Assembly: GCF_000013045.1 (NCBI RefSeq)
Contig: NC_007677.1
Span: forward strand, 2,046,001 to 2,110,000
DNA: 64,000 nucleotides
From: Salinibacter ruber DSM 13855
GTDB lineage: Bacteria; Bacteroidota; Rhodothermia; Rhodothermales; Salinibacteraceae
Reading direction: 5' to 3'
The notes under the pieces are model-generated. The model was not told the origin of the DNA, ran no database searches, and worked only from the letters and a program-made list of their open reading frames with translations. A program made the position numbers and the translations under genes. Position 1 is the stretch's first letter. The number at the start of each line of letters is the position of its first letter. This document shows positions 1-64,000 of the stretch, piece after piece.

Positions 1-504
1 CGGGACCTCCTCCCCATCGTGGAGGGCTCCACCGTCACCACCAAGCACGGCATGGTGGAGACCGACCACATTCTCTTCGTCGCCAGCGGGGCCTTCCACG
101 CCTCCAAGCCCAGCGACCTCATTCCCGAGCTGCAGGGCCGCTTTCCCATCCGGGTGGAGCTCAACAACCTCGACGAGGACGACTTCTACGAGATCCTCAC
201 GAAGCCCAAGAATGCGCTCGTCAAGCAGTACCGCGCCCTCTTCCGATCCGAGGACGTCACGATTGAGTTCGAGAAGGAAGGGGTTAGCGAGCTCGCACGG
301 ATCGCCGCCGAGGTGAACGCCGACGTGGAGAACATCGGCGCGCGACGCCTCCACACGGTGCTGACGACGCTCCTGGAGGACCTTCTGTTCGACGTCCCCG
401 AGGAAATCCCGCCCGGCTCCAAGATCACCATCGACGCCGACATGGTGCGGGATCGCCTGAGTTCAATCGCGTCGAGCCGCGACCTCAGTCAGTACATCCT
501 ATAG
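1..504 (+). CDS. hslU: ATP-dependent protease ATPase subunit HslU, C-terminal part (5' end outside window)
   Basis: HslU is the AAA+ unfoldase that feeds proteins into the HslV peptidase in the cytoplasm. The reading frame is open from base 1, so only the C-terminal ~167 residues are present. They include the segment after Walker B ([14 protein letters not shown]), the sensor and arginine region ([12 protein letters not shown]), the C-terminal helical domain ([20 protein letters not shown]) and the tail ending DLSQYIL. In this family the conserved C-terminal tail inserts into HslV and activates it, and it is intact here. hslV is expected upstream, outside the window. The stop is TAG at 502-504. 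Confidence 0.95.
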
Positions 505-525
505 CGTGCGGCCGTCGCCCCCACC

Positions 526-891
526 ATGTCGGACCCCGATCACTCTGCACTCCGTCTCCACCCCGCCAGCGGGGCGCTCATCCTGGGACTCGACTGGCTC
601 CTGTTTTCGGAGAACGCGGTTACGCTCGGGCTCTCGACGCCTTTCGTTGCGATCATTGGGCTCGTCGTGGCGGGCCTCGGTACCGGCATTGTTCAGCGCC
701 GCTACGGGGCGGACGGGATGGGCGTCGCTGTTCTGAAGGGCCTCCTGGCCGGAATCACGGTGGGCATTCCCCTTCCGGTGGCCGGCACGGCCGTGGGCGG
801 CGGCATACTCGCCCTCAGCGGGCTCAACACGGGCTGGCGCTCCCCATCGGAGGGGCCGCCGCCGTCTTCGTCCCGCGACGGCGACTCCTGA
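526..891 (+). CDS. Small hydrophobic membrane protein, unknown function
   Basis: A 121-residue protein starting 21 bases after hslU on the same strand. Residues ~15-100 hold two to three hydrophobic stretches (around SGALILGLDWLLF, FVAIIGLVVAGLG and LLAGITVGIPLPVAGTAVGGG), separated by a short basic loop (QRRYGADG). The C-terminus is polar and rich in Ser and Pro. I do not recognise the family. The glycine-rich hydrophobic segments suggest a small inner-membrane protein. It may be co-transcribed with hslU, but nothing ties it functionally to the protease. The coding call rests on length, strand and a plausible membrane topology. Confidence 0.6.
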   Translation: MSDPDHSALRLHPASGALILGLDWLLFSENAVTLGLSTPFVAIIGLVVAGLGTGIVQRRYGADGMGVAVLKGLLAGITVGIPLPVAGTAVGGGILALSGLNTGWRSPSEGPPPSSSRDGDS

Positions 892-926
892 CGGGTCCGC
901 ACGGCCCTCGGCCGCGGCACGGTGGC

Positions 927-1778
927 CTACCGGGACGACTGGGCCGAGGCCTCCGTGGTGATCTCGTCGATCAGGGCGCGATACGCCGCCCGCACCTCCG
1001 GGTCTTCGTAGAGGTCATTGTGGCCCCCTCCGTCCACGATGACGAGCCGACGGTTCTCGCTCGCCGCCTCGGCGTGCAGGCGCCGGGCCATGGCCGGGTT
1101 CGTGACCTGGTCCTCACTACCCCCCACCACGAGTAGGGGCACCTCCAGGGACCGAACCCGCTCCAGGTTGTCGTCCTGCTGCAGGGCCGGATCCACCTCG
1201 ACGCCGAGGAAGAGCCGGACGTACCACGGGAAGAGGTAGCTCTTCCAGTCGTTAACGTTGGTGGCGGGGTTTTCGAGCACGACCCCACCCACTGTGCGTT
1301 CGGACGCGACGTGCGTGGCGAGGAAGCTGCCCAGCGAATGCCCCCAGACCAGAAGTTCGTCCGGCGAGACCCCCGGACGCGCGACCAGGGAGTCGTACAC
1401 CGCAAGCGCATCGTCGCGGACGTTCGCGGCACTGGGCGCGCCGTCGCTCCGTCCGTATCCGCGGTAGTCCCAAAGAAACGCGTTCACCGGGGGGCGCGTC
1501 AGGGCACGCAAGTACCCCTTCGACTGGACGAGATAAAACCCGTTGCCCCCGAAGAAGAGGACGGTCGTCTCGGCGTCGGCCTGCGTGAGGTGCCAGCCGT
1601 TGACCGAGGCACTGTCCGCAACCGGAATGTTGCGGACCGAAAGGTCGACGTCGTCAACGGAGAACGTCTCGGGCGTCACCGACGGCTTCGGCTGAAAGAC
1701 CGTTTCCTCGTCGATCGTGATTGTGGAGCATCCCGCGAGTACGACCGACAGGGCCAGCAGGAGAACGGTGGTGCGCAT
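927..1778 (-). CDS. Alpha/beta-hydrolase lipoprotein
   Basis: The start is placed at the ATG whose product begins with a lipoprotein signal peptide (MRTTVLLLALSVVLAGCS, lipobox LAGC), not at the longer upstream frame, giving 283 residues. The mature part has an alpha/beta-hydrolase layout. FFGGNGFYL sits near the oxyanion region, the nucleophile elbow is GHSLGS with catalytic Ser, the acid Asp is in GGSEDQVTNP, and the catalytic His is in DGGGHNDLY. This resembles the BEM46/ABHD13-type serine hydrolases often found as envelope proteins. The substrate is unknown. The protein is probably anchored to a membrane facing the periplasm. No Shine-Dalgarno sequence is visible before the ATG. Confidence 0.85.
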   Translation of the reverse strand: MRTTVLLLALSVVLAGCSTITIDEETVFQPKPSVTPETFSVDDVDLSVRNIPVADSASVNGWHLTQADAETTVLFFGGNGFYLVQSKGYLRALTRPPVNAFLWDYRGYGRSDGAPSAANVRDDALAVYDSLVARPGVSPDELLVWGHSLGSFLATHVASERTVGGVVLENPATNVNDWKSYLFPWYVRLFLGVEVDPALQQDDNLERVRSLEVPLLVVGGSEDQVTNPAMARRLHAEAASENRRLVIVDGGGHNDLYEDPEVRAAYRALIDEITTEASAQSSR

Positions 1779-1880
1779 AAACTGGAGGACGTGATGCGGA
1801 AGAACAGGCAGCGGTGCGGCGAATGGCAAGCCACCGACGTGGGTCCCCCACGATGCAACCCCACCGTAACGCTTTCCCGG

Positions 1881-2426
1881 CTACACCGGATCGTACCACG
1901 GATTCTCGGCCGGCCTCTCCGTCCCGGCGTGCACGTCGGCGTAGCGCAGGTAGTTGTCCGCGCCGTCCCGAATCCCCGCCACCTCTTCGTCCGTCACCGT
2001 CCGCACCACCTCGGCGGGCTGGCCGAGGACGAGCGACCGGGGCGGCACCCGGGTGCCCTTCGTCACCAGCGCCTGCGCCCCCACGATGCTGTGGCGACCA
2101 ATCACGGCGTGGTCCAGGATCGTCGCCCCCATGCCCACCAGCACCTCGTCCTCCACGGTGCACCCGTGCACGATGGCCCCGTGTCCAATTGTGACCCGCG
2201 CGCCAATGTCGGCCGGCGCCGTGCCGTGCGTGACGTGGACGACCGTGTGGTCCTGTACGTTGGTCTCGGGCCCCACGCGGATCCAGTTCACGTCCCCTCG
2301 CAGGGTGCAGTGGTGCCAGATGCTTGCGTCGCGCCCCAGAATGACGTCTCCGACGAGGGCGGCCGTCTCCGCGATGTAGTTCGTGTCGTCGTGCGTGGGC
2401 TCGACGCCCAGAAAAGGCTTGATCAT
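1881..2426 (-). CDS. Gamma-carbonic anhydrase family hexapeptide-repeat protein
   Basis: A 181-residue left-handed beta-helix protein. Hexapeptide repeats run through most of the length (ALVGDVILGRDASIWHHCTLRGDV and onward). The family's metal-binding histidines are visible in HVTHG and in IGHGAIVHGC. The C-terminus is a short helix. Family members are gamma-class carbonic anhydrases or related zinc proteins such as YrdA and CaiE; activity cannot be read from sequence alone. The chosen start begins MIKPFLGVEPTH, where homologues usually begin. An in-frame ATG at 2471 and a longer frame to 2537 are possible, but the latter would run into the divergent neighbour starting at 2509. Confidence 0.85.
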   Translation of the reverse strand: MIKPFLGVEPTHDDTNYIAETAALVGDVILGRDASIWHHCTLRGDVNWIRVGPETNVQDHTVVHVTHGTAPADIGARVTIGHGAIVHGCTVEDEVLVGMGATILDHAVIGRHSIVGAQALVTKGTRVPPRSLVLGQPAEVVRTVTDEEVAGIRDGADNYLRYADVHAGTERPAENPWYDPV

Positions 2427-2508
2427 GGTGCGGCTGAGGAGGATATTTGGCGATACGTTTTGGCGACCCATCTCGATGTATTCTGCGCCCTTCCACGGTC
2501 TTTCGTTT

Positions 2509-3567
2509 ATGGCTGCGTCGTCCCCCGACTCGTACATCTCACGCCGCCCCTACGTGACGATGGGGCTGACCGTGGCGGGGGTACTCGTCCTCGTCGTCGC
2601 AACGCAGTTGGTCGAGGTACTGTTTACCGTTTTCGCCGGCATTCTGCTGGCCGTCTTTCTCGCGGGGGTGACCCAGGAGTTGACCGAGGACACCCGCCTG
2701 CCCCGCCCTCTCGCTGTCGCCCTCACGCTGATTGGACTAGGGGGCGTGCTCGTAGGCCTCTGGGCACTGGCCGGGCCCGACATTTCCGAGCAGGCGAGTG
2801 CCCTGGCCACCCTGCTTCCGGACGCGGCCGAGCGTCTCGCCTCCCGCATCCGCACGACCGTTCAACGGTACGGTTGGATGCAGCGGTACGTGGACCCCAG
2901 TCAGCTCTTGCCGCCGGTCTCCAGTGTGCTGGGCCGCGTGACGAATGTATTTCGGGACACCCTCAACCTTCTCGTCAACGGGTTCATCATCCTTTTTATC
3001 GGGATCTACGGCGGGGCGGCCCCGCAGTCGTACCTCGATGGTGTGGTTCAGCTGGTCCCCCCCTCCTCGCGCCCCCGGGCCCGAGACGTCCTCTCCGCGC
3101 TTGGGCGGGCCCTGCGCTGGTGGCTCACCGGCCGGCTGATTCTCATGCTGATCGTCGGGGTGCTGACGGCCGTCGGGTTGAAGGTGGTCGGCATTCCGTC
3201 CCCCATCGCCCTCGGGCTCCTCGCCGCTCTCTTTTCCTTCGTGCCGTACCTGGGGCCCGTCCTGTCCGTGCTGCCGGCCCTGCTCGTGGCCTCCCTGATT
3301 GGGCCCACGGAGGTGCTCTACGTCATTCTGGTCTACGGGGCGGTGCAGTTGCTGGAAAGCTACCTCATCTCTCCGCTCGTGCAGCAGCAGGCCGTCCACA
3401 TCCCGCCCGCCACCGTCATTACGGCCCAGTTCATCGGGGGCGTGAGTGCCGGGGCCGGGGGCGTGCTCCTGGCCACCCCCTTCGCCATCGTCGTGATCGT
3501 GCTCGTGCAGACGCTTTACGTGGAGGACGTGCTGGGCGATGAGGTCTCGCTTCTGGGCGAACACTGA
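2509..3567 (+). CDS. AI-2E family (PerM/TqsA-type) membrane transporter
   Basis: A 352-residue polytopic membrane protein with the AI-2E transporter layout. A hydrophobic pair lies at the N-terminus (VTMGLTVAGVLVLVVATQLVEVLFTVFAGILLAVFLAG), followed by a long extramembrane amphipathic middle. The conserved C-terminal block follows, with GRLILMLIVGVLTAVGL, PSPIALGLLAALFSFVPYLGPVLS and YLISPLVQQQAVHIPP. Known relatives export autoinducer-2 or act as Na+/H+ antiporters, so the substrate is open; in a halophile an ion role is plausible but inferred. Divergently transcribed from the carbonic anhydrase, with ~80 bases between start codons. The start ATG at 2509 is preferred over upstream Met codons that would overlap the divergent gene. 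Confidence 0.85.
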   Translation: MAASSPDSYISRRPYVTMGLTVAGVLVLVVATQLVEVLFTVFAGILLAVFLAGVTQELTEDTRLPRPLAVALTLIGLGGVLVGLWALAGPDISEQASALATLLPDAAERLASRIRTTVQRYGWMQRYVDPSQLLPPVSSVLGRVTNVFRDTLNLLVNGFIILFIGIYGGAAPQSYLDGVVQLVPPSSRPRARDVLSALGRALRWWLTGRLILMLIVGVLTAVGLKVVGIPSPIALGLLAALFSFVPYLGPVLSVLPALLVASLIGPTEVLYVILVYGAVQLLESYLISPLVQQQAVHIPPATVITAQFIGGVSAGAGGVLLATPFAIVVIVLVQTLYVEDVLGDEVSLLGEH

Positions 3568-3612
3568 GCGCGGCCCAGCCCCTCGACGTGGGCACGGCTC
3601 AGGATTCAAACA

Positions 3613-3641
3613 CAAAACCCTCGGACGCACCTGGCGTCCAA
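3613..3641 (-). terminator. Intrinsic terminator of tRNA-Thr
   Basis: Read on the minus strand, an 8-bp stem TTGGACGC/GCGTCCGA (one G-U pair) closes a five-base loop and is followed by GGGTTTTGTG. It lies 17 bases past the tRNA 3' end. Confidence 0.7.
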
Positions 3642-3658
3642 GGGGCAATTTTCTGTAG

Positions 3659-3731
3659 AGCTGACGGGCGGACTCGAACCGCCAGCCTGCGCATTACAAG
3701 TGCGCTGCTCTACCAGTTGAGCTACGTCAGC
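3659..3731 (-). tRNA. tRNA-Thr (anticodon TGT)
   Basis: Reading the minus strand, the acceptor stem pairs GCTGACG (3731-3725) with CGTCAGC (3666-3660), with U as discriminator. The D-arm is TAGCTCAACTGGTAGAGC. The anticodon arm has the stem GCGCA/TGCGC around the loop CTTGTAA, giving anticodon TGT, which reads ACA. The T-arm is GGCGGTTCGAGTCCGCC. No CCA is encoded. A terminator-like hairpin follows, so it is probably a single-tRNA transcript. Confidence 0.95.
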
Positions 3732-3794
3732 AAACGGGGCCGAGGCGACCAGCCACCCGGATCAACTATTCGCATCGTGCCGAGTTTCGACCGG

Positions 3795-4454
3795 TCAGCG
3801 GGGTTCAGAGGGGGGGCCGCCGTCGTCGCCCCCAGTCGCCGTCCTCCGCTGGCGCCGCCAGTACCACCGTGCCCCCAGCCCGACCGCACCCAGAACCAGT
3901 ATCGTCAAGACGATGCGGCCGTAGGCCCGGAGGTACGTCACGACGAGGTCCCAGTTTTCCCCGACGGCGTACCCCGCGTAGCTGATAAGCCCCGTCCAGA
4001 CCAGCGCGCTCACCGTGCACCACCAGGCCGTACGGGCCGTCTCCATCCGAAACATGCCCGCCGTCAACGAAATCACCGACCGGGCCCCACTTAAAAAGCG
4101 ATTGGCCGCGATGACGCCGTAGCCGTACTGGTGAATCCAGCGCTGCGCGCGGTCGAAGCCCTCACGGGGCAGCCACTGCAGGCGATCGGGGTTCAGGACC
4201 GAACGGCCCAGCTTGTACCCGACGGCATACATCGTCATGAAGCCGAGTGCGCCCCCGACCGTGGAGAGAAGAATCACGACGCCGAGGTGCAATTGCCCGA
4301 GGCCCGCCATGTACCCCCCAAAGACCACGACCATGTCGCCCGGGATCGGGGGCAGCACGTTCTCGCCGTACGCGATGACGAGCAGGGTGACGTACGCCCA
4401 GATCGGGGAAAGCGCCTCCATCCAGGCAAAGAAGTTGGAGAATCCGTCGAGCAT
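3795..4454 (-). CDS. DedA family membrane protein
   Basis: A 219-residue DedA/SNARE-associated (VTT-domain) protein. DedA proteins act in undecaprenyl-phosphate or phospholipid flipping and membrane homeostasis. Diagnostic segments are ENVLPPIPGDMVVVFGGYMA near the N-terminus (the re-entrant E...P.P.E/D motif), GYKLGRSVL, and ANRFLSGARSVISLTAGMFRM in the middle. A hydrophobic pair and a basic C-terminus (RWYWRRQRR) follow. The frame stays open much further upstream but overlaps ispF. The ATG at 4454 gives a normal family length and clears ispF by 38 bases. It is last in a minus-strand run with queA, ispD and ispF. Confidence 0.9.
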   Translation of the reverse strand: MLDGFSNFFAWMEALSPIWAYVTLLVIAYGENVLPPIPGDMVVVFGGYMAGLGQLHLGVVILLSTVGGALGFMTMYAVGYKLGRSVLNPDRLQWLPREGFDRAQRWIHQYGYGVIAANRFLSGARSVISLTAGMFRMETARTAWWCTVSALVWTGLISYAGYAVGENWDLVVTYLRAYGRIVLTILVLGAVGLGARWYWRRQRRTATGGDDGGPPSEPR

Positions 4455-4492
4455 ACTCGAACTGGGGCCAAGTCGGGGACAAAACCCTCTCG

Positions 4493-4966
4493 TCACGCGG
4501 ATTGAATCGTGCAGGCCGCCTGTGCCGCCACCCCCTCCTCCCGTCCCACGAATCCAATTCCTTCCGTCGTGGTCGCCTTTACGGACACTGCGTCGCGCGG
4601 AAAAGAAAGCGCACGTGCAATGTTGGTCCGCATCTCGTCGACGTGGGGGCGCAGCTTGGGGCGCTCCAGCAGCACGGTCGCGTCGACATTGTGGGGGGCA
4701 TAACCGGCGTGCTGAACCCTCTCCACGACCCGTCGGAGCAGGGCCTGACTGTCGGCGTCCTTCCATTTGGCGTCGGTATCGGGAAAGTGGGCCCCGAGGT
4801 CCCCGAGCGCGGCGGCCCCGAGCAGGGCATCGGCCACCGCGTGCAGGAGGACATCCGCGTCCGAATGGCCCGCGAGGCCCCGGTCGTGCGGCACCTGTAC
4901 GCCGCCCAGGATCAGAGGCCGCCCCTCGACCAGGCGGTGCACGTCGTACCCAAAACCAATGCGCAT
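4493..4966 (-). CDS. ispF: 2-C-methyl-D-erythritol 2,4-cyclodiphosphate synthase (IspF)
   Basis: The fifth enzyme of the MEP isoprenoid pathway; it cyclises CDP-methylerythritol 2-phosphate to the 2,4-cyclodiphosphate with release of CMP. At 157 residues it is full length. The N-terminus GYDVHRL supplies the metal ligands Asp and His, [19 protein letters not shown] the third ligand and active site, and [11 protein letters not shown] the substrate region. The C-terminal block [24 protein letters not shown] is the family's nucleotide-binding signature. Immediately downstream of ispD in the same orientation (28-base gap), so two MEP steps are probably co-expressed. Confidence 0.97.
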
Positions 4967-4994
4967 GGGATGTTCTCAGCTACGGAAAGCAACA

Positions 4995-5747
4995 CTACGA
5001 CGACGCCGACGATGACAGGTCAAACCGTTCGGGGGCGTCTCTCCATGTCGGCCACAGCGCCTGGGCGAGCGCCCAGTCGTCCGGCGTCGTGATTTTGAAG
5101 TTGCGCCGGCTCCCCGGCACCGGAGCCACGTCGTGGTCCAGGTGCTGCACGAGGGCCACGTCGTCGGTCGCCGCCAGGTCTTCGGCCGATGCGCGACGAT
5201 GCGCGTGCTCGAGCCACTCGCGGCGGAAGCCCTGGGGCGTCTGCATCCGGTAGAGGCCGTCCCGCGAGACCGTCTCCCCCAGCCTGTCGGCGTCGCCCCG
5301 GCGGAGCGTGTCGGCCACGGGGACGACCAGCGACGCCGCCCCGCCGGTGCGGACGGCCTGGACGACGGCCTGCACCTGCGCCGCCGCGACGAAGGGGCGG
5401 GCCGCATCGTGCACCAGCACCGTGTTCACGGGGTCGGGCACCGCTCGGAGGGCGTGTTGCACGGAGGACTGCCGATCGGCGCCGCCCCCCACGACGGCCG
5501 TCAGCACGCTGAGGCCCTCCGCCTGCAAACGGTCGGTGACATCGGTCACGCGGGACTCGGGGGCCGCCACCACGGCGTGGCCCACGGCCGGGTGTCGTTC
5601 AAACGAGAGAAGGACCTGCACCAGTACCGGGTGCTCGCCGAGGGCCCGGAACTGCTTGGGCCGTCCCCCCAGCCGGCGCCCTCCTCCGGCCGCCGGAATG
5701 AGGACGGCCACTTCGTCCGAGCGGGCACGAGCATCAGCATCATCCAT
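4995..5747 (-). CDS. ispD: 2-C-methyl-D-erythritol 4-phosphate cytidylyltransferase (IspD)
   Basis: Catalyses CTP-dependent formation of CDP-methylerythritol in the MEP pathway. The start ATG at 5747 gives 250 residues. The nucleotide-binding loop is LIPAAGGGRRLGGRPKQF, which contains the family's conserved Arg and Lys. VLVHDAARPF and the segment LYRMQTPQGFR match the substrate and dimer-arm signatures. DDVALVQHL and FKITTPDDW form the C-terminal end seen in the family. The gene precedes ispF and follows queA by 53 bases on the same strand. A longer frame reaches 5783 but adds only a basic, low-complexity leader, so I rejected it. Confidence 0.96.
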   Translation of the reverse strand: MDDADARARSDEVAVLIPAAGGGRRLGGRPKQFRALGEHPVLVQVLLSFERHPAVGHAVVAAPESRVTDVTDRLQAEGLSVLTAVVGGGADRQSSVQHALRAVPDPVNTVLVHDAARPFVAAAQVQAVVQAVRTGGAASLVVPVADTLRRGDADRLGETVSRDGLYRMQTPQGFRREWLEHAHRRASAEDLAATDDVALVQHLDHDVAPVPGSRRNFKITTPDDWALAQALWPTWRDAPERFDLSSSASS

Positions 5748-5800
5748 GCGAATCCGGGGCCGCGTGCAACGGGCAGTGGGCACTTCAGGCTTCCGGACGG

Positions 5801-6850
5801 CTACTTGATGAAGATCGCGTCCCCAAACGCGAAGAGCCGGTACTCCTCCTCGAAGGCCTCCTCGTAGGCCTCAAACAGGAAGTCGTACCCCGCAAACGCC
5901 GCCCCCATCATCATGAGCATGCTCTCGGGGCGGTGAAAGTTCGTAATCATCCGCTCCACGATTTTAAACTCGTACTCCGGGTACACAAAGAGGTCCGTCC
6001 AGCTATGGTCCGGCTTCACCGTCTCATCGGCCGAGAGGCTCGACTCGAGGGCCCGCGCGACGGTCGTGCCGCAGGCCGTGACGGTATTCTCGTCGGACGC
6101 CAGGGCGCGGTTGACGGCCTCGGCGGTCTCCTCCGGGATGTCGTACTCCTCCGAATCCGTCCGGTGCTTGGAGAGGTCCTCCACGTCCACCGGCTTGGAC
6201 TTGCCCCGCCCGATGTGGAGGGTAATGGGGACCACGTGGACGCCCTTCTCCTTCAGGCGCTCCAGCACGTCCTCGGTAAAATGAAGGGTCGACTTCGGAG
6301 CGGCCACGGCCCCACGATTCTCGGCGAAGATGGTCTGGTACCGGTCTCGGTCCTCCTCTTCCACCTCGCGATCGATGTAGGGCGGCAGCGGGGTCTCCCC
6401 GATGTCCCGGATTTTCTGGTACAGCGCCTCGTTCACGTCGTCGAACGAAAAGCGGATTGTTCGGCCGCGTGAGGTGGTGTTGTCGATGACCTCCGCGATC
6501 AGGTCGTCGTCGAAGTAGAGCTTGTTGCCGATGCGAATTTTCCGGGCCGGGTCGACCACCACGTCCCAGAGCCGGCTTTCCGGGTTCAGCTCGCGAAGGA
6601 GAAAAACCTGGATGTCGGCGCCGGTCTTTTTCTTTTGGCCGTAGAGGCGCGCCGGATAGACTTTCGTGTCGTTCACGACGAGCACGTCCCCCTCCGAGAA
6701 GTACTCAGGAAGGTCGTGGAAGTGCTTGTCGTGGTTGATGTCGTGGGACTCCCGATCCAGCACCATCATCCGGGAGGAGTCGGGGGGGTCGGCCGGATAT
6801 TCTGCGACGAGTTCTTCGGGGACGTCGTAGCTGAATTCCGAGCGTTTCAT
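5801..6850 (-). CDS. queA: S-adenosylmethionine:tRNA ribosyltransferase-isomerase (QueA)
   Basis: Transfers and rearranges the ribosyl moiety of SAM onto 7-aminomethyl-7-deazaguanine in tRNA to make epoxyqueuosine. At 349 residues it is full length. Family signatures visible are the N-terminus FSYDVPEELVAEYPADPPDSSRMMV, DVLVVNDTKVYPARLYG, the central PLPPYIDREVEEEDRDRYQT followed by GAVAAPKSTLHFTEDVLE, and the C-terminal NFHRPESMLMMMGAAFAGY. The protein is notably acidic compared with mesophilic homologues, in keeping with a salt-in halophile. No preQ1-type element is recognisable in the 165 bases upstream. Confidence 0.96.
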   Translation of the reverse strand: MKRSEFSYDVPEELVAEYPADPPDSSRMMVLDRESHDINHDKHFHDLPEYFSEGDVLVVNDTKVYPARLYGQKKKTGADIQVFLLRELNPESRLWDVVVDPARKIRIGNKLYFDDDLIAEVIDNTTSRGRTIRFSFDDVNEALYQKIRDIGETPLPPYIDREVEEEDRDRYQTIFAENRGAVAAPKSTLHFTEDVLERLKEKGVHVVPITLHIGRGKSKPVDVEDLSKHRTDSEEYDIPEETAEAVNRALASDENTVTACGTTVARALESSLSADETVKPDHSWTDLFVYPEYEFKIVERMITNFHRPESMLMMMGAAFAGYDFLFEAYEEAFEEEYRLFAFGDAIFIK

Positions 6851-6980
6851 ATACGGTCGTCAGTCGGGCAACGGGTGAGTTGAACAGACGCGGGGGCCCA
6901 CGGGCGATGGTCGCAGGCGAGCCACGGCAGGTGTGATTTGCGTGCCGACCCTACTACACTCTCCTTCGGGCCGAGTTGAT

Positions 6981-7001
6981 CCCGCTCCACGCGGGCTTTT
7001 T
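6981..7001 (+). terminator. Orphan intrinsic terminator-like hairpin on the plus strand
   Basis: CCCGC/GCGGG stem with a TCCAC loop followed by CTTTTT, reading as a terminator on the plus strand. Both flanking genes (queA and the BtuF-like gene) are on the minus strand, so it terminates no recognised gene. It may end an antisense or small RNA from 6851-6980. Confidence 0.4.
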
Positions 7002-7032
7002 ATGCGGGCGTGGGGTTATGCGGGTGTGGGGT
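7001..7032. repeat. Tandem 16-bp duplication
   Basis: Two copies of TATGCGGGYGTGGGGT (7001-7016 and 7017-7032) differing at one base. They span the stop codon of the BtuF-like gene (TAA on the minus strand at 7018-7016), so the second copy codes the protein's last residues and the first lies just after the stop. Confidence 0.85.
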
Positions 7033-7972
7033 CGGACGCGTGCAGCCACTGACGCTCCCAGGCCGCAATGGGCGGCTCCGGGCGGAGGGCCTCGGGATGG
7101 AGCACCGAGGCGAGCACCTCAATGGCGCGGTAGAGGCGCGGGCCCGGGCGGTTGAAATACGCATTGCCGTCGAGCAGGGCGACACGCTGGTCCTCGACCG
7201 CAGACAGGGCGTCCCAACCGGGCCGGTTGGTCAGGTAGTGCAGGTCGCGCCGCGTCTCGTCGATGGTGAAGCCGCAGGGCATCAGGGCCAGGGCGTCCGG
7301 GTCCGCCGCTCGAAGCTCGTCCCACTCGATCGGCGCGGTGGGTGTCCCGGCGGTGCCGATGAGGGGACGCCCCCCCGCCATCTCCACCACGTCGGGCATC
7401 CAGTGCCCCGCCACCATGAGCGGCTCCAGCCACTCGACACAGGCCACGGAGGGAAGCGATTGCGGGTTGGTGGAGCGGTCCACCCCAATCTGGTCGCGAA
7501 GGACCCGAAGGCCCGTTTCAAGATTGGCAATGACCTCCATGGCTGTATCGAGGGCCTCCATAGCACGGGCAAGGCGGAGCGCCTCGTCGAGCACCTCCTT
7601 GAGCGTCTGCGGCTGCATCGAGACAACCTCGGGGCGTTTGCCGGCCCACTCCCCAAGCTGCACCTCCAGCTCCGGCAGGCTCACCGCACAGACTTCACAC
7701 TGGTCCTGCGTCACGATCAGGTCGGGCTCCAGCGCCCGCAATCGCTCCAGGTCCACGTCGTAGAGACTGAGCCCGTCCTGCAGTTGCCCCTGCACCGCGT
7801 CGTCGATGGCGGCGGAGTCGCCGTCCGACGCGTAGGTCGGGGCCGTCACGGCGGGCACGTCCTGCACCTGCTCCGGGTACTCGCATTCGTGGGAGCGCCC
7901 GACGAGCTGGTCCTCCCCTCCGAAGACGCAGATCCACTCGGTGGCGGCCGGCAGTAGCGAGACGATGCGCAT
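7016..7972 (-). CDS. BtuF-like cobalamin/metal-chelate-binding protein without signal peptide
   Basis: A 318-residue periplasmic-binding-protein fold of the cobalamin/Fe-chelate class. The start MRIVSLLPAATEWICVFG matches the family's first strand and helix; the longer frame to 8212 is arginine- and proline-rich noise. Further signatures are LVGRSHECEYP, LEPDLIVTQDQCEVCAVS and the paired Trp/Gly region GRPLIG...DPDALALMPCGF. No signal peptide or lipobox is visible, so unlike BtuF it may be cytoplasmic. Such leaderless homologues are often annotated as cobalamin-binding proteins. No permease or ATPase genes are nearby. The window also encodes the B12-dependent IcmF, which is consistent with cobalamin use. 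Confidence 0.8.
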   Translation of the reverse strand: MRIVSLLPAATEWICVFGGEDQLVGRSHECEYPEQVQDVPAVTAPTYASDGDSAAIDDAVQGQLQDGLSLYDVDLERLRALEPDLIVTQDQCEVCAVSLPELEVQLGEWAGKRPEVVSMQPQTLKEVLDEALRLARAMEALDTAMEVIANLETGLRVLRDQIGVDRSTNPQSLPSVACVEWLEPLMVAGHWMPDVVEMAGGRPLIGTAGTPTAPIEWDELRAADPDALALMPCGFTIDETRRDLHYLTNRPGWDALSAVEDQRVALLDGNAYFNRPGPRLYRAIEVLASVLHPEALRPEPPIAAWERQWLHASDPTPA

Positions 7973-8037
7973 GGCGGGGCGTGGGAACTGTGCGAGAAAG
8001 TGCGCGGCAACTGGGGCCTCGGGGCGCCCCTGGTCGT

Positions 8038-9750
8038 CTACTGGATCGGCGGGCGGCGGCGGTGGATGTCGGTCGCCTGCTGCACGGCGTGGGCCAGCGT
8101 GAGCGCGTGCTGGTCCCTGTACAGGGGCGCCACGAAACTGATGCTGCCCGGCTGGCGGCGCGCATCCGGCCCTTCCTCCACGGGGCGCAGGGCGTTGGGA
8201 AGACACACGCACGGATGCCCCGTCAGGTTCGTGATGCCGAGGGTGCCCCCGCCGAAGCTGGGGCTCACCAGCACGTCAAGGTCTTGCATGACCGCGTGGG
8301 CCCGTTCCATGAGGTCCACCCGCAGCCGATCCATCTGGACGTGCTCCACCGCCGGGACGAAGCGGGCGGTGCGAAAGACATTCGGCCACGTGTTCTCGCC
8401 CTGCCGAACCAGCTCGTCGACGCCGTCCGTGCGGGTCAGCTCGTCGAACGCCGCGGCGGCCTCCACGTCGAGCGTATTCAGGAGCGCCCCCACCGGGACG
8501 TCGACGTCCCACGACACCGGCTCCAGGTCCACGCCGAGCCCACGCAGGACATCGAGCGTCTTCTGGTCGGCGGACTGGTTGTCGTAGTCCCCCTCGAAGG
8601 CCTCCTGCAGGTATCCCACCCGCAAGGAGACGGCGGAGCGTTCCGCGTCGAACGGAAACGGCACGTCCACCGAGGCGGGATCTTTCGGGTCGGCCCCGCG
8701 GATCGCGTCGTAGACGTGTGCGCAGTCGAGCGCCGAACGGGCGATGGGGCCGAGCTTGTCCATGGTCCACGAGAGCGCCATGGCCCCGCCCCGCCCCACC
8801 GCTCCGAAGGTTGGGCGGTGGCCCGTCACGCCGCATCGGGTGGACGGCGAGACGATGGAGCCAAGCGTCTCGGACCCAATGGCGAAGGGCACGCAGCCCG
8901 CCGACACCGCCGCGGCCGGCCCCGCCGACGAGCCGCTGGAGCCCTGGTCGAGGTTCCAGGGGTTTTTGGTGGTGGCGTCGTACCAGACATCCCCCCAGGC
9001 CAGGGCGCCCAGCGACAGCTTGGCCACGAGGACGGCCCCGGCGTCGTCGAGCCGCTCGATGACAGTTGCCGTCTCGTCGATTGTCTGGGTCTTGTACGGC
9101 TCTGCCCCCCATGTTGTCTTCGTGCCCTGCACGGCCAGCAGGTCCTTGGCCCCGTACGGCACGCCGTGCAGGGGACCGCGCCACGTGCCCGCGTCCAGCT
9201 CGTCGTCGGCCCGGCGGGCCGCCGCCAGGGCCCGCTCTTCGGTGTACGAAATGACCGCGTGCAGCCGGTCGTCGTACCGACGCAGGCGCTGCAGGGCCAG
9301 CTCGGTCAGCTCCACACTGGTCACCTTGCGGGCACGGAGCAGGTGGGCCAGTTCCGAGATGGAGGCGAAGGCCAGCTCCTCATTGGAAGAAGGTCGGTCG
9401 ATCGGAGGAAGGGGGACCTCCGCCCCGTCGGCCGACGGCGGGACCTCCGGAAGTTCCGCCCCGCCGCGGCGCGGGTCGAAGGTCGTCGCCGGGGCTCGTG
9501 CGTTGGGCAGGTCCTGTGCCCGCATCGCCTCGTACTGCTCGAGGTTCTCATTCAGGTTCTCAACCAGCAGCTCCCGCTCCTCGCCGGTGAGGGAGAGCCC
9601 GGCAATCGATTCCGCGGCCGCCACGTGTTCGGTCGTGATGGGGGCATCGTCCTCCTGCTCGGCCACCTGCGCGTACAGGGCACCGGGAAAAAGGCCGCTC
9701 AGCCCGACCGCCGTGCAGGCGTCCAAAAACTGGCGTCGATCGATAGACAT
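8038..9750 (-). CDS. Tat-exported amidase (amidase-signature family)
   Basis: A 570-residue amidase-signature hydrolase. The start at 9750 gives MSIDRRQFLDACTAVGLSGL, a twin-arginine-type signal (RRQFL, then a hydrophobic stretch ending ALYA), so export of the folded enzyme is likely. The Ser-cisSer-Lys triad is visible. Lys202 lies in YGAKDLL, cis-Ser274 in GSSGSSAG, and the nucleophile Ser298 in ETLGSIVSPS, with the 24-residue spacing known for this family. Residues ~30-120 form an acidic linker not present in GatA. The lone gene, export signal and lack of gatB/gatC neighbours argue against GatA. The substrate is unknown. Confidence 0.88.
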   Translation of the reverse strand: MSIDRRQFLDACTAVGLSGLFPGALYAQVAEQEDDAPITTEHVAAAESIAGLSLTGEERELLVENLNENLEQYEAMRAQDLPNARAPATTFDPRRGGAELPEVPPSADGAEVPLPPIDRPSSNEELAFASISELAHLLRARKVTSVELTELALQRLRRYDDRLHAVISYTEERALAAARRADDELDAGTWRGPLHGVPYGAKDLLAVQGTKTTWGAEPYKTQTIDETATVIERLDDAGAVLVAKLSLGALAWGDVWYDATTKNPWNLDQGSSGSSAGPAAAVSAGCVPFAIGSETLGSIVSPSTRCGVTGHRPTFGAVGRGGAMALSWTMDKLGPIARSALDCAHVYDAIRGADPKDPASVDVPFPFDAERSAVSLRVGYLQEAFEGDYDNQSADQKTLDVLRGLGVDLEPVSWDVDVPVGALLNTLDVEAAAAFDELTRTDGVDELVRQGENTWPNVFRTARFVPAVEHVQMDRLRVDLMERAHAVMQDLDVLVSPSFGGGTLGITNLTGHPCVCLPNALRPVEEGPDARRQPGSISFVAPLYRDQHALTLAHAVQQATDIHRRRPPIQ

Positions 9751-10256
9751 GGCGTGTCTGAAGCAGATGACAGATCGTGAACGGGATTCACCCAACCAGC
9801 CCATCCTCTCAGCGGGCAGGCCACCCATACGGTAACCACCCGCAGGTCGAATCTCCATCCGCAGCGGGAACAAGATACAAGCCTTTCATCACTTTTCTCT
9901 CATCCACCCGTCACGTAAACGGGAAAGCAGACAGACGACAGCACGAGCGCCGGTGACGGGCCCATGATCCGGATTGAGGTGTACGGCGACGGGGCCTATC
10001 GGTCCAAGCGGCCGCCGGCCTCGTCGATCACCGTCCGTGGCTCGGCCTCCCCAGTCTCGGCCCCCGGAGGGTCCTGGTCCTCCCGTCAGCGCGTCCTGCA
10101 GTCCTGCGGAACGTCTTTCCCCGTTTCTCCTCGGGGGGAGCCGCAGACGGCATCCTCAAGCGCAGTGGACTGGGAAGCCAGCCGGTCCCACCCACCATTC
10201 AGTTCTGGACGAGAGGCCCGGCCCACTGCGTCGATTTGGGACCGCCCCCACGTCCC
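9751..10256. other. Intergenic stretch without a supportable gene
   Basis: About 500 bases between the amidase start and the end of the acidic repeat protein. Frames on both strands here are Ser/Arg/Pro-rich and match no family I know. A small inverted repeat CCCGT/ACGGG lies at 9917-9933. It probably contains the amidase promoter, but no convincing -35/-10 pair could be chosen. Confidence 0.5.
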
Positions 10257-10278
10257 AAAAAGAAAAGCCCCTGGGCCT
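10257..10278 (-). terminator. Possible terminator after the acidic repeat protein
   Basis: On the minus strand AGGCC, loop CAGG, GGCTT (one G-U pair), then TTCTTTTT. The stem is short, but the U-rich tail and its place downstream of the 10324 stop fit a terminator. Confidence 0.4.
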
Positions 10279-10323
10279 GGCGCGACGGTGCCCGCAACGA
10301 GATCGCCCTGGTGCGTCCCGTCC

Positions 10324-10926
10324 CTACGCCCCGGACGAGGCGCCGTCACCCCGCCCAGGCGCCGACGAAGTCTCCCCTGCGGCCGCGTCGTCCTTCTCGG
10401 GCTCAGACGTTCGGTCGCCCCGGTTTTGCTTGACGTGCTCGGGCACGCGCTCCCCCACTTGTTGGAGACGCTCCTCCATCTCCTCCCCCACTCGCTGCTT
10501 GATTTCATCGGTCATCTCTTCGGCCACCTGCTTCTCAACCTCCGCGGTGACCTCTTCGGGGACCGCGTCCTCGGCCTCCTCGGCCACGGCGCCCTCAACC
10601 TTCTCGGCCACCGCTTCTTCCACCTCGTCCGGCATGGTGTCCTTGATCTCTTCGGCCACGGCCTCCTCCACTTCGCCCGGCATCGTGTCTTCGATCTCGT
10701 CGGCCACCACCTCTTCGGCCTCGGCCGCCACCTCCTCGTGCAGGATGCGCTCGTAGACGCTCATGTTCTCCCACACGCGCAGGAAATAGCCCAGCACGAG
10801 GCCGCTCTGGAAGGCCGCCACCAGCGGATTCATCCCGACGAACAGCAGGTAGCCGAACCCCACGGCAAACCCGAGGCCGTAGATCAGGTCAATGTAAAAC
10901 TGCGTTTGGCGCCCACGTAGCTGCAT
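10324..10926 (-). CDS. Membrane-anchored acidic helical-repeat protein, unknown function
   Basis: A 200-residue protein with two parts. Residues ~10-50 form two transmembrane segments (FYIDLIYGLGFAVGFGYLLFV and PLVAAFQSGLVLGYFL). Residues ~60-165 are a strongly acidic, Val/Ala/Glu-rich helix built of imperfect repeats. Two adjacent 16-residue units (76-91 and 92-107) read D/E-EI-x-DTMP-x-EVEEAVA, followed by looser copies and a Pro-containing end (ERVPEHV). The tail is polar (DDAAAGETSSAPGRGDG). The pattern suggests a cytoplasmic or periplasmic coiled stalk attached to the membrane. I do not recognise the family. The opposite strand is also open for ~950 bases, but its product is a His/Leu-rich shadow. 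Confidence 0.75.
   Translation of the reverse strand: MQLRGRQTQFYIDLIYGLGFAVGFGYLLFVGMNPLVAAFQSGLVLGYFLRVWENMSVYERILHEEVAAEAEEVVADEIEDTMPGEVEEAVAEEIKDTMPDEVEEAVAEKVEGAVAEEAEDAVPEEVTAEVEKQVAEEMTDEIKQRVGEEMEERLQQVGERVPEHVKQNRGDRTSEPEKDDAAAGETSSAPGRGDGASSGA
10606..10701 (-). repeat. Two in-frame 48-bp repeats in the acidic protein gene
   Basis: Encodes residues 76-107 of the preceding gene as two 16-residue units of the form (D/E)EI(E/K)DTMP(G/D)EVEEAVA. Less exact copies lie on both sides. Confidence 0.75.
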
Positions 10927-10974
10927 GTGATGCTCGCGCGTTTGGTTGCAATTTTTCGGATAGGCGTCGAGGGC

Positions 10975-12234
10975 TCATCCCCCTACAGGGAGCAGCCAGA
11001 AGGTGAGGTACGACCCGCCCGTCGCCAGCAGGGGCACCACGTTCTGCATCAGCACGACCCGCACGCTCGTCCCGGGGTCGAAGAGGTCCGACCGGACCGG
11101 GGCGGTGCGCCGCGACGCCCCCTGTGGCGCGGACTGCGAGCGCACGGTCCCGACCGTCGCGTCGTCCCCGCGCGCCAGGGCCCCCACCGACACCTGGGGG
11201 GATACGTCTCCGCGCACGGCCTCGGCCACCGATACGGCCTGGGTGGAGCGCCCCCACCCGAGGCCGATGATGCAGAGGGTGGCGACCACGACGAAGCTCG
11301 CCGGGATGCCGAGGGCCGACAGCGCGATGATGATGAGCGAGCTGAGGAGCGCCACCACGATCGCGGCCGTCAGCGGCAGGTCGGTGATGTCATTGCCGAG
11401 CGTCTCCATGGTCCGGCGGGCAATCGTGAGGGCCCCCACCGCCACGGCCCCACACCCGATGAGGATGCCGGGGTTCATGGCCAGGGCGCCGCTTCCCACC
11501 AGCGGCGCGATGGCGTTGGCAATGTTGCTGGTGCCCGAGCTAAACGCCATCAAAAACCCGATGCTCACCAGCACGGCCGTGCCCACCGCCTCGCGCCACG
11601 ACGTGTTGGGCCCAAGGGCCGGCCACAGCTTCGGGCTGATGCGCTCCATCCGCACGACGGGGGACTCGCGGAGACGGACCACAGGCCACCTCCCCAGCTC
11701 TACACGCTCGAACGCCAGCAGCGGGCCGTCACTCTGCTCGATGGCGACGCGCCGGTCGAGCGCCTCGTACCCGTAGCGCCCCACCATGACGGCGAGCCAA
11801 AAGCCAATGATGGGGGACAGGATCCACCAGGCGAGAATTTCTCCCACGACGGCAAAGTTGAGCTCCCCGCTCGCAAGGCCGAGGCCAATGATGGCCCCCA
11901 CCGCCGTCATCGACGTGGATGCCGGGGCCCCCGAAAGGTTGCCCACGAGCAGCGCCCCGCCAATGAAGAACAGCACGATGATGCTGGCTTCGAGCGTGAA
12001 GACGGACGGGTCGTGGACCAGCTCCGTGCCCAGCGTGTCCACGACGCGACGCCCAATCGTGTAGGCCCCGCCGAAGAAGGCCACCGCCATGAGCGCCCCC
12101 GCGGTGGTCTTCGATAGGACGTTCGCCCCCACCGCCGGCCCGAAGGCCGGCCCGGTCGTCGCGCCGCCGATGTTGAACGCGACGAAGCACGCAATGATGA
12201 CGCCACCGATGAGAAACGGATCGCCCACCGTCAA
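10975..12234 (-). CDS. Inorganic phosphate transporter, PiT family
   Basis: A 419-residue PiT (PF01384-type) permease, the low-affinity phosphate:cation symporter of the inner membrane. The two inverted family signatures are present. One is FVAFNIGGATTGPAFGPAVGA near the N-terminus (GANDxANxxGP region), the other is GFLMAFSSGTSNIANAIAPLVGSGALA in the second half. About ten transmembrane segments surround a cytoplasmic loop (~165-210). The frame opens at TTG (12234); GTG at 12228 is an equally plausible start. The typical second-half motif GxNDxxNA is here SSGTSNIANA, so substrate preference within the family could differ. No pho regulators are adjacent. Confidence 0.88.
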   Translation of the reverse strand: MTVGDPFLIGGVIIACFVAFNIGGATTGPAFGPAVGANVLSKTTAGALMAVAFFGGAYTIGRRVVDTLGTELVHDPSVFTLEASIIVLFFIGGALLVGNLSGAPASTSMTAVGAIIGLGLASGELNFAVVGEILAWWILSPIIGFWLAVMVGRYGYEALDRRVAIEQSDGPLLAFERVELGRWPVVRLRESPVVRMERISPKLWPALGPNTSWREAVGTAVLVSIGFLMAFSSGTSNIANAIAPLVGSGALAMNPGILIGCGAVAVGALTIARRTMETLGNDITDLPLTAAIVVALLSSLIIIALSALGIPASFVVVATLCIIGLGWGRSTQAVSVAEAVRGDVSPQVSVGALARGDDATVGTVRSQSAPQGASRRTAPVRSDLFDPGTSVRVVLMQNVVPLLATGGSYLTFWLLPVGG

Positions 12235-12479
12235 GAGTCAGAACGTGGTGCTGTAGGGTCTCAGAGGCGTACTAAAACAAACTGGTTTTCCGGGAAGATC
12301 CCCCTTCCGAAGCCCCTCCGCGGGCGTAAAATGCCGTCTGCGTTGGATCTGGGGCAGCAGGCCGTCGCCACCAGATGAAGCCCTTCCCGGACGAAGCCGT
12401 CTCCGGGGCACGCGCACCGAGCCACGACGCAAGGCACTCGCGAGGACGACCCACCGGGGCCGGCATGTCCCCAATAAGA

Positions 12480-14135
12480 CTAGCTGCGCTCCTCTTCCGC
12501 CGTGTGCTGCTTCGTGGAGTTGAAGCTGATGCGGGGCCAATTTTCCATCGTGCGCTCCAGCCGAAAGTCACTGAGCGCGAGGTACGCCAGGTCCCCGCCG
12601 GCGTCGCGGAAGAGACTGTCCATGTTTTCGGCCTCGAAGTCCTCCAGGTCCTCCGCCGGTCCGTCGATCCAGCGGCAGCAAGCATAGCGCACGCCCGTGA
12701 GGTGGGCGTCCACATTGTATTCGTCCTCCAGCCGGTCCAGGGTCACGTCGAACTGCAGCTCGCCGACGGCCCCGAGGATGTAATCGTTGCCGCGGAGCGG
12801 ACGGAACGCCTGTATGGTGCCCTCCTCGCTCAGCTGCTGCAGGCCCTTGCTTAGGTGTTTCGACCGGAACGGGTCGTCGAGGCGCACCTTGCGGAAGTGC
12901 TCCGGCGCAAAGCTGGGCACCCCGGTAAAGTGAAGGGGCTCGGCCGTCGAAAAGCTGTCCCCAATCTTGACGCGCCCGTGGCTCATGATGCCGATGATGT
13001 CGCCCGGGTAGGCCGTGTCCACCCCCTCCCGGTCCTGCGCCATGAACGTGGTGGCGTTATTGAGGCGCATCGTCTGCCCGGTGCGGTGGTGGATCACCTC
13101 CATGCCCTTCTCGAATTTCCCGGAGCAGACGCGCACAAACGCCATGCGGTCGTGGTGCTTCGGGTCCATGTTCGCCTGGATCTTGAAGGCGACGCCCGTG
13201 AAGTCGTCCTCGTAGGGCGAGACGTCCCGGGTCACCGTGGGACGGGGTTGGGGCGGCGGGGCGATCTCGACGAAGGTGTCGAACATGTCGCCCACCCCAA
13301 AGTTGCTGAGCGCACTGCCGAAGAAGACCGGCGTCTGTTTGCCGCCGAGGTAGGCCTGCAGGTCCAGCTCGTCGCCCGCCTCGCGGACCAGCTCCACGTC
13401 GAACCGAAGGTCGTCGGCCTGATCGCCGAGCACCTCGTCGAGCTGGGGATCGTCCAGGTCATCAATCGGCAGGCGCTCGTGCTCCCCGTCCATATCGGCG
13501 TGGGAGAAGAGGTGCAGTTCGTCCCGGTACAGGTTGTAGGTGCCGCGGAAGCGGTTGCCCATCCCGATGGGCCAGGAGAGCGGCACGGTGTCCAGATCGA
13601 GCGTGTCCTCGATGTCCTCCAGGATGTCGAGCGGCGGCAGGCCGTGCCGGTCCATCTTGTTGACGAAGGTGATGATGGGGGTGTCCTGCATCCGGCACAC
13701 CTCCATCAGCTTCTCCGTCTGCTGCTCCACGCCGCTCGCGTTGTCGAGCACCATGATCACGCTGTCGGCCGCAGTCAGGACGCGGTATGTATCCTCCGAA
13801 AAGTCGCGGTGGCCCGGGGTATCGAGCAGATTCAGCTCGTAGCCCCGGTAGGGGAATTTCATCACCGAGGAGGTGACGCTGATGCCCCGCTCCTTCTCCA
13901 TCGTCATCCAGTCGCTCATCGCAAAGCGGTCGGCCTTGCGGGCCTTGATCTCACCCGCCTCGTGGATGGCGCCCCCCTTCAGGAGGAGTTTCTCGGTGAG
14001 GGTCGTCTTGCCCGCGTCCGGGTGGCTGATAATGGCGAACGTCCGGCGCTTTTCGATCTCGTCCTTGAGGACTGGATCCACGTCATTCGTCGGGGCGGTG
14101 GCCTCCTCCGGCGACAGGGCATCGGTGGTGCTCAC
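12480..14135 (-). CDS. prfC: Peptide chain release factor 3 (RF3)
   Basis: Ribosome-associated GTPase that removes RF1/RF2 after peptide release. At 551 residues with a GTG start it is full length. The G domain has G1 [15 protein letters not shown], the RF3-specific segment [13 protein letters not shown], switch II/G3 [21 protein letters not shown] and G4 VNKMDR. Domains II and III follow, with [20 protein letters not shown] and [19 protein letters not shown], typical of RF3 and not EF-G. The N-terminal 25 residues are acidic and extra. The gene stands alone, with 245 bases downstream before the Pit gene and 162 upstream. Confidence 0.96.
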
Positions 14136-14297
14136 GGCAGGGGAACGGTGGGTTTTCAGAACGACAACGTGTAAATCGCGGACAGGAAAGCATCCACCAT
14201 ACCGTTACGAGGCGGACATCAGACGGTTTTGGGCGCCTTCGGCCCCGAGACAGTCTCCAAGAAGCATTCACCCTGCCGGCCTCGCAGGTATAGATAA

Positions 14298-14741
14298 TCA
14301 GTCCGGGGGGGACGGCCGGAGCTGAGCCACGGACAGGCCCCGGAGCCCGATCTCCCCCAGGCTCCGATCGTCCTCCCGGAACGGCACCCAGAAGAGGCCG
14401 GCGGCGTCCCCGGTCTTCATCGCGCCGGGATTCAGGCGGCCCCGGACCGCAGTCGTGGTGTCCGCCGCGGGCGCCCGAAAGACGAGCGTAAATTCGTACC
14501 GCACGGGCACCTCGTTCTCGTTGATGAGACGCAGCACGATCCCGTCGTGCTCGTCGTTGGCGTCCGGATAGTAGATGTAGGAAATCCGAAGCCCCTTCTT
14601 CTCGATGATTGGCGTCCAGGCGTCTGCGTGCCAGGCCGCGCTCGTGTCGCCGGCCACGCCCCCCTTCTGCGCCCACCCCGCCGACACGGGCAGGAGCCCC
14701 AGAACCAACACCCCGATGATGTAGCGATGAGAGACCTGCAT
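14298..14741 (-). CDS. Secreted protein, unknown function
   Basis: A 147-residue protein. The start ATG at 14741 begins a clear signal peptide (MQVSHRYIIGVLVLGLLPVSAGWAQ, cleavage after the final Ala expected). The mature part looks like a compact beta-sandwich, with alternating strands such as GIVLRLINENEVPVRYEFTLVFRAP. I do not recognise a named family. An upstream extension of the frame to 14948 is Arg-rich, would bypass the signal peptide and would overlap the next gene, so I rejected it. It lies 73 bases downstream of the MgtC/DUF4010-type membrane protein and may be transcribed with it. Confidence 0.7.
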   Translation of the reverse strand: MQVSHRYIIGVLVLGLLPVSAGWAQKGGVAGDTSAAWHADAWTPIIEKKGLRISYIYYPDANDEHDGIVLRLINENEVPVRYEFTLVFRAPAADTTTAVRGRLNPGAMKTGDAAGLFWVPFREDDRSLGEIGLRGLSVAQLRPSPPD

Positions 14742-14814
14742 GGCCAATGACTTCCGGTTGTACCGCCGTTGCACTGCGCACGGGCCCCGACCGTCCCGTT
14801 GCCTCCTCTCAGCT

Positions 14815-16089
14815 TCAAATGAAGAGCAGGGCCACGCCGGACGCCCCGACGATGAGGAGGAGGCCCGGCACCACCGCCCGCCGCAAGCCCGACGTGCCGG
14901 TGAGCGCCACGATGCCGCCCTTGAGCACCGTATTGGCGGCCGCCGCAATCACGATGGCCCGGGTGGCAGGCACCGCCCCTACGTCCCCACTTTCGTGGAG
15001 ACGAGCCATCGAGAGGGTGATGGCGTCCACGTCCGCCAGCCCCGCCACGACACTCGACAGGTACACGCCGGCGTCGCCAAAGTAGGTTTGGGCCCCGTTC
15101 GACACAACGAGAATGACAGCGTACAGCACCCCAAATGTGACTGCCGGACCGAGGCGAAACGGATTTTTAACGGTCTGGGGTTCGTCGTGCTTCTCGACCG
15201 GCTGCACGCCGTACAGGTACCCGCAGTAGGCGAGGATCACGACGAAAACCCCCAGAATGGGCGCCCAGACGGTCAGGAGCAGGGGCGGGTTGATGACCGC
15301 CACCTCCACGATGACCCGCACAAACATGATGGCCCAGGCCAGGAGCACGGCCAGCGCGAAGGGCCGGTCCAGCCCCGCCGAGTCTCGGCTCCGCTCCGCG
15401 ACGCTCAGCGTGACGGCCGTGCTCGACGCGAGGCCCCCGAGAATCCCGGTCAGTCCCACGCCGCGACGCGGGCCCACAACCTTGATGAGCACGTACCCCA
15501 GGAAGCTGATCCCAGAAATCAGCACGACCATGAGCCAGACGTTGTACGGGACCAGCACGTCGAACGGCGACGGGCCGTAGCCCTGCTGCGGCAGCAGGGG
15601 CAGCACAATAACCGTGATGACGGCAAACTTGAGGGTCGCGATCACGTCCTCCTGATTGAGCGTGCGGGCGAGGGCGTGGGTTTGCACCTTCAGCGACAGG
15701 AGCACCGCCGTCCCAACCCCGAGGGCCGCCGCCAGGCGGAGGTCCCCCCAGTAGCAGAGCCCCCCGGTGAAGAAGACCACCAGCGCCGCCATCTCGGTGG
15801 TGAGGCCGGTGTCCCGCGCTCGGGCCTGCAGGAAATGCCCGACGGCAAGCAACACTCCCACTGCAATAACGGTTACTGCGAACGGCCACGCACTCTCGAG
15901 TTCGGTGGCGCTCAGGGCCGACGCCGCCCCCAGGAGCGCAATGATGGGAAAGGTTCGCGCGCCGGCAATCAGTTCCCCCTCCCCGTCCGCCCGGTCGCGG
16001 TACGCGTACTCGCGCTGCAGCCCCATGAAGAGCCCAAGGACGAGGGCCACCCCAAAGCGGTAGAACAACGTCAGCGTGTCAGACGGCAT
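14815..16089 (-). CDS. MgtC/SapB N-terminal plus DUF4010-type membrane protein
   Basis: A 424-residue polytopic membrane protein. The N-terminal ~140 residues match the MgtC/SapB layout: FYRFGVALVLGLFMGLQREY with the conserved GLxxGxxRE, then GARTFPIIALLGAASAL. The rest, about eight hydrophobic segments, corresponds to DUF4010 (for example GLTGILGGLASSTAVTLSVAERSR and AGLADVDAITLSMARL). MgtC proteins modulate Mg2+ or ATP homeostasis in pathogens; the role of this two-part version is not established. The start is ATG 16089 (MPSDTLTLF). The upstream extension to 16146 overlaps the preceding gene's end and is Arg-rich. Confidence 0.85.
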   Translation of the reverse strand: MPSDTLTLFYRFGVALVLGLFMGLQREYAYRDRADGEGELIAGARTFPIIALLGAASALSATELESAWPFAVTVIAVGVLLAVGHFLQARARDTGLTTEMAALVVFFTGGLCYWGDLRLAAALGVGTAVLLSLKVQTHALARTLNQEDVIATLKFAVITVIVLPLLPQQGYGPSPFDVLVPYNVWLMVVLISGISFLGYVLIKVVGPRRGVGLTGILGGLASSTAVTLSVAERSRDSAGLDRPFALAVLLAWAIMFVRVIVEVAVINPPLLLTVWAPILGVFVVILAYCGYLYGVQPVEKHDEPQTVKNPFRLGPAVTFGVLYAVILVVSNGAQTYFGDAGVYLSSVVAGLADVDAITLSMARLHESGDVGAVPATRAIVIAAAANTVLKGGIVALTGTSGLRRAVVPGLLLIVGASGVALLFI

Positions 16090-16142
16090 GGTGCGGTGCC
16101 CAGTCGGAAGGAGGCATCGTCGAGGAGGCCGCCCGCACGCCA

Positions 16143-16988
16143 TCAACGGACGGGGGCCGAGGCAGAGGGTGAACAGCGGGCCGTCGCATCTCTCGCGTTC
16201 GGGGATCCGGCGGGCCCGTCGATCCAGCCGCGCCAGTCGTATACGAGATACCCTACATATTCACGGATGGCGGCGGTGGATCCGGCGAGGGCCCCGGCGT
16301 CGGGGAGCACGTCGAGCACGGTGTAATTTCGGTCGCCCACCTGAACGTCCGTCGGCGCCGGCACGGCCTTTATGCCCGCACTCCGAAAGACCGCGAGGGC
16401 CCGGGGCATGTGCAGGGCGGAGGTCACCAGGAGCACACAGTTGAGCCCCCGCCGATCCAGTAGCTCTGCCGTTCGCGTGGCGTTTTCGTACGTGTTTGCG
16501 CTTTTCGACTCGAGGAGGATGGCGTCACCCGGAACCCCCCAATCCTGTAGGAGCACGTTCGTGGCGGGCGCCTCCCGGGCGTCCGGGCGCTTCCAGGGCT
16601 GGGTGCCCCCACTGGCGATGACGAGGGGCACCTTGCCGGCGTGGTAGAGGCGCGCCGCGTGCCACACCCGGTCGGCAGCGTCATTCAGGTCCGGGTGGAT
16701 GCGAGGGGGGCGAGGCGGACTCACGCCGCCGCCAAGCACCACGGCCGCCTCCGCCGACGGCAGGGAATCGACACGCGTCGGTGGGTGCTGCCCTTCCAGA
16801 CGCCCTCGCAACCAATCCGACACGAGCGGTGCCGAAGCCACCCACAAGACCAGCACGCCCCCGACCAACAACGCCATCCCGCTTCGCCTCCACCAGTTCC
16901 CCACCACGATCCCTGTGCCCACGAGCAGCATGCCGAGGGACAGGGGGTGAACGAAGAGGCTTAGAAGTTTGGTGACGAAGAGCGACAC
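16143..16988 (-). CDS. YdcF/SanA-like (DUF218) membrane protein
   Basis: A 281-residue protein with a GTG start. The N-terminal ~60 residues hold two transmembrane segments (LFVHPLSLGMLLVGTGIVVG and MALLVGGVLVLWVASAPLV). A DUF218 Rossmann-like domain then begins at EAAVVLGGGV. Family signatures include KVPLVIASGG, a conserved acidic segment around LLESKSANTYENATRTAELL, and LVTSALHMPRALAVFRSAG. Two-TM DUF218 proteins such as ElyC and YdcF act at the envelope in lipid-carrier or peptidoglycan-related steps; the exact reaction is unknown. The gene sits upstream of the MgtC-like gene, with the start codons 900 bases apart. Confidence 0.85.
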   Translation of the reverse strand: MSLFVTKLLSLFVHPLSLGMLLVGTGIVVGNWWRRSGMALLVGGVLVLWVASAPLVSDWLRGRLEGQHPPTRVDSLPSAEAAVVLGGGVSPPRPPRIHPDLNDAADRVWHAARLYHAGKVPLVIASGGTQPWKRPDAREAPATNVLLQDWGVPGDAILLESKSANTYENATRTAELLDRRGLNCVLLVTSALHMPRALAVFRSAGIKAVPAPTDVQVGDRNYTVLDVLPDAGALAGSTAAIREYVGYLVYDWRGWIDGPAGSPNARDATARCSPSASAPVR

Positions 16989-17370
16989 GGAGAGGTGGCG
17001 TCTACGGGAGGGGCCAGTGTTCCTCTACGTCCACCGGACGCGGGCCGGCCGTGGGGGCGGGCAGACCGCGGAGAAATGTCCCCATGACTCGGCGCCCCAA
17101 CGGTCGAGTAGCGGGCCATCCGCCGCGTAGATTCTGTTGCGCCAGGCCCCGCTCAACGTCGTCCCGAACTCCCTTCCGCACGACCGGCGCCGGAAGGGGT
17201 TCGTTGTTGGGAAACCTGCTGTCGTGTTGGGAAACGTGCTGTCGTCGGCAAACCAGTGGGCCTGTACAGTGGGGGCCGGAGTGCGTCGACGAGAGCATCG
17301 GGAATGCTCACGCCCGAGGCGGTCCGTGTGGGCGTCGCGGTCGCGGCCGCCCCCATCCGAGTGAGGCCCC
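16989..17370. other. Intergenic stretch with a tandem 20-bp duplication
   Basis: 382 bases between the YdcF-like gene and the VKOR-DsbA gene. A 98-residue minus-strand frame at 17002-17298 lacks any recognisable domain and is not called. The notable element is a tandem duplication at 17206-17245. Confidence 0.5.
17206..17245. repeat. Tandem duplication, two 20-bp units
   Basis: GTTGGGAAACSTGCTGTCGT occurs twice back to back (17206-17225 and 17226-17245), differing at one position (C or G). Confidence 0.9.
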
Positions 17371-18609
17371 TCATCCGGACGCCGTGCCGCCGAGGGTTCC
17401 GGATTTGGCCTGTTCGATGAAGGTGTTCAGGCACTTCTGGGTGCGAGACTCTACGAAGTGCCCATTGATCAGCACCGTCGGGGTGCTGTCAACCCCAACC
17501 TTCACGGCCCGCTTTCGCTGCTGAAGGACCTGATCCCGATATTCGTTCTGCTCCACCCGTTCGCTCAGCACGCTGGGGTCGAGGTCAATCTCTTCCGCGA
17601 TGGCCCGGAGGTCCTGCATCCCAATGCCGCCTGGTCCCTGACGCGCGTACTGCGCCTCCAGCATCTCGTTAAACTTGTCGGACTGGGCCGCCACGTACAG
17701 GGCCTGGATCTCCGGCAGCGACGAGCGACGGAGCGGGAACGGCTTGTAGACAAACCGCACCTCGTCGCGGTGGGCCTCCACCACCTGCTTCATGACCTGG
17801 TGAAAGTCTTTGCAGTGGGGACAGTTTGGATCAAAGTACTCGATGACCGTCACCCCGGCTTCGTTGCTGCCCGCAGTGATGTCCTGAAAGCCGACGAGTG
17901 AGGCCCCCTGGTCCTGCAACGGCGTCTTCGAGTCGTCGAGCTCGCACTGGGCCGGGGCGGCCGACTCAGACGCGGAGCGGGGCTGCGGGGCCGCTGCACT
18001 CGTCTCGTCGAAGTAGACAAGATCCATCCCGACGAGGACGGCCGCGGCGGCGGCGCAGTAGACGAAGAGGGCGACCTGCCGTTTTACGAGTCGAGACGAC
18101 ATGGAATCAGGAGGGGATGTTGGTGAGGAAGCAAGCAGGGCAACCTGTCCTGCAAACAGGAGGGTCGTGATCAGGGCCGATCCCAAACACAGAAGGCACA
18201 GGGTCCCCAGGGGACCGATCTGGAGATACGTGAGGTACGCCGAGTACGCAATCCCGCCCGTGAGCAGACCGATTCGGGCCCCGTGGATCCACGCTCGCAC
18301 CTTCGGCACCACCCAGAAGACGGCGACGGTGAGCACGCCGACCATTCCATAAAACCCGAGCCCCCAAGTTGTGTTGGGCACCCCCAGGAGTTTGCTTCCC
18401 GCCCCGGCGGTCACCGCCGCGCAGTCGAAGATGGACGAACCGCCCCCGAGCGCGGAGCCCCCGAGGCATCCATTCTCGAAGGTCCTGGCCTGCTGGATCA
18501 AGAGGTGCACGACGTCGAGAACCCCCAACAGGGAAAGCCCAAACACCACAGCCTCCAGGCGCGGACGGTATCCCCGCAGCCGTTCGCGAAGAGTCTGCAC
18601 CAGAGGCAT
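17371..18609 (-). CDS. VKOR-DsbA fusion (thiol oxidation) membrane protein
   Basis: A 412-residue fusion that would make periplasmic disulfides and reoxidise itself against quinone. Residues ~18-170 are a vitamin K epoxide reductase (VKOR) domain with several membrane helices. They carry a loop cysteine pair (Cys48 in NGCLGG, Cys63 in FDCAAV) and the active CxxC Cys138-Leu-Leu-Cys141. A TM segment at ~178-200 leads into a DsbA/thioredoxin-like domain with Cys263-Pro-His-Cys266 (FDPNCPHCKDF) and cis-Pro in VDSTPTVLINGHFV. Known VKOR fusions carry out both steps of the DsbA/DsbB relay. The start ATG 18609 (MPLVQTLRERLRG) is chosen; the longer frame adds a non-matching leader. Confidence 0.9.
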   Translation of the reverse strand: MPLVQTLRERLRGYRPRLEAVVFGLSLLGVLDVVHLLIQQARTFENGCLGGSALGGGSSIFDCAAVTAGAGSKLLGVPNTTWGLGFYGMVGVLTVAVFWVVPKVRAWIHGARIGLLTGGIAYSAYLTYLQIGPLGTLCLLCLGSALITTLLFAGQVALLASSPTSPPDSMSSRLVKRQVALFVYCAAAAAVLVGMDLVYFDETSAAAPQPRSASESAAPAQCELDDSKTPLQDQGASLVGFQDITAGSNEAGVTVIEYFDPNCPHCKDFHQVMKQVVEAHRDEVRFVYKPFPLRRSSLPEIQALYVAAQSDKFNEMLEAQYARQGPGGIGMQDLRAIAEEIDLDPSVLSERVEQNEYRDQVLQQRKRAVKVGVDSTPTVLINGHFVESRTQKCLNTFIEQAKSGTLGGTASG

Positions 18610-18759
18610 GGCCGCTTGGATTGGGGTCGGGATTGAGGCTCCGTAGAACCAAAACCTGAGCCAACTGCAGGTTCCTCCCTCCCCGCGCAACGGATCCTGG
18701 CCGGGCAGGGCCTCCGCCTTCCTCCGCAGATCCTCCAATTGAATTTCAAACCGTTCCCG

Positions 18760-18788
18760 TTGCGAATGATGATTCTGGGTGGTACCCT
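18760..18788 (+). promoter_or_regulatory. Candidate promoter of the trp operon leader
   Basis: TTGCGA (18760-18765), a 17-base spacer, and TACCCT (18783-18788). Transcription would start only a few bases before the trpL ATG, giving a near-leaderless start. This is the best -35/-10 pair I can see, but the match is modest. Confidence 0.3.
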
Positions 18789-18796
18789 ACAGTTGT

Positions 18797-18880
18797 ATGA
18801 TTGACAAAAGCGGCATCACATCCTTCGGCTGGTGGCTCTGGCGGCCTTCTCTACGGGTCGAGAGCCCTATGCGTGCCTGA
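18797..18880 (+). CDS. trpL: trp operon leader peptide (Trp-Trp-Leu-Trp)
   Basis: A 27-codon frame beginning ATG ATT GAC AAA and ending TGA at 18878-18880. The product contains GWWLWR, three tryptophans in four residues (codons 12, 13 and 15 at 18830-18841), although Trp is otherwise rare in these proteins. It ends 36 bases before a terminator hairpin that precedes trpE. Position, length and Trp content match classical leader peptides of attenuation-controlled trp operons. A ribosome stalled at the Trp codons would cover RNA segment 1 (18834-18841). No Shine-Dalgarno is visible, as for most genes here. Coding is inferred from this arrangement. Confidence 0.85.
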   Translation: MIDKSGITSFGWWLWRPSLRVESPMRA

Positions 18881-18921
18881 TTGCTGTGCACTGCCCCTCG
18901 TACTGAATGGCTCTGGACCCG
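18834..18921 (+). promoter_or_regulatory. trp attenuator: competing RNA segments 1, 2 and 3
   Basis: Segment 1 is GGCTCTGG (18834-18841), lying on the leader's Trp codons. Segment 2 is CGGGTCGAGAGCC (18854-18866). Segment 3 is GGCTCTGGACCCG (18909-18921). Segments 1 and 3 share the same octamer GGCTCTGG, so both can pair with AGAGCC of segment 2. Pairing 2:3 gives 12 of 13 base pairs (one G-G mismatch) and occupies five bases of the 5' arm of the terminator stem at 18917-18940. Ribosome stalling on segment 1 would free segment 2 to pair with 3 and allow readthrough. With plentiful Trp-tRNA the terminator forms. Confidence 0.8.
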
Positions 18922-18950
18922 CTGCCAATTGGTAGCGGGTTTTTGTTTTG
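18917..18950 (+). terminator. trp attenuator terminator hairpin (segments 3:4)
   Basis: ACCCGCTGCC, loop AATT, GGTAGCGGGT (10 bp with one G-U pair), followed directly by TTTTGTTTTG. It ends 20 bases before the trpE ATG and lies entirely in the leader. Confidence 0.92.
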
Positions 18951-18969
18951 CCCCTTGTCTTCTCCACAC

Positions 18970-20478
18970 ATGACCTACGACGACTTTCGCACACGTGTCG
19001 AGACTGCCCGGGCCAACGGCCTGTCCCGTCTCGTGGTGCCCGTACACGCCCGTCGGAGTGCCGATCTCCTCACCCCGGTCTCGGCGTACCTCGCCCTCCG
19101 GGAGGACTCTCCATTCAGCTTTCTCTTCGAGAGCGTGGAAGGGGGGGAAAAGTTGGCCCGCTACTCCTTTCTGGGGCGCGACCCGTACCGCATTCTAACG
19201 GGCCAGGCGTTTGGGGCCACGGTCGAGGTGGACGAGCGCCGCACGCCCTCGCCGGAGGCCGGCCTGCCCACCCCCACCGGCTCCATCTTCGACGTGCTGG
19301 ATGCGTACCTGGACCGATACGAGGAGGTCGAACTGCCGGACCTGCCCCGGCTGAGGGGCGGGGCCGTGGGCTACCTCGGATACGACGCCGTGCGTCTCGT
19401 GGAGGACCTCCCGGACGCCCCCCCGGACGACCTCGGCCTCCCCGACGCGGTGTGGTGCTTCTACGACACCGTCGCCGCCTTCGACCACGTCCGCCACCAG
19501 CTCGTGCTGATGGCAAACGTGTTCGTCGACGAGGAGACCGACCTGCGCGCCGCGTTCGAACACGCCCAGGCCCGCCTCGCCGACCTGGAGGCGGACCTCA
19601 AGCGCTCCTCCGATCCCCCAGCCCCCGTCGAGTGGACGCAGGCGGAGCTCACGTCCAACATCGAGCAGCCTGCCTTCGAGGACGCCGTCCGGACGGCCAA
19701 GGATCACATCCAGAAGGGCGACATCTTTCAAGTCGTCCTGTCGCAGCGCTTCGCGACCGCCTTCGAGGGGGACCGCTTCAACCTGTACCGCGCCCTGCGC
19801 CAGGTCAACCCCTCGCCCTACCTCTTTTACCTCGACCTCGACGACCTCGCGCTCGTGGGCTCGTCGCCGGAGGTGCTGGTGCGGGCCGAGGACGGCACGG
19901 CCGAGGTGCTGCCGATCGCAGGCACGCGGCCGCGGGGTGAGGACGAGGAGGAAGACGAGGCCCTCGCCGAGGAGCTGCTCGACGACACCAAGGAGCGCGC
20001 CGAGCACTTGATGCTCGTCGACCTGGGCCGCAACGACCTGGGCCGCGTCTGCCAGTACGCCACCGTGGAGGTGGACCGGTACGCCTACGTCGAACGGTAC
20101 TCCCACGTCATGCACATCGTGTCGTCGGTCAAGGGCGCGCTCGCCCCCGACCAGAGCTCCATGGATGCCCTGGCGGCCTGCTTCCCGGCCGGGACGGTCA
20201 GTGGCGCGCCCAAGGTGCGGGCGATGGAGATCATCGACGACCTGGAGCCCTCCCGGCGCGGGGTCTACGCCGGGGCCGTCGGCTACGTCGACTTCTCCGG
20301 AACCCTCGATACCTGCATCACCATCCGCACCATGGTCGTGGCCGACGAGACGGCGTACGTGCAGGCCGGTGCGGGCATCGTCGCGGACAGCGACCCTGCC
20401 CGCGAGTACGAGGAAACCCGGGACAAGGCCGCCGCCCTCCGGCAGGCCCTTCGGGTAGCCTCGGAGGGGCTGCTGTAA
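18970..20478 (+). CDS. trpE: Anthranilate synthase component I (TrpE)
   Basis: Converts chorismate and ammonia (supplied by TrpG) to anthranilate, the first step of Trp synthesis. 502 residues from ATG 18970. An in-frame ATG at 18907 is rejected because the terminator hairpin would then lie in coding sequence. The N-terminal domain has FLFESVEGGEKLARYSFLG, matching the LLES-type Trp-feedback segment. The chorismate-binding domain shows DIFQVVLSQRF, PSPYLFYLDL, VGSSPEVLVR, PIAGTRPRG, DLGRNDLGRV, FPAGTVSGAPKVRAMEII and the C-terminal YVQAGAGIVADSDPAREYEET. The sequence is full length and acidic. First structural gene of the operon, directly controlled by the attenuator. Confidence 0.97.
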   Translation: MTYDDFRTRVETARANGLSRLVVPVHARRSADLLTPVSAYLALREDSPFSFLFESVEGGEKLARYSFLGRDPYRILTGQAFGATVEVDERRTPSPEAGLPTPTGSIFDVLDAYLDRYEEVELPDLPRLRGGAVGYLGYDAVRLVEDLPDAPPDDLGLPDAVWCFYDTVAAFDHVRHQLVLMANVFVDEETDLRAAFEHAQARLADLEADLKRSSDPPAPVEWTQAELTSNIEQPAFEDAVRTAKDHIQKGDIFQVVLSQRFATAFEGDRFNLYRALRQVNPSPYLFYLDLDDLALVGSSPEVLVRAEDGTAEVLPIAGTRPRGEDEEEDEALAEELLDDTKERAEHLMLVDLGRNDLGRVCQYATVEVDRYAYVERYSHVMHIVSSVKGALAPDQSSMDALAACFPAGTVSGAPKVRAMEIIDDLEPSRRGVYAGAVGYVDFSGTLDTCITIRTMVVADETAYVQAGAGIVADSDPAREYEETRDKAAALRQALRVASEGLL

Positions 20479-20586
20479 CCGCGTGGCCACGCCCCACCGG
20501 TCGCCCCTCGCACCGCCCCGCCCGCAAACTTCCCCCCCGGACGACGGTACCAACCAAGCTCTGTCTTCCAATCCTTCTTCCCGGTT

Positions 20587-21066
20587 ATGCCGAACCCCAT
20601 CAAAGAGGCCCTTCTCAACCGCGGCTGGGCCGGCCAGACGCTCAGCCGGTCCGAGACGGTCGACCGCATCGACCCGCTCATCCGGCAGCACATTGAGCTG
20701 AACCACCACTACGGCGCCGCCATCCGCCACTGCGACGACGAGCGCGTCGTGGACGTGCTGGAGCGCCTTCAGAAGACCGCCCGTACCGACGTGGGCAAGC
20801 TGTCCGAGACCGTTCTGAGCTGCGGCGGCACGCCGTACAACGGCACGGACCTGTCCCCCGAGGACTTTACGCTGAAGGGGTCGCTGAGCAATCTCTTCGA
20901 GGAGCTCCGCGATCTCGAGACGGCGTTCAACGACGCCCTCGGGGAGGAGCTCGACCTCGAGCACCAGATGCGAACCCGCGGCGTGCTCCAGGCAATCCGG
21001 AGCAACAGCCAGGACCGCCTCGACGCCCTCGACGCCCTCCAACGACGCATCGGCGACGCGGCGTAG
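20587..21066 (+). CDS. Uncharacterised helical protein inside the trp operon
   Basis: A 159-residue soluble acidic protein between trpE and trpS (gaps of 108 and 49 bases). It looks like a four-helix bundle. Helix 1 is around DRIDPLIRQHIELNHHYGAAIRH, helix 2 around VVDVLERLQKTARTDVGKLSETVL, then a Gly/Pro turn (SCGGTPYNGTDLSPEDF), helix 3 around LSNLFEELRDLETAFNDALGEE, and helix 4 ending SNSQDRLDALDALQ. The layout is reminiscent of ferritin-like DUF2383/PA2169 proteins, with Glu and His residues on the helices, but I cannot confirm a metal site. No tryptophan-pathway enzyme is missing from the operon, so it is an accessory or regulatory candidate. Confidence 0.8.
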   Translation: MPNPIKEALLNRGWAGQTLSRSETVDRIDPLIRQHIELNHHYGAAIRHCDDERVVDVLERLQKTARTDVGKLSETVLSCGGTPYNGTDLSPEDFTLKGSLSNLFEELRDLETAFNDALGEELDLEHQMRTRGVLQAIRSNSQDRLDALDALQRRIGDAA

Positions 21067-21115
21067 CACGCCCCCGACGCATTGTCCCTCCACGCCCTCA
21101 CGCCCCCCTGCCCCG

Positions 21116-22150
21116 ATGGAAGCCACCGACTCTGCCTCGCCCCCGGACACCGAACACCCCGCCGACCCGGTCGTGGTCTCCGGCATCCAGCCGTCCGGCC
21201 GCCTGCACCTGGGCAACTACTTTGGGGCCCTTCGTCAACACATCGATCTGCACCAGCAGCACGACGCCTACTACTTCATCGTGAACTACCACGCGATGAC
21301 GACGGTGCAGGACGCGGAGCGGCTCCGCGAGCACACCTTCAACGTGGCGCTGGACTACCTTGCCCTCGGCTTCGACCCCGACGAGGCGGCCCTCTTCGTG
21401 CAGAGCGACGTGCCGGAGGTAACCGAGCTCATGTGGATTTTCTTCAACCTCCTCCCCACGAGCGCCCTCGAGAAGGGGGTGGCCTACAAGGACAAGGTGG
21501 AGGCCGGCCTTACGCCGAACGCGGGCCTCTTCAACTACCCGGTGCTCCAGGCCGCCGACATCCTCGCGTACGGCGGCTCGCTGGTGCCCGTCGGGGCGGA
21601 CCAGAAACAGAACCTGGAGATCGCCCGCGACCTGGCCCGTCGCTTTAACAACCGGTTCTGCCCGGAGGACGAGCCGCTCCTCCCCGTCCCTGAGCCCCAG
21701 ATTCTCGACGACGTGGCCGTGGTCCCCGGCACCGATGGGCGCAAGATGTCGAAGAGCTACGACAACACCATCGGCATTTTCGACGAGGGCGATGCGCTGG
21801 AGGAGAAGGTGATGAACATCGTGACCGACTCCACCCCCCTCGACGCCCCAAAGGACCCGGCGTCCTGCAACGTCTTCGCCCTGATCACCCTGTTTGCCGA
21901 CGCGGAGACCCAGCAGGAGATCGCGGACAAGTACCGGGCCGGCGGGTACGGCTACGGGCACGCCAAGCAGGCGCTCCAAGAACTGATCGAGGAACACTTC
22001 GCCGAAGCACGGGCCCGGCGCAAGGACCTCGAACAGCGGCCGGACTACGTGCGCGACGTGCTCCGGCAGGGCGCGAAGGAGGCCCGGGCCCAGGCCGAGC
22101 CCCTCCTGGAAAAGGTGCGCGACCGGGTCGGCCTGGTCCGCACCCACTAA
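21116..22150 (+). CDS. trpS: Tryptophanyl-tRNA synthetase (TrpS)
   Basis: Class I synthetase that charges tRNA-Trp in the cytoplasm. 344 residues, normal for the bacterial enzyme. VVSGIQPSGRLHLGNYFGALR contains the HIGH-type HLGN. The Trp/ATP pocket segments NYPVLQAADILAYGGSLVPVGADQKQNLEIARDLARRFN and GTDGRKMSKSYDNTI (KMSKS) are intact, and the C-terminal helical anticodon-binding part is present. The first ~20 residues are an acidic extra. It is embedded in the trp operon between the unknown orf and trpG, on the same strand with short gaps, so it should be co-attenuated with the biosynthetic genes. That makes charging capacity part of the same feedback loop. Confidence 0.96.
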   Translation: MEATDSASPPDTEHPADPVVVSGIQPSGRLHLGNYFGALRQHIDLHQQHDAYYFIVNYHAMTTVQDAERLREHTFNVALDYLALGFDPDEAALFVQSDVPEVTELMWIFFNLLPTSALEKGVAYKDKVEAGLTPNAGLFNYPVLQAADILAYGGSLVPVGADQKQNLEIARDLARRFNNRFCPEDEPLLPVPEPQILDDVAVVPGTDGRKMSKSYDNTIGIFDEGDALEEKVMNIVTDSTPLDAPKDPASCNVFALITLFADAETQQEIADKYRAGGYGYGHAKQALQELIEEHFAEARARRKDLEQRPDYVRDVLRQGAKEARAQAEPLLEKVRDRVGLVRTH

Positions 22151-22273
22151 CGGACGGTGTCGGCCCGGCCGTTGTGCCCCCTCGGTGCGCGGCCCGGGTG
22201 ACGACGCGACGACTCCGGCCGTCCCCGCTCCCCGAAGACCCGTCTGACTCCCCGCCCCCATTCCGCCCCACCC

Positions 22274-22876
22274 ATGATTCTGGTCATAGACAACTACGAC
22301 TCGTTCACCTACAACCTCGTCCACCTTGCGGGCCGCGAGACGGACGACCTAGAAGTGGTCCGCAACGACGACCTTACGGTCGCGGACGTGGCAGCCCGCG
22401 ACCCGGACGGCATTCTGATTTCGCCGGGCCCGGGGCATCCGTCGGAGGCCGGCATCACGGAGCCGGTCATCCGGGAGCTCGGCGCGACGACCCCCATCCT
22501 GGGCGTCTGCCTCGGGCACCAGGCCATCGGGGAGGTCTACGGCGGGTCCGTCACCCAGGCCGACGAGCTGATGCACGGCAAGACGAGCCCGGTCCTCCAC
22601 GAGGGCACCCCGCTCTTTGAAGATGTCGACCCGTCGTTTGACGCAACCCGGTACCACTCCCTCGTCATCGACCCGGACACCTTCCCCCACGAGGCCCTGG
22701 AGGTGACGGCCACGACGGAGGAGCACGACACGATCATGGCCCTCCGCCACCGCACCCATCCGCTGTACGGCATCCAATTCCACCCGGAAAGCGTGATGAC
22801 GCGGGCCGGGCCGACGATCATTGCCAACTGGCTCTCGATCGCACTGGACGAGCGGTCCCCCGCCCCCACATCCTAA
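22274..22876 (+). CDS. trpG: Anthranilate synthase component II, glutamine amidotransferase (TrpG)
   Basis: Supplies ammonia from glutamine to TrpE. 200 residues, a class I GATase. It starts MILVIDNYDSFTYNLVHL. The oxyanion segment is ISPGPGHPSEAG, the nucleophile Cys lies in GVCLGHQAIGEVYGG, and the His-x-Glu partners are in YGIQFHPESVMTRAG. TrpG homologues can also serve PabB as aminodeoxychorismate synthase amidotransferase. The window's PabB-PabC fusion has no dedicated PabA nearby, so shared use is possible. Located between trpS and trpD, 45 bases before trpD, in the operon. Confidence 0.95.
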   Translation: MILVIDNYDSFTYNLVHLAGRETDDLEVVRNDDLTVADVAARDPDGILISPGPGHPSEAGITEPVIRELGATTPILGVCLGHQAIGEVYGGSVTQADELMHGKTSPVLHEGTPLFEDVDPSFDATRYHSLVIDPDTFPHEALEVTATTEEHDTIMALRHRTHPLYGIQFHPESVMTRAGPTIIANWLSIALDERSPAPTS

Positions 22877-22921
22877 TCCATCCCAGTCCTTCCACGTCTT
22901 TCTCGAAATCCCCTTCTGCCT

Positions 22922-23956
22922 GTGAACACCCTGCTTCAAACCATCGCCGACGGCGATCCGCTCTCCCGCCCGGAGGCCGAGGAGGCCATGGCCACGATGA
23001 TGAGCGGCTCTGCGCGGGACGAGCACATCGCCGCCCTGTTGATGGGCCTGCGCACCCGGGGCGAGACGCTGGACGAGCTGGTCGGGTTCACGAAAACCAT
23101 GCGGGAGTTTGCCGTCTCGGTGGAGACCGACGACCCCCAGACCATCGACCTTTGCGGCACCGGGGGCGACGGGGCCAGCACCTTCAACATCTCCACCACC
23201 GCCTCCTTCATTGCGGCGGGCGCCGGGGCGACCGTGGCCAAGCACGGCAACCGCTCGGTCTCGTCCCAGTCCGGCTCCGCCGACGTCCTGGAGGCCCTAG
23301 GCGTACAGATCGACCTCGAAAAGGAGGGCGTGGAGCACTGCCTCCACGAGGCCGGCATCGCGTTCCTGTTCGCCCCCTTCTTCCATCCCGCCATGCGGCA
23401 CGTGATGCCGGTGCGCAAGGCGCTCGGGGTCCGGACCTTCTTCAACATCCTCGGCCCCCTCTGCAACCCGGCCGGCGTCACCCGACAGATCGTGGGCGCC
23501 TTCGACACGAGCACGGCCCAGACGATGGTGCGCATCCTCGCCGAGCTCGACGCCGACCACGTCATCACACTCCACGCCGACGACGGGCTGGACGAGGTCA
23601 GCATTTCCGCCTCCACCACGCTCTTCGAGTACGACGCCTCCGACCAGAACCCGGTCCCACGGAGTCACGAGGTGGGTCCGGAGCGCCACGACCTGGATCG
23701 GGCCTCCATATCCACCCTCGAAGGCGGTACCGCTCAGCAAAACGCCTCCATCCTCCGCAACATCCTGTCCGGGGAGGACCAAGGCCCCCGCCGCGACGTC
23801 GCGCTGTTGAACGCCGCCTATGCGCTCCACGTCAGCGACCAGTACGCCGACCTCGACGCCTGCCTGGAGGCCGCCGCGGAGAGCATCGACTCGGGCGCCG
23901 CGCTCGACGCCCTCAACACCCTCGCAAGCGTGTCGAAGGAGGCCAAGTCCGAGTAA
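22922..23956 (+). CDS. trpD: Anthranilate phosphoribosyltransferase (TrpD)
   Basis: Couples anthranilate to PRPP. 344 residues with a GTG start (MNTLLQTIADGDPLSRPEAEEAM). The PRPP loop CGTGGDGASTFNISTTASFIAAGAGATVAKHGNRSVSSQSGSADVLEALG appears in pieces matching the family: GTGGD, NIST, KHGN-R and S-GSAD. The anthranilate site follows with HPAMRHVMPVRKALGVRTFFNILGPLCNP and the metal DE pair in GLDEVS. Full length, not fused to TrpG. Operon position between trpG and trpC. Confidence 0.96.
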   Translation: MNTLLQTIADGDPLSRPEAEEAMATMMSGSARDEHIAALLMGLRTRGETLDELVGFTKTMREFAVSVETDDPQTIDLCGTGGDGASTFNISTTASFIAAGAGATVAKHGNRSVSSQSGSADVLEALGVQIDLEKEGVEHCLHEAGIAFLFAPFFHPAMRHVMPVRKALGVRTFFNILGPLCNPAGVTRQIVGAFDTSTAQTMVRILAELDADHVITLHADDGLDEVSISASTTLFEYDASDQNPVPRSHEVGPERHDLDRASISTLEGGTAQQNASILRNILSGEDQGPRRDVALLNAAYALHVSDQYADLDACLEAAAESIDSGAALDALNTLASVSKEAKSE

Positions 23957-24016
23957 GGCGCCGGACGGCCCGCGACGGCACGCACCGCGTCCTTCCCAAC
24001 ACCGCCCCCACTCACC

Positions 24017-24829
24017 GTGAGCATCCTGGACGACATTATCGACGACACCCGCGAGCTCGTGGAGCAGCGGAAACAAGAAACCCCGACCTCGGAGCTCAAG
24101 GAGCGTCCGTTCTACGACGAGCGGGAGCCCCTCTCCCTCGCGGAGGCCCTGAAAGAGCGGGGCCTCTCGTTCATCGCGGAGGTCAAAAAGGCGTCTCCCT
24201 CCAAGGGCGTCATCCGGGACCCGTTCGATCCCGCCGCCATCGCTCAGCAGTACGCCGAGCACGACGCCGCCGCGATCAGTGTGCTTACGGAGCCGCTCCA
24301 CTTTGAGGGGGCCCTGGAGCACATGGCCTGGATCCGTGCCCACGTGCCCGAGACGCCGCTGCTGCGAAAAGACTTTATCATCGACCCGTACCAGCTGGTG
24401 GAGGCGCGGGCGGTGGGGGCCGACGCGGTCCTGCTCATCGCGACGGCCCTCGACCCGGGTCAGCTCGCCGAGCTGCATGCCGCCGCCACCGAGCTCGGGC
24501 TCTCTTGCCTCGTGGAGGTGTACGAGGAGGAGGACCTCGACAAGATCGATTGGGAGCAGGTGAGCGTCCTCGGGGTGAACAACCGAGACCTCCACACCTT
24601 CGAGGTCGACCTCGACAACTCGCTCCGCATCTTCGACCAAACCCCGAAGGGGGTCGGGCGCGTGGCCGAAAGCGGGTTGAGCGACCCCGAGACGCTCGTC
24701 CGCCTCCGCAAGGCCGGCGTCAACGGCGTCCTGATCGGCGAGCACCTGATGCGTGCGGAGCATCCCGGCGAGGCGCTCTCTCGGCTGCGCGCCGAGGGCA
24801 AGAAGATCGCCGCTCAGCAGGCCGGCTAA
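24017..24829 (+). CDS. trpC: Indole-3-glycerol-phosphate synthase (TrpC)
   Basis: Closes the indole ring from CdRP. 270 residues with a GTG start ([20 protein letters not shown]). The TIM-barrel signatures are [16 protein letters not shown] (catalytic Lys and substrate phosphate region), [82 protein letters not shown] and [10 protein letters not shown]. It is a separate polypeptide, not fused with TrpF as in enterobacteria. It lies 60 bases after trpD and 70 before trpF. Confidence 0.97.
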
Positions 24830-24899
24830 CGGCCACTGGGCGCCGGCCTCGCGACGGCTATCCCTCCATCCGCTTTCCCTAGTCACAGAGCAATGCCCC

Positions 24900-25565
24900 A
24901 TGGGAGTTGAGCTCAAAGTTTGCGGCATCACAGAACTCGAAGACGCACGCTACCTGGCGGGCGCCGGGGCCGACTACCTCGGCTTCGTCCAACACGAGGA
25001 GAGCGCCCGCTACGCCCCTCCGGCCCTCGCCAGCGACATTATCGAATGGGTGCACGGGCCGGCCCCGGTTGGGGTGTTCGTGAACGACGGCGCCGACACG
25101 ATCAACGAGGCCGTGGACACCGCCGGCTTCGAGCTTGCCCAGCTCCACGGGCAGGAGCCCGCCCACGTCGTGGAGCGCGTCGACTGCCCCGTGATCAAGG
25201 CGATTCACGTGCGGCACGACGCGGCCCCGAACCAGCTCCGGACCCTCTTCGAACGCTACGAAGACGGGGTCGAGTATTTTCTGCTGGACACCCACGACTC
25301 GAGCGTGTGGGGCGGCACCGGCGAGTCGTTCAACTGGCGCCTCGCCCGCGAGCTGGCGGAGGACTATCCGGTCTTCCTGGCCGGTGGGCTGAACGCCGAC
25401 AACGTGGCCCGGGCGCTCGAAACGATGCGCCCGTTCGCCGTCGATTTGTCCAGCAGCCTGGAGTCCGCCCCCGGACAGAAGAGCTTCGAGAAGATCGACG
25501 CGTTCATGGATGCGTTTCAGGCCGCGGCGGCCGAGTTGGAAGAAGCCGAAACGCATGACCCCTGA
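24900..25565 (+). CDS. trpF: Phosphoribosylanthranilate isomerase (TrpF)
   Basis: Isomerises PRA to CdRP, the step between TrpD and TrpC. 221 residues from ATG 24900 ([19 protein letters not shown]). The catalytic Cys is in KVCGI and the catalytic Asp is in [21 protein letters not shown]. Other conserved parts are [36 protein letters not shown] and [19 protein letters not shown], which holds the phosphate-binding and SSGVE-like element (here SSSLES). The open frame upstream to 24753 overlaps trpC and is Arg-rich, so it is not used. Confidence 0.96.
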
Positions 25566-25643
25566 CCCGGACCGCAACGCGAGTGTCGCGTAAGAGAGTA
25601 CCGGTATTCCCGACCGCTATTCACTCTGCAAGAGTTGCCCGCC

Positions 25644-26864
25644 ATGTCCTCTCCCGCTACCACGTCTCGTGCGGACACCCTCCCCGATACCGATGGCCAC
25701 TTCGGCTCGTACGGGGGAGCGTTCGTGCCGGAGACCCTTACCCCTGTACTGGAGGAGTTGAAGGCCGCCTACGACACGTATAAGGACGACCCGGACTTCC
25801 AGGCCGACCTCCGCGCCCTCCTCCGTGAATACGCCGGGCGGCCCACCCCCCTCTCCTACTGCGACCGCCTGACCGAACGGATCGGCGGGGCCCGCATCTA
25901 CGCGAAGCGGGAAGACCTTTGCCACACCGGGGCCCACAAAATTAACAACACGCTCGGCCAGATCCTGCTGGCGACGCGCATGGGCAAGGAGCGCATCATT
26001 GCCGAAACCGGGGCCGGGCAGCACGGGGTGGCCACCGCCACGGTCTGCGCCAAGTTCGGCGTCGACTGCGTGATTTACATGGGGGCGGAGGACATGGAAC
26101 GCCAGCGCCTCAACGTGGAGCGCATGGAGCTGCTGGGCGCGGAGGTTCGGGCGGCGACCTCGGGCAGCCAAACCCTGAAGGAGGCCACCAACGAGGCCAT
26201 TCGGGACTGGGTGTCCAACCCGGACGACACGTTCTACATCATCGGCTCCGTCGTGGGCCCGCACCCCTATCCCATGATGGTGCGCAACTTTCACCGGGTG
26301 ATCGGCACCGAGACGCGTCGCCAGCTCCGTGAGGAGACCGGCCGGGAGACGCCGGACGCCATCGCGGCCTGCGTGGGGGGCGGCTCCAACGCCATCGGCA
26401 TCTTCCATCCGTTCCTCGACGACCCCGAGGTGCAACTGCACGGGACGGAGGCGGCGGGCGGCGGCCTCGACGGCGACCACGCGGCCACCCTTGCCGAGGG
26501 GTCGCCGGGCGTCCTGCACGGGGCGATGAGCTACCTCCTGCAGGACGACGCCGGTCAGGTGAGCCTCGCCCACTCGCTCTCCGCCGGCCTCGACTACCCC
26601 GGCGTGGGGCCCGAGCACGCCCACCTGCGCGACGAGGGACGCGTCTCGTACCACCCGGTGACCGACGACGAGGCCCTGGACGGGGTGGAGCTTCTCTCCC
26701 AAACGGAAGGCATCATCCCGGCGCTCGAAACGGCGCACGCCGTCGCCCTCCTGCCCGAGCTGGCGCGCACCCTGGCCGAGGAGCGCGGGGACGACGCCGT
26801 CCTCGTCTTTAACTGCTCCGGCCGGGGCGACAAGGACATGCAGACCATCGCCGCACACCGGTAA
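25644..26864 (+). CDS. trpB: Tryptophan synthase beta chain (TrpB)
   Basis: PLP enzyme that joins indole and serine. 406 residues from ATG 25644; a TTG three codons upstream is less likely. [16 protein letters not shown] is the family N-terminus. PLP Lys lies in [18 protein letters not shown], the indole/serine loop is [13 protein letters not shown], and the phosphate cup is [15 protein letters not shown]. The C-terminal [13 protein letters not shown] is the cofactor-binding end. It is the TrpB1 type, which pairs with TrpA, and trpA lies 52 bases downstream. Confidence 0.97.
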
Positions 26865-26916
26865 GGACGAGCCGTCCGGTGCCTCTCGCCTCCCCTGCTG
26901 CCTTCCCCCGCCCTCC

Positions 26917-27753
26917 ATGTCCCGACTCGACGAGACGTTCGATGCCCTCGGCCCTGACGAAAAGGCCATGGGGCTCTTCCTCACGGACGGGTTCCCGAAT
27001 CCCGACGCGACCGTCCCCCTGCTCCACGCGATCGATCGCGGGGGGGCTGACTTCATCGAGCTGGGCATGCCCTTCAGCGATCCACTGGCCGAAGGGCGTC
27101 CCATCCAGCGGGCCAGCGCCCGGGCCCTCTCCCACGGGGTCACACTGCCCGACACCCTCCGGACCGTCGAGGCGTTTCGGGAGGACAGCGACACGCCCCT
27201 CCTGTTGATGGGCTACGTCAACCCGGTGTTCAAGTACGGGGTCGATGCCTTCTGCCGGGACGCGGCGGAGGCCGGCGTCGACGGCCTCATCCTGCCGGAC
27301 CTGCCCCCGCAGGAGAGCGACGCGCTCTGCGACGCGGCCGCCGCCCACGGCCTGGAGCTGGTCTTCCTGATCGCCCCCAACACCTCCGACGAACGGATTC
27401 GGGTCGTCGACGAGCGGGCCACGGGCTTCGTCTACGCCGTGAGCGTAACCGGCCTCACGGGCAGCGACCTGGCCGAGACGCCGAGCGTAGACGAGTATCT
27501 GATGCACGCCCGAGATTTTGTGGCACAAAACCCCCTCCTCGTCGGCTTCGGCATCAAGACCCACGACGACGCAATGGAGCTGAGCCGGCACACCGACGGC
27601 TTCATTGTCGGCTCCGCCCTCATCAACCGCGTTGAGGCCCTTTGGGAGGACCCGGAGCGGTCGACGACGGACCGCCTCGATACGGTGGAGGGGTTTGCCC
27701 GCCACCTCAAATCGGGGACGCCGGTCCCTACCCCTCAACCCAACCCGGCATGA
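26917..27753 (+). CDS. trpA: Tryptophan synthase alpha chain (TrpA)
   Basis: Cleaves indole-3-glycerol phosphate and channels indole to TrpB. 278 residues. The catalytic Glu lies in [15 protein letters not shown] and the catalytic Asp in the same block (SDP). Further signatures are [50 protein letters not shown] (loop 6), [11 protein letters not shown] and FIVGSALI. It is the last trp gene; 124 bases follow before the next gene, containing a perfect 16-bp palindrome but no clear terminator. The C-terminal ~12 residues are Pro-rich and extra. Confidence 0.96.
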
Positions 27754-27803
27754 GGCCGGGCGGCGCGCTCGGTCGTCGCCTCAAAACGCGCGTCGGGAAC
27801 GGA

Positions 27804-27819
27804 ATTGCTCCGGAGCAAT
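27804..27819. other. Perfect 16-bp palindrome after trpA
   Basis: ATTGCTCCGGAGCAAT is fully self-complementary and lies 51 bases past the trpA stop and 59 before the next start. It lacks a U-tract, so it reads more like a protein-binding site or an RNA-processing hairpin than a terminator. Confidence 0.5.
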
Positions 27820-27877
27820 CGTTGCGCTTGGTCGTGTGAGGGGGTGCGTTCCACTTCACTTCTCCATCTTCCCTCCC

Positions 27878-29026
27878 ATGCGCCGCACTCTTGTCGTCCC
27901 CGACGTCCTCCTGCTCGGGACGCTACTCGCCGGTCTGCTCCTCTTGTCCGGATGTGAGGGCGACTACCGCCCCCGTGCCGTGGGGCCCATCGGCGAGATC
28001 ACCGTCGTCATGGACAGCTCCCACTGGACGGGCCCCAGCGGCGAGGCGCTGCGCGCAAACGTCACGCCCTGGGTCGAGACCCTTCCGGTGTCGGAGCGCT
28101 CCTTTCAGCTGCGCCACCTGGAGTTGACGGACGAGCGCACGTACGAGCGCGTCCAGGACCTGAAAAACGTCATCATCGCGGCGCCCCTCAGCGACTCGAC
28201 GAACGAAACGTCATTTCTGCGGCGGCGTCTTTCGGACGAGGCGGAGCAGGCCATCCTGGACGGCCAGACCGCCGTGGTCCCCAAGCCGAACTTGTGGCGC
28301 CGCAGCCAGCGCATCTACTACGTCGCGGCGGCCAGCCCGGACGCGCTCGCCGAGACGTTCCAGAGCCAGGGGACGCAGATCCGGGACACGTTCACGGAGG
28401 CGACGCTCCAACGCATGGACCGGAACATGTACGAGGACGATCGCCGGTCGGCGCTCGAGGACACCCTCATGCAGCGCCACGGCTTTGCCGTGAACATGCA
28501 GTCGGACTTTCAGATTGCCGTCGACACCACGACCGGATCGGAAGGGTTCGTCTGGCTGCGGCGTCTTCTCGCCCAGACGCGACGCGAATTCTTCGTCTAC
28601 TACGTCGAGGACGTCAGTCCCGACCAGATCACCCCCGAGTGGATCTACAACACCCGCGACTCGCTCACGCGTCGCCACCTACGGGGCAACGTCCGGGGGT
28701 TCGCAAAGATCGACTACCGGCGCCCCCTCAAGACCGAACAGCGCTCGTTCCTGGACCGGTACGCGTACGACTCGCGGGGCCTCTGGTACATGGTCGCCCC
28801 GCTCGGTGGGGGCAATGAGCTTCGCCCCGTCGGGGGCGGCGGTCCGTTCGTAAACTACACGTTCTACGACCAGGCTACGGATCGGGTGTACATGCTGGAC
28901 GGGTCGATCTTTGCCCCCGACAACGACAAGATCGACCTCCTCCGGCAGATGGAGGTCATGGCCCGCACCTTCCGCACCGCGGAGGGGAGCCGCTCGCCGG
29001 ATGCGTCGCCGACCGCCGCAAAGTAA
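27878..29026 (+). CDS. DUF4837-type lipoprotein
   Basis: A 382-residue protein. The start ATG 27878 gives a lipoprotein signal (MRRTLVVPDVLLLGTLLAGLLLLSGCEG, lipobox LSGC). The mature chain resembles the Bacteroidota DUF4837 family, with a GEITVVMDSSHWTGPSGEALR opening, a WRRSQRIYYVAAAS middle and a C-terminal FLDRYAYDSRGLWYMV. Function is not known for the family; location should be envelope. The longer frame upstream runs through trpA and is rejected. Its stop codon overlaps the start of the next lipoprotein gene by one base, so the two are a translationally coupled pair. Confidence 0.85.
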   Translation: MRRTLVVPDVLLLGTLLAGLLLLSGCEGDYRPRAVGPIGEITVVMDSSHWTGPSGEALRANVTPWVETLPVSERSFQLRHLELTDERTYERVQDLKNVIIAAPLSDSTNETSFLRRRLSDEAEQAILDGQTAVVPKPNLWRRSQRIYYVAAASPDALAETFQSQGTQIRDTFTEATLQRMDRNMYEDDRRSALEDTLMQRHGFAVNMQSDFQIAVDTTTGSEGFVWLRRLLAQTRREFFVYYVEDVSPDQITPEWIYNTRDSLTRRHLRGNVRGFAKIDYRRPLKTEQRSFLDRYAYDSRGLWYMVAPLGGGNELRPVGGGGPFVNYTFYDQATDRVYMLDGSIFAPDNDKIDLLRQMEVMARTFRTAEGSRSPDASPTAAK

Positions 29027-29451
29027 TGCCCACGGTCTCCTCTCTTCTCCGCTCGGTCTCCCCTCGTCGGTGGGGCATGGTCGGGGCCGCCATCGGTCTC
29101 GGATTGATGGTGGGATGCTCGGGGTTCTCGGCCGGCGACACGCCGCTTCCGGACACCACGTTCACGCGCGTGCTGACGGAGCTACACATGGCCTCCTCCC
29201 GCCAATCCCGGGACGTGGCGACGCCTCCGGGCCTTCGAGACTCGATTCTCGCGCGGTACGACGTGGAGCCGTCCGAATTCGAGGCCACCCTGCGGCACTA
29301 CACCCGTCGTCCGGATCGCCTCGAGACGATGTACCAGACCGTGATCGATACCCTCCAGGCCCTACGGCGCCCGGACCGACGCAGGCCTGATTCGCGGAGC
29401 ATCCCGGACTCTCTTGAGGACCGTTCTCGAAAGGCCTCCGACGCTCCGTAG
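29026..29451 (+). CDS. DUF4296-like lipoprotein
   Basis: A 141-residue protein whose ATG overlaps the previous stop (TAATG at 29024-29028). The N-terminus is a signal with lipobox (GMVGAAIGLGLMVGCSG, cysteine 31). The mature part is short and helical. LPDTTFTRVLTELHMASS and the later SILARYDVEPSEFEATLRHYTRRPDRLETMYQTVIDTLQAL match the DUF4296 pattern of Bacteroidota (an Asp-x-Phe..l.e.yl helix followed by a helix-turn ending y...Y..v...L). Function is unknown. The tail is basic and charged. It converges with recQ, with 14 bases between stops. Confidence 0.75.
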   Translation: MPTVSSLLRSVSPRRWGMVGAAIGLGLMVGCSGFSAGDTPLPDTTFTRVLTELHMASSRQSRDVATPPGLRDSILARYDVEPSEFEATLRHYTRRPDRLETMYQTVIDTLQALRRPDRRRPDSRSIPDSLEDRSRKASDAP

Positions 29452-29465
29452 CCCCGCGCCCCGCC

Positions 29466-31415
29466 TCAGAGCCAGTTTTCTGCCCGCTCCGTAAGGCGCA
29501 CCGATCCGTCGAGGGGATCCTCCACGGCCAGGTAGTCCTCCTCGACGAGCCAGTCCACGAGCTCGTCGATGCGCCGGGGCGGTGCCGGCGGGTCGTCGAA
29601 CCACTCGTCGCGCGGGGTCGACGCGGCCACCTGCTCCAGGATGCGGCGAAGGACCGGCTCGTCATCGGGGGTAATGGCCGCGGGCTGATGCCGGCCGAGA
29701 CACACGTCGCACGCGTCGCACTGCTCGTCGGCCTCCTCCCCGAAGTAGGTGAGCAGGGCCCACCGCCGACACGCCACGGATCGCGTGTACCGGAGCATGT
29801 ATTGGAGCCGCGTTTCGGCCCGCCGCCGGGCACTCTGGACGGTCTGGTCGTCCACGGGCAGTTTCGAGGCGCGGGGGTGGGCAAGCTCCACCTGAAGGGC
29901 CGCCCCCGGCGGTTTCCAACGGAGCACCCCCTGCTCTTCCAGGTAGCGCAGCCCGGCCCGGAGGCGGTCTCGGGACAGGTCCGCCCGGCGCCCGACGGCC
30001 CGCAGGTCAAGGGGCCACCACCCCCGAAACGCGTCGGCGTGGACGGCCCGCAATAGGGTCCGCACGAACGCGGCCAGCGCCCGGTTGCCGACCGTGTCGG
30101 CGTATTCGCGAACCTCCCGGGCCGACGCCGAAAACCGCAGGAGGCCGAAGTGTTTGCGGCGCGGCAGAAGCGTCCACGCCCCCTGCCGGTCGATCAGGTC
30201 GACGGCGGTTCGCACCTTCGTCCGCGAAAAGCCCGTCGTTTTCAGGACGGCGTCGAGACGGACGGCGAGCGGCCCGTCCGGCTCGCTCCCCACCGGTATC
30301 TGTCCCACGCTGCAGACCGCGTCGTAGACCGCCCGCACCTCTTCGGCCGTGGGGTGTGAGGATTCGATCAGGGCCGCCTGCGTGTCGGCGTCGGTGGGCT
30401 GGTACAGGAGCACCGCGTGGGCCTGCTTTCCGTCACGCCCGGCCCGGCCCGCCTCCTGGTAGTAGCTCTCCAGCGACGAGGGGGGGGCCATGTGCACCAC
30501 GAAGCGCACGTCGGGCTTGTCGATGCCCATCCCAAAGGCGTTGGTCGCCACCATGACCCGCACGTCGTCGTCGACCCAGGCCTGCTGGCGGTGCTCGCGG
30601 GCCTCGGAATCCAGGCCGCCGTGGTACGCCGCCACGGACACGCCGTGCGCATCGAGCCGCTTCCGCCACCGGGCCGCGTCCCGGCGCGTGGGCACGTAGA
30701 CGATGCCCGTCCCCGGCACCGCGTCGACGACCGCACGGAGGCGCTCCCACTTCTTGTCGGTGCGGAAGACGGACCACGTGATGTTGGGGCGGTCGAACCC
30801 CCGCACCACCTCGACGGCGTCCGGCAGCTCCAGCAGTTCGAGGATGTCTTCACGCACCGCCGGGGTGGCCGTGGCGGTGAGGGCCACGGTGGGGGGCGTT
30901 CCCAGTTGCGCCCGGGCGTCGGGGATCTGGAGATAGTCGGGCCGGAAGTGATGGCCCCATTCGCTCGCGCAGTGGGCCTCGTCAACCGCCATGAGCGACA
31001 CGTCCAGGCGCTCCGCCCGGGCCTGAAAGACCTCCGTCGCGAAGCGCTCGGGGGCCATGTAGACAAGATCGTACTGCCCGTGCTCCGCATTCGTCCAGCG
31101 CTGTTCCACCTCGTAGCCGGGGAGGGTGCTGTTGATGAACGTGGCGGCGATGCCCTGAGCCTGAAGCGCCTCCACTTGGTCCTGCATCAGCGCGATGAGC
31201 GGCGAGACGACCAGTACGAAGCCATCGCCGAGAACGGCGGGGAGCTGGTAGCACAGCGACTTCCCGCCCCCCGTCGGCATCACACCCAGTACGTTGCGGC
31301 CTTCCAGGAGCGGCTCCAGCACCGCCTCCTGGCCGGGCCGGAACGACTCGTGCCCCCACCCGCGCTGCATCGCACGGCGCGCCTCCTCAACCGAATGCGA
31401 CGTCAGGTCGGCCAT
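29466..31415 (-). CDS. recQ: ATP-dependent DNA helicase RecQ
   Basis: A 3'-5' superfamily 2 DNA helicase for repair and recombination. 649 residues from ATG 31415 (a TTG two codons upstream is possible). Motif 0 is FRPGQEAVLEPLL, Walker A MPTGGGKSLCYQLP, motif II DEAHCASEWGHHFRPDY, motif III ALTATATP, and motifs IV-VI include VYVPTRRDAA, VATNAFGMGIDKPDVRFVVHM and YYQEAGRAGRDG. The RecQ zinc-binding region has its Cys set (ACRRWALL and CDACDVC). The C-terminus has a winged-helix part but no clear HRDC domain, so this is a short RecQ. Confidence 0.93.
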   Translation of the reverse strand: MADLTSHSVEEARRAMQRGWGHESFRPGQEAVLEPLLEGRNVLGVMPTGGGKSLCYQLPAVLGDGFVLVVSPLIALMQDQVEALQAQGIAATFINSTLPGYEVEQRWTNAEHGQYDLVYMAPERFATEVFQARAERLDVSLMAVDEAHCASEWGHHFRPDYLQIPDARAQLGTPPTVALTATATPAVREDILELLELPDAVEVVRGFDRPNITWSVFRTDKKWERLRAVVDAVPGTGIVYVPTRRDAARWRKRLDAHGVSVAAYHGGLDSEAREHRQQAWVDDDVRVMVATNAFGMGIDKPDVRFVVHMAPPSSLESYYQEAGRAGRDGKQAHAVLLYQPTDADTQAALIESSHPTAEEVRAVYDAVCSVGQIPVGSEPDGPLAVRLDAVLKTTGFSRTKVRTAVDLIDRQGAWTLLPRRKHFGLLRFSASAREVREYADTVGNRALAAFVRTLLRAVHADAFRGWWPLDLRAVGRRADLSRDRLRAGLRYLEEQGVLRWKPPGAALQVELAHPRASKLPVDDQTVQSARRRAETRLQYMLRYTRSVACRRWALLTYFGEEADEQCDACDVCLGRHQPAAITPDDEPVLRRILEQVAASTPRDEWFDDPPAPPRRIDELVDWLVEEDYLAVEDPLDGSVRLTERAENWL

Positions 31416-31526
31416 CAACAAGGGGGGCTCAAGTCAAATTCCATTTTCCGCGATCAGCTATTATGTTTGCCCGGGCGCAGCGTTCGTTCTCTTCCCCACG
31501 CGGTTCGGCCGCAGGCCGGTTCTCTC

Positions 31527-32570
31527 ATGTCCGCCCCGCCGGTGTCCATCATCATCGTCACCTGGAACGCGAAGGAGCTGGTGCAGACGTGTCTCCCCTC
31601 CGTGGTGGCCACCGACTACCCGAACTTCGAAATTATCCTGGCCGACAACGCCTCCACGGACGGCACCGCGGCCTGGGTCGCCCGCGAACATCCGGAGGTC
31701 AAAATCGTCCGCCACCCCGGCAACTGGCTCTTCTGCCGCGGCAACAACGCCGCCCTGCCCCACGCCTCCGGCCGGTTTGTGGTGCTGCTGAACAATGACG
31801 TGGAAGTCCCCCCCGGCTGGCTGCACCCGCTCGTGGAAGCAGCCGCCGGGCGGCCTGATGTCGCCGCCGTGCAGCCCAAGCTGCTTCAGTACGACGACCG
31901 CGGCCGGTTCGAGTACGCCGGGGGCGCCGGCGGCTTCCTGGACCGCGCGGGCTACCCCTTCACCCGGGGGCGCCTCTTCGAGACCATGGAACGCGACCGG
32001 GGGCAGTACGACGATCCGCGCGACGTCTTCTGGGCCACCGGGGCGGCCCTCCTGCTCCGTCGCTCGGCCCTGGACGAGGTCGGCCCCCTCGACGAGCGGT
32101 TCGAGATGCACATGGAGGAGATCGACCTCTGCTGGCGGCTCTGGCGTCACGGCTACCGGGTCCGCGTGGCCCCGGAGAGCACGGTGTACCACATCGGGGG
32201 CGCGTCGCTTCCACAGTCGTCCCCCCGGAAGACATACTACAACTACCGGAACAGCCTGCTCATGCTCTACAAGAACCTCCCGCCCTCGGCCTGGCGCCAG
32301 ACCCTGCCGCTCCGGGTGGCCTGTGACGTAGCGGCCCTCGGGCGCGTGCTCGCACAGGGACGAGGGCGGGAGGCCACGGCCATCCTCCGGTCCTACCGGG
32401 ACGCCTTCCGCATGCGCCGGCACTACCACGACACGCGGCCCGCCCCCGCCGACCCGGCGGTGTTGCCGTTCTACCGCGGCCTCGTGCCCGCCGATTATTT
32501 TCTCCGCGGCCGCCGCACCTTCGCTGACCTCCCGCGGTCACGCTTCGTCCTCCCGGACGACCGCCCCTGA
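31527..32570 (+). CDS. Family 2 glycosyltransferase
   Basis: 347 residues from ATG 31527 (MSAPPVSIIIVTWNAKELVQTCL). The GT-A fold is visible: the nucleotide-sugar start VSIIIVTWN, the first acidic motif ILADNASTDGTAAW, the DxD-like LLNNDVEVP, and the acceptor/catalytic region FWATGAALLLRRSALDEVGPLDERFEMHMEEIDLCWRLWRHGYRV, including the ED/DLCWR signature. The C-terminal ~90 residues are basic and helical, probably membrane associated. Relatives are rhamnosyl- or other sugar transferases for surface polysaccharides. No polysaccharide cluster surrounds it. The 3' end overlaps the convergent EamA gene by 33 bases. Confidence 0.88.
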   Translation: MSAPPVSIIIVTWNAKELVQTCLPSVVATDYPNFEIILADNASTDGTAAWVAREHPEVKIVRHPGNWLFCRGNNAALPHASGRFVVLLNNDVEVPPGWLHPLVEAAAGRPDVAAVQPKLLQYDDRGRFEYAGGAGGFLDRAGYPFTRGRLFETMERDRGQYDDPRDVFWATGAALLLRRSALDEVGPLDERFEMHMEEIDLCWRLWRHGYRVRVAPESTVYHIGGASLPQSSPRKTYYNYRNSLLMLYKNLPPSAWRQTLPLRVACDVAALGRVLAQGRGREATAILRSYRDAFRMRRHYHDTRPAPADPAVLPFYRGLVPADYFLRGRRTFADLPRSRFVLPDDRP

Positions 32571-33482
32571 GGGGGCCGGGTCGGCGGCCCCCTCGGGCCG
32601 CGCCTCGCGCCGCCAGACGACGACCGCCACCGCGGCCAGGACCACCACCATCCCCACGATGGAGGCGGGCGGCGGCACCTCCCCGAACAGGCCGTACGCG
32701 AGGAGCGACGCCCCCACCGGCTCCAGGAGCGCCAGCATGCCCACGAGGGCAGCCGGCACGCGCTGAAGGGCGTAATTGAAGGACCCGTGCCCCAGCACCT
32801 GCGGCCCCAGGGCAAGCCCGGCACAAACCGCGTAGAAGGACCAGGAGTAGCCCGTCAGCGGCACGCCCCGCAGGACGGCGGCCGCCAGGGCCGTCAGCGC
32901 CGCCACCGCGTAGAGGGGCGTCACGTACGCCAGCCAGGACACCTTCTGCCGGACGACCCGCCCAATGAGCAGATACACGCTCACCAGAAGCGCCCCGCTC
33001 AACGCCAGCGCGTTCCCCAGGAGCGCCCCCTGTCCCAGGGCCACCGTCCCCGCGTCGGCCCACCCGATCAGCCCCGCCCCGCCGACCGCAATTCCAATGG
33101 CAAGGACGGTTCCGCGGCGCAGTCGCTCCCCCAGAAACAGGTAGCCCAGGGCGGCCAGGATGATCGGGCTCGTCGTCACCAGCACCGAAGCGCTGGCCAC
33201 CGTCGTGTGGTACAGCGACTCAATCCACGCAATGAAGTGCAGCCCCAGAAAGACGCCGGCCGCGCCCGTCAGCATGACGTCTCGACGCGTCAACCGCCGG
33301 AGCTCCGGTGCGGTGCGGGCCGCCGCGACCGGAATCAGCACGGCCGCCGCCGTCACGGTCCGCCACACCGCAATCGCGAGGCCCGGCACGTCCCCCGCCC
33401 AGCGCACCAGAATGGGCGCAAAGGCGAAGCTGAGGACGCCGAGGCTCAGGACGACGTAGATCCGGCGGGGCCAGTCGGACAT
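32538..33482 (-). CDS. EamA/DMT-family transporter
   Basis: A 314-residue membrane protein with ten predicted transmembrane segments in two EamA repeats. The first begins YVVLSLGVLSFAFAPILVRWAGD and includes FIAWIESLYHTTVASASVLVTTSPIILAALGYLFLGERL. The second has GALLVSVYLLIGRVVRQ, PAALVGMLALLEPVGASLLAYGLFGE and a final helix, followed by a charged acidic tail. Substrates of this family (metabolites, amino acids, nucleotide sugars) cannot be read from sequence. The gene converges on the glycosyltransferase and overlaps it at the 3' ends; it is followed upstream on the same strand by the small DUF4293-type gene. Confidence 0.88.
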   Translation of the reverse strand: MSDWPRRIYVVLSLGVLSFAFAPILVRWAGDVPGLAIAVWRTVTAAAVLIPVAAARTAPELRRLTRRDVMLTGAAGVFLGLHFIAWIESLYHTTVASASVLVTTSPIILAALGYLFLGERLRRGTVLAIGIAVGGAGLIGWADAGTVALGQGALLGNALALSGALLVSVYLLIGRVVRQKVSWLAYVTPLYAVAALTALAAAVLRGVPLTGYSWSFYAVCAGLALGPQVLGHGSFNYALQRVPAALVGMLALLEPVGASLLAYGLFGEVPPPASIVGMVVVLAAVAVVVWRREARPEGAADPAPSGAVVREDEA

Positions 33483-33506
33483 GAGGGGAGCGGGCCAGTG
33501 CCGCGG

Positions 33507-33932
33507 CTACCGGATCCGGTCCATCGACTCCACGAGCTCGATGTCGCTTTCGATGCCCCGGCGCGCCAGCCGAAACAGGACGTACGCGACCATGGGAAGC
33601 AGCAGCACGATCGTACGGCTCCACAGAATCCCCGTCGGATCGGTGAAGGTGAGGGTGCCGGTCGTATATAGCCCGCCGTACAGTACCCCCGCGAGCACGA
33701 TGGTGAGCACCTGAAGCCCGTACACGACCGTTCGCTGCGTCTTGCGCCGCTCGTAGAGAAAAATGGCGCCGAGTGCGGTCGCGGCGGTCCCCACGACCAG
33801 CCCAGCGACCGACGGGACGAACCAGGCGTACCGCTGCGCGGCGGGGTCGCTCCAGGGGACCTCGAAGAGACCCGTGGCCGCCAGTGCGAGGGCGCCGAGG
33901 AGCAGGTAGACGGTTTGGATGCGTTGGATCAT
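33507..33932 (-). CDS. DUF4293-type small membrane protein
   Basis: A 141-residue protein with four transmembrane segments, starting MIQRIQTVYLLLGALALAATGLF. This opening is typical of DUF4293 proteins of Bacteroidota. The helices run at ~7-25, 37-58, 68-90 (interrupted by ERRKTQRTVVYGLQ), and 102-122, followed by a short acidic tail (ESDIELVESMDRIR). Function is unknown. The chosen start is six codons inside the longest frame, because homologues begin MIQR. It sits 22 bases downstream of the isocitrate dehydrogenase gene on the same strand. Confidence 0.8.
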   Translation of the reverse strand: MIQRIQTVYLLLGALALAATGLFEVPWSDPAAQRYAWFVPSVAGLVVGTAATALGAIFLYERRKTQRTVVYGLQVLTIVLAGVLYGGLYTTGTLTFTDPTGILWSRTIVLLLPMVAYVLFRLARRGIESDIELVESMDRIR

Positions 33933-33954
33933 GGCGGTCAGGTCGGGCAATCAG

Positions 33955-34977
33955 TTACGCTTCAACTTTGCTCGCCACTCGGTCCGAGAGGGCGTCGGCG
34001 AACTCGGACGTCGAGGCGTCCCCCCCCACGTCCTGCGTCAGCGTGTCGCCGTCCCGGTACATGGCAAAGAGGGACTGTTCGATCGCCGCGGCCGCCTCGT
34101 CCTCGCCAATGTGCTGGAGCATCATCGCGGCCGTCCGGGTCATCGCCGTGGGGTTCGCCACATTCTGGCCCGCAATGTCCGGCGCGCTCCCGTGAACCGC
34201 CTCAAAGACCGCCAGCTCGTCCCCGATGTTGGCCCCGGGCGTCACCCCCAGCCCCCCGACGAGCCCGGCCGTCAAGTCACTTAGGATGTCGCCGAAGAGG
34301 TTCGTCGACACGATGCAGTCGTAGTTCTCCGGGTTGGTGACGAGCTGCATGCACAGATTGTCGATGATGCTGTCCTCAAACTCAATGTCCGGATACTCCG
34401 CCGCCAAATCGCGGCCAATGTCCAGGAAGAGCCCCGACGTTTTCTTGAGAATATTGGCCTTGTGGGCGAGCGTGACGTGCTCACGGCCGTGGGCCTGCGC
34501 GTACTCGAAGCAGAAGCGGATGATGCGCTCGGCCCCCCGCTTGGTCACCCGGGCAATCGAGTCCGCAATGTCGAGCCGTTCGTCGTAGTACTCGATGCCG
34601 GAGTAGAGCCCCTCCGTATTTTCGCGGAAGATGATCAGGTCGACGTCGTCGAAGGGCGTGTCCAGCCCCTCCAGGCTCGTGGCGGGCCGGACGTTCGAGT
34701 ACAGGTCCAGGCGCTGACGGAGCTGCACGTTGACACTCGTAAACCCTTGTCCCACCGGCGTCGTCACGGGCCCCTTGAGGGCCGTCCCGCGTTCTTGGAT
34801 GGAGTCGACGATGTCCGACGGCAACGCGGGGCGCCCTCGTTCGACCGCATTCGCTCCAATCACGCGGTGGCGGTCCCAGTCGATGTCTACACCGGCGGCC
34901 TCAATGACTTGGAGGGTCGCCTCGGTAACTTCGGGGCCGATGCCGTCGCCGGGAAGCAGGGTGAGTTGATGAGCCAT
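33955..34977 (-). CDS. NAD-dependent isocitrate dehydrogenase (IDH/IPMDH family)
   Basis: Oxidative decarboxylation of isocitrate to 2-oxoglutarate in the TCA cycle is the most likely role. 340 residues, the size of the mitochondrial-like or archaeal NAD-IDH subfamily. LLPGDGIGPEV opens the fold. FTSVNVQLRQRLDLYSNVRP carries the Ser and Arg residues that bind isocitrate. IIFRENTEGLYSGIEY, VTLAHKANILKKTSGLFLD (catalytic Lys), metal Asp residues in NLFGDILSDLTAGLVGGLG, and the cofactor loop EAVHGSAPDIAGQNVANPTAM follow. The isocitrate Ser-containing VNVxLR pattern argues against isopropylmalate dehydrogenase. The exb operon terminator lies just upstream. Confidence 0.88.
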   Translation of the reverse strand: MAHQLTLLPGDGIGPEVTEATLQVIEAAGVDIDWDRHRVIGANAVERGRPALPSDIVDSIQERGTALKGPVTTPVGQGFTSVNVQLRQRLDLYSNVRPATSLEGLDTPFDDVDLIIFRENTEGLYSGIEYYDERLDIADSIARVTKRGAERIIRFCFEYAQAHGREHVTLAHKANILKKTSGLFLDIGRDLAAEYPDIEFEDSIIDNLCMQLVTNPENYDCIVSTNLFGDILSDLTAGLVGGLGVTPGANIGDELAVFEAVHGSAPDIAGQNVANPTAMTRTAAMMLQHIGEDEAAAAIEQSLFAMYRDGDTLTQDVGGDASTSEFADALSDRVASKVEA

Positions 34978-35077
34978 AGATGGGGATGTGGTTCGGAATC
35001 AGTGAGAAAAGCGGAACTGCAATTTGAGGGCCCTCCGTTCCTCGACGCAGGGCCGCGAAAGACACGCCGGGCCAAAC

Positions 35078-35109
35078 AAAAAAGCCCTGCCGGGAAGCAG
35101 AGCTTTTTT
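35078..35109 (-). terminator. Terminator of the exb operon (probably bidirectional)
   Basis: AAAAAAGCCCTGC, loop CGGGAA, GCAGAGCTTTTTT: a stem with one mismatch flanked by A6 and T6, so it can work on both strands. It lies 20 bases past the minus-strand exbD stop and before the isocitrate dehydrogenase start. Confidence 0.8.
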
Positions 35110-35128
35110 GGGGCGAGGGCGCAACTCA

Positions 35129-35590
35129 TCAGGACGGAGGGGGGCCCTCGCGGTTGGACGAGTAGTTGATGCGGAGCGCATTCGCCTCTCGGAGCTCCTG
35201 CTGCACCTCGTTGACGATCTGCATCTCGGACTCCTGGTCGACCTTGAGAGACACAATCAGCTGCGGCTGCTCCTGCAACTTGTTGTACATGATCTGGCGG
35301 ATGGTGCGTCGGTTCTCGATCAAGGCGTCATCGATCTGGATCGCGGTGTCGCCCTGATTCTCGCCCCGCTTGAGAGGGCCAATGTGCACCTTCGAGATGA
35401 GCCGCTTCTGGTCGATTTTCGTCAAGGCTTCCGCCTGTGGGAGCTGGGTCCGGACCTTGATGTCCGTCTCTCGGAGCACCGTTGCTACCATGAAGAAGAT
35501 CAGCAGCATGAAGACGATGTCCGGGAGCGAAGCGGTCGTAAACTCCGGCTCCGTGCTCGAGCTTCCCCGTTGAAACTTCTGCGACGCCAT
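35129..35590 (-). CDS. exbD: ExbD/TolR family biopolymer transport protein (second copy)
   Basis: A 153-residue single-pass inner-membrane protein. A short cytoplasmic N-terminus (MASQKFQRGSSSTEPEFTTASLPD) leads to the TM helix IVFMLLIFFMVATVL, with the conserved membrane Asp of the family in LPDIVFML. A periplasmic domain follows (DIKVRTQLPQAEALTKIDQKRLISKVHIG). ExbD works with ExbB to harness the proton gradient for TonB-dependent transport. It is last in the exbB-orf-exbD-exbD operon, 64 bases after the other exbD. Paired exbD genes are common in Bacteroidota, where the two proteins may form the dimer inside the ExbB pentamer. Confidence 0.9.
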   Translation of the reverse strand: MASQKFQRGSSSTEPEFTTASLPDIVFMLLIFFMVATVLRETDIKVRTQLPQAEALTKIDQKRLISKVHIGPLKRGENQGDTAIQIDDALIENRRTIRQIMYNKLQEQPQLIVSLKVDQESEMQIVNEVQQELREANALRINYSSNREGPPPS

Positions 35591-35654
35591 GAGAAGGAGG
35601 TATCAGTGAACAAAAACGGATGGGTCGGACGCTCCTGTCCGGGAGGCGAAGCCC

Positions 35655-36263
35655 CTACTCACCGGTGTCGGGCTCGGCAATCGAGATCTGAGCGCCGAAG
35701 GTGTCCCGAATCTGATTGTCCTCGTCCGGGCCGAGCTGGTTGTAATACTCCCGGTAGCTCGAATAGGTCTGGTCGAGCCCGGCCGACCCGCCATCGGGGC
35801 CCGGAAGCCGGTTGGTCCGGGCAATTTGGTCCCAGATCTCGCGGTACGACATCCACACCTCATCGAGAACCTCGATATACGTGTTGTAGGGCGTCGCCGC
35901 GTCGGTCTTGATCGAGATCACCGCGTCGTCCGGGCTCGCGGACAGGCTCGGGTCCTCTCCATAGTTCAGCACGTGCTTCTTGACGCGGTCGCGGATTTCG
36001 GCCACGCGAGCCCGCTCCTCGTCGACCAGCACGTCCCCGGAGGCGTTCACCAACACGTTCATGAGGTTGCGCTCCTTCACCGGGGGGGGCTCCTGCTCCG
36101 GCTTCAGCTTCGGCGGCAGGGTCATGCCGATTCCGGTGTCGACGTTAATGGTCGTGGTCACCAGAAAGAAAATGAGGAGCAGAAAGGCAATGTCCGCCAT
36201 TCCCGCGGTCGGGATGGACGCTTCTTCTCGGTCGCTGCGCCGCTTTTCCAGCAGTCCAGGCAT
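35655..36263 (-). CDS. exbD: ExbD/TolR family biopolymer transport protein (first copy)
   Basis: A 202-residue protein with N-terminus MPGLLEKRRSDREEASIPTAGMAD and the TM segment IAFLLLIFFLVTTTI. The membrane Asp of the family lies in GMADIAFLL. The periplasmic part is longer than in the other copy. It is acidic, with a PPKLKPEQEPPPVKERN proline-rich linker like a TolR stalk and a C-terminal extension of ~60 residues rich in Tyr, Asp and Gly (YSSYREYYNQLGPDEDNQIRD). It lies between the small membrane protein gene and the shorter exbD on the same strand, with 54 and 64 base gaps. Confidence 0.9.
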   Translation of the reverse strand: MPGLLEKRRSDREEASIPTAGMADIAFLLLIFFLVTTTINVDTGIGMTLPPKLKPEQEPPPVKERNLMNVLVNASGDVLVDEERARVAEIRDRVKKHVLNYGEDPSLSASPDDAVISIKTDAATPYNTYIEVLDEVWMSYREIWDQIARTNRLPGPDGGSAGLDQTYSSYREYYNQLGPDEDNQIRDTFGAQISIAEPDTGE

Positions 36264-36317
36264 AATTGTGAGATCGCTACCGGTGGACAGTTCAGTGCAT
36301 TGTCGGGGGCCGGGCGG

Positions 36318-36599
36318 CTACATCATAAAGAGTTTGCGCAGGCCCGTTAACAAGAGGCTCAAGGCAGCCAGGCCAAACATGACGACGAGGGTGTATATGC
36401 CCGCCTGGACCCACGTTTGCATCGTGGCCCCGAGGACGGCAATGAGCACCCCGGGGATGGCGATGATGGCGATGCTAAGGGGCTGCACCTTGCCGTACAC
36501 GAGGCTGCGGAGGCCGAAGATGCCCATGCCCAACAGGCTGAGCCCGGCGAGGGCGATGGCGGCCCAGATGGCAATGGGGAGAATGGCATTTTGACTCAT
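36318..36599 (-). CDS. Small three-TM membrane protein in the exb operon
   Basis: A 93-residue hydrophobic protein. Likely helices are AILPIAIWAAIALAGLSLLGMGIFGL, PLSIAIIAIPGVLIAVLGATM and WVQAGIYTLVVMFGLAALSLLLTGL, with short loops and a C-terminal RKLFMM. I do not know a named function. It sits between exbB and the first exbD, all on one strand, with gaps of 102 and 54 bases. That makes it a candidate accessory or stabilising subunit of the ExbB/ExbD motor. Confidence 0.75.
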   Translation of the reverse strand: MSQNAILPIAIWAAIALAGLSLLGMGIFGLRSLVYGKVQPLSIAIIAIPGVLIAVLGATMQTWVQAGIYTLVVMFGLAALSLLLTGLRKLFMM

Positions 36600-36701
36600 A
36601 AAAGGACTATCGGTCTATCGTTGGAAAAAGAGAGAAGGGGACCCGGGAACCAGGCCCCTGCGCCCGCGGGGTCGGCGGCACGCAGGGGGCCGTCCGCATC
36701 C

Positions 36702-37448
36702 CTACTCTTCTCGTTCGCCAACGCTTTCCGGAATTGACTTCTCGGCCGTGGCGGACTCGCCCCGCTCCAGGGCCACGAGCGCGTCGACCAACTCGATGGA
36801 TGCATCCTCCATTTCGGCCACCAACCGGTCAATCTTCGACACGGCGTAGTTGTAGAAGAATTGAAGGATGACCGCCACGATAAGCCCAAAGGCGGTCGTC
36901 AGGAGGGCAATCTTAATGCCGCCGGCCACGAGCCGCGGGGAAATGTCTCCGGCCTGCTCGATCGAGTCAAAGGCCTCGATCATGCCGATAACGGTTCCGA
37001 GGAAGCCGAGCATCGGGGCGACGCTAATGAAGAGCGAAAGCCAGACGAGTCCCCGTTCGAGGAAGCTCATCTCGATGGAGCCGTAGGAGACGACCGCCTC
37101 TTCTACGGCGTCGATGCCTTCGTCGGCCCGGAGCAGCCCGGCCTGAAAGACAGACGCAACGGGGCCACGCGTGCTGGCGCACTCCTCCTCGGCCGCCGGG
37201 ATCCCCCCCTCGTCGAGGGCCTCCTTCACACGCTGTAGAAACGCCTGCGTGTTGATGTCGGCACGGTTCAGCGAAATGATGCGCTCAAACGAAATTGCAA
37301 GCCCAATGATGAGGCAAATGAGAACGGGCCACATCCACTCGCCCCCCTCGTTGAAGCGTTCAACGAGGGCATTGATGGCACCGCTTCCGCCGGACTGTTG
37401 GGGCAGCAGAAGCAGAAGGTGAACCGACAATTTATCCAGGATGACCAT
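36702..37448 (-). CDS. exbB: MotA/TolQ/ExbB proton channel family protein
   Basis: A 248-residue inner-membrane protein with the ExbB three-TM layout. The first TM is WPVLICLIIGLAISFERIISL (~40-60) and a long cytoplasmic helical region follows. The TolQ/ExbB signature is LVWLSLFISVAPMLGFLGTVIGMIEAFDSI, and the last TM is IKIALLTTAFGLIVAVILQFFYNYAV, whose Thr lies at the family's proton-path position. The C-terminus is acidic. The N-terminal 35 residues add a hydrophobic, signal-like stretch (LSVHLLLLLPQQSGG). First gene of the exb operon, with a strong promoter about 200 bases upstream. It would power TonB-dependent uptake through the outer membrane. Confidence 0.92.
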   Translation of the reverse strand: MVILDKLSVHLLLLLPQQSGGSGAINALVERFNEGGEWMWPVLICLIIGLAISFERIISLNRADINTQAFLQRVKEALDEGGIPAAEEECASTRGPVASVFQAGLLRADEGIDAVEEAVVSYGSIEMSFLERGLVWLSLFISVAPMLGFLGTVIGMIEAFDSIEQAGDISPRLVAGGIKIALLTTAFGLIVAVILQFFYNYAVSKIDRLVAEMEDASIELVDALVALERGESATAEKSIPESVGEREE

Positions 37449-37656
37449 AAGTGGCTAGTGCTCAGTCGAGTCTATTGGAGGATGAAAGTCAGGTGTGAGG
37501 GGTACGAGACTGGGACAAGCCCGGTTGATGGGACCGGCCGGAGCGGCCCTGAACGCTACACGCCAGCAGGGGGAAGGCCCGTAGAATCAGTCTCTCACAA
37601 GCGAATACAGCAGCATGCGTGCAAGCAGATCCGTAGGCTCTGCTTCACAATTACCT
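37449..37656 (-). other. Long 5' leader of the exb operon
   Basis: About 200 transcribed bases between the promoter and the exbB ATG, with no supportable gene. Near the 5' end AGCAGA and TCTGCT could form a 6-bp hairpin. I recognise no known riboswitch. Confidence 0.4.
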
Positions 37657-37685
37657 AGTATACACAGCCCGGCAGAGGGTGTCAA
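37657..37685 (-). promoter_or_regulatory. Near-consensus sigma-70-type promoter of exbB
   Basis: On the minus strand TTGACA, a 17-base spacer, then TATACT. This is the best -35/-10 match I found in the window. Transcription would start near 37650. Confidence 0.75.
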
Positions 37686-38037
37686 AGGACGAAATTGACG
37701 AATTTACGCGCACCCCGGGTTTTTGCGGCTGCTTTTCGTGAACGAAGTGGGAAGAACACGTTCAGGCAACATTTACGGCCGTGCACAACACGCCGGGGCG
37801 CGATTCTCGAAATGCCCCCATTCCCAAGGGACCCGCCCGTCCAGGGTTCCTCTCCGTTCCGCCCCTGACTGCCGTGAACACTCCTTCAACAGTACCGCGA
37901 GGCCCACGACTTTTGCTCAAATTCACCGGTTCGTGTAGCGTGACGCTTTCCGTCCCTCGTTGGAATCAATTCGGCGGCCCGGTATGTTGCGGATGTGTCC
38001 CACTCGCCGCCATGATTCCCTGGAGTCCCGTACGTCT
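37686..38037. other. Intergenic stretch upstream of the PHP-domain gene
   Basis: About 350 bases between the exb promoter and the PolX-like gene. It must hold that gene's promoter, but no clear hexamer pair stands out. No gene, tRNA or repeat was found. Confidence 0.45.
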
Positions 38038-39714
38038 ATGCGCAACGACGAGGTTGCCCAGATTTTACAGGAAACGGCCGACCTGCTCGAACTCACGGGC
38101 GGAAATCCGCACCGGGCCCGGGCCTTCGCCCGGGCGGCCCGGTCCCTGCAGGACCTCGACGCCCCTGCCGCCGACCGGCTCCGTGAGGACACCCTCGTCG
38201 AGGTGTCCGGAATTGGAGACGGCATGGCGGATCACATCAGCGACATTGTTCATGGGGGCTCGTTCGCCCTTCGCGACGAGTTGCTCAGTGCCGTCCCGCC
38301 CGGCCTCCTGGATGTCCTGCAGGTGAACGGGCTCGGGACGAAACGAACCCGCCGCCTCTGGACGGAGCTCGACATTGCCTCGCTCGACGAGCTGGAGCAC
38401 GCCGCGGAGGCCGATCGGATCACAGCCCTCGACGGCTTCGGCGCCAAGACGCAGCAGAACATTCTGGAGAACGTGCGCCAGCTCCGGCGCTATGAAGCAC
38501 AGTGGCGCCTCGCCGACGCCTGGGCGGCAGCCCATTCCTTTCTCCAGTCGCTCCGGGGCCTCGACGCGGTCGACCGCGCCGTGCCCGCCGGGGCCCTCCG
38601 GCGCCACACCGAAACGATGGAACGGGCCGACGTTCTCGTGTCTACCGCCACCGCCCCATCGGTCGTGGACTGGCTCGACGCGCACCTCGACGCCCCGACC
38701 CGGGAAGACTCGGTGGTGACGGGCCGCCTCGACGAGGGACTGCCGGTCGCGGTACACCTCACGTCGCCGGACCGGTTCGGGACGGCCTGGTGGCGCACCA
38801 CCGGCACCGCCGACCACTGCACTGCGGTGACCGAACACGCCGACTCCCCCGCCGATCACGCTGACGAAGAAGCCCTCTACCGGGCCGCTGGATTGTCGGT
38901 CGTTCCGCCCGCCCTTCGCGAAGGACAAGGGGAGGTGCAGGCGGCGGCCGACAATGCGCTGCCGGAGCTGCTCACGACGGAGGACCTCGACGGCTGCCTC
39001 CACAACCACTCCACCTACAGCGACGGGGCGCACACCCTGCGCGAGATGGCCCTAGCGGCGCGGGACCGCGGCTACTCGTACTTCGGCATCTGCGACCACA
39101 GCCAGTCGCTTCGTATTGCCGACGGCCTGTCGCCCGAGGAGGTCCGCGATCAACGCGACGCGGTGGACCGGCTCAACGATGAGCTTGCGGACGACGAGCC
39201 CCCCTTCCGCATTTTCCATGGCATCGAGAGCGACATTCTCCGCGACGGATCCCTCGACTACGAGCAGGAGGTCCTCGAGGCCTTCGATTTCGTGGTGGGG
39301 AGTGTCCACACCGGCTTTAGCATGACGGAGGAGGAAGCCACCGAGCGCCTCGTCCGCGCCGTCGAAAGCCCGCACACCCGCATCCTGGGCCACCCGACGG
39401 GCCGCCTCCTCCTGGGCCGGGAGGGGTACCCGATCGACCACGAACGTGTGATTGCGGCGTGCGCCGAGCACGACGTGGCGTTGGAGTTGAACGCCAACCC
39501 GCACCGGCTCGACCTCGACTGGCGGTGGGTTCGTCACGCCACCGATCAGGGGGTCCTGATCTCGATCAATCCGGACGCCCACGCAACCGCGGAGCTCGAC
39601 TACGTGAAGTGGGGCGTGGCCGTGGGCCGGAAGGGCTGGCTCACGCCCGACCAGTGCCTCAACGCGAAGTCCCTGGATGCCTTCGTGCAGTGGCTCGATG
39701 ACACCCGGCCGTAG
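38038..39714 (+). CDS. PolX-like protein: degenerate polymerase domain plus PHP phosphoesterase
   Basis: 558 residues from ATG 38038 (MRNDEVAQIL). Residues 1-150 are the helix-hairpin-helix 8-kDa-like region (VSGIGDGMADHI, VNGLGTKRTRRL, LDGFGAKTQQNI). Residues ~170-310 align with the family X palm, but the GS-RR...GDxD motif reads GALRR...ERAD (185-189, 195-198). The strand with the third Asp reads VAVHL (His240), so two of three catalytic Asp appear lost. Residues ~318-558 are an intact PHP domain: HNHSTYSD, ICDHSQS, FHGIESDIL, VGSVHTGF, LGHPTGRLL, ELNANP and NPDAHAT. The likely role is a DNA-directed nuclease or phosphoesterase, not a polymerase. Confidence 0.85.
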   Translation: MRNDEVAQILQETADLLELTGGNPHRARAFARAARSLQDLDAPAADRLREDTLVEVSGIGDGMADHISDIVHGGSFALRDELLSAVPPGLLDVLQVNGLGTKRTRRLWTELDIASLDELEHAAEADRITALDGFGAKTQQNILENVRQLRRYEAQWRLADAWAAAHSFLQSLRGLDAVDRAVPAGALRRHTETMERADVLVSTATAPSVVDWLDAHLDAPTREDSVVTGRLDEGLPVAVHLTSPDRFGTAWWRTTGTADHCTAVTEHADSPADHADEEALYRAAGLSVVPPALREGQGEVQAAADNALPELLTTEDLDGCLHNHSTYSDGAHTLREMALAARDRGYSYFGICDHSQSLRIADGLSPEEVRDQRDAVDRLNDELADDEPPFRIFHGIESDILRDGSLDYEQEVLEAFDFVVGSVHTGFSMTEEEATERLVRAVESPHTRILGHPTGRLLLGREGYPIDHERVIAACAEHDVALELNANPHRLDLDWRWVRHATDQGVLISINPDAHATAELDYVKWGVAVGRKGWLTPDQCLNAKSLDAFVQWLDDTRP

Positions 39715-39752
39715 GGCCCGCTGCTCGTTTCCACGTCCCATCCCCCAAGCTC

Positions 39753-41720
39753 GTGTCTCGACGCCTCTACTTTGGGCTGGCGGGGGTCCTCATCGCTGTC
39801 GGCGGAGCCGTCCTGTGGTGGGCCCTCGGCGGCCCGGTCTCCCCCCCACCGGCCGCGCATCCGATCGCGGACCTCCGGGACACCACGACGGTCGGCTGGA
39901 CGGATCGCCATACCGCGACGATCGAAGCCACCCACGCGACCGACGCGCTCACGGCATTGGGCTACGTGCACGGCATGAAGCGGGCCTGGACGCTGACGGT
40001 GTGGCGTCACACGGCCCTCGGCACGCTCTCCACTGCGTTCGGCGACGGCCTCGTGCCCGTCGATCGACATGCGCGTCGGCTCGGCTTCGCGCACCACGCG
40101 CGCCGGGCCTACGAGCGGCTCAGCACCGCGACCCGGGAGCGCCTTCAGGCCTACGCCCGCGGGCTGAACGCGGCCCTTCGGTCCAACCGCGTGCAACAGC
40201 GGGAGCCCTTTCTGCACTTTGACCTTGCCCCGAAGCGCTGGGCCCCCTGGCACTCGTTGGCCCTCGCACGGCTGGTGGCCTGGACGGGCACCGCCCCTAC
40301 GGCCGCCCCCACCGCCCCCGATTCCGGCCTGGCCGACTTTCGGGCCGCCGACCGTCGGCTCCGACGCTGGCTCCGCCTGCATGGGCGGTCGCGCAGCGTG
40401 GCGTGGGCCGCGGGGGCACCGGGCGACACGACCCGGACCGTTCTCTTCGCCAAGCACGTGCTGGGGGCCACGGCCAATCCGGTGGTGCAGGAGGTCGTCA
40501 TTCGGCGCCCCGATGCCGCCCCCACGGTCGCGGCCTCCCTCCCGGGCGCTCCGCTCTTCCCGACCGGCCGCACGAACGGGCGTCGATGGACCTATCTGCT
40601 CCACAGCGACGCCACACTCGTCCCAATCGAGGTTGACTCCACAGAGGCCCGCTCCCGCCACGAGCGCATCGCGCCGGCCCAGGGCGGCGAGCAGTTGGTT
40701 GAGATTCAGCGGCACGGGGCGCGGGTCCGCGTGGGCCCCATCTCCCCCGACTCGGCCTGGGTGTTGGAGTGGCCCGGCCTCCGCGCCCGCACGGATCTAC
40801 CGCGGTGGCTCGCCACGGCCCACCTGGACGCGCAGCGTGACGCCGCCGCGCCGGACTTCCATCTCGTGGAGGGCGAGGGACTCCGGGTGGACTCGACGGG
40901 GGCGTGGTCGGTCCAGGGCCAACCGCCTGTGGTCGACCGCGGGCCCGCCTCCATCCTCGTCGGTCGGTCCGGCTGGGCCGCCCACCAGGCCGACGTGCTC
41001 CGGGCGCAGGCCCGGTCTCGCCCCGTTGCTCCGGCCCAGTGGAGCGCGAGCGACTCGAGCGCCTGGGCGGCCGCCCTCCTTCCGACCCTCCTTCCCGACC
41101 TGGCGTCGCTCAACGCTCCCGACTCCACGACCATCGACGCCCGCTCCTACCTGCGCAACTGGGACGCCGTCTACGATCCGGCCAGCATCGGGGCGGTGGT
41201 CTTTGCGGAGTGGATGCGCGCCTACCGACGCGAGATTGGCCGTCGCCCAACCCCGACCGATTCGGTCTTCTTTGCGGGGCCGCGCCGGCGCCGAACATTT
41301 CGCGCGGCCGTCGACTCGCTCACGCGTCGCTACGGCACCGACGTGCGACAGTGGCGGTGGGAGCGCGCTGCCTCCGAGCGCCGCTTCTTTCCCGTATGGG
41401 CGGCCGACAGTCTCGTCGCGGAGGACGTGTCCGCACTGAGCAGCACCCGATTCGCGCCGCTGGACCGTCCCGGCCGGGGCCACGCCTCCAGCCTTTCCGG
41501 GGGGCCGGCCCGCATCGTCCCGCTTCCCCTCGGGCCCGCCCCAACGCACTGGGACGGATGGATGCAGGGCCCCCGCGGCGGCCTCACGGTGCGGCGCCTG
41601 CGGTTCGAGCCCTCACGGTTCTTTGCCCGCTCCCTCCTGTCCCGCACCCGTCCCCCGCCCGTCTCGGTTGGGCAGGCCCCGATCCCAAACACAACCCGTC
41701 TCGTTCCCCCATCCCCGTAA
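39753..41720 (+). CDS. Divergent penicillin-acylase-family (Ntn-hydrolase) protein
   Basis: 655 residues with a GTG start and an N-terminal TM or signal segment (LYFGLAGVLIAVGGAVLWWAL). The alpha-chain region has LGYVHGMKRAWTLTVWRHTALGTLSTAFG, matching the family's AQGyvhA.dR...m...R...G.lae.fG. The chain junction should lie at GRSRSVAWA, where active acylases have G-S-N-x-W: Ser is present but Gly and Asn are not. LPGAPLFPTGRTNGRRW corresponds to the usual GVP...GhN..iAWg. NWDAVYDPASIGAVVFAEWMRAY matches the late conserved block. It is shorter than typical acylases (~750-800). Enzyme activity is doubtful; substrate unknown. Confidence 0.75.
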   Translation: MSRRLYFGLAGVLIAVGGAVLWWALGGPVSPPPAAHPIADLRDTTTVGWTDRHTATIEATHATDALTALGYVHGMKRAWTLTVWRHTALGTLSTAFGDGLVPVDRHARRLGFAHHARRAYERLSTATRERLQAYARGLNAALRSNRVQQREPFLHFDLAPKRWAPWHSLALARLVAWTGTAPTAAPTAPDSGLADFRAADRRLRRWLRLHGRSRSVAWAAGAPGDTTRTVLFAKHVLGATANPVVQEVVIRRPDAAPTVAASLPGAPLFPTGRTNGRRWTYLLHSDATLVPIEVDSTEARSRHERIAPAQGGEQLVEIQRHGARVRVGPISPDSAWVLEWPGLRARTDLPRWLATAHLDAQRDAAAPDFHLVEGEGLRVDSTGAWSVQGQPPVVDRGPASILVGRSGWAAHQADVLRAQARSRPVAPAQWSASDSSAWAAALLPTLLPDLASLNAPDSTTIDARSYLRNWDAVYDPASIGAVVFAEWMRAYRREIGRRPTPTDSVFFAGPRRRRTFRAAVDSLTRRYGTDVRQWRWERAASERRFFPVWAADSLVAEDVSALSSTRFAPLDRPGRGHASSLSGGPARIVPLPLGPAPTHWDGWMQGPRGGLTVRRLRFEPSRFFARSLLSRTRPPPVSVGQAPIPNTTRLVPPSP

Positions 41721-41744
41721 TCCTCGGGGCCAGGAGGGACGGGG

Positions 41745-43736
<1,992 letters not shown>

Positions 43737-43859
43737 GACGGGCAGAGGGGTCGTGTGCGGAGCAGCGAAGTGCGGGGGCGCCCCATCCGGAAGGGCTTCG
43801 ATTTTTCGGAGGGTTGCCCACTCCCACTGGGGCTACCTTAGGAATTTGGGGGCCCAATT

Positions 43860-45707
43860 TCAACTCGGAGCGGGGACCTCGGCCGCCACCACAAGCTCCG
43901 CCTCGCACCAGCCCCGGACCGCGTTGCAGCAGTACAGGGCGTCCGCCTCTCGAAGATCCTGAAGGCGCAGGGGGCGCTCCGTAGCCTCCGGATGCGTCTC
44001 CAATACGTGGTCCCGATACACGCCCGCCAGGAGGCCGGCCTCCGCCGGCGGGGTCCACAGCGCATCGCCCCGCCGAACGAACACGTTGCTGTAGGCGCCC
44101 TCGGTCACCTGCCCGTCCTGATTCAGGAGAATTGCCTCGTCGAACCCCTCATCGCGAGCCCTGCGGAGGGCGCGCTCGTACAGGCCGCGCCGCGTGGTCT
44201 TGTGGAAGAACAGCGGGTCGGAGCGGTCCACCCGCTCCTCCGCAATGGTCAGCCGCCACGGCACGCCCGACGCCCCCTGGATCGGGGTGGTCTGAACCGC
44301 GATGCGGCCCCAGCGGTCGAGCGTCGCTCGGACCTTGGCGTGCGGTTCGTTCTCGTTTTCAGCCACCGCCCGCCGCACGCGGCGCCGAAACCGCGCCTCG
44401 TCGAAGGGGAACGAGAAGTAGCCGGCCGAACGGGCGAGACGTGCCACGTGCCGGTCGAGAAATTCAATCTGCCCGTCGTCGGCACGCATCGTTTCGATGA
44501 GCTTCAGGTCCTCGTCGGGAGGCGTCGTCGATGTCGTCTGCACGGACCGGTCCTGCGTCAGGAAATCGCCCTTCAGCTTGCACTCGTCGTACTCGGCCGC
44601 CGGGTCGGAGTCCCATACGATGCCGCTGCCAATGCCCATGGTGCCGTCGCCCCCGTCGAGGACGGCGGTGCGGATCGCCACGCTGAAGACAGCCGTGTCG
44701 TCCGGGCCCGCCATGCCGACGGCCCCGCAGTAGACGCCGCGGGGATCCGATTCCAGGGTTTGGATGGTCCGCATGGCGCGGCGCTTGGGGGCCCCAGTGA
44801 TGGAGCCGCACGGAAACAGCGCGCGGAGCACCTCGGCGAGGCCCGCCTCGTCTCGGAGGCGCCCCTCGACGGTGGACGTCATCTGCGTGACCGTCCGGTA
44901 CGGCTCCGTGTCGTAGAGGGACGGCACCGTAACCGTGCCCGGGCGGCAACACACCGACAGGTCGTTGCGGAGCAGGTCGACAATCATTAGGTTCTCCGCC
45001 CGGTTTTTCGGATCGGCGGCAAGCTCGTCCCGCAGGGCTTGGTCCTCTTCCAGGGTACGGCCGCGCCGGATGGTGCCCTTCATGGGCCGGGTCACCAGCC
45101 GGTCGCCCTCGCGCCGAAAGAACAGTTCGGGCGACAGGGACAGGATCTGTCGGTCGCCGCAGTGCAGGTACGCGGCGTACGGGACGCGCTGCCGGGCCCG
45201 CAGGCGACGATAGAGGCCCCGCGGGTCGCCCTCCAGGCGAAAGCGGAGCGGCGCCGTGTAGTTGATCTGATACACGTTCCCCTTCCCGATGTGGCGCCGG
45301 ACCGCCCGGATGTCCTCGATGTAGTCCGACTCCGCGACGCCGAGTCGAAGGTCCTCCACGGCAGGACGCCCGTCGAGGGTTCGCAGGCCCGCCTCCACGT
45401 CCGCCGGCGCGAGGCGGCACGGCGCGTCGTAGACGCCAAACCACGCGAGGGGGGAGTCGGCCCGCTCCGGGATGTCGAGGTCCACAAACGGGTAGCCGGC
45501 CTCGTACGAAAGGTACCCCGCAACGTAATTGCCACGGGCCGTTTCCTGCTGGAGCGTTTCGACCAGCCCCTTCACGGCCGCCGCGGTGGACGCAGTGTGG
45601 ACGCGTTTCGGGGCCGTGAAGCCGTAGCTCCACTGGTTTTCGGCGTCGGGCCGGGCCGAGTCGAGCAGGACGGTTCCCGGGCGGGCGAGGGTCTGAGGGT
45701 CAAACAC
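43860..45707 (-). CDS. pabB: Fused aminodeoxychorismate synthase component I / aminodeoxychorismate lyase (PabB-PabC)
   Basis: Makes 4-aminobenzoate for folate. 615 residues with a GTG start. The N-terminal ~380 residues are a chorismate-binding domain (GKGNVYQINYTAPLRFRLEG, LSPELFFRREGDRL, RPMKGTIRRG, NLMIVDLLRNDL, FPCGSITGAPKRRAMRTI, GIGSGIVWDSDPAAEYDECKLK). PMKGT with Lys is the PabB form, unlike PIAGT of TrpE in this window. Residues ~400-615 are a PLP fold-type IV domain (LIETMRADDGQIEFLDRHVARL, PLP Lys503 in FHKTTRR, TEGAYSNVFVRRGDALWTPP). No PabA is nearby; TrpG may serve. The fusion ensures both steps are made together. Confidence 0.92.
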   Translation of the reverse strand: MFDPQTLARPGTVLLDSARPDAENQWSYGFTAPKRVHTASTAAAVKGLVETLQQETARGNYVAGYLSYEAGYPFVDLDIPERADSPLAWFGVYDAPCRLAPADVEAGLRTLDGRPAVEDLRLGVAESDYIEDIRAVRRHIGKGNVYQINYTAPLRFRLEGDPRGLYRRLRARQRVPYAAYLHCGDRQILSLSPELFFRREGDRLVTRPMKGTIRRGRTLEEDQALRDELAADPKNRAENLMIVDLLRNDLSVCCRPGTVTVPSLYDTEPYRTVTQMTSTVEGRLRDEAGLAEVLRALFPCGSITGAPKRRAMRTIQTLESDPRGVYCGAVGMAGPDDTAVFSVAIRTAVLDGGDGTMGIGSGIVWDSDPAAEYDECKLKGDFLTQDRSVQTTSTTPPDEDLKLIETMRADDGQIEFLDRHVARLARSAGYFSFPFDEARFRRRVRRAVAENENEPHAKVRATLDRWGRIAVQTTPIQGASGVPWRLTIAEERVDRSDPLFFHKTTRRGLYERALRRARDEGFDEAILLNQDGQVTEGAYSNVFVRRGDALWTPPAEAGLLAGVYRDHVLETHPEATERPLRLQDLREADALYCCNAVRGWCEAELVVAAEVPAPS

Positions 45708-45713
45708 GGGGTG

Positions 45714-45765
45714 CTAGGGGGATCCGTAGGACAACGCCTGTCAACCTAAGGTACGTTCCCCCTAG
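45714..45765. promoter_or_regulatory. 9-bp inverted repeat upstream of pabBC
   Basis: CTAGGGGGA (45714-45722) and TCCCCCTAG (45757-45765) are perfect inverted copies 34 bases apart, directly upstream of the GTG start at 45707. On the minus strand a TTGACA lies between the arms (45737-45742). This could be a regulatory site or a large hairpin. Confidence 0.4.
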
Positions 45766-45845
45766 TGCTTCGTTGCCCCGCCGATGCCTTCGTCCGCAAC
45801 GATTCTCAAACACCGGCTCGCCCCCGTTCTGTCCGCCATCGGTTC

Positions 45846-46868
45846 CTAAATCGAGATGACGACCTTCCCGAAGTGGGCCTGGTCGGCCTGGTACTGGTAG
45901 GCCTCCTGCGCCTCCTCCATCGGAAAGGTCCGGTCCACAACCGGCCGGATGTCGTTGGTCTGAATCGCGGCGTTCATAGCCGCGAAGGAGTCGCGCGGGT
46001 GGTCGATCGAGCCCACGTAAATGCCGTGGAGGTGCCCCCGGCGCTGCATGAGCATTTGCGGGTTCGGGTTCTCGTCCGCGTCGGTGAGCACCCCGATCAG
46101 TCCAATTTTGCCCTCCGGCGCCACGGCCTGGAAGGAGCGCCCCAGTGTACCGGTGCCCCCCACCTCGACCACGCAATCCACCCCTTCCCCGTCGGTCCGC
46201 TCTAGAACGGGCTCGTGCCAGTCGGGCGTGCGCTCGTAGTTGATGGTCTCGTCGGCCCCGAGGGCACGGGCGCGCTCCAACTTGTCGTCGCTCGACGAGG
46301 TGATGAACGTACGGGCGCCGGCCGCCTTAGCAAACTGGAGGGCAAAGATGGACACCCCGCCCGTCCCCAACATCAGAACTGTCTGACCGGGCTGAACGGG
46401 CGTGCCCGCCCCGAAGAGGGCGTGCCAGGCCGTGTGGGCCGCGCACGGCAACGTGGCGGCCTCCTCGAAGGAAAGGGAGTCGGGCACGGGCAGGAGGCCG
46501 CTTTCGTGGAAGACCTGGAACTCCGACAGGGTGCCATCGAGCGGAGCGCCGAGGGCCTGCCGGGGGGCCGAGGGCGGGGCATCGGGCGGTACCTGCGAGA
46601 AGGTATTCACCACCCGGTCGCCCTCTTCGAAGCGCGTCACCCCCTCTCCCACAGCATCTACAACCCCGGCCCCGTCCGAGAGCGGGATGACGGGTGCGTC
46701 CTGCTGGGCCGGATACGTCCCCCAGGCAATTGACAGATCCCGGTAGTTGATGGACGCGGCCCGGAGTCGCACGCGCACCTGCCCCGGGCCGGGCGCCGGG
46801 CGCGGACGCTCCGTGGGCTCCAGGGCGTCGAAGGCGTCGCCGGTGGGGTCGAGCTCAATGGCATCCAT
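45846..46868 (-). CDS. MDR-superfamily NAD(P)-dependent alcohol dehydrogenase/quinone oxidoreductase
   Basis: 340 residues from ATG 46868 (MDAIELDPTGDAFDALEP). The N-terminal catalytic domain has VRVRLRAASINYRDLSIAWGTYP and IPLSDGAGVVDAVGEGVTRFEEGDRV. The Rossmann domain has GQTVLMLGTGGVSIFALQFAKAAGARTFITSSSDDKLERARALGADETINY. The classical catalytic-zinc Cys is replaced around INYRD, as in the zinc-free quinone oxidoreductase branch. The substrate is unknown. It diverges from an Old Yellow Enzyme homologue, with two matching palindromes in the shared 289-base region, so co-regulation by an electrophile- or quinone-sensing repressor is plausible. Confidence 0.85.
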   Translation of the reverse strand: MDAIELDPTGDAFDALEPTERPRPAPGPGQVRVRLRAASINYRDLSIAWGTYPAQQDAPVIPLSDGAGVVDAVGEGVTRFEEGDRVVNTFSQVPPDAPPSAPRQALGAPLDGTLSEFQVFHESGLLPVPDSLSFEEAATLPCAAHTAWHALFGAGTPVQPGQTVLMLGTGGVSIFALQFAKAAGARTFITSSSDDKLERARALGADETINYERTPDWHEPVLERTDGEGVDCVVEVGGTGTLGRSFQAVAPEGKIGLIGVLTDADENPNPQMLMQRRGHLHGIYVGSIDHPRDSFAAMNAAIQTNDIRPVVDRTFPMEEAQEAYQYQADQAHFGKVVISI

Positions 46869-47015
46869 AAGAGAAACTGTACCTATGAGGGGAAAGCCGA
46901 CTGCGGGCGAAGCGGAAACCCATCGCGGCAACGTCCGGCCCACACCGCTCGGCATGGACACTGAACGGGGCACGATTGGGGTTTTGCTCACAATGACAGG
47001 CTCAATGAAGGGCCT

Positions 47016-47033
47016 CTGGAATGATCGTTCCAG
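47016..47033. promoter_or_regulatory. Operator candidate, palindrome copy 1
   Basis: CTGGAATGATCGTTCCAG, an 18-bp inverted repeat with one mismatched pair. It shares the pattern CTGGAAYGWWCGTTYCAG with copy 2 at 47085. Confidence 0.65.
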
Positions 47034-47084
47034 ATTGACCGCATCTTTGTCCATGCGGAGACCCTGCGAAATTGCGCACACGAA

Positions 47085-47102
47085 CTGGAACGTACGTTTC
47101 AG
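47085..47102. promoter_or_regulatory. Operator candidate, palindrome copy 2
   Basis: CTGGAACGTACGTTTCAG, the second 18-bp copy, 69 bases centre to centre from copy 1. It ends two bases before the possible -35 of the rightward gene. Confidence 0.65.
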
Positions 47103-47104
47103 AA

Positions 47105-47132
47105 TTGGAGTACATGGCATCGGTATTACACT
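47105..47132 (+). promoter_or_regulatory. Candidate promoter of the Old Yellow Enzyme gene
   Basis: TTGGAG (47105-47110), a 16-base spacer, TACACT (47127-47132), with the GTG start at 47158. The match is moderate. Its place beside palindrome copy 2 supports it. Confidence 0.4.
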
Positions 47133-47157
47133 CATATGCACCAATCCTCTTTTCCTC

Positions 47158-48309
47158 GTGGCTTCTCCCCTCTTCGACGACTTGGACCTTGGCCCCCTTC
47201 CCCTTCCGCACCGCGTGGCGATGGCGCCGCTCACCCGCAACCGGGCGGCGGCGGGCAACGTGCCCACCGAGATGAACGCCGAGTACTACCGCCAGCGCGC
47301 CGATGCCGCCTTCATCGTGAGCGAGGCCACGCAGGTGGCGCCGAAGGGCCAGGGCTACCCGCGCACGCCCGGCATCCATTCCGACGCGCAGGTCGAGGGC
47401 TGGAAAGCGGTCACCGACGCGGTCCACGACGCCGGCGGGCGCATCTTCCTGCAGCTCTGGCACGTGGGGCGCATCTCGCACTCCCTGTACCACGACGGCG
47501 AGAAGCCGGTGGCCCCGTCCCCCATTCCGGCCGAGGGGGAGGTCATCACGCCGGAGTTGGAGATGACGTCATTCGAGACGCCGCGCGCCCTGGAGACGGA
47601 GGAAGTGCCCGAGGTGGTGGAGCAGTACCGCCGGGGCGCCGAGAATGCTCAGCGGGCCGGGTTCGACGGTGTGGAGATCCACGGGGCGAACGGGTACCTC
47701 ATCGACCAATTCCTTCGCTCCGGCACCAACGACCGCGCCGACCGCTACGGGGGATCGCTCGACAACCGCCTGCGCTTTCTGCGTGAGGTGATGGCCGCCG
47801 TGACGGACGTGTGGACGTCGGACCGGGTGGGCGTGCGCCTCTCGCCCCTGGCCCCCATTCACGGCATCTACGACGACACGCCGGAGGCCACCTTCCGTGG
47901 GGCGGCGGCGACCGCCAACGACCACGATCTCGCCTACGTCCACCTCGTGGAGCCGGACGCCCCCAAGCCGCCCGTGGCCGGCGACGGAGACGCGGCCGAT
48001 GTCTTCGGCGCAATCCGGGAGGCCTTCGACGGGGCCCTCGTCGCCAACGGCAACTACGACACCGACTCCGCCACCGACGCCATCGAGCGCGGGTACGCGG
48101 ACCTCGTCGCATTCGGGCGCGCCTTCCTGGCCAACCCCGACCTGCCCCGGCGCCTGAAGGAAGGCCTGCCCATCAACGTCCCCGACGAGGACACCTTCTA
48201 CAACGGCGACGAGCACGGGTACACGGACTACCCGACCTGGGAGGAGCTCCAGAACGGCGTCTCGTTCGACACCCTCGACGCCCTTTCGGAGCTCAAGGCG
48301 CGCGGCTGA
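47158..48309 (+). CDS. Old Yellow Enzyme family NADH:flavin oxidoreductase (alkene reductase)
   Basis: An FMN-dependent ene-reductase for alpha,beta-unsaturated carbonyls or nitro compounds. 383 residues from GTG 47158, because MASPLFDDLDLGPLPLPHRVAMAPLTRNRA is where homologues start; the frame is open well upstream but that part is not conserved. FMN and substrate residues are visible in IFLQLWHVGRISH, the His-Asn pair in VEIHGANGYLIDQF, DRYGGSLDNRLRFLREV, RLSPLAPIHG, ANGNYD and LVAFGRAFLANPDLPRRL. It diverges from the MDR oxidoreductase and is followed by pirin after 44 bases, which may be co-transcribed. Confidence 0.93.
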   Translation: MASPLFDDLDLGPLPLPHRVAMAPLTRNRAAAGNVPTEMNAEYYRQRADAAFIVSEATQVAPKGQGYPRTPGIHSDAQVEGWKAVTDAVHDAGGRIFLQLWHVGRISHSLYHDGEKPVAPSPIPAEGEVITPELEMTSFETPRALETEEVPEVVEQYRRGAENAQRAGFDGVEIHGANGYLIDQFLRSGTNDRADRYGGSLDNRLRFLREVMAAVTDVWTSDRVGVRLSPLAPIHGIYDDTPEATFRGAAATANDHDLAYVHLVEPDAPKPPVAGDGDAADVFGAIREAFDGALVANGNYDTDSATDAIERGYADLVAFGRAFLANPDLPRRLKEGLPINVPDEDTFYNGDEHGYTDYPTWEELQNGVSFDTLDALSELKARG

Positions 48310-48353
48310 CCGATCCTCCCCATCCTTCCACCCTCTTCCCAATTCCCTGCCCC

Positions 48354-49127
48354 ATGACCACGCCAGAGACATCCGCCCCTGAGTCCCCCACCATTCGCCT
48401 CCGCCGCAGTGACGAGCGGGGCTTCGAGGACATGGGGTGGACCGACAACTGGATGACCTTCTCGTTCGCGGACTACCACGACCCGGACTGGATGCACTTC
48501 GGGCCGCTGCGGGTGATGGTGGAGAACCACATCCAGCCCCACGAAGGATTCTCGGCGCACCCACACCGCGACGCGGAGATCCTCACGTACGTCTCGTCGG
48601 GCACGCTGACCCACGGCGACGACCAGGGCCACGAGGCCGGCATCTCGGCTGGGGAAATGCAGCTCATCAGCGCCGGGAGCGAGGGCATGGTCCACTCCGA
48701 GGAGAACCACCACGACGTGGTGGAGCAAAACTACCAGATGTGGCTCATCCCGGATCGGGCCGGGACCGACTTTGCCTACCACGAGCGCGGGTTCTCGCCC
48801 GACGAGCGGCAGGGCCAGTTCCGCTGCTACGTGGCCCCGTATACGTCCGAGACGGCCGGGCCGGACGGTCCGATGCCCGTGAACACCGACGCTTACGTCT
48901 ACGCCGGCCTATTCGAGGCGGGCGATCGGGTCGAACACGCCCTGGCCCGGAACCGTGGGGCCTGGGTCCAGGTGGTGGAGGGCGAGGTGGAGGTCGCCGG
49001 CGTCACCCTCCAGAGCGGCGACGGGGCCGGGATTGCCGACACCGACGCGCTTCACTTTGCGTTCGGGGCCGAGACCGAGGCGCTGCTCTTCGACTTGGGC
49101 ATGGACGTGCCCCTCCTCTGGACGTAA
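48354..49127 (+). CDS. Pirin family protein
   Basis: 257 residues from ATG 48354. A bicupin with the pirin N-terminal metal site. The His residues lie in GFSAHPHRDAEILTYVSSGTLTHGDDQGHEAG and the Glu in the MVHSEEN block, as in quercetinase-type pirins. The C-terminal cupin (AWVQVVEGEVEVAGVTLQSGDGAGI) is present. Pirins are iron-binding redox sensors or quercetin 2,3-dioxygenases; the role here is unknown. It follows the Old Yellow Enzyme gene closely on the same strand, so both may answer to the same electrophile or redox signal. Confidence 0.92.
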   Translation: MTTPETSAPESPTIRLRRSDERGFEDMGWTDNWMTFSFADYHDPDWMHFGPLRVMVENHIQPHEGFSAHPHRDAEILTYVSSGTLTHGDDQGHEAGISAGEMQLISAGSEGMVHSEENHHDVVEQNYQMWLIPDRAGTDFAYHERGFSPDERQGQFRCYVAPYTSETAGPDGPMPVNTDAYVYAGLFEAGDRVEHALARNRGAWVQVVEGEVEVAGVTLQSGDGAGIADTDALHFAFGAETEALLFDLGMDVPLLWT

Positions 49128-49216
49128 GTCAGGGACCCTGAGCCGGCCTCTCGCCCGGGAAGATTCGTGCCCCGCGCGTGCCTCCGTCCTCGCGTCGCCG
49201 GAGTGGGGACGGTGCA

Positions 49217-49426
49217 TCAGAGCCAGTGGAACGACCCGAGCCAGACGCAGGCGCCCGCGAACAGCAACATGGCCCCCGACACCAGGTCCGGCACGTGGGT
49301 CATCCAGACCCCTTCCTCGTTCGTGTGTGACCGTCCCGCAATCCCACGCCGGACGAAGTCGCCCCCAAAGTACAGGAGCACGCAGCCGAGGGCGTTCATG
49401 CACGCGAAGACGACGGGATCGTCCAT
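49217..49426 (-). CDS. Possible small two-TM membrane protein
   Basis: 69 residues from ATG 49426 (MDDPVVFACMNALGCVLLYFG). Two hydrophobic segments (VVFACMNALGCVLLYFGGDFV and LVSGAMLLFAGACVWLGSF) flank a basic, polar loop. It lies 100 bases downstream of icmF on the same strand. No family is recognised. The composition, with Cys, Met and Phe in clear TM blocks, is unlike the Arg-rich shadow frames around it, which is the main support. Confidence 0.5.
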   Translation of the reverse strand: MDDPVVFACMNALGCVLLYFGGDFVRRGIAGRSHTNEEGVWMTHVPDLVSGAMLLFAGACVWLGSFHWL

Positions 49427-49526
49427 CTCGATGGGCCGCGTCTGAAGGGCTCGGGCAGCGGGTGCGCCTCTCGCCGGGCCGTGGAGTGCCTTCCGGGAGG
49501 TCGGGAGGCGGCACGGCAACGGAGCC

Positions 49527-52500
49527 CTACATATTCCGCCGGTACTCCCCACCCACCTCGAAGAGCGCCTCGGTAATCTGCCCGAGGGAGCAGTACTTGA
49601 CCGCCTCCATCAGCACCTCGAACGTATTCTCCCCGTCCCGGGCCGCCGTTTTCAGCTCGGCGATTGCGGCCTCGTTCTTGTCGGCGTAGCGCTCCTGGAA
49701 CGCCTTCAGGTTGTGGAGCTGGTGCTGCTTCTCGTCGTCGGACGAGCGCATGAGGTCCACCTCTTCGGTCCCCGACGCGTCGTCGTCCTCGTCGCGCAGG
49801 AAGGTGTTGACGCCCACCACCGGGCGGTCGCCGGAGTGCTTCGACTCCTCCAGCTTCATCGACTCCTGCTGGATCTTGCCCCGCTGGTACATCGACTCCA
49901 TCGCCCCGAGCACGCCGCCGCGGTTGTTCAGGCGCTCGAACTCGTGCAGCACGGCCTCCTCCACGAGGTCCGTCAGCTCCTCAATGATGTACGACCCCTG
50001 CAGCGGGTTCTCGTTCTTCGTCATTCCCAGCTCCTTGTTGATGATGAGCTGGATCGCGATGGCGCGCCGCACGCTCTCCTCCGTCGGCGTGGTGATGGCC
50101 TCGTCGTAGGCGTTGGTGTGGAGGGAGTTGCAGTTGTCGTAGACCGCCATGAGCGCCTGCAGCGTGGTGCGGATGTCGTTAAACTGAATCTCCTCCGCGT
50201 GCAGGCTGCGGCCGGAGGTCTGGATGTGGTACTTGAGCTTCTGGCTGCGCTCGTTGGCGCCGTAGAGCTCCTTCATCGCCACCGCCCAGATGCGCCGCGC
50301 CACCCGCCCGATGACGCTGTACTCCGGGTCCATCCCGTTCGAGAAGAAGAACGAGAGGTTCTGGGCAAAGTCGTCGATGTCCATGCCCCGGCTCAGGTAG
50401 TACTCCACGTACGTGAAGCCGTTGGCCAGGGTGAAGGCCAGCTGCGTGATCGGGTTGGCGCCGGCCTCGGCGATGTGGTAGCCGGAGATGGAGACGGAGT
50501 AGTAGTTGCGGACGTCCCAGTCGATGAAGTACTGCTGGATGTCGCCCATCAACCGGAGGGCGAAGTCCGTGGAGAAGATGCAGGTGTTCTGGGCCTGGTC
50601 CTCCTTCAGGATGTCGGCCTGTACCGTGCCCCGGACCGTGTGGAGGGTGTCGGCCTTGATCTCCTCGTACGTCTCGCGGTCGAGGACGCCCCACTCCACG
50701 AGCTCTTCGCCGCTGGTGCCGAGCAGGCCCAGCCCGCTGCCGTCGTGGGTTTCCGGCAGCTCGTCCTCCCGGCCGTCCGGCCCGTACGGCACGTACTCGG
50801 GGCGGTCGTCGCCCAGGTGGTCGTCGATCGCCGCCTCCACCTCCTCCCACCGGCCCTCCTCGCGCAGGTGCTTCTCCACCTGCTGGTCGATGGCCGCGTT
50901 GAAGAACATCGCCATCAGCATCGGCGCCGGGCCGTTGATGGTCATCGACACGCTCGTCTTGCGGTCGCAGAGGTCGAAGCCCGAGAAGAGCTTCTTCATG
51001 TCGTCGAGCGTGCAGATGGACACCCCGGCGTTGCCGACCTTCCCGTAGATGTCGGGGCGTTCGGCGGGGTCGCGGCCGTAGAGGGTGACGCTGTCGAAGG
51101 CCGTGGAGAGGCGGTTCGCCTCGTCCCCCTGCGACACGAGGTGGAAGCGGCGGTTCGTACGCTCGGGCGACCCTTCGCCCGCAAACTGACGGGTCGGCAT
51201 CTCCCCCTCCCGCTTGAACGGAAAGACGCCCGCCGTGAAGGGGAAGTAGCCGGGCAGGTTCTCGGTGAGGGCAAACTCCAGCCGCTCCCCCGGGGCGTCG
51301 GTCTGCGGCAGGGCGACGCGCGGGATTTGGGTGCCGCTCAGGCTCTCGCGGTAGAGCGGCACCGTAAAGTCGCGGCCCCGCACCGTGTAGGTAAACTCGT
51401 CCTGCCGGTACTCGTCGGCCAGGTCGTCCCAGTTCTCCAAGATCTCCTTGCACCGCTTGTCGAGCTTGTCCCACCAGTGGGCCTCCATCTCGTCGAGCCG
51501 GCCGGCAATCTGGTCCTGGTCCTCCGGCGCCCAGTCTTCCACCTGCTGGCGCGCGCCCTTTGCCTCCCCCCACTTCCGGGCGTACTCCACCTGCCGCTCT
51601 ACCCAGTCGTGGTACGCGTCGCATGTTTCCGCAATCTCGCCGAGGTAGCGCTGCCGGTCCGGCGGGATGATGGCCACCTCGGACGGGTCCGGCTCGGGCA
51701 CCTCGTCCGCGTCGTACGTGCCCGACTCGCGCTCGAAGTCGAAGTTTGCGTTCAGGCGGTCGAGCAGGCCGAGGTAGAGGCGCGTAACCCCGGGGTCCCC
51801 AAAGCGGGAGGCCATCGTCGGGTAGACCGGCATCTCTTCGGGGTCCTCATCGAACCGCATCCGGTTGCGTTGCACCTGCTTCCGCACGTCGCGCAGGGCG
51901 TCCTCCGACCCCCGCTTCTCAAACTTGTTGATCGCCACGAAGTCGGCGAGGTCCAGCATGCCGATCTTCTCCAGCTGCGTCGGCGCGCCGAAGTCGTGGG
52001 TCATCACGTAGAGCGTCAGGTCCGTGAGGTCCACGATCTCCGTGTCGCTCTGCCCAATTCCCGCCGTCTCCACGAGAATCAGGTCGAAATCCGCCGCCTG
52101 GCACACTCCGATCGCCTCCTTCAGGGCCTCCGTGGTGGTGCGGTTCGCCGCCCGCGTCGCGAAGGAGCGCATGTAGACCCGGTCCGCGTTCGTCCCGTAG
52201 ATCGCGTTCATGCGGATGCGGTCGCCCAGCAGCGCCCCCCCGGTGCGCCGCCGCGTCGGGTCCACCGACAGGACGGCCAGCTCCAGGTCGTCGTGGTCGT
52301 TCAGAAACCGCCGCACGAGCTCGTCGGTCAGCGTCGACTTCCCGGCGCCCCCGGTCCCTGTGATCCCCAGCGTTGGAACGTTGGAACGTTCAACGTTCAA
52401 CGTTTCAACGTCCATCTTTTCAGGACTCCCGTCTCCTCGCGGGTCGCCGTCCACAGACTGCGATTCGGCCTCCTGCTCGGCGCCAACAACGACTGCCGCC

Positions 52501-53036
52501 CGCTCCGGCTCCGGCGCCTCCACGCGGGTCAGGTTGCGGGCCACGGTTCGAGGGTCCCGCATCGGGACGTCGTCCGGCACGTGGAACTCGGCGTCCACGA
52601 CCGGGAAGTCGCACGCCTCCACCATGTCGTTGATCATCCCCTGGAGCCCCATGTCCATCCCCTCGTCCGGCGAATAGATGTGGGCGATGCCGTAGTCCTC
52701 CAGCTCTTCTTTCTCCTCGGCCACGATGACGCCACCGCCCCCGCCGTACACGCGCACGTGCTCCGCGCCCCGTTCCTCGAGCAGGTCGTGCATGTACTTG
52801 AAGTACTCCATGTGCCCCCCCTGATAGCTCGACACGGCAATGCCCTGCGCATCTTCCTCAATGGCCGTGTCCACGATCTCCTGCACCGAGCGGTTGTGGC
52901 CGAGGTGGATCACCTCCGCGCCCGTCTGCTGCAGGATGCGGCGCATGATGTTGATCGCCGCGTCGTGCCCGTCGAACAGACTCGTGGCGGTGACGAACCG
53001 AACCGGATGGGTGGGCTGATAGCGGTCGACGTCCAT
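49527..53036 (-). CDS. icmF: IcmF-type fused acyl-CoA mutase (B12 domain, G-protein chaperone, mutase)
   Basis: Adenosylcobalamin-dependent carbon-skeleton isomerase with a built-in GTPase chaperone. 1169 residues. Residues 1-~140 bind B12 ([38 protein letters not shown]). Residues ~222-430 are a MeaB/ArgK-like G domain: Walker [10 protein letters not shown] (Lys233), [36 protein letters not shown]. Residues ~550-1140 form the mutase TIM barrel ([71 protein letters not shown]). FPFKREGE in place of the methylmalonyl-CoA mutase RPWT-type loop indicates isobutyryl/butyryl- or related acyl-CoA. The linker at ~208-222 is built from a DNA repeat. Confidence 0.93.
52371..52413. repeat. CGTT-based 7-8 bp repeat array inside icmF
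   Basis: On the plus strand the units CGTTGGAA, CGTTGGAA, CGTTCAA, CGTTCAA and CGTTTCAA follow each other (52371-52408), with a partial CGTCC after them. Read on the icmF strand they encode [14 protein letters not shown] (residues 209-222), just ahead of the G domain. Confidence 0.85.
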
Positions 53037-53352
53037 GGGACAAGGGCGTTGTGTGCGAAATCCGAGGAAGGGGATGAGGGGACCAGGAAGCGCTTCCGTA
53101 AGGGGCTACGGGCAGTGCAAAGACACGTTGCATACATCTTCCCCGTTCCACGAAGCGCCCGCGTCCGTGCGCCGCCCCCGAACCACGGGTCGAGTGCACA
53201 CACTCGGAATCCGTGCCCCACCCCCCCCTCGTTCTCAGCCGGAGTTCCTCTTCTCCGGGAACCCCTTCGCCCCTGTGTCGTCCGTGCAACGAGACGCCGC
53301 CCGACGCGTCTCGCCTCGCATCCCCTCTCTCGACCAAGCCTCTCGTCGTCCC
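53037..53352. other. Divergent intergenic region between icmF and the NAD(P)-binding protein
   Basis: 316 bases that should hold both promoters. A perfect 12-bp palindrome GGAAGCGCTTCC lies at 53086-53097, 50 bases upstream of icmF. No cobalamin-riboswitch elements were recognised. An in-frame ATG-containing extension of the rightward gene reaches into this region. Confidence 0.45.
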
Positions 53353-54138
53353 GTGGCCAAACTCGTCGTTCCCGGCGGCAATGGGTTCATCGGCACCGAA
53401 ATCTGCCGCGTCGCCGTGCAAAACGGGCACGAGGTGGCCGCCTTCGGGCGCACCGGCCGGCCCGCCCTCACGCCCGCCCGGCACCCCTGGGTCCAGGACG
53501 TGGAGTGGCGCGCGGCCGACGTGTTCGCCCCGGACGCCTGGCGGGATCTGCTCGACGGCGCCGACGCGGTGGTCCACACCATCGCCACCATCCGCGAGCA
53601 TCCCGATCGCAACGTCACGTTCGACCGCGTGAACGCGGAGTCGGCCCTCCGTGCGGCCGAGGCGGCGGTCGCGGCCGACGTCGGCGCCGTTGTCTTTCTG
53701 TCGGTGCGCGACAAGCCGCCCCTCGTCCCCTACGCGTTCCTGTCGGCCAAGCGCCGGGCCGAGCGGGCCCTTCGCGAAGACCACCCTTCGCTCCGGACCG
53801 TGACGCTCTGCCCCAATCTCGTCTACGGAGCCCGCAAGACGGGCACGCCGACGCTCGCGGCCGTCCTCAATCAGGCCCAGGGCATGCGGCCCCATCCGTA
53901 CGCCACGGCCGAGGGCCGGCCGCTGCCCGTCGAGTTCGTGGCGGCCGCCGCCGTCCAGGCCGCCGTCACCTCGACGATGGAGGGCACCCTCACGGTGCCC
54001 CAGATCGACGACATCGGGCGCACGAGCGGGCTCGTCGACCCAAACGCCGCATCCACGCCCTCCCTCGCGCCCCTGTTGGTGGGCCTGGGTGGCACCGCCC
54101 TCGGGGCCTGGCTCCTCCGCCGGTGGCGGGCCTCGTAG
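53353..54138 (+). CDS. NAD(P)-binding Rossmann (extended SDR, NDUFA9-like) protein
   Basis: 261 residues from GTG 53353 (MAKLVVPGGNGFIGTEICRVAVQNG), where the Rossmann strand begins. The nucleotide motif is GGNGFIG, the acidic strand VEWRAADVF, then ADAVVHTIATI, a Lys-containing helix YAFLSAKRRAERAL (YxxxK-like arrangement), and LCPNLVYGARKTG. A C-terminal TM helix LLVGLGGTALGAWLLRRW suggests membrane attachment, as in proteins of the complex I NDUFA9/atypical SDR group. The substrate is unknown. Longer upstream starts are possible but include basic, non-conserved sequence. It diverges from icmF. Confidence 0.8.
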   Translation: MAKLVVPGGNGFIGTEICRVAVQNGHEVAAFGRTGRPALTPARHPWVQDVEWRAADVFAPDAWRDLLDGADAVVHTIATIREHPDRNVTFDRVNAESALRAAEAAVAADVGAVVFLSVRDKPPLVPYAFLSAKRRAERALREDHPSLRTVTLCPNLVYGARKTGTPTLAAVLNQAQGMRPHPYATAEGRPLPVEFVAAAAVQAAVTSTMEGTLTVPQIDDIGRTSGLVDPNAASTPSLAPLLVGLGGTALGAWLLRRWRAS

Positions 54139-54193
54139 CGTCCTCGGTCGCCCCCGGATCGCCCTCTAGAATTCGGTCCGCTCCGCGTGGGCG

Positions 54194-54721
54194 CTACGAG
54201 GCGGGCGCCGCGTCGGAGACCGGCGGCGGCGCCTCCGTCGACTCCGCCCCGAGCGCGAGAATGACGCGCCGCTCCAGTGTGCGCTTCAGGTGGAGGATGT
54301 CCTCCTCCTCCCCCTGATCGATGTACATGGTGTGGATGTAAAGGTACTCCCGGTCCTCCGACACGTCGAGGCTCAGCGTGCCCGGCGTCAGCGAGATGAG
54401 GTTTGCGAAGAGAGTGATCCCCAGGTCCGACCGCACGGACAGCGGCACGGCGAGGATGCCCGCCCGCATGCGGTAGCCCGGCGTGATCGTCTCCCAGGCC
54501 ACCCGGACGCTCGAGTTGATAAGCTCCTTCACGAAGAAGCCCGCCAGGGACGCCTTGTACCAGATGCGCTGGTCGTAGCTGGCCTCCCCGAGCAGGGGCC
54601 GCAACAGCCGAAGCACCCCGTAGGCGAGGACGAAGCCGAGCGCAAAGTTAGCGAGCGTGAACGCGCCCTGTACGGCCGTCCACACCAGGGCGAGGACCAG
54701 CGTCAGCAGCAGATTTTTCAT
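54194..54721 (-). CDS. mrpE: Mrp Na+/H+ antiporter subunit E
   Basis: 175 residues from ATG 54721. MrpE layout: two N-terminal TM segments (LLLTLVLALVWTAVQGAFTLANFALGFVLAYGVLRLL), then GFFVKELINSSVRVAWETITPGYRMRAGILAVPL, and SDLGITLFANLISLTPGTLSLDVSEDREYLYIHTMYID, where the family signature TPGT.(s/l)D is clear. The C-terminus is acidic. The start lies inside mrpD, giving a 74-base overlap on a different frame, so translation is likely coupled. It is the last gene of the Mrp operon. MrpE is needed for full antiporter assembly in known systems. Confidence 0.92.
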   Translation of the reverse strand: MKNLLLTLVLALVWTAVQGAFTLANFALGFVLAYGVLRLLRPLLGEASYDQRIWYKASLAGFFVKELINSSVRVAWETITPGYRMRAGILAVPLSVRSDLGITLFANLISLTPGTLSLDVSEDREYLYIHTMYIDQGEEEDILHLKRTLERRVILALGAESTEAPPPVSDAAPAS

Positions 54722-56216
54722 GGTTGAGCACCGCTTCGACGTATTCAGAGGAATTGTAGAGCTCGTCCGCCGACCGCTCGGCGAGGTCGTACACCGGCCC
54801 GGCAAAGACGCTAATCATGATTGTAAGGGCCGCGAGCCCGGCAATCGGCACGTACATGACGCGCGTGCCCAGCCCCATCGACGACACCGCGTCCGCCAGG
54901 TCGCCCCCGCCCCCCGGAAGAAAGGCCTTCACCCAGATCTTCGTCATCGAGAACATCGTGAAGAGCCCCACGGCGACGGCCACCGTCACAATCCAGTAGG
55001 CCCCCGTCTCAATGCCGGCGATCGTCAGGATCAGTTTTGCCCAGAAGCCGGAGAGCGGCGGGAAGCCGGCTAGCGAGAACGCCGGAATGATGAAGAGGGC
55101 CGCCAGCCACGGGTGATACGCGTAGAGGCCGTCGAGCGACTTGAGGCTGAAGGAGCCCCGCAGGCGCTTCGCCACCCCACTGACGAGGAACAGGTTTGCC
55201 TTCACGATAATGTGGTGGACGATGTAGAACACCCCGCCCAGGATGGCCAGCGGCGTGTACAGCGCGAGCCCCATGATCATGTAGCCGATCTGGCTGACGA
55301 TGTGGAAGGAGAGCACGCGCCGGAAGTCGTTTTGCACGGCGGCCCCGAGGACGCCCGTCACCATGGTGAGCCCCGCCCCCCACAGCAGAAGCGTATGGGT
55401 GTAGCCCACGTCCTGGGTGAAGAGCAGCGTGAAGACCCGAAAGAGCGCGTACACGCCTACCTTGGTCAGCAGGCCCGCGAAGAAGGCCGAGACCGACGCG
55501 GGCGGCGTGTGGTAGGAGGCCGGCAGCCAGAAAAAGAGCGGAAAGAGCGCCGCCTTGATGCCGAAGGAAATCAGGAACAGCATCGCCACCACCGTCACCA
55601 GGCCCGGCTGGCCGACCTCGGAGAGGGCCAGGGAGAGCTCGGCCATGTTGAGCGTGCCGGTCATGCCGTACACCAGCCCCACGCCGGATAGGAAGAGGAG
55701 CGACGACACCAGGTTGATCACGACGTACTTGACCGCCCCGGCGAGCTGCTCGTCCGTGTTGCCCAGCACGATCAGCACGAACGAGGAGATCAGCATGACC
55801 TCGAACCACACGTAGAGGTTGAAGAGGTCCCCCGTTAGAAAGGCCCCGTTGATGCCGATCATGAGCAGGTTGAAGAACGGGTAGAACCCAAATCGCACCC
55901 GCGCATCGTCGACGTCCGGCACCGCGTAGACGGCCACGGCCAGGCCAATGATGGCGGACACGATGAGCATGACCACGCTCAGGTGGTCCACCACGAACAC
56001 GATCCCGAACGGCACGGGCCAGTCCCCAATCGTCGTGACCTGGATGCCCTGCTCGGTGATCCGGGACAGGAGCCCCAGCGACGCCGCCAGGATGCCCCCC
56101 ATGCTGACGATGTTGATGCCCTTCTGCACCGTGGGCCATCGGGCGAACAAGAGCGCCGCCACCGCCGCCACGAACGGGATGATCAGCGGCAGGATGATCA
56201 GGAGATGGGCGGACAT
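54648..56216 (-). CDS. mrpD: Mrp Na+/H+ antiporter subunit D
   Basis: 522 residues, one of the two large proton-channel subunits (NuoN/NuoM-like). About 14 TM segments. Family blocks are GDLFNLYVWFEVMLISSFVLIVLG (conserved membrane Glu in FNLYVWFE), IKAALFPLFFWLPASYHTPPASVSAFFAGLLTKVGVYALFR (channel Lys and the P.SYHTPP signature), DFRRVLSFHIVSQIGYMIMGL, and HIIVKANLFLVSGVA. The C-terminal ~60 residues overlap the start of mrpE. MrpD and MrpA together are thought to carry the ion-translocating channels at the cytoplasmic membrane. Confidence 0.95.
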   Translation of the reverse strand: MSAHLLIILPLIIPFVAAVAALLFARWPTVQKGINIVSMGGILAASLGLLSRITEQGIQVTTIGDWPVPFGIVFVVDHLSVVMLIVSAIIGLAVAVYAVPDVDDARVRFGFYPFFNLLMIGINGAFLTGDLFNLYVWFEVMLISSFVLIVLGNTDEQLAGAVKYVVINLVSSLLFLSGVGLVYGMTGTLNMAELSLALSEVGQPGLVTVVAMLFLISFGIKAALFPLFFWLPASYHTPPASVSAFFAGLLTKVGVYALFRVFTLLFTQDVGYTHTLLLWGAGLTMVTGVLGAAVQNDFRRVLSFHIVSQIGYMIMGLALYTPLAILGGVFYIVHHIIVKANLFLVSGVAKRLRGSFSLKSLDGLYAYHPWLAALFIIPAFSLAGFPPLSGFWAKLILTIAGIETGAYWIVTVAVAVGLFTMFSMTKIWVKAFLPGGGGDLADAVSSMGLGTRVMYVPIAGLAALTIMISVFAGPVYDLAERSADELYNSSEYVEAVLNHEKSAADAGPRPGVDGRTGRVHAR

Positions 56217-56259
56217 GAACCAGAGCAGTCAGTTCAACAGGCAGAAGGGGTCGCGGACG

Positions 56260-56616
56260 CTATTGGTCGCCGAGGGTCACTTCAATGATCGAGTCGGCGT
56301 CGGCCGACCCGTTGGACTCGTGCAGCCGGTAGACGAGCACGAGCGAAAAGGCCAGCAGCCCAAAGCCGATCACGATGGCCGTGAGGATGAGGGCCTGGGA
56401 CAGCGGATTCGCAATGACCTCGGGCGGGTACTTGTCGCCGGCCGGAATGAGCGGCGACGCGGCCCGCGTCACCCGCCCCATCGCGAAGATCAGCAGGTGA
56501 ATGCCGTTCGAGAGAACGACCACGCCGATAATCTTACGCACCAGGTCGCGCTGCAGCAGCAGGTAGACGCTGATGGCGACCATCGCGCCGGTGACGAGGG
56601 CAAGGAGGGTTTCCAT
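56260..56616 (-). CDS. mrpC: Mrp Na+/H+ antiporter subunit C
   Basis: 118 residues with three TM helices, a NuoK homologue. MrpC signatures are VTGAMVAISVYLLLQRDLVRKIIGVVVLSNGIHLLIFAMGRV, DKYPPEVIANPLSQALILTAIVIGFGLLAFSLVLVYRL; the ADPLPQALVLTAIVI-type block is here ANPLSQALILTAIVI. The protein is slightly longer than NuoK. It lies 43 bases before mrpD and 45 after mrpB on the same strand. Confidence 0.94.
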   Translation of the reverse strand: METLLALVTGAMVAISVYLLLQRDLVRKIIGVVVLSNGIHLLIFAMGRVTRAASPLIPAGDKYPPEVIANPLSQALILTAIVIGFGLLAFSLVLVYRLHESNGSADADSIIEVTLGDQ

Positions 56617-56661
56617 CGAAAGCCGCGTGTGGTTTGTGAGAGAACCAGTCGCTCGGCGCGC

Positions 56662-57096
56662 CTACTCGGAGGCGGCCGACTGCGGAAAGAGCCCCGGATT
56701 GTGCTCCTCCAGCTCGTAGACGATCATGAGGGTTAGGCCGATGACCAACAGGTACACCCCTACGTCAAAGAGCACGGGGGTGCCGACCTTCAACGGCCAC
56801 TTCACCCACAGCCCTTCGAGCAGGGCCCCGCCCATGAACAGCGGGAGCACCCCGCTCAGCACCGCAATGCCTAGCCCCACGGCCATCAGCCGCGGGGGCG
56901 TGGCCCGCAGGGACTCGCGGGACGCCGCCGTCCCGTAGGCAATCGCATAGAGGGAAAACGAAATGCCGGCCACGAGCCCCCCGATGAAGCCCCCACCGGT
57001 CTCGTTGTGCCCGCGAAGGAGCAGAAAGATCGAAAACAGAAGGATCAGCGGCACGAGGAGGCGCGCCGCGGTGCGCAAAATGACGGAAAACCTCAC
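56662..57096 (-). CDS. mrpB: Mrp Na+/H+ antiporter subunit B
   Basis: 144 residues with four TM helices. [50 protein letters not shown] contains the MnhB signature GHNxPGGGFxGG (here [12 protein letters not shown]). [24 protein letters not shown] forms the end. The start is GTG at 57096, and it overlaps the mrpA stop as GTGA (four bases), so the pair is translationally coupled. Confidence 0.94.
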
Positions 57097-59477
57097 GGTA
57101 CCTGTTGGGTCTGTTCAGGCTGTTCGATCGGCGCGGATGCGTCCTCGGGTGGGGGCTCCTCCTCGGCGTTGGGGTCCGGCGCCGTTCCCATGCGCAGAAG
57201 GGCGTAGATGCCGAAGCCCGCGACCAGCAGCACCGTGATCTCCCCGAGCGTGTCCAGGGCCCGGAAGTCGACCAGGATGGTGTTGACGATGTTGTGGCCC
57301 TCTCCCTTCACGTACGTGTTCTGCGCGTAGTAGTCCCCCATCGGGTTCTCGAAGGGCAGCTTGAGGACGGCCAGAATTAGCCCCGACACGACGACCCCCA
57401 TCCCGGCCGCCACGGCGCCGTTCGTGACCTTCTGCCCCATCGTGAGCGTCTCCTTCACGTCCGAAACGGCGGTCAGGATGAGCACCACGAGGATGACCGT
57501 CAGCGTCTCGATGAGGAACTGGGTCTTGGCCAGGTCCGGCGCGCCGAAGGCCAGAAAGAGCAGGGCAATGCTGAAGCCGGAGACGCCGAGCGACGTGATG
57601 AGGCCGATGCGCGACCGGAAGAAGAGGGTCCCGAACGCCCCGACCACCGACAAGATCGCCAGCACCCACTCGTGGCCCGCCACCCCGGCCACCGAAATCG
57701 GCCCGCCGAAGAACCCGTAGTGGTAGAAGGCGCTCCCCACGAGCGCGATGGTCGTCCCCAAGACAATCGTGAGGTAGCGGCGCAGCACCCCGCTCTGCAG
57801 CACATTTGTCTGCCACCGCCCCACGCCCAGGAGCCCGTCGACGACATTGTCGTACCCGCGGTCGAGGCCCGTCCCGAGCCAGCGCTCAAACTGCTGGAAC
57901 GCCACGTTGGTGCGGAGGCCGGTCCAGGCCAGGTACGTTCCCACGCCCGCCGCGACGGTCACGGCGCTGAGCCCCAGTTCGAGCGTGAAGCCGTGCCAGA
58001 GGGCGAGGTGCGGCGCGATGGAGGCGCCCAGCACCGCCCCGGCCGACGGGCCGAGGAACGCAGCGTCGAGCAGCCACGGCGCCAGGCCGAGGCCCACACT
58101 GAAGACCGCCAGGACGACCGGCCCGAACCAGAGCCCCGCGGCGGGCCGGTGGGCATGCTCCGTCACGTCGTTCACCTCGCCGGAGAACGGCCGAATCACC
58201 AGCAGGCCGGCGGACGCGACCAGCGCCACGTTCGCCAGCACCGAGGCGACCGTGACCGCCACCGCGGCCGGGTCAAAGTGGGTCGCTGCTTTGTAGATCA
58301 ACTCCTTCCCCACGAACCCGAAAAACGGCGGAATGCCGGCCATCGACAGGGCCGCCAGGACGGCCGCCGCCCCGGTCACGGGCATCCGGTTCCAGAGGCC
58401 TCGAAGCTTCGTAATGTCCCGGACGTGCACCTCGTGGTCGATCGCCCCCGCCACCATGAAGAGGGCCGCCTTGTAGAAGGCGTGTACCAGGATGAAGACC
58501 ATGCAGGCCTCCACGGCGACCTCGGTCCCCAGCCCCAGCAGCATCGTCAGGAGCCCGAGGGCCATGATGGTGGTGTAGGCCAGGATCGCCTTCATGTCGG
58601 TGTACTGCAGGGCGAGCCAGGCGCTGAGGACCATCGTCAGGGCCCCGATCCCGCCCACGATCCACATCCAGAGGTCGGTCCCCGACAGCACGGGGTGGAA
58701 GCGGGCCATCACGTAGATGCCGGCCTTCACCATCGTCGCGGAGTGGAGGTAGGCGCTCACCGGCGTGGGCGCCTCCATCGCGTTGGGAAGCCAGAAGTAG
58801 AAGGGAAACTGGGCCGACTTCGTGAACGCCCCGGCCAGCACCAGCAGGACAATGGGCAGGTAGAAGCTGTGCTGGCGAATCACGTCGCCGGACTCCAGGA
58901 TGGCGGAGATCTGAAAGGTGCCCGTCGCCTGCTGCATGAGGATGAACCCGACGAGCAGCGCGAGCCCGCCGGCCTTGGTGACCAGCAGCGCCTGCCAGGC
59001 CGCCCGCCGCGAGGGCGCCTCGTCGTGGTTGAAGCCGATCAGGACGAACGAGGCGAAGCTCGTCAGCTCAAAGAAAATGTAGAATGTGATCAGGTTGTCC
59101 GCCAACACCAGCCCCACCATGGCGGCCATGAACATCGACAGGTAGCTGAAGAAGCGGCCCAGATGGTGGTGCCCCTTCAGGTAGCCCCCGGCGTAGACGT
59201 AGATCAGGGTCCCGATGCCGGTGATGAGGAGGGCGAAAAAGAGGCTCAGCCCATCGACGTAAAACGACAGGTTGACGTCTAGTCCCGGCACCCAGGTGTA
59301 GGACACCCGGAGCGTCTCCCCCGCCGCCACGCGCCCCACGAGGGTCGCCAGCGTTCCCGTGATGGCGGCCGGCAGCAGCCCGTAGACCCACCCCGTGGCC
59401 CGCCCTGTAAGCTGTGTCAGCCAGGGAGAGGCGAGGGCGAGCACAAAGCCCGAGAAGACGGCAAACAGAATTGCCAT
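57093..59477 (-). CDS. mrpA: Mrp Na+/H+ antiporter subunit A
   Basis: 794 residues, the NuoL-like large subunit with its C-terminal extension. The channel part includes [41 protein letters not shown] (conserved Glu), [41 protein letters not shown] (channel Lys), and [24 protein letters not shown]. The C-terminal third contains the MbhD- and MbhE-like helices ([38 protein letters not shown], then [30 protein letters not shown]), as expected for MrpA and not Nuo proteins. The C-terminus is acidic and Pro-rich. It is the first of the large subunits, after mrpF and mrpG. Confidence 0.95.
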
Positions 59478-59542
59478 GATGCGTGGCGGTCGACCGAAAA
59501 AACGAGGCGATCAGAGCCCCTCTGCGGCGCGGTTCCCAACGC

Positions 59543-59947
59543 TCAAGACGGAGAGCCCGAGGCGTCAGCCCCGTCCTCCGGGGCGCCGGTTGAGAACAGC
59601 GCCTCCCCCCGGTGGTCCAGCATGCGGTCCACGACTGTTCCGTCCCAGATGGAAACCCCCATTTCCTCCCGGGCAAAATAGGAGGCCCGCCCGATCATGT
59701 GGGCGGCCACCGGGGCCGTGAGGAGCAAGAACAGCACCAGGGCGAAAGCGCGCGTAAAGATCCCGAGGTCCGGATGAAAGACCACGAGGCCGGCCGCGTT
59801 CAGCGCTACGCCCAAGGTCCCGGCCTTGGTGGAGGCATGAAGGCGCATGTAGACGTCCGGCAGCCGCAGCACCCCGAGCCCGGCGACAAACACGAACAGT
59901 GTGCCCGTGGTCATCAGAAAAATACCAACAATCTGCTGGGCGAGCAT
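59543..59947 (-). CDS. mrpG: Mrp Na+/H+ antiporter subunit G
   Basis: 134 residues. The MnhG signature is clear: VGIFLMTTGTLFVFVAGLGVLRLPDVYMRLHASTKAGTLGVALNAAGLVVF (G..R.pD.y.RlHa.tKa.TlG). A third TM segment FALVLFLLLTAPVAAHMIGRASY follows. The C-terminal ~35 residues are hydrophilic and extend beyond many homologues. It lies 42 bases after mrpF and 65 before mrpA. Confidence 0.94.
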   Translation of the reverse strand: MLAQQIVGIFLMTTGTLFVFVAGLGVLRLPDVYMRLHASTKAGTLGVALNAAGLVVFHPDLGIFTRAFALVLFLLLTAPVAAHMIGRASYFAREEMGVSIWDGTVVDRMLDHRGEALFSTGAPEDGADASGSPS

Positions 59948-59989
59948 AGCAGAATTTGAATATTGGGGGGGCGGGACCGGCCCGACGTA

Positions 59990-60301
59990 CTATTCTGACT
60001 TCTGAGCCGGCGTGTCCTCCGCAACCGAGAAGTACTCAATATACCGGGCAAACGCGACCGTCCCGAGGAAGGCCACCAGGGCCAGTACCAGCGACACGTC
60101 CAGAAAGGCAGGTTGCCCCTCGAGGACAGCGTACACGAGCATGAACGCGACGGCCTGGTAGGCGATGAGGTCCAACGAGACCACCCGGTCTGGCAGGGCC
60201 GGGCCTCGCAGCAGCCGAGCCACCGTCATCACGAGCGAGAGGGCGATCGCGATCAGACAGGCGGACGCAAACCAGGCCGGAGCGCCGCTAAGCTCTACCA
60301 T
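59990..60301 (-). CDS. mrpF: Mrp Na+/H+ antiporter subunit F
   Basis: 103 residues with three TM helices. ASACLIAIALSLVMTVARLLRGPALPDRVVSLDLIAYQAVAFMLVYAVLEGQPAFLDVSLVLALVAFLGTVAFARYIE matches MrpF, with the conserved R-x-x-x-GP..pDRv.alD block and LD.alv.al..Flgtva.Aryl. First gene of the operon, so the order is F-G-A-B-C-D-E, a permutation of the usual A to G. Confidence 0.94.
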   Translation of the reverse strand: MVELSGAPAWFASACLIAIALSLVMTVARLLRGPALPDRVVSLDLIAYQAVAFMLVYAVLEGQPAFLDVSLVLALVAFLGTVAFARYIEYFSVAEDTPAQKSE

Positions 60302-60587
60302 AACACCGGGCCCAACTCTTGCAAATGACGACGACGCCGCGCCCCATTGCGCTCATGCGCGGTGGCGATAGGAGCGCCCCTGTAATTTTACAGCCTTCAG
60401 GGTAAGTGCTGGCTCGTGAAGTCTCATCTCATTCACCGAGACCTCATGGTTCTGCGGGCCCGGCGCCGCCGCGAGCCCCCACTCGACCGCCCCAATTTTT
60501 CATCCATGAAGGATGAACGGACGCCCCAGGCTCGTGTACGTACGGTGGTATCTGCATCATAGTCTTCCCCGAACACCTCGCCCAACA
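60302..60587. other. Divergent region between mrpF and the amphi-Trp gene with two inverted repeats
   Basis: 286 bases that should contain the Mrp operon promoter (leftward) and the amphi-Trp promoter (rightward). CTGTAATTTTACAG (60380-60393) is an inverted repeat with 6-bp arms. TTCATCC-ATGAA-GGATGAA (60499-60517) has perfect 7-bp arms. No gene is supported. Confidence 0.5.
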
Positions 60588-60875
60588 ATGCCCGACGATA
60601 CGCTTTACGAATTCGAGCGAAACCTGTCGCGTGCGGACGTGGCCACCTACCTCCGCACCATTGCCGACGAGCTGGACGACTCCGGAGAGCTCGACTTTTC
60701 GTCCGACGAGCAGTCCACGACCGTCCGGGTTCCCGACCACGTGGAATTCGAGGTGGAACTCGAACGCGAATCGAACGACCGGGATTCCTCCGAGATCAGC
60801 CTCGAGCTGGAGATTGAATGGTACGAGACCCGGGACGGAAGCATCGCAGGCCCCGGGTCCCTGGACACGGAGTAG
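60588..60875 (+). CDS. Amphi-Trp domain protein
   Basis: 95 residues from ATG 60588. It begins MPDDTLYEFERNLSRADVATYLRTIADELDDSGELDF and has an amphipathic beta part ending in LELEIEWYE, where the single Trp sits at the end of an alternating strand. This fits the amphi-Trp domain, which I know mainly from haloarchaea and a few halophilic bacteria. It is very acidic. Function is not established. It is probably an example of gene sharing between Salinibacter-like bacteria and haloarchaea, but that inference needs a phylogeny. Confidence 0.75.
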   Translation: MPDDTLYEFERNLSRADVATYLRTIADELDDSGELDFSSDEQSTTVRVPDHVEFEVELERESNDRDSSEISLELEIEWYETRDGSIAGPGSLDTE

Positions 60876-60957
60876 CCGTCTCATTGCGAGTAGGGCCGGC
60901 GATGCCGCCCCTGTCCCTCAACGTCCGACATTCTCTTAACGAAGCCCCACGTACCCC

Positions 60958-61518
60958 GTGTCCATACCGTTCTCTCGCCTGCTCACCCTTCTCTTCTCTG
61001 TCGGCCTTCTCGGCCTCATGGCAACCGCCCCGGCGACCGCCCAGGAACGGGGCAACGAGGAGCCTCGCACCAGCCCCAACGCGGCAGTCTCTCAGACCAT
61101 CGGCACCACCGAGGTCCGCCTCACATACGGCCGGCCACAGGTAAACGGCCGTACCATTTTCGGCGGCCTGGTACCGTACGATGAGGTCTGGCGCACCGGT
61201 GCGAACGAGGCCACGACGATCTCTGTCTCGTCGGACGTCACCGTCGAGGGCGAACCGCTGCCCGCCGGGACCTACTCGCTCTACACCATTCCGGGCCCCG
61301 ACTCCTGGACAATCATCTTCAACAACGTGGCGAACCAGTGGGGCACGCAGTACAACCAGAACGAGGATGCCCTACGGGTGGACGTCACGCCCGGATCCGC
61401 CCCTCAACACGAGATGATGACGTTCGTGTTCGAGGAGGTGACCAACACCTCCGGCACGTGTGTCCTCTACTGGGCCGAGGCACGCGTACCGTTCGAGATT
61501 CAGGTCGCCGAGAACTGA
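60958..61518 (+). CDS. Secreted DUF2911 domain protein
   Basis: 186 residues with a GTG start and a signal peptide (MSIPFSRLLTLLFSVGLLGLMATAPATAQ). The mature part matches DUF2911: RTSPNAAVSQTIGTTEVRLTYGRPQVNGRTIFGGLVPYDEVWRTGANEATTISVSSDVTVEGEPLPAGTYSLYTIPG in order, followed by WTIIFNNVANQWGTQYNQNEDALRVDV. The family is widespread in Bacteroidota and thought to be periplasmic; function is unknown. It lies 82 bases after the amphi-Trp gene in the same direction. Confidence 0.9.
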   Translation: MSIPFSRLLTLLFSVGLLGLMATAPATAQERGNEEPRTSPNAAVSQTIGTTEVRLTYGRPQVNGRTIFGGLVPYDEVWRTGANEATTISVSSDVTVEGEPLPAGTYSLYTIPGPDSWTIIFNNVANQWGTQYNQNEDALRVDVTPGSAPQHEMMTFVFEEVTNTSGTCVLYWAEARVPFEIQVAEN

Positions 61519-61577
61519 CGCGCCCCGATCCCTCATTCCGCCCCCGCACGACCTGTTCGACCCGACCGGTTCGCCCC

Positions 61578-61925
61578 ATGCCCGACGACGCCCAAGACGA
61601 AATCACGTTCGTCTACGAAGACGCTGACACGGTGCCCACCATCACCGCGACGGGGGCACACGGCGGCCCGTCCCCGGATGGCGCCTCCGTGGTGGCCAAC
61701 CTGTACGTGGAGCGCAGCAGCATTCCCCACCACGTGAGTCACCAGATCGACGAGACCGGCCAGGTCGACCTCAGCGAGCACAGCGAGCAGGTCACACGCG
61801 GGGAACTGACGCGCGAGGTGCAGGCGTCCCTCGTCATGACGCCCGAGCACGCCATGCAGCTCGGGCGGTGGCTCCAGAGAAATGCCCGCCAGGCCATGGA
61901 GCAGCGGGAGCAGACCTTCAGCTAA
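61578..61925 (+). CDS. Small acidic protein, possibly DUF3467-like
   Basis: 115 residues from ATG 61578 (MPDDAQDEITFVYEDADTVPTI). The middle GASVVANLYVERSSIPHHVSHQID and the later VQASLVMTPEHAMQLGRWLQRNARQAMEQRE follow the pattern of DUF3467 (a strand, a sP-x-D segment, then vivsP..a..l...L...i). The identification is tentative. The upstream in-frame extension overlaps the DUF2911 gene in another frame and is not used. It lies 59 bases after that gene. Confidence 0.7.
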   Translation: MPDDAQDEITFVYEDADTVPTITATGAHGGPSPDGASVVANLYVERSSIPHHVSHQIDETGQVDLSEHSEQVTRGELTREVQASLVMTPEHAMQLGRWLQRNARQAMEQREQTFS

Positions 61926-61999
61926 CCGTACAGTCCTGCCGGCAGGGCCGCCCCCGCCCTCCGTCAGGTCGCGTTTCACGAGTTGCCCCCACTGCCCCC

Positions 62000-62269
62000 A
62001 TGGAGCGCTGCCCTTCCTGCGGTGCCCGCCGTGAGCCGTCGGACGACTACTGCCCCGTCTGTGGGGAGACGCTCACGCAGGTTCACCTCTCCGAGGCCAC
62101 GGGCCCGCCGTGGCACGAGAAGACCGGGTGGCTCGGCCTCCTTGTCCTCGTATGCTGGCCCGCGGCCCTCTACGGGGTGTACAAACGGGAGACGTGGACC
62201 CGCCCCGGAGACCTCCTGCTCCTCGGGGGCTGCGCAGGGATGGCCGTCGCGTGGGGGCTGCTGCTCTGA
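62000..62269 (+). CDS. Zinc-ribbon small membrane protein
   Basis: 89 residues from ATG 62000. The N-terminus MERCPSCGARREPSDDYCPVCGE is a CxxC...CxxC zinc ribbon. Two TM segments follow (GWLGLLVLVCWPAALYGVYK and PGDLLLLGGCAGMAVAWGLLL). Such zinc-ribbon membrane proteins occur widely without known function. The gene converges with the acyl-CoA oxidase/dehydrogenase gene, with 45 bases between stops. Confidence 0.8.
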   Translation: MERCPSCGARREPSDDYCPVCGETLTQVHLSEATGPPWHEKTGWLGLLVLVCWPAALYGVYKRETWTRPGDLLLLGGCAGMAVAWGLLL

Positions 62270-62314
62270 CGCCGACGGCCCGTCGACCGCGTTGGGGCGG
62301 ATCATGTCCGTGCG

Positions 62315-64000
62315 TCATTTCGGGCCGGGCCCCGGCTTCGTCGCAATCGGGGCGCCCAGCAGGGCGTCCGGGATGCCGAACGCATTGACGAGGGCCTCCG
62401 CCTGGGGACGCACCTCATCGCAGAGGTCGTTCACGGCCCCCCGGATGGCCTTCGCCTTCGACCCGCTCACGTAGCCGGCCTCCAGAAACCAGTCCAGGTC
62501 GGCCTCGATGCGGGACAGCGCAAACAGGCGGCGGAGCGTCGTGAGCGTCTCGCGGAGGTCCGCGTCCTCGACGCCCTCAACCGCATCCGCAAAGCGCTCT
62601 AGGATCACCCGTTCGGCGTCCGCCCGGGCGCACTGCACGAGGTGATCCTGCACGTCCACGAACGCATCGAACGGCTCCATCCCGTCGTCAATGCGGCGTT
62701 GGAGGCGCCGGCCGACGTTTTGGAGCTGTTTCTCGGCCCGGTACGTAAGCGCGCTCTGCTGAAAGGGGAGGGCCCGCAGGTGGTCGGGGTCGGTGGTGCG
62801 CGTGACGACCGGATTGAGCTCCTGCACCTGCGTGGCCACCTCGTCGGCCACGAGGCGCGCCATCCCCCACAGGTTCATGTCCCGAAATTCCCGCTGGAAG
62901 TCCGAGAGCAGCCCCTTCGCCACCTGCAGCATGAGCACGGTATTGTCGCCCTCGAATGTCGTGAAGACATCCGTGTCGGCCCGGAGGCGCCCGATTCGGG
63001 TGTCGGCCCGGTAGCCCTGGCCGCCGCACGCCTCGCGCGCTTCCTGGAGGGTGGCGCTGGTGTGCCACGTGGCGTACGCCTTCAGCGCGTTGGCCTCCGC
63101 CTCGATGGCCTCCAGCGACTCGCCGCGCCCCTTCCGCGCAAACCGCGCCGTGAGGTCGTCGAGCGCAAAGTGGAGGGCGTAGGTCGTGGCCAGGCGCGGG
63201 AGGAGCCGCCGCTTGTGGGTGCGGTAGTCGAGGAGGGGCACCTCCGGTTCGTCCTTAGGCCCGAACTGGCGGCGCCGATTTCCGTAGCGCACGGCAATCG
63301 TAAGGCCCGACTTCGTCGCGCTCAGCCCCGCCCGCGCCACGCTGATGCGCCCCCCGATCAGGGTGCTCAGCATGGTGAAGAAGCGCTTCCCGGAACTGGG
63401 GATCGGACTGTCGTAGGTGCCGTCCGGGGCCACCTGTGCGTACCGGTCGAGCAGGTTCGCCCGCGGGATGCGCACCTGGTCGAACCAGAGGCGCCCGTTG
63501 TCGACGCCGTTGAGGCCGACCTTTTCGCCACAGTCCTCGATCCGGACGCGCGGCTTCGGGGTCCCGTCGTCGGCCCGAATGGGGACGAGGAAGGCGTGGA
63601 CCCCGTGCTCCTCTCCGTCGGTCCGGAGCTGCGCGAAGACGGTCGCCACCTGCCCGTGCGCCGCGGCATTGCCGATCCACTCCTTCCGGGCGCCGTCGTG
63701 CGGCGTGTTGATCACAAACTCTTCGGTCGTGGGGTCGTAGCGGGCCGTCGTCTCCAGCTCCCGCACGTTCGAGCCGTGCCCCCACTCCGTCATGGCGAAG
63801 CAGCCGGGCAGGTCGAGGGTGCCCACCCGGTCCAGGTACTCCTCGTGATGCCGCTCCGTGCCGAGGTGATGAATGCTGCCCCCGAACAGGCCAAACTGCA
63901 CGCCAAACTTGACGACCAGGCTCAGGTCGTGGTAGGCGAGCGTCTCGAAGGCGACGATGAACTTTTCCATGTCGCCGCCCCCGCCGTACGCGTCGGGATA
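62315..64000 (-). CDS. Acyl-CoA oxidase/dehydrogenase family protein (5' end outside window)
   Basis: An FAD flavoenzyme of acyl-CoA alpha,beta-oxidation. The frame is open to base 64000, so the N-terminus is missing; 561 residues are present. Blocks follow the acyl-CoA oxidase layout: YGGGGDMEKFIVAFETLAYHDLSLVVKFGVQFGLFGGSIHHLG, CFAMTEWGHGSNVRELETTARYDP (the FAD-binding TE-GHGS motif of oxidases), KEWIGNAA, GLNGVDNGRLWFDQVRIPR, GRISVARAGLSATKSGLTIAVRYGNRRRQFG, and EACGGQGYRADTRIGRLRADTDVFTTFEGDNTVLM with the catalytic Glu in TFEGDN. Oxygen or an electron-transfer flavoprotein could be the acceptor. Confidence 0.92.
   Translation of the reverse strand, partial: YPDAYGGGGDMEKFIVAFETLAYHDLSLVVKFGVQFGLFGGSIHHLGTERHHEEYLDRVGTLDLPGCFAMTEWGHGSNVRELETTARYDPTTEEFVINTPHDGARKEWIGNAAAHGQVATVFAQLRTDGEEHGVHAFLVPIRADDGTPKPRVRIEDCGEKVGLNGVDNGRLWFDQVRIPRANLLDRYAQVAPDGTYDSPIPSSGKRFFTMLSTLIGGRISVARAGLSATKSGLTIAVRYGNRRRQFGPKDEPEVPLLDYRTHKRRLLPRLATTYALHFALDDLTARFARKGRGESLEAIEAEANALKAYATWHTSATLQEAREACGGQGYRADTRIGRLRADTDVFTTFEGDNTVLMLQVAKGLLSDFQREFRDMNLWGMARLVADEVATQVQELNPVVTRTTDPDHLRALPFQQSALTYRAEKQLQNVGRRLQRRIDDGMEPFDAFVDVQDHLVQCARADAERVILERFADAVEGVEDADLRETLTTLRRLFALSRIEADLDWFLEAGYVSGSKAKAIRGAVNDLCDEVRPQAEALVNAFGIPDALLGAPIATKPGPGPK

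Follow-up and report, generated by a model that had tools for sequence, protein, structure and literature searches.

Positions 18797-18950 of the 64,000-nucleotide stretch of Salinibacter ruber DSM 13855 DNA analysed here (hereafter "the window") lie directly upstream of trpE and combine a short Trp-rich reading frame with a hairpin resembling an intrinsic terminator, raising the question of whether this region is a ribosome-mediated transcription attenuator that senses charged tRNA-Trp. From the comparative and folding analyses described below, we conclude that it very probably is.

The trp leader is predicted to adopt two mutually exclusive structures

A preliminary description of this locus, made from the window alone, had proposed a 27-codon leader frame containing Trp-Trp-Leu-Trp, and this frame is present at 18797-18880 (Table 1). 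The octamer GGCTCTGG was recovered exactly at the two places given for it, on the Trp codons (18834-18841) and at 18909-18916. Folding confirmed that 18854-18866 has two mutually exclusive partners in the window: it can form 12 of 13 possible pairs with 18909-18921, with a computed energy of -26.1 kcal/mol, or pair with the Trp-codon region in a 1:2 hairpin (computed energy of 18822-18870, -18.8 kcal/mol). The terminator and its U-rich tail were also found, with the correction that the stem is slightly longer than the 10 bp first noted, since it forms 12 pairs at 18915-18942. The stop codon of the leader is at 18878, so that segment 2 lies inside the ORF. Folding of 18797-18960 gives a minimum free energy (MFE) of -65 kcal/mol (z -3.27), a value equalled by 2 of 200 shuffles. 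Since the upstream gene (17371-18738) runs on the minus strand, this plus-strand terminator was assigned to the trp transcript, and the possibility that it terminates the upstream gene was ruled out.

Table 1. Coordinates of the features of the trp leader and operon in the window
Feature	Position	Strand	Details and basis
GAATTTCAAACC box upstream of the -35 element	18741..18752	+	exact in 9/12 genus rows, variant in 3
Putative -35/-33 element TTG	18760..18762	+	spacing to TAnnnT across leaders; 20 nt in the window
Putative -10/-7 element TACCCT	18783..18788	+	start predicted at ~18795
trpL leader peptide ORF MIDKSGITSFGWWLWRPSLRVESPMRA	18797..18880	+	27 codons; predicted leaderless; ORF list, cross-species comparison
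Control codons TGG TGG CTC TGG	18830..18841	+	TGG at 18830, 18833, 18839
Segment 1	18830..18847	+	partner 18855-18869; folding, genus alignment
Segment 2	18854..18866	+	within the leader ORF; folding, co-variation
Segment 3, antiterminator partner	18909..18921	+	overlaps the terminator 5' arm; folding, co-variation
Predicted intrinsic terminator hairpin (3:4)	18915..18942	+	12 pairs, 3 of these G-U
U-rich tail of the terminator	18943..18950	+	sequence
trpE	18970..20478	+	PF00425, PF04715
Small conserved operon protein	20587..21066	+	predicted ferritin-like four-helix bundle
trpS, tryptophanyl-tRNA synthetase, within the operon	21116..22150	+	TIGR00233, 271.9 bits (cut-off 176.75)
trpG	22274..22876	+	PF00117; tblastn neighbour
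trpD	22922..23956	+	PF00591, PF02885
trpC	24017..24829	+	PF00218
trpF	24900..25565	+	PF00697
trpB	25635..26864	+	TIGR00263
trpA	26917..27753	+	PF00290

We then folded the transcript with a ribosome masking part of the RNA, assuming a footprint that extends from the A-site codon by 15 nt on its 5' side and 13 nt on its 3' side. With the ribosome stalled on the Trp codons, the MFE structure was the antiterminator; in the ensemble of this stalled state, for a transcript reaching 18944, the terminator-side arm pairs kept probabilities of 0.57-0.68, some of them being compatible with the antiterminator. For the same transcript, a ribosome placed at the stop codon gave the terminator with a probability of 0.99, and folding without any ribosome gave the 1:2 hairpin together with the terminator (probability 1.0).

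The leader layout recurs throughout the class and in other Bacteroidota

We collected regions upstream of trpE from the genus (11), the rest of the family (10), the order (39), the class outside the order (21) and the phylum outside the class (19). The order sample corresponds to 39 regions fetched among 74 matches outside the family and spread over families, the class and phylum regions are a chosen part of their matches, and one family genome with a split match (G010) was left out. The class presumably corresponds to Rhodothermia, with Balneolales as its other large group. Adding the window gave 101 regions, among which one of 121 nt that ends at a contig end (L102) was excluded from the shuffle tests, hence n=100. 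Genomes that are at least 90% complete contributed 4 of the 10 regions of the family outside the genus, one of these being that same cut region.

A strict detector required an intrinsic terminator downstream of an ATG-initiated ORF that is 8-60 codons long and has a pair of TGG codons lying no more than 3 codons apart. It was positive in 78 of the 100 Bacteroidota regions, compared with 3 of 500 dinucleotide shuffles. When the window is included and the cut region is counted as a miss, positives were found in 12/12 regions of the genus, 7/10 of the rest of the family, 29/39 of the order, 18/21 of the class and 12/19 of the phylum. A relaxed detector, positive in 1 of 300 shuffles, brought the total to 82/100, so that 22 regions were negative with the strict detector and 18 with both; both regions from one genus of the family (L103 and L142) were among the negatives. 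By eye, three positives (L100, L113 and L136) and one region rescued by the relaxed detector (L154) appeared doubtful. In a separate set of 80 trpE loci, scanned with a detector that also allowed GTG starts, 6 were positive: two titled Bacteroidota or Bacteroidetes (L002 and L003), which apparently correspond to two genomes already in the region set, and four from other phyla. Loci not titled Bacteroidota or Bacteroidetes were thus positive in 4 of 78 cases; one of these 78, titled Ignavibacteriae (L009), was negative.

For each of the 78 leaders, the start was taken as the ATG nearest to the Trp block that still lies at least 5 codons before it. Two or three consecutive TGG codons were present in 71 of these leaders, and the leader peptides differ widely outside the Trp block. 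The preliminary description had made its reading depend on the conservation of the Trp codons and of segments 2 and 3 in relatives, and this is what we found: the layout is present in all 12 genus genomes, where the 2:3 stem has 96.5% of its cells paired, and it extends far beyond the genus.

Segment 2 co-varies with the terminator arm across species

We analysed the pairing between segment 2 and the terminator arm in the 78 leaders (mean z -2.56). In 52 of them, no more than 5 of 100 shuffles did as well. The 26 antiterminators that did not clearly exceed shuffles included 10 of the 12 from outside the class and 5 of the 7 from the family outside the genus, so that 2 of 12 and 2 of 7, respectively, passed. 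When terminator arms were swapped between species, own pairs were 4.5 kcal/mol better than swapped ones after double centring, which removes the stickiness of each partner (z -12.9; the lowest of 10,000 permutations reached -1.44), with the reservation that relatedness makes this permutation somewhat generous. The swap test was also positive in each of four groups taken separately (z -3.1 to -7.0).

Within the genus, the terminator stem is nearly invariant (98.6% of cells paired). The single double-change pair of the 2:3 stem was reached by 125 of 500 shuffles, and the 1:2 stem has 79.8% of its cells paired, its covariation score being equalled or exceeded in 33 of 500 shuffles. Because these stems hardly vary, covariation within the genus is no evidence. 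Co-variation is seen across species, between segment 2 and the terminator arm, and does not exceed shuffles within the genus.

A putative promoter close to the leader AUG predicts a leaderless start in the class

Since a scan of the window leader with an E. coli-type sigma-70 consensus returned 0 promoters, we used a looser rule modelled on the Bacteroidota consensus, TTG-N19-21-TAnnnT, with the box 5-11 nt before the ATG. Over the 78 leaders, 60 instances of a TAnnnT box end 6-10 nt before the leader ATG, compared with no more than 5 at any other single offset, and among the 65 leaders with such a box in the scanned zone, a TTG lies 18-22 nt upstream in 60 and exactly 20 nt upstream in 46. 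The joint rule was satisfied by 54 of the 78 leaders, against a shuffle mean of 0.8; of 720 further ATGs within these regions, 7 satisfied it. This pattern belongs mainly to the class, being found in 52 of 66 leaders inside the class and in 2 of 12 outside, and 24 of the 78 leaders have no leaderless promoter by this rule. Upstream zones also contained TTTCAA in 19 of 78 cases, compared with 0-4 in ten shuffles. As a separate observation, the GAATTTCAAACC box of the window might serve as an UP element or bind an activator.

Because the Bacteroidota promoter box is taken to lie at -12 to -5, as given in passages of PMC9723704, transcription in the window is predicted to start at about 18795. 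The corresponding 5' UTR would be 2 nt long, and 0-4 nt in the 54 leaders that carry the pattern. An SD-like sequence was detected in 1 of the 78 leaders, and excerpts of PMC9976891 state that ribosomes of Bacteroidia fail at Shine-Dalgarno recognition. Considering that the promoter box lies 5-11 nt before the ATG, mostly inside the class, trpL is likely to be leaderless, a start predicted from promoter position. In 264 kb of the same genome, such a promoter was found near 16 of 193 predicted genes and in 0 of these 16 at 5-11 nt before an in-frame start, numbers that come from a small sample with rough gene starts; the promoter of the trp operon itself, seen from trpE, may be one of the 16. 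In other Bacteroidota, messages with such short 5' UTRs have been reported to form a minority: 5' UTRs of less than 10 nt make up 3.7% in Bacteroides thetaiotaomicron, the leaderless share is 5.5% in Flavobacterium psychrophilum (PMC9723704), and 5' UTRs of 10 nt or less account for at most 13% in F. johnsoniae.

The operon downstream of the leader includes trpS

The trp operon is complete, as had been proposed, with trpE, trpG, trpD, trpC, trpF, trpB and trpA all present on the same strand. In the window, a small ORF and trpS are inserted between trpE and trpG, and the arrangement trpE - small ORF - trpS - trpG recurs in L002 and L003, both genomes from the same taxonomic order. The small protein shares 40-48% identity with the proteins encoded at the same place in these two genomes and gave no Pfam or NCBIfam match. 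Its predicted structure (pLDDT 87.4, from four sequences) is a four-helix bundle, for which the best PDB matches were Dps proteins and bacterioferritins, with PA2169 lower in the list. Since trpS belongs to the operon, the switch probably governs the enzyme that charges the very tRNA that is sensed. To our knowledge, the enterobacterial trp operon has no such TrpS feedback loop.

Upstream regions of hisG and ilvB contain possible leader ORFs

Leaders of hisG and ilvB were scanned for general attenuation, with mixed results. Upstream of ilvB, in the same genome (L204) and at two further loci (L202 and L203), leader ORFs are rich in Leu, Ile and Val. By eye, these leaders share a hairpin of the CCAATCCC / GGGATTGG type without a U tract after the ORF, and a GGGATTG-like stretch also occurs upstream in the leader; they are possibly a branched-chain attenuator of another type. 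Upstream of hisG, short His-rich ORFs were flagged in 5 of 14 Bacteroidota genomes (L185, L186, L190, L191 and L197), the strongest candidates being L185, L190 and L197; L197 alone is followed by a good terminator.

Proposed mechanism and alternative explanations

Building on the observed sequence, its conservation, the co-variation of segment 2 with the terminator arm and the masked folding energies, we infer how the start, leaderless translation, stalling and termination would take place in the cell. RNA polymerase would start at about 18795, and a ribosome would load on the nearly bare 5' AUG (18797) without a Shine-Dalgarno site. When charged Trp-tRNA is scarce, this ribosome would stall at 18830-18841 and cover segment 1, and the free segment 2 (18854-18866) would pair with segment 3 (18909-18921), taking the base of the terminator stem; with the antiterminator formed, transcription would continue into trpE and the remaining genes, trpS included. 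When charged Trp-tRNA is plentiful, the ribosome would instead reach the stop codon at 18878 and cover the end of segment 2, leaving segment 3 free, and the terminator would form, yielding a short RNA of about 150 nt that ends near 18948. The classical ribosome-dependent attenuation logic put forward in the preliminary description is thus supported by the layout in 78 of 100 regions, by the arm swap (z -12.9) and by masked folding.

The same locus could be read as a constitutive premature terminator preceded by a fortuitous Trp-rich ORF, the hairpin trimming expression while tryptophan is not sensed, and it is well established that terminators before operons are not rare. However, Trp codons and terminator come together in 78 of 100 regions, the Trp codons are arranged as two or three consecutive TGG in 71 of 78 leaders, and the terminator arm changes in step with segment 2 between species, which makes this explanation very unlikely. 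We consider it extremely unlikely that this terminator is controlled by another sensor, for instance a T-box, a TRAP-like protein or a different riboswitch. Sensors of this kind are well known upstream of trp genes in Firmicutes, but the window leader has no Rfam match at gathering thresholds, none of its four weak hits (E up to 5) is a T-box, and it contains 3 (G/U)AG triplets, against the 11 repeats that TRAP binds according to passages of PMC4027176; neither the Rfam scan nor the triplet count gave support to a T-box, to TRAP or to another catalogued riboswitch.

Two further explanations keep the attenuator and modify how it works. In one, transcription begins far ahead of the ATG, giving the leader peptide an ordinary 5' UTR, in line with median 5' UTRs of 24 nt in Flavobacterium psychrophilum (PMC9723704) and 32 nt in Bacteroides thetaiotaomicron, with a locus matching RF01692 (L222) whose box lies 19 nt before the ATG, and with the 24 of 78 leaders that lack the promoter pattern. 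Against this, the box lies mostly 6-10 nt before the ATG in the class of the window, and we regard such a start as unlikely for trpL. In the other, the leader RNA or peptide additionally acts in trans, as in Sinorhizobium meliloti, where excerpts of PMC7298713 describe a likewise leaderless trpL whose products act in trans; such an added role appears quite unlikely here, considering that the peptides differ widely outside the Trp block.

Returning to the ribosome-mediated attenuator with its predicted start at the AUG, we lean slightly towards a broader reading in which the class around Salinibacter would have its own attenuator lineage, with a leader peptide that is leaderless as a rule, a ribosome near the stop codon that covers segment 2 directly, and a switch that also sets the level of TrpS in a feedback loop. 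If this reading is true, leaderless leader peptides would be the rule in the class, though most messages have longer 5' UTRs in those Bacteroidota for which they have been measured. What is very probably the textbook trp switch, with leader Trp codons and co-varying segments, runs through a deep class in which the Rfam model for the Bacteroidota trp leader has no match, and our alignments could be used to build a new RNA family model and to annotate trpL. If the predicted start is correct, these leaders would also be a natural test of how a ribosome, lacking both a Shine-Dalgarno site and a 5' UTR, initiates fast enough to keep up with RNA polymerase and remain coupled to it.

Comparison with known attenuators

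Trp leader attenuation in Bacteroidota has an important precedent in the Bacteroid-trp RNA, catalogued as RF01692 "Bacteroidete tryptophan peptide leader RNA" (Weinberg et al. 2010, PMC2864571, Table 1). In our cmscan searches, RF01692 matched one of our loci (L177), which overturns the view, suggested to us by Naville and Gautheret 2010 (PMC2965389), that no leader attenuation is known in Bacteroidota. With stricter filters than usual, RF01692 matched 0 of 238 genomes of the class of the window, the S. ruber genome included. Among 148 genomes drawn from the phylum it matched 13, all 13 in one family and 11 of them over the cut-off; the control, Bacteroides ihuae, also matched. The window leader itself matched neither RF01692 nor RF00513 at gathering score, and among 26 other loci, the sole RF00513 hit, in L155, lay on the opposite strand and scored 29.5 bits, below the cut-off of 41. 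Bacteroid-trp resembles the window leader in being an RNA with a Trp-rich leader peptide directly before trpE in Bacteroidota, with a model that ends in the terminator 5' arm; unlike the window leader, it has a different terminator sequence. Its members vary in their start, the box lying 7 nt before the ATG in L177, close to it as in the window, and 19 nt before it in L222. We also observed that the RF01692 model (423-539 in L177 and 1501-1629 in L222) begins about 20 nt before the leader AUG and that, in L177, this stretch contains the TATATTTG promoter box, so that the model may in part describe promoter DNA instead of RNA.

For Flavobacterium psychrophilum, PMC9723704 mentions leader-peptide attenuation before amino-acid biosynthesis operons in one general sentence, and the word "tryptophan" has 0 occurrences in its main text. 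Among the matches listed in our literature search, which covered titles, abstracts and passages and had most subscription journals outside its reach, we found no description of the element for Salinibacter or its class, and none of attenuation with a leader peptide in Salinibacter.

The enterobacterial trp attenuator (RF00513 Trp_leader, E. coli trpL) shares with the window leader, by its proposed mechanism, the stalling on tandem Trp codons and the 1:2 / 2:3 / 3:4 logic. In E. coli trpL, the stop codon precedes segment 2. The window leader differs in that almost no 5' UTR is predicted, no Shine-Dalgarno sequence is present and segment 2 lies inside the leader ORF. Streptomyces lividans (PMC8079986) and Sinorhizobium meliloti (PMC7298713) have leaderless trpL genes that also encode a Trp-rich leader peptide before trpE; they belong to other phyla and their starts are reported from transcript data, whereas the start in the window is predicted. 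Altogether, the trp leader of S. ruber very probably belongs to a known kind of switch, here in a class whose 238 genomes gave no RF01692 match, and its predicted start almost at the AUG is distinctive.
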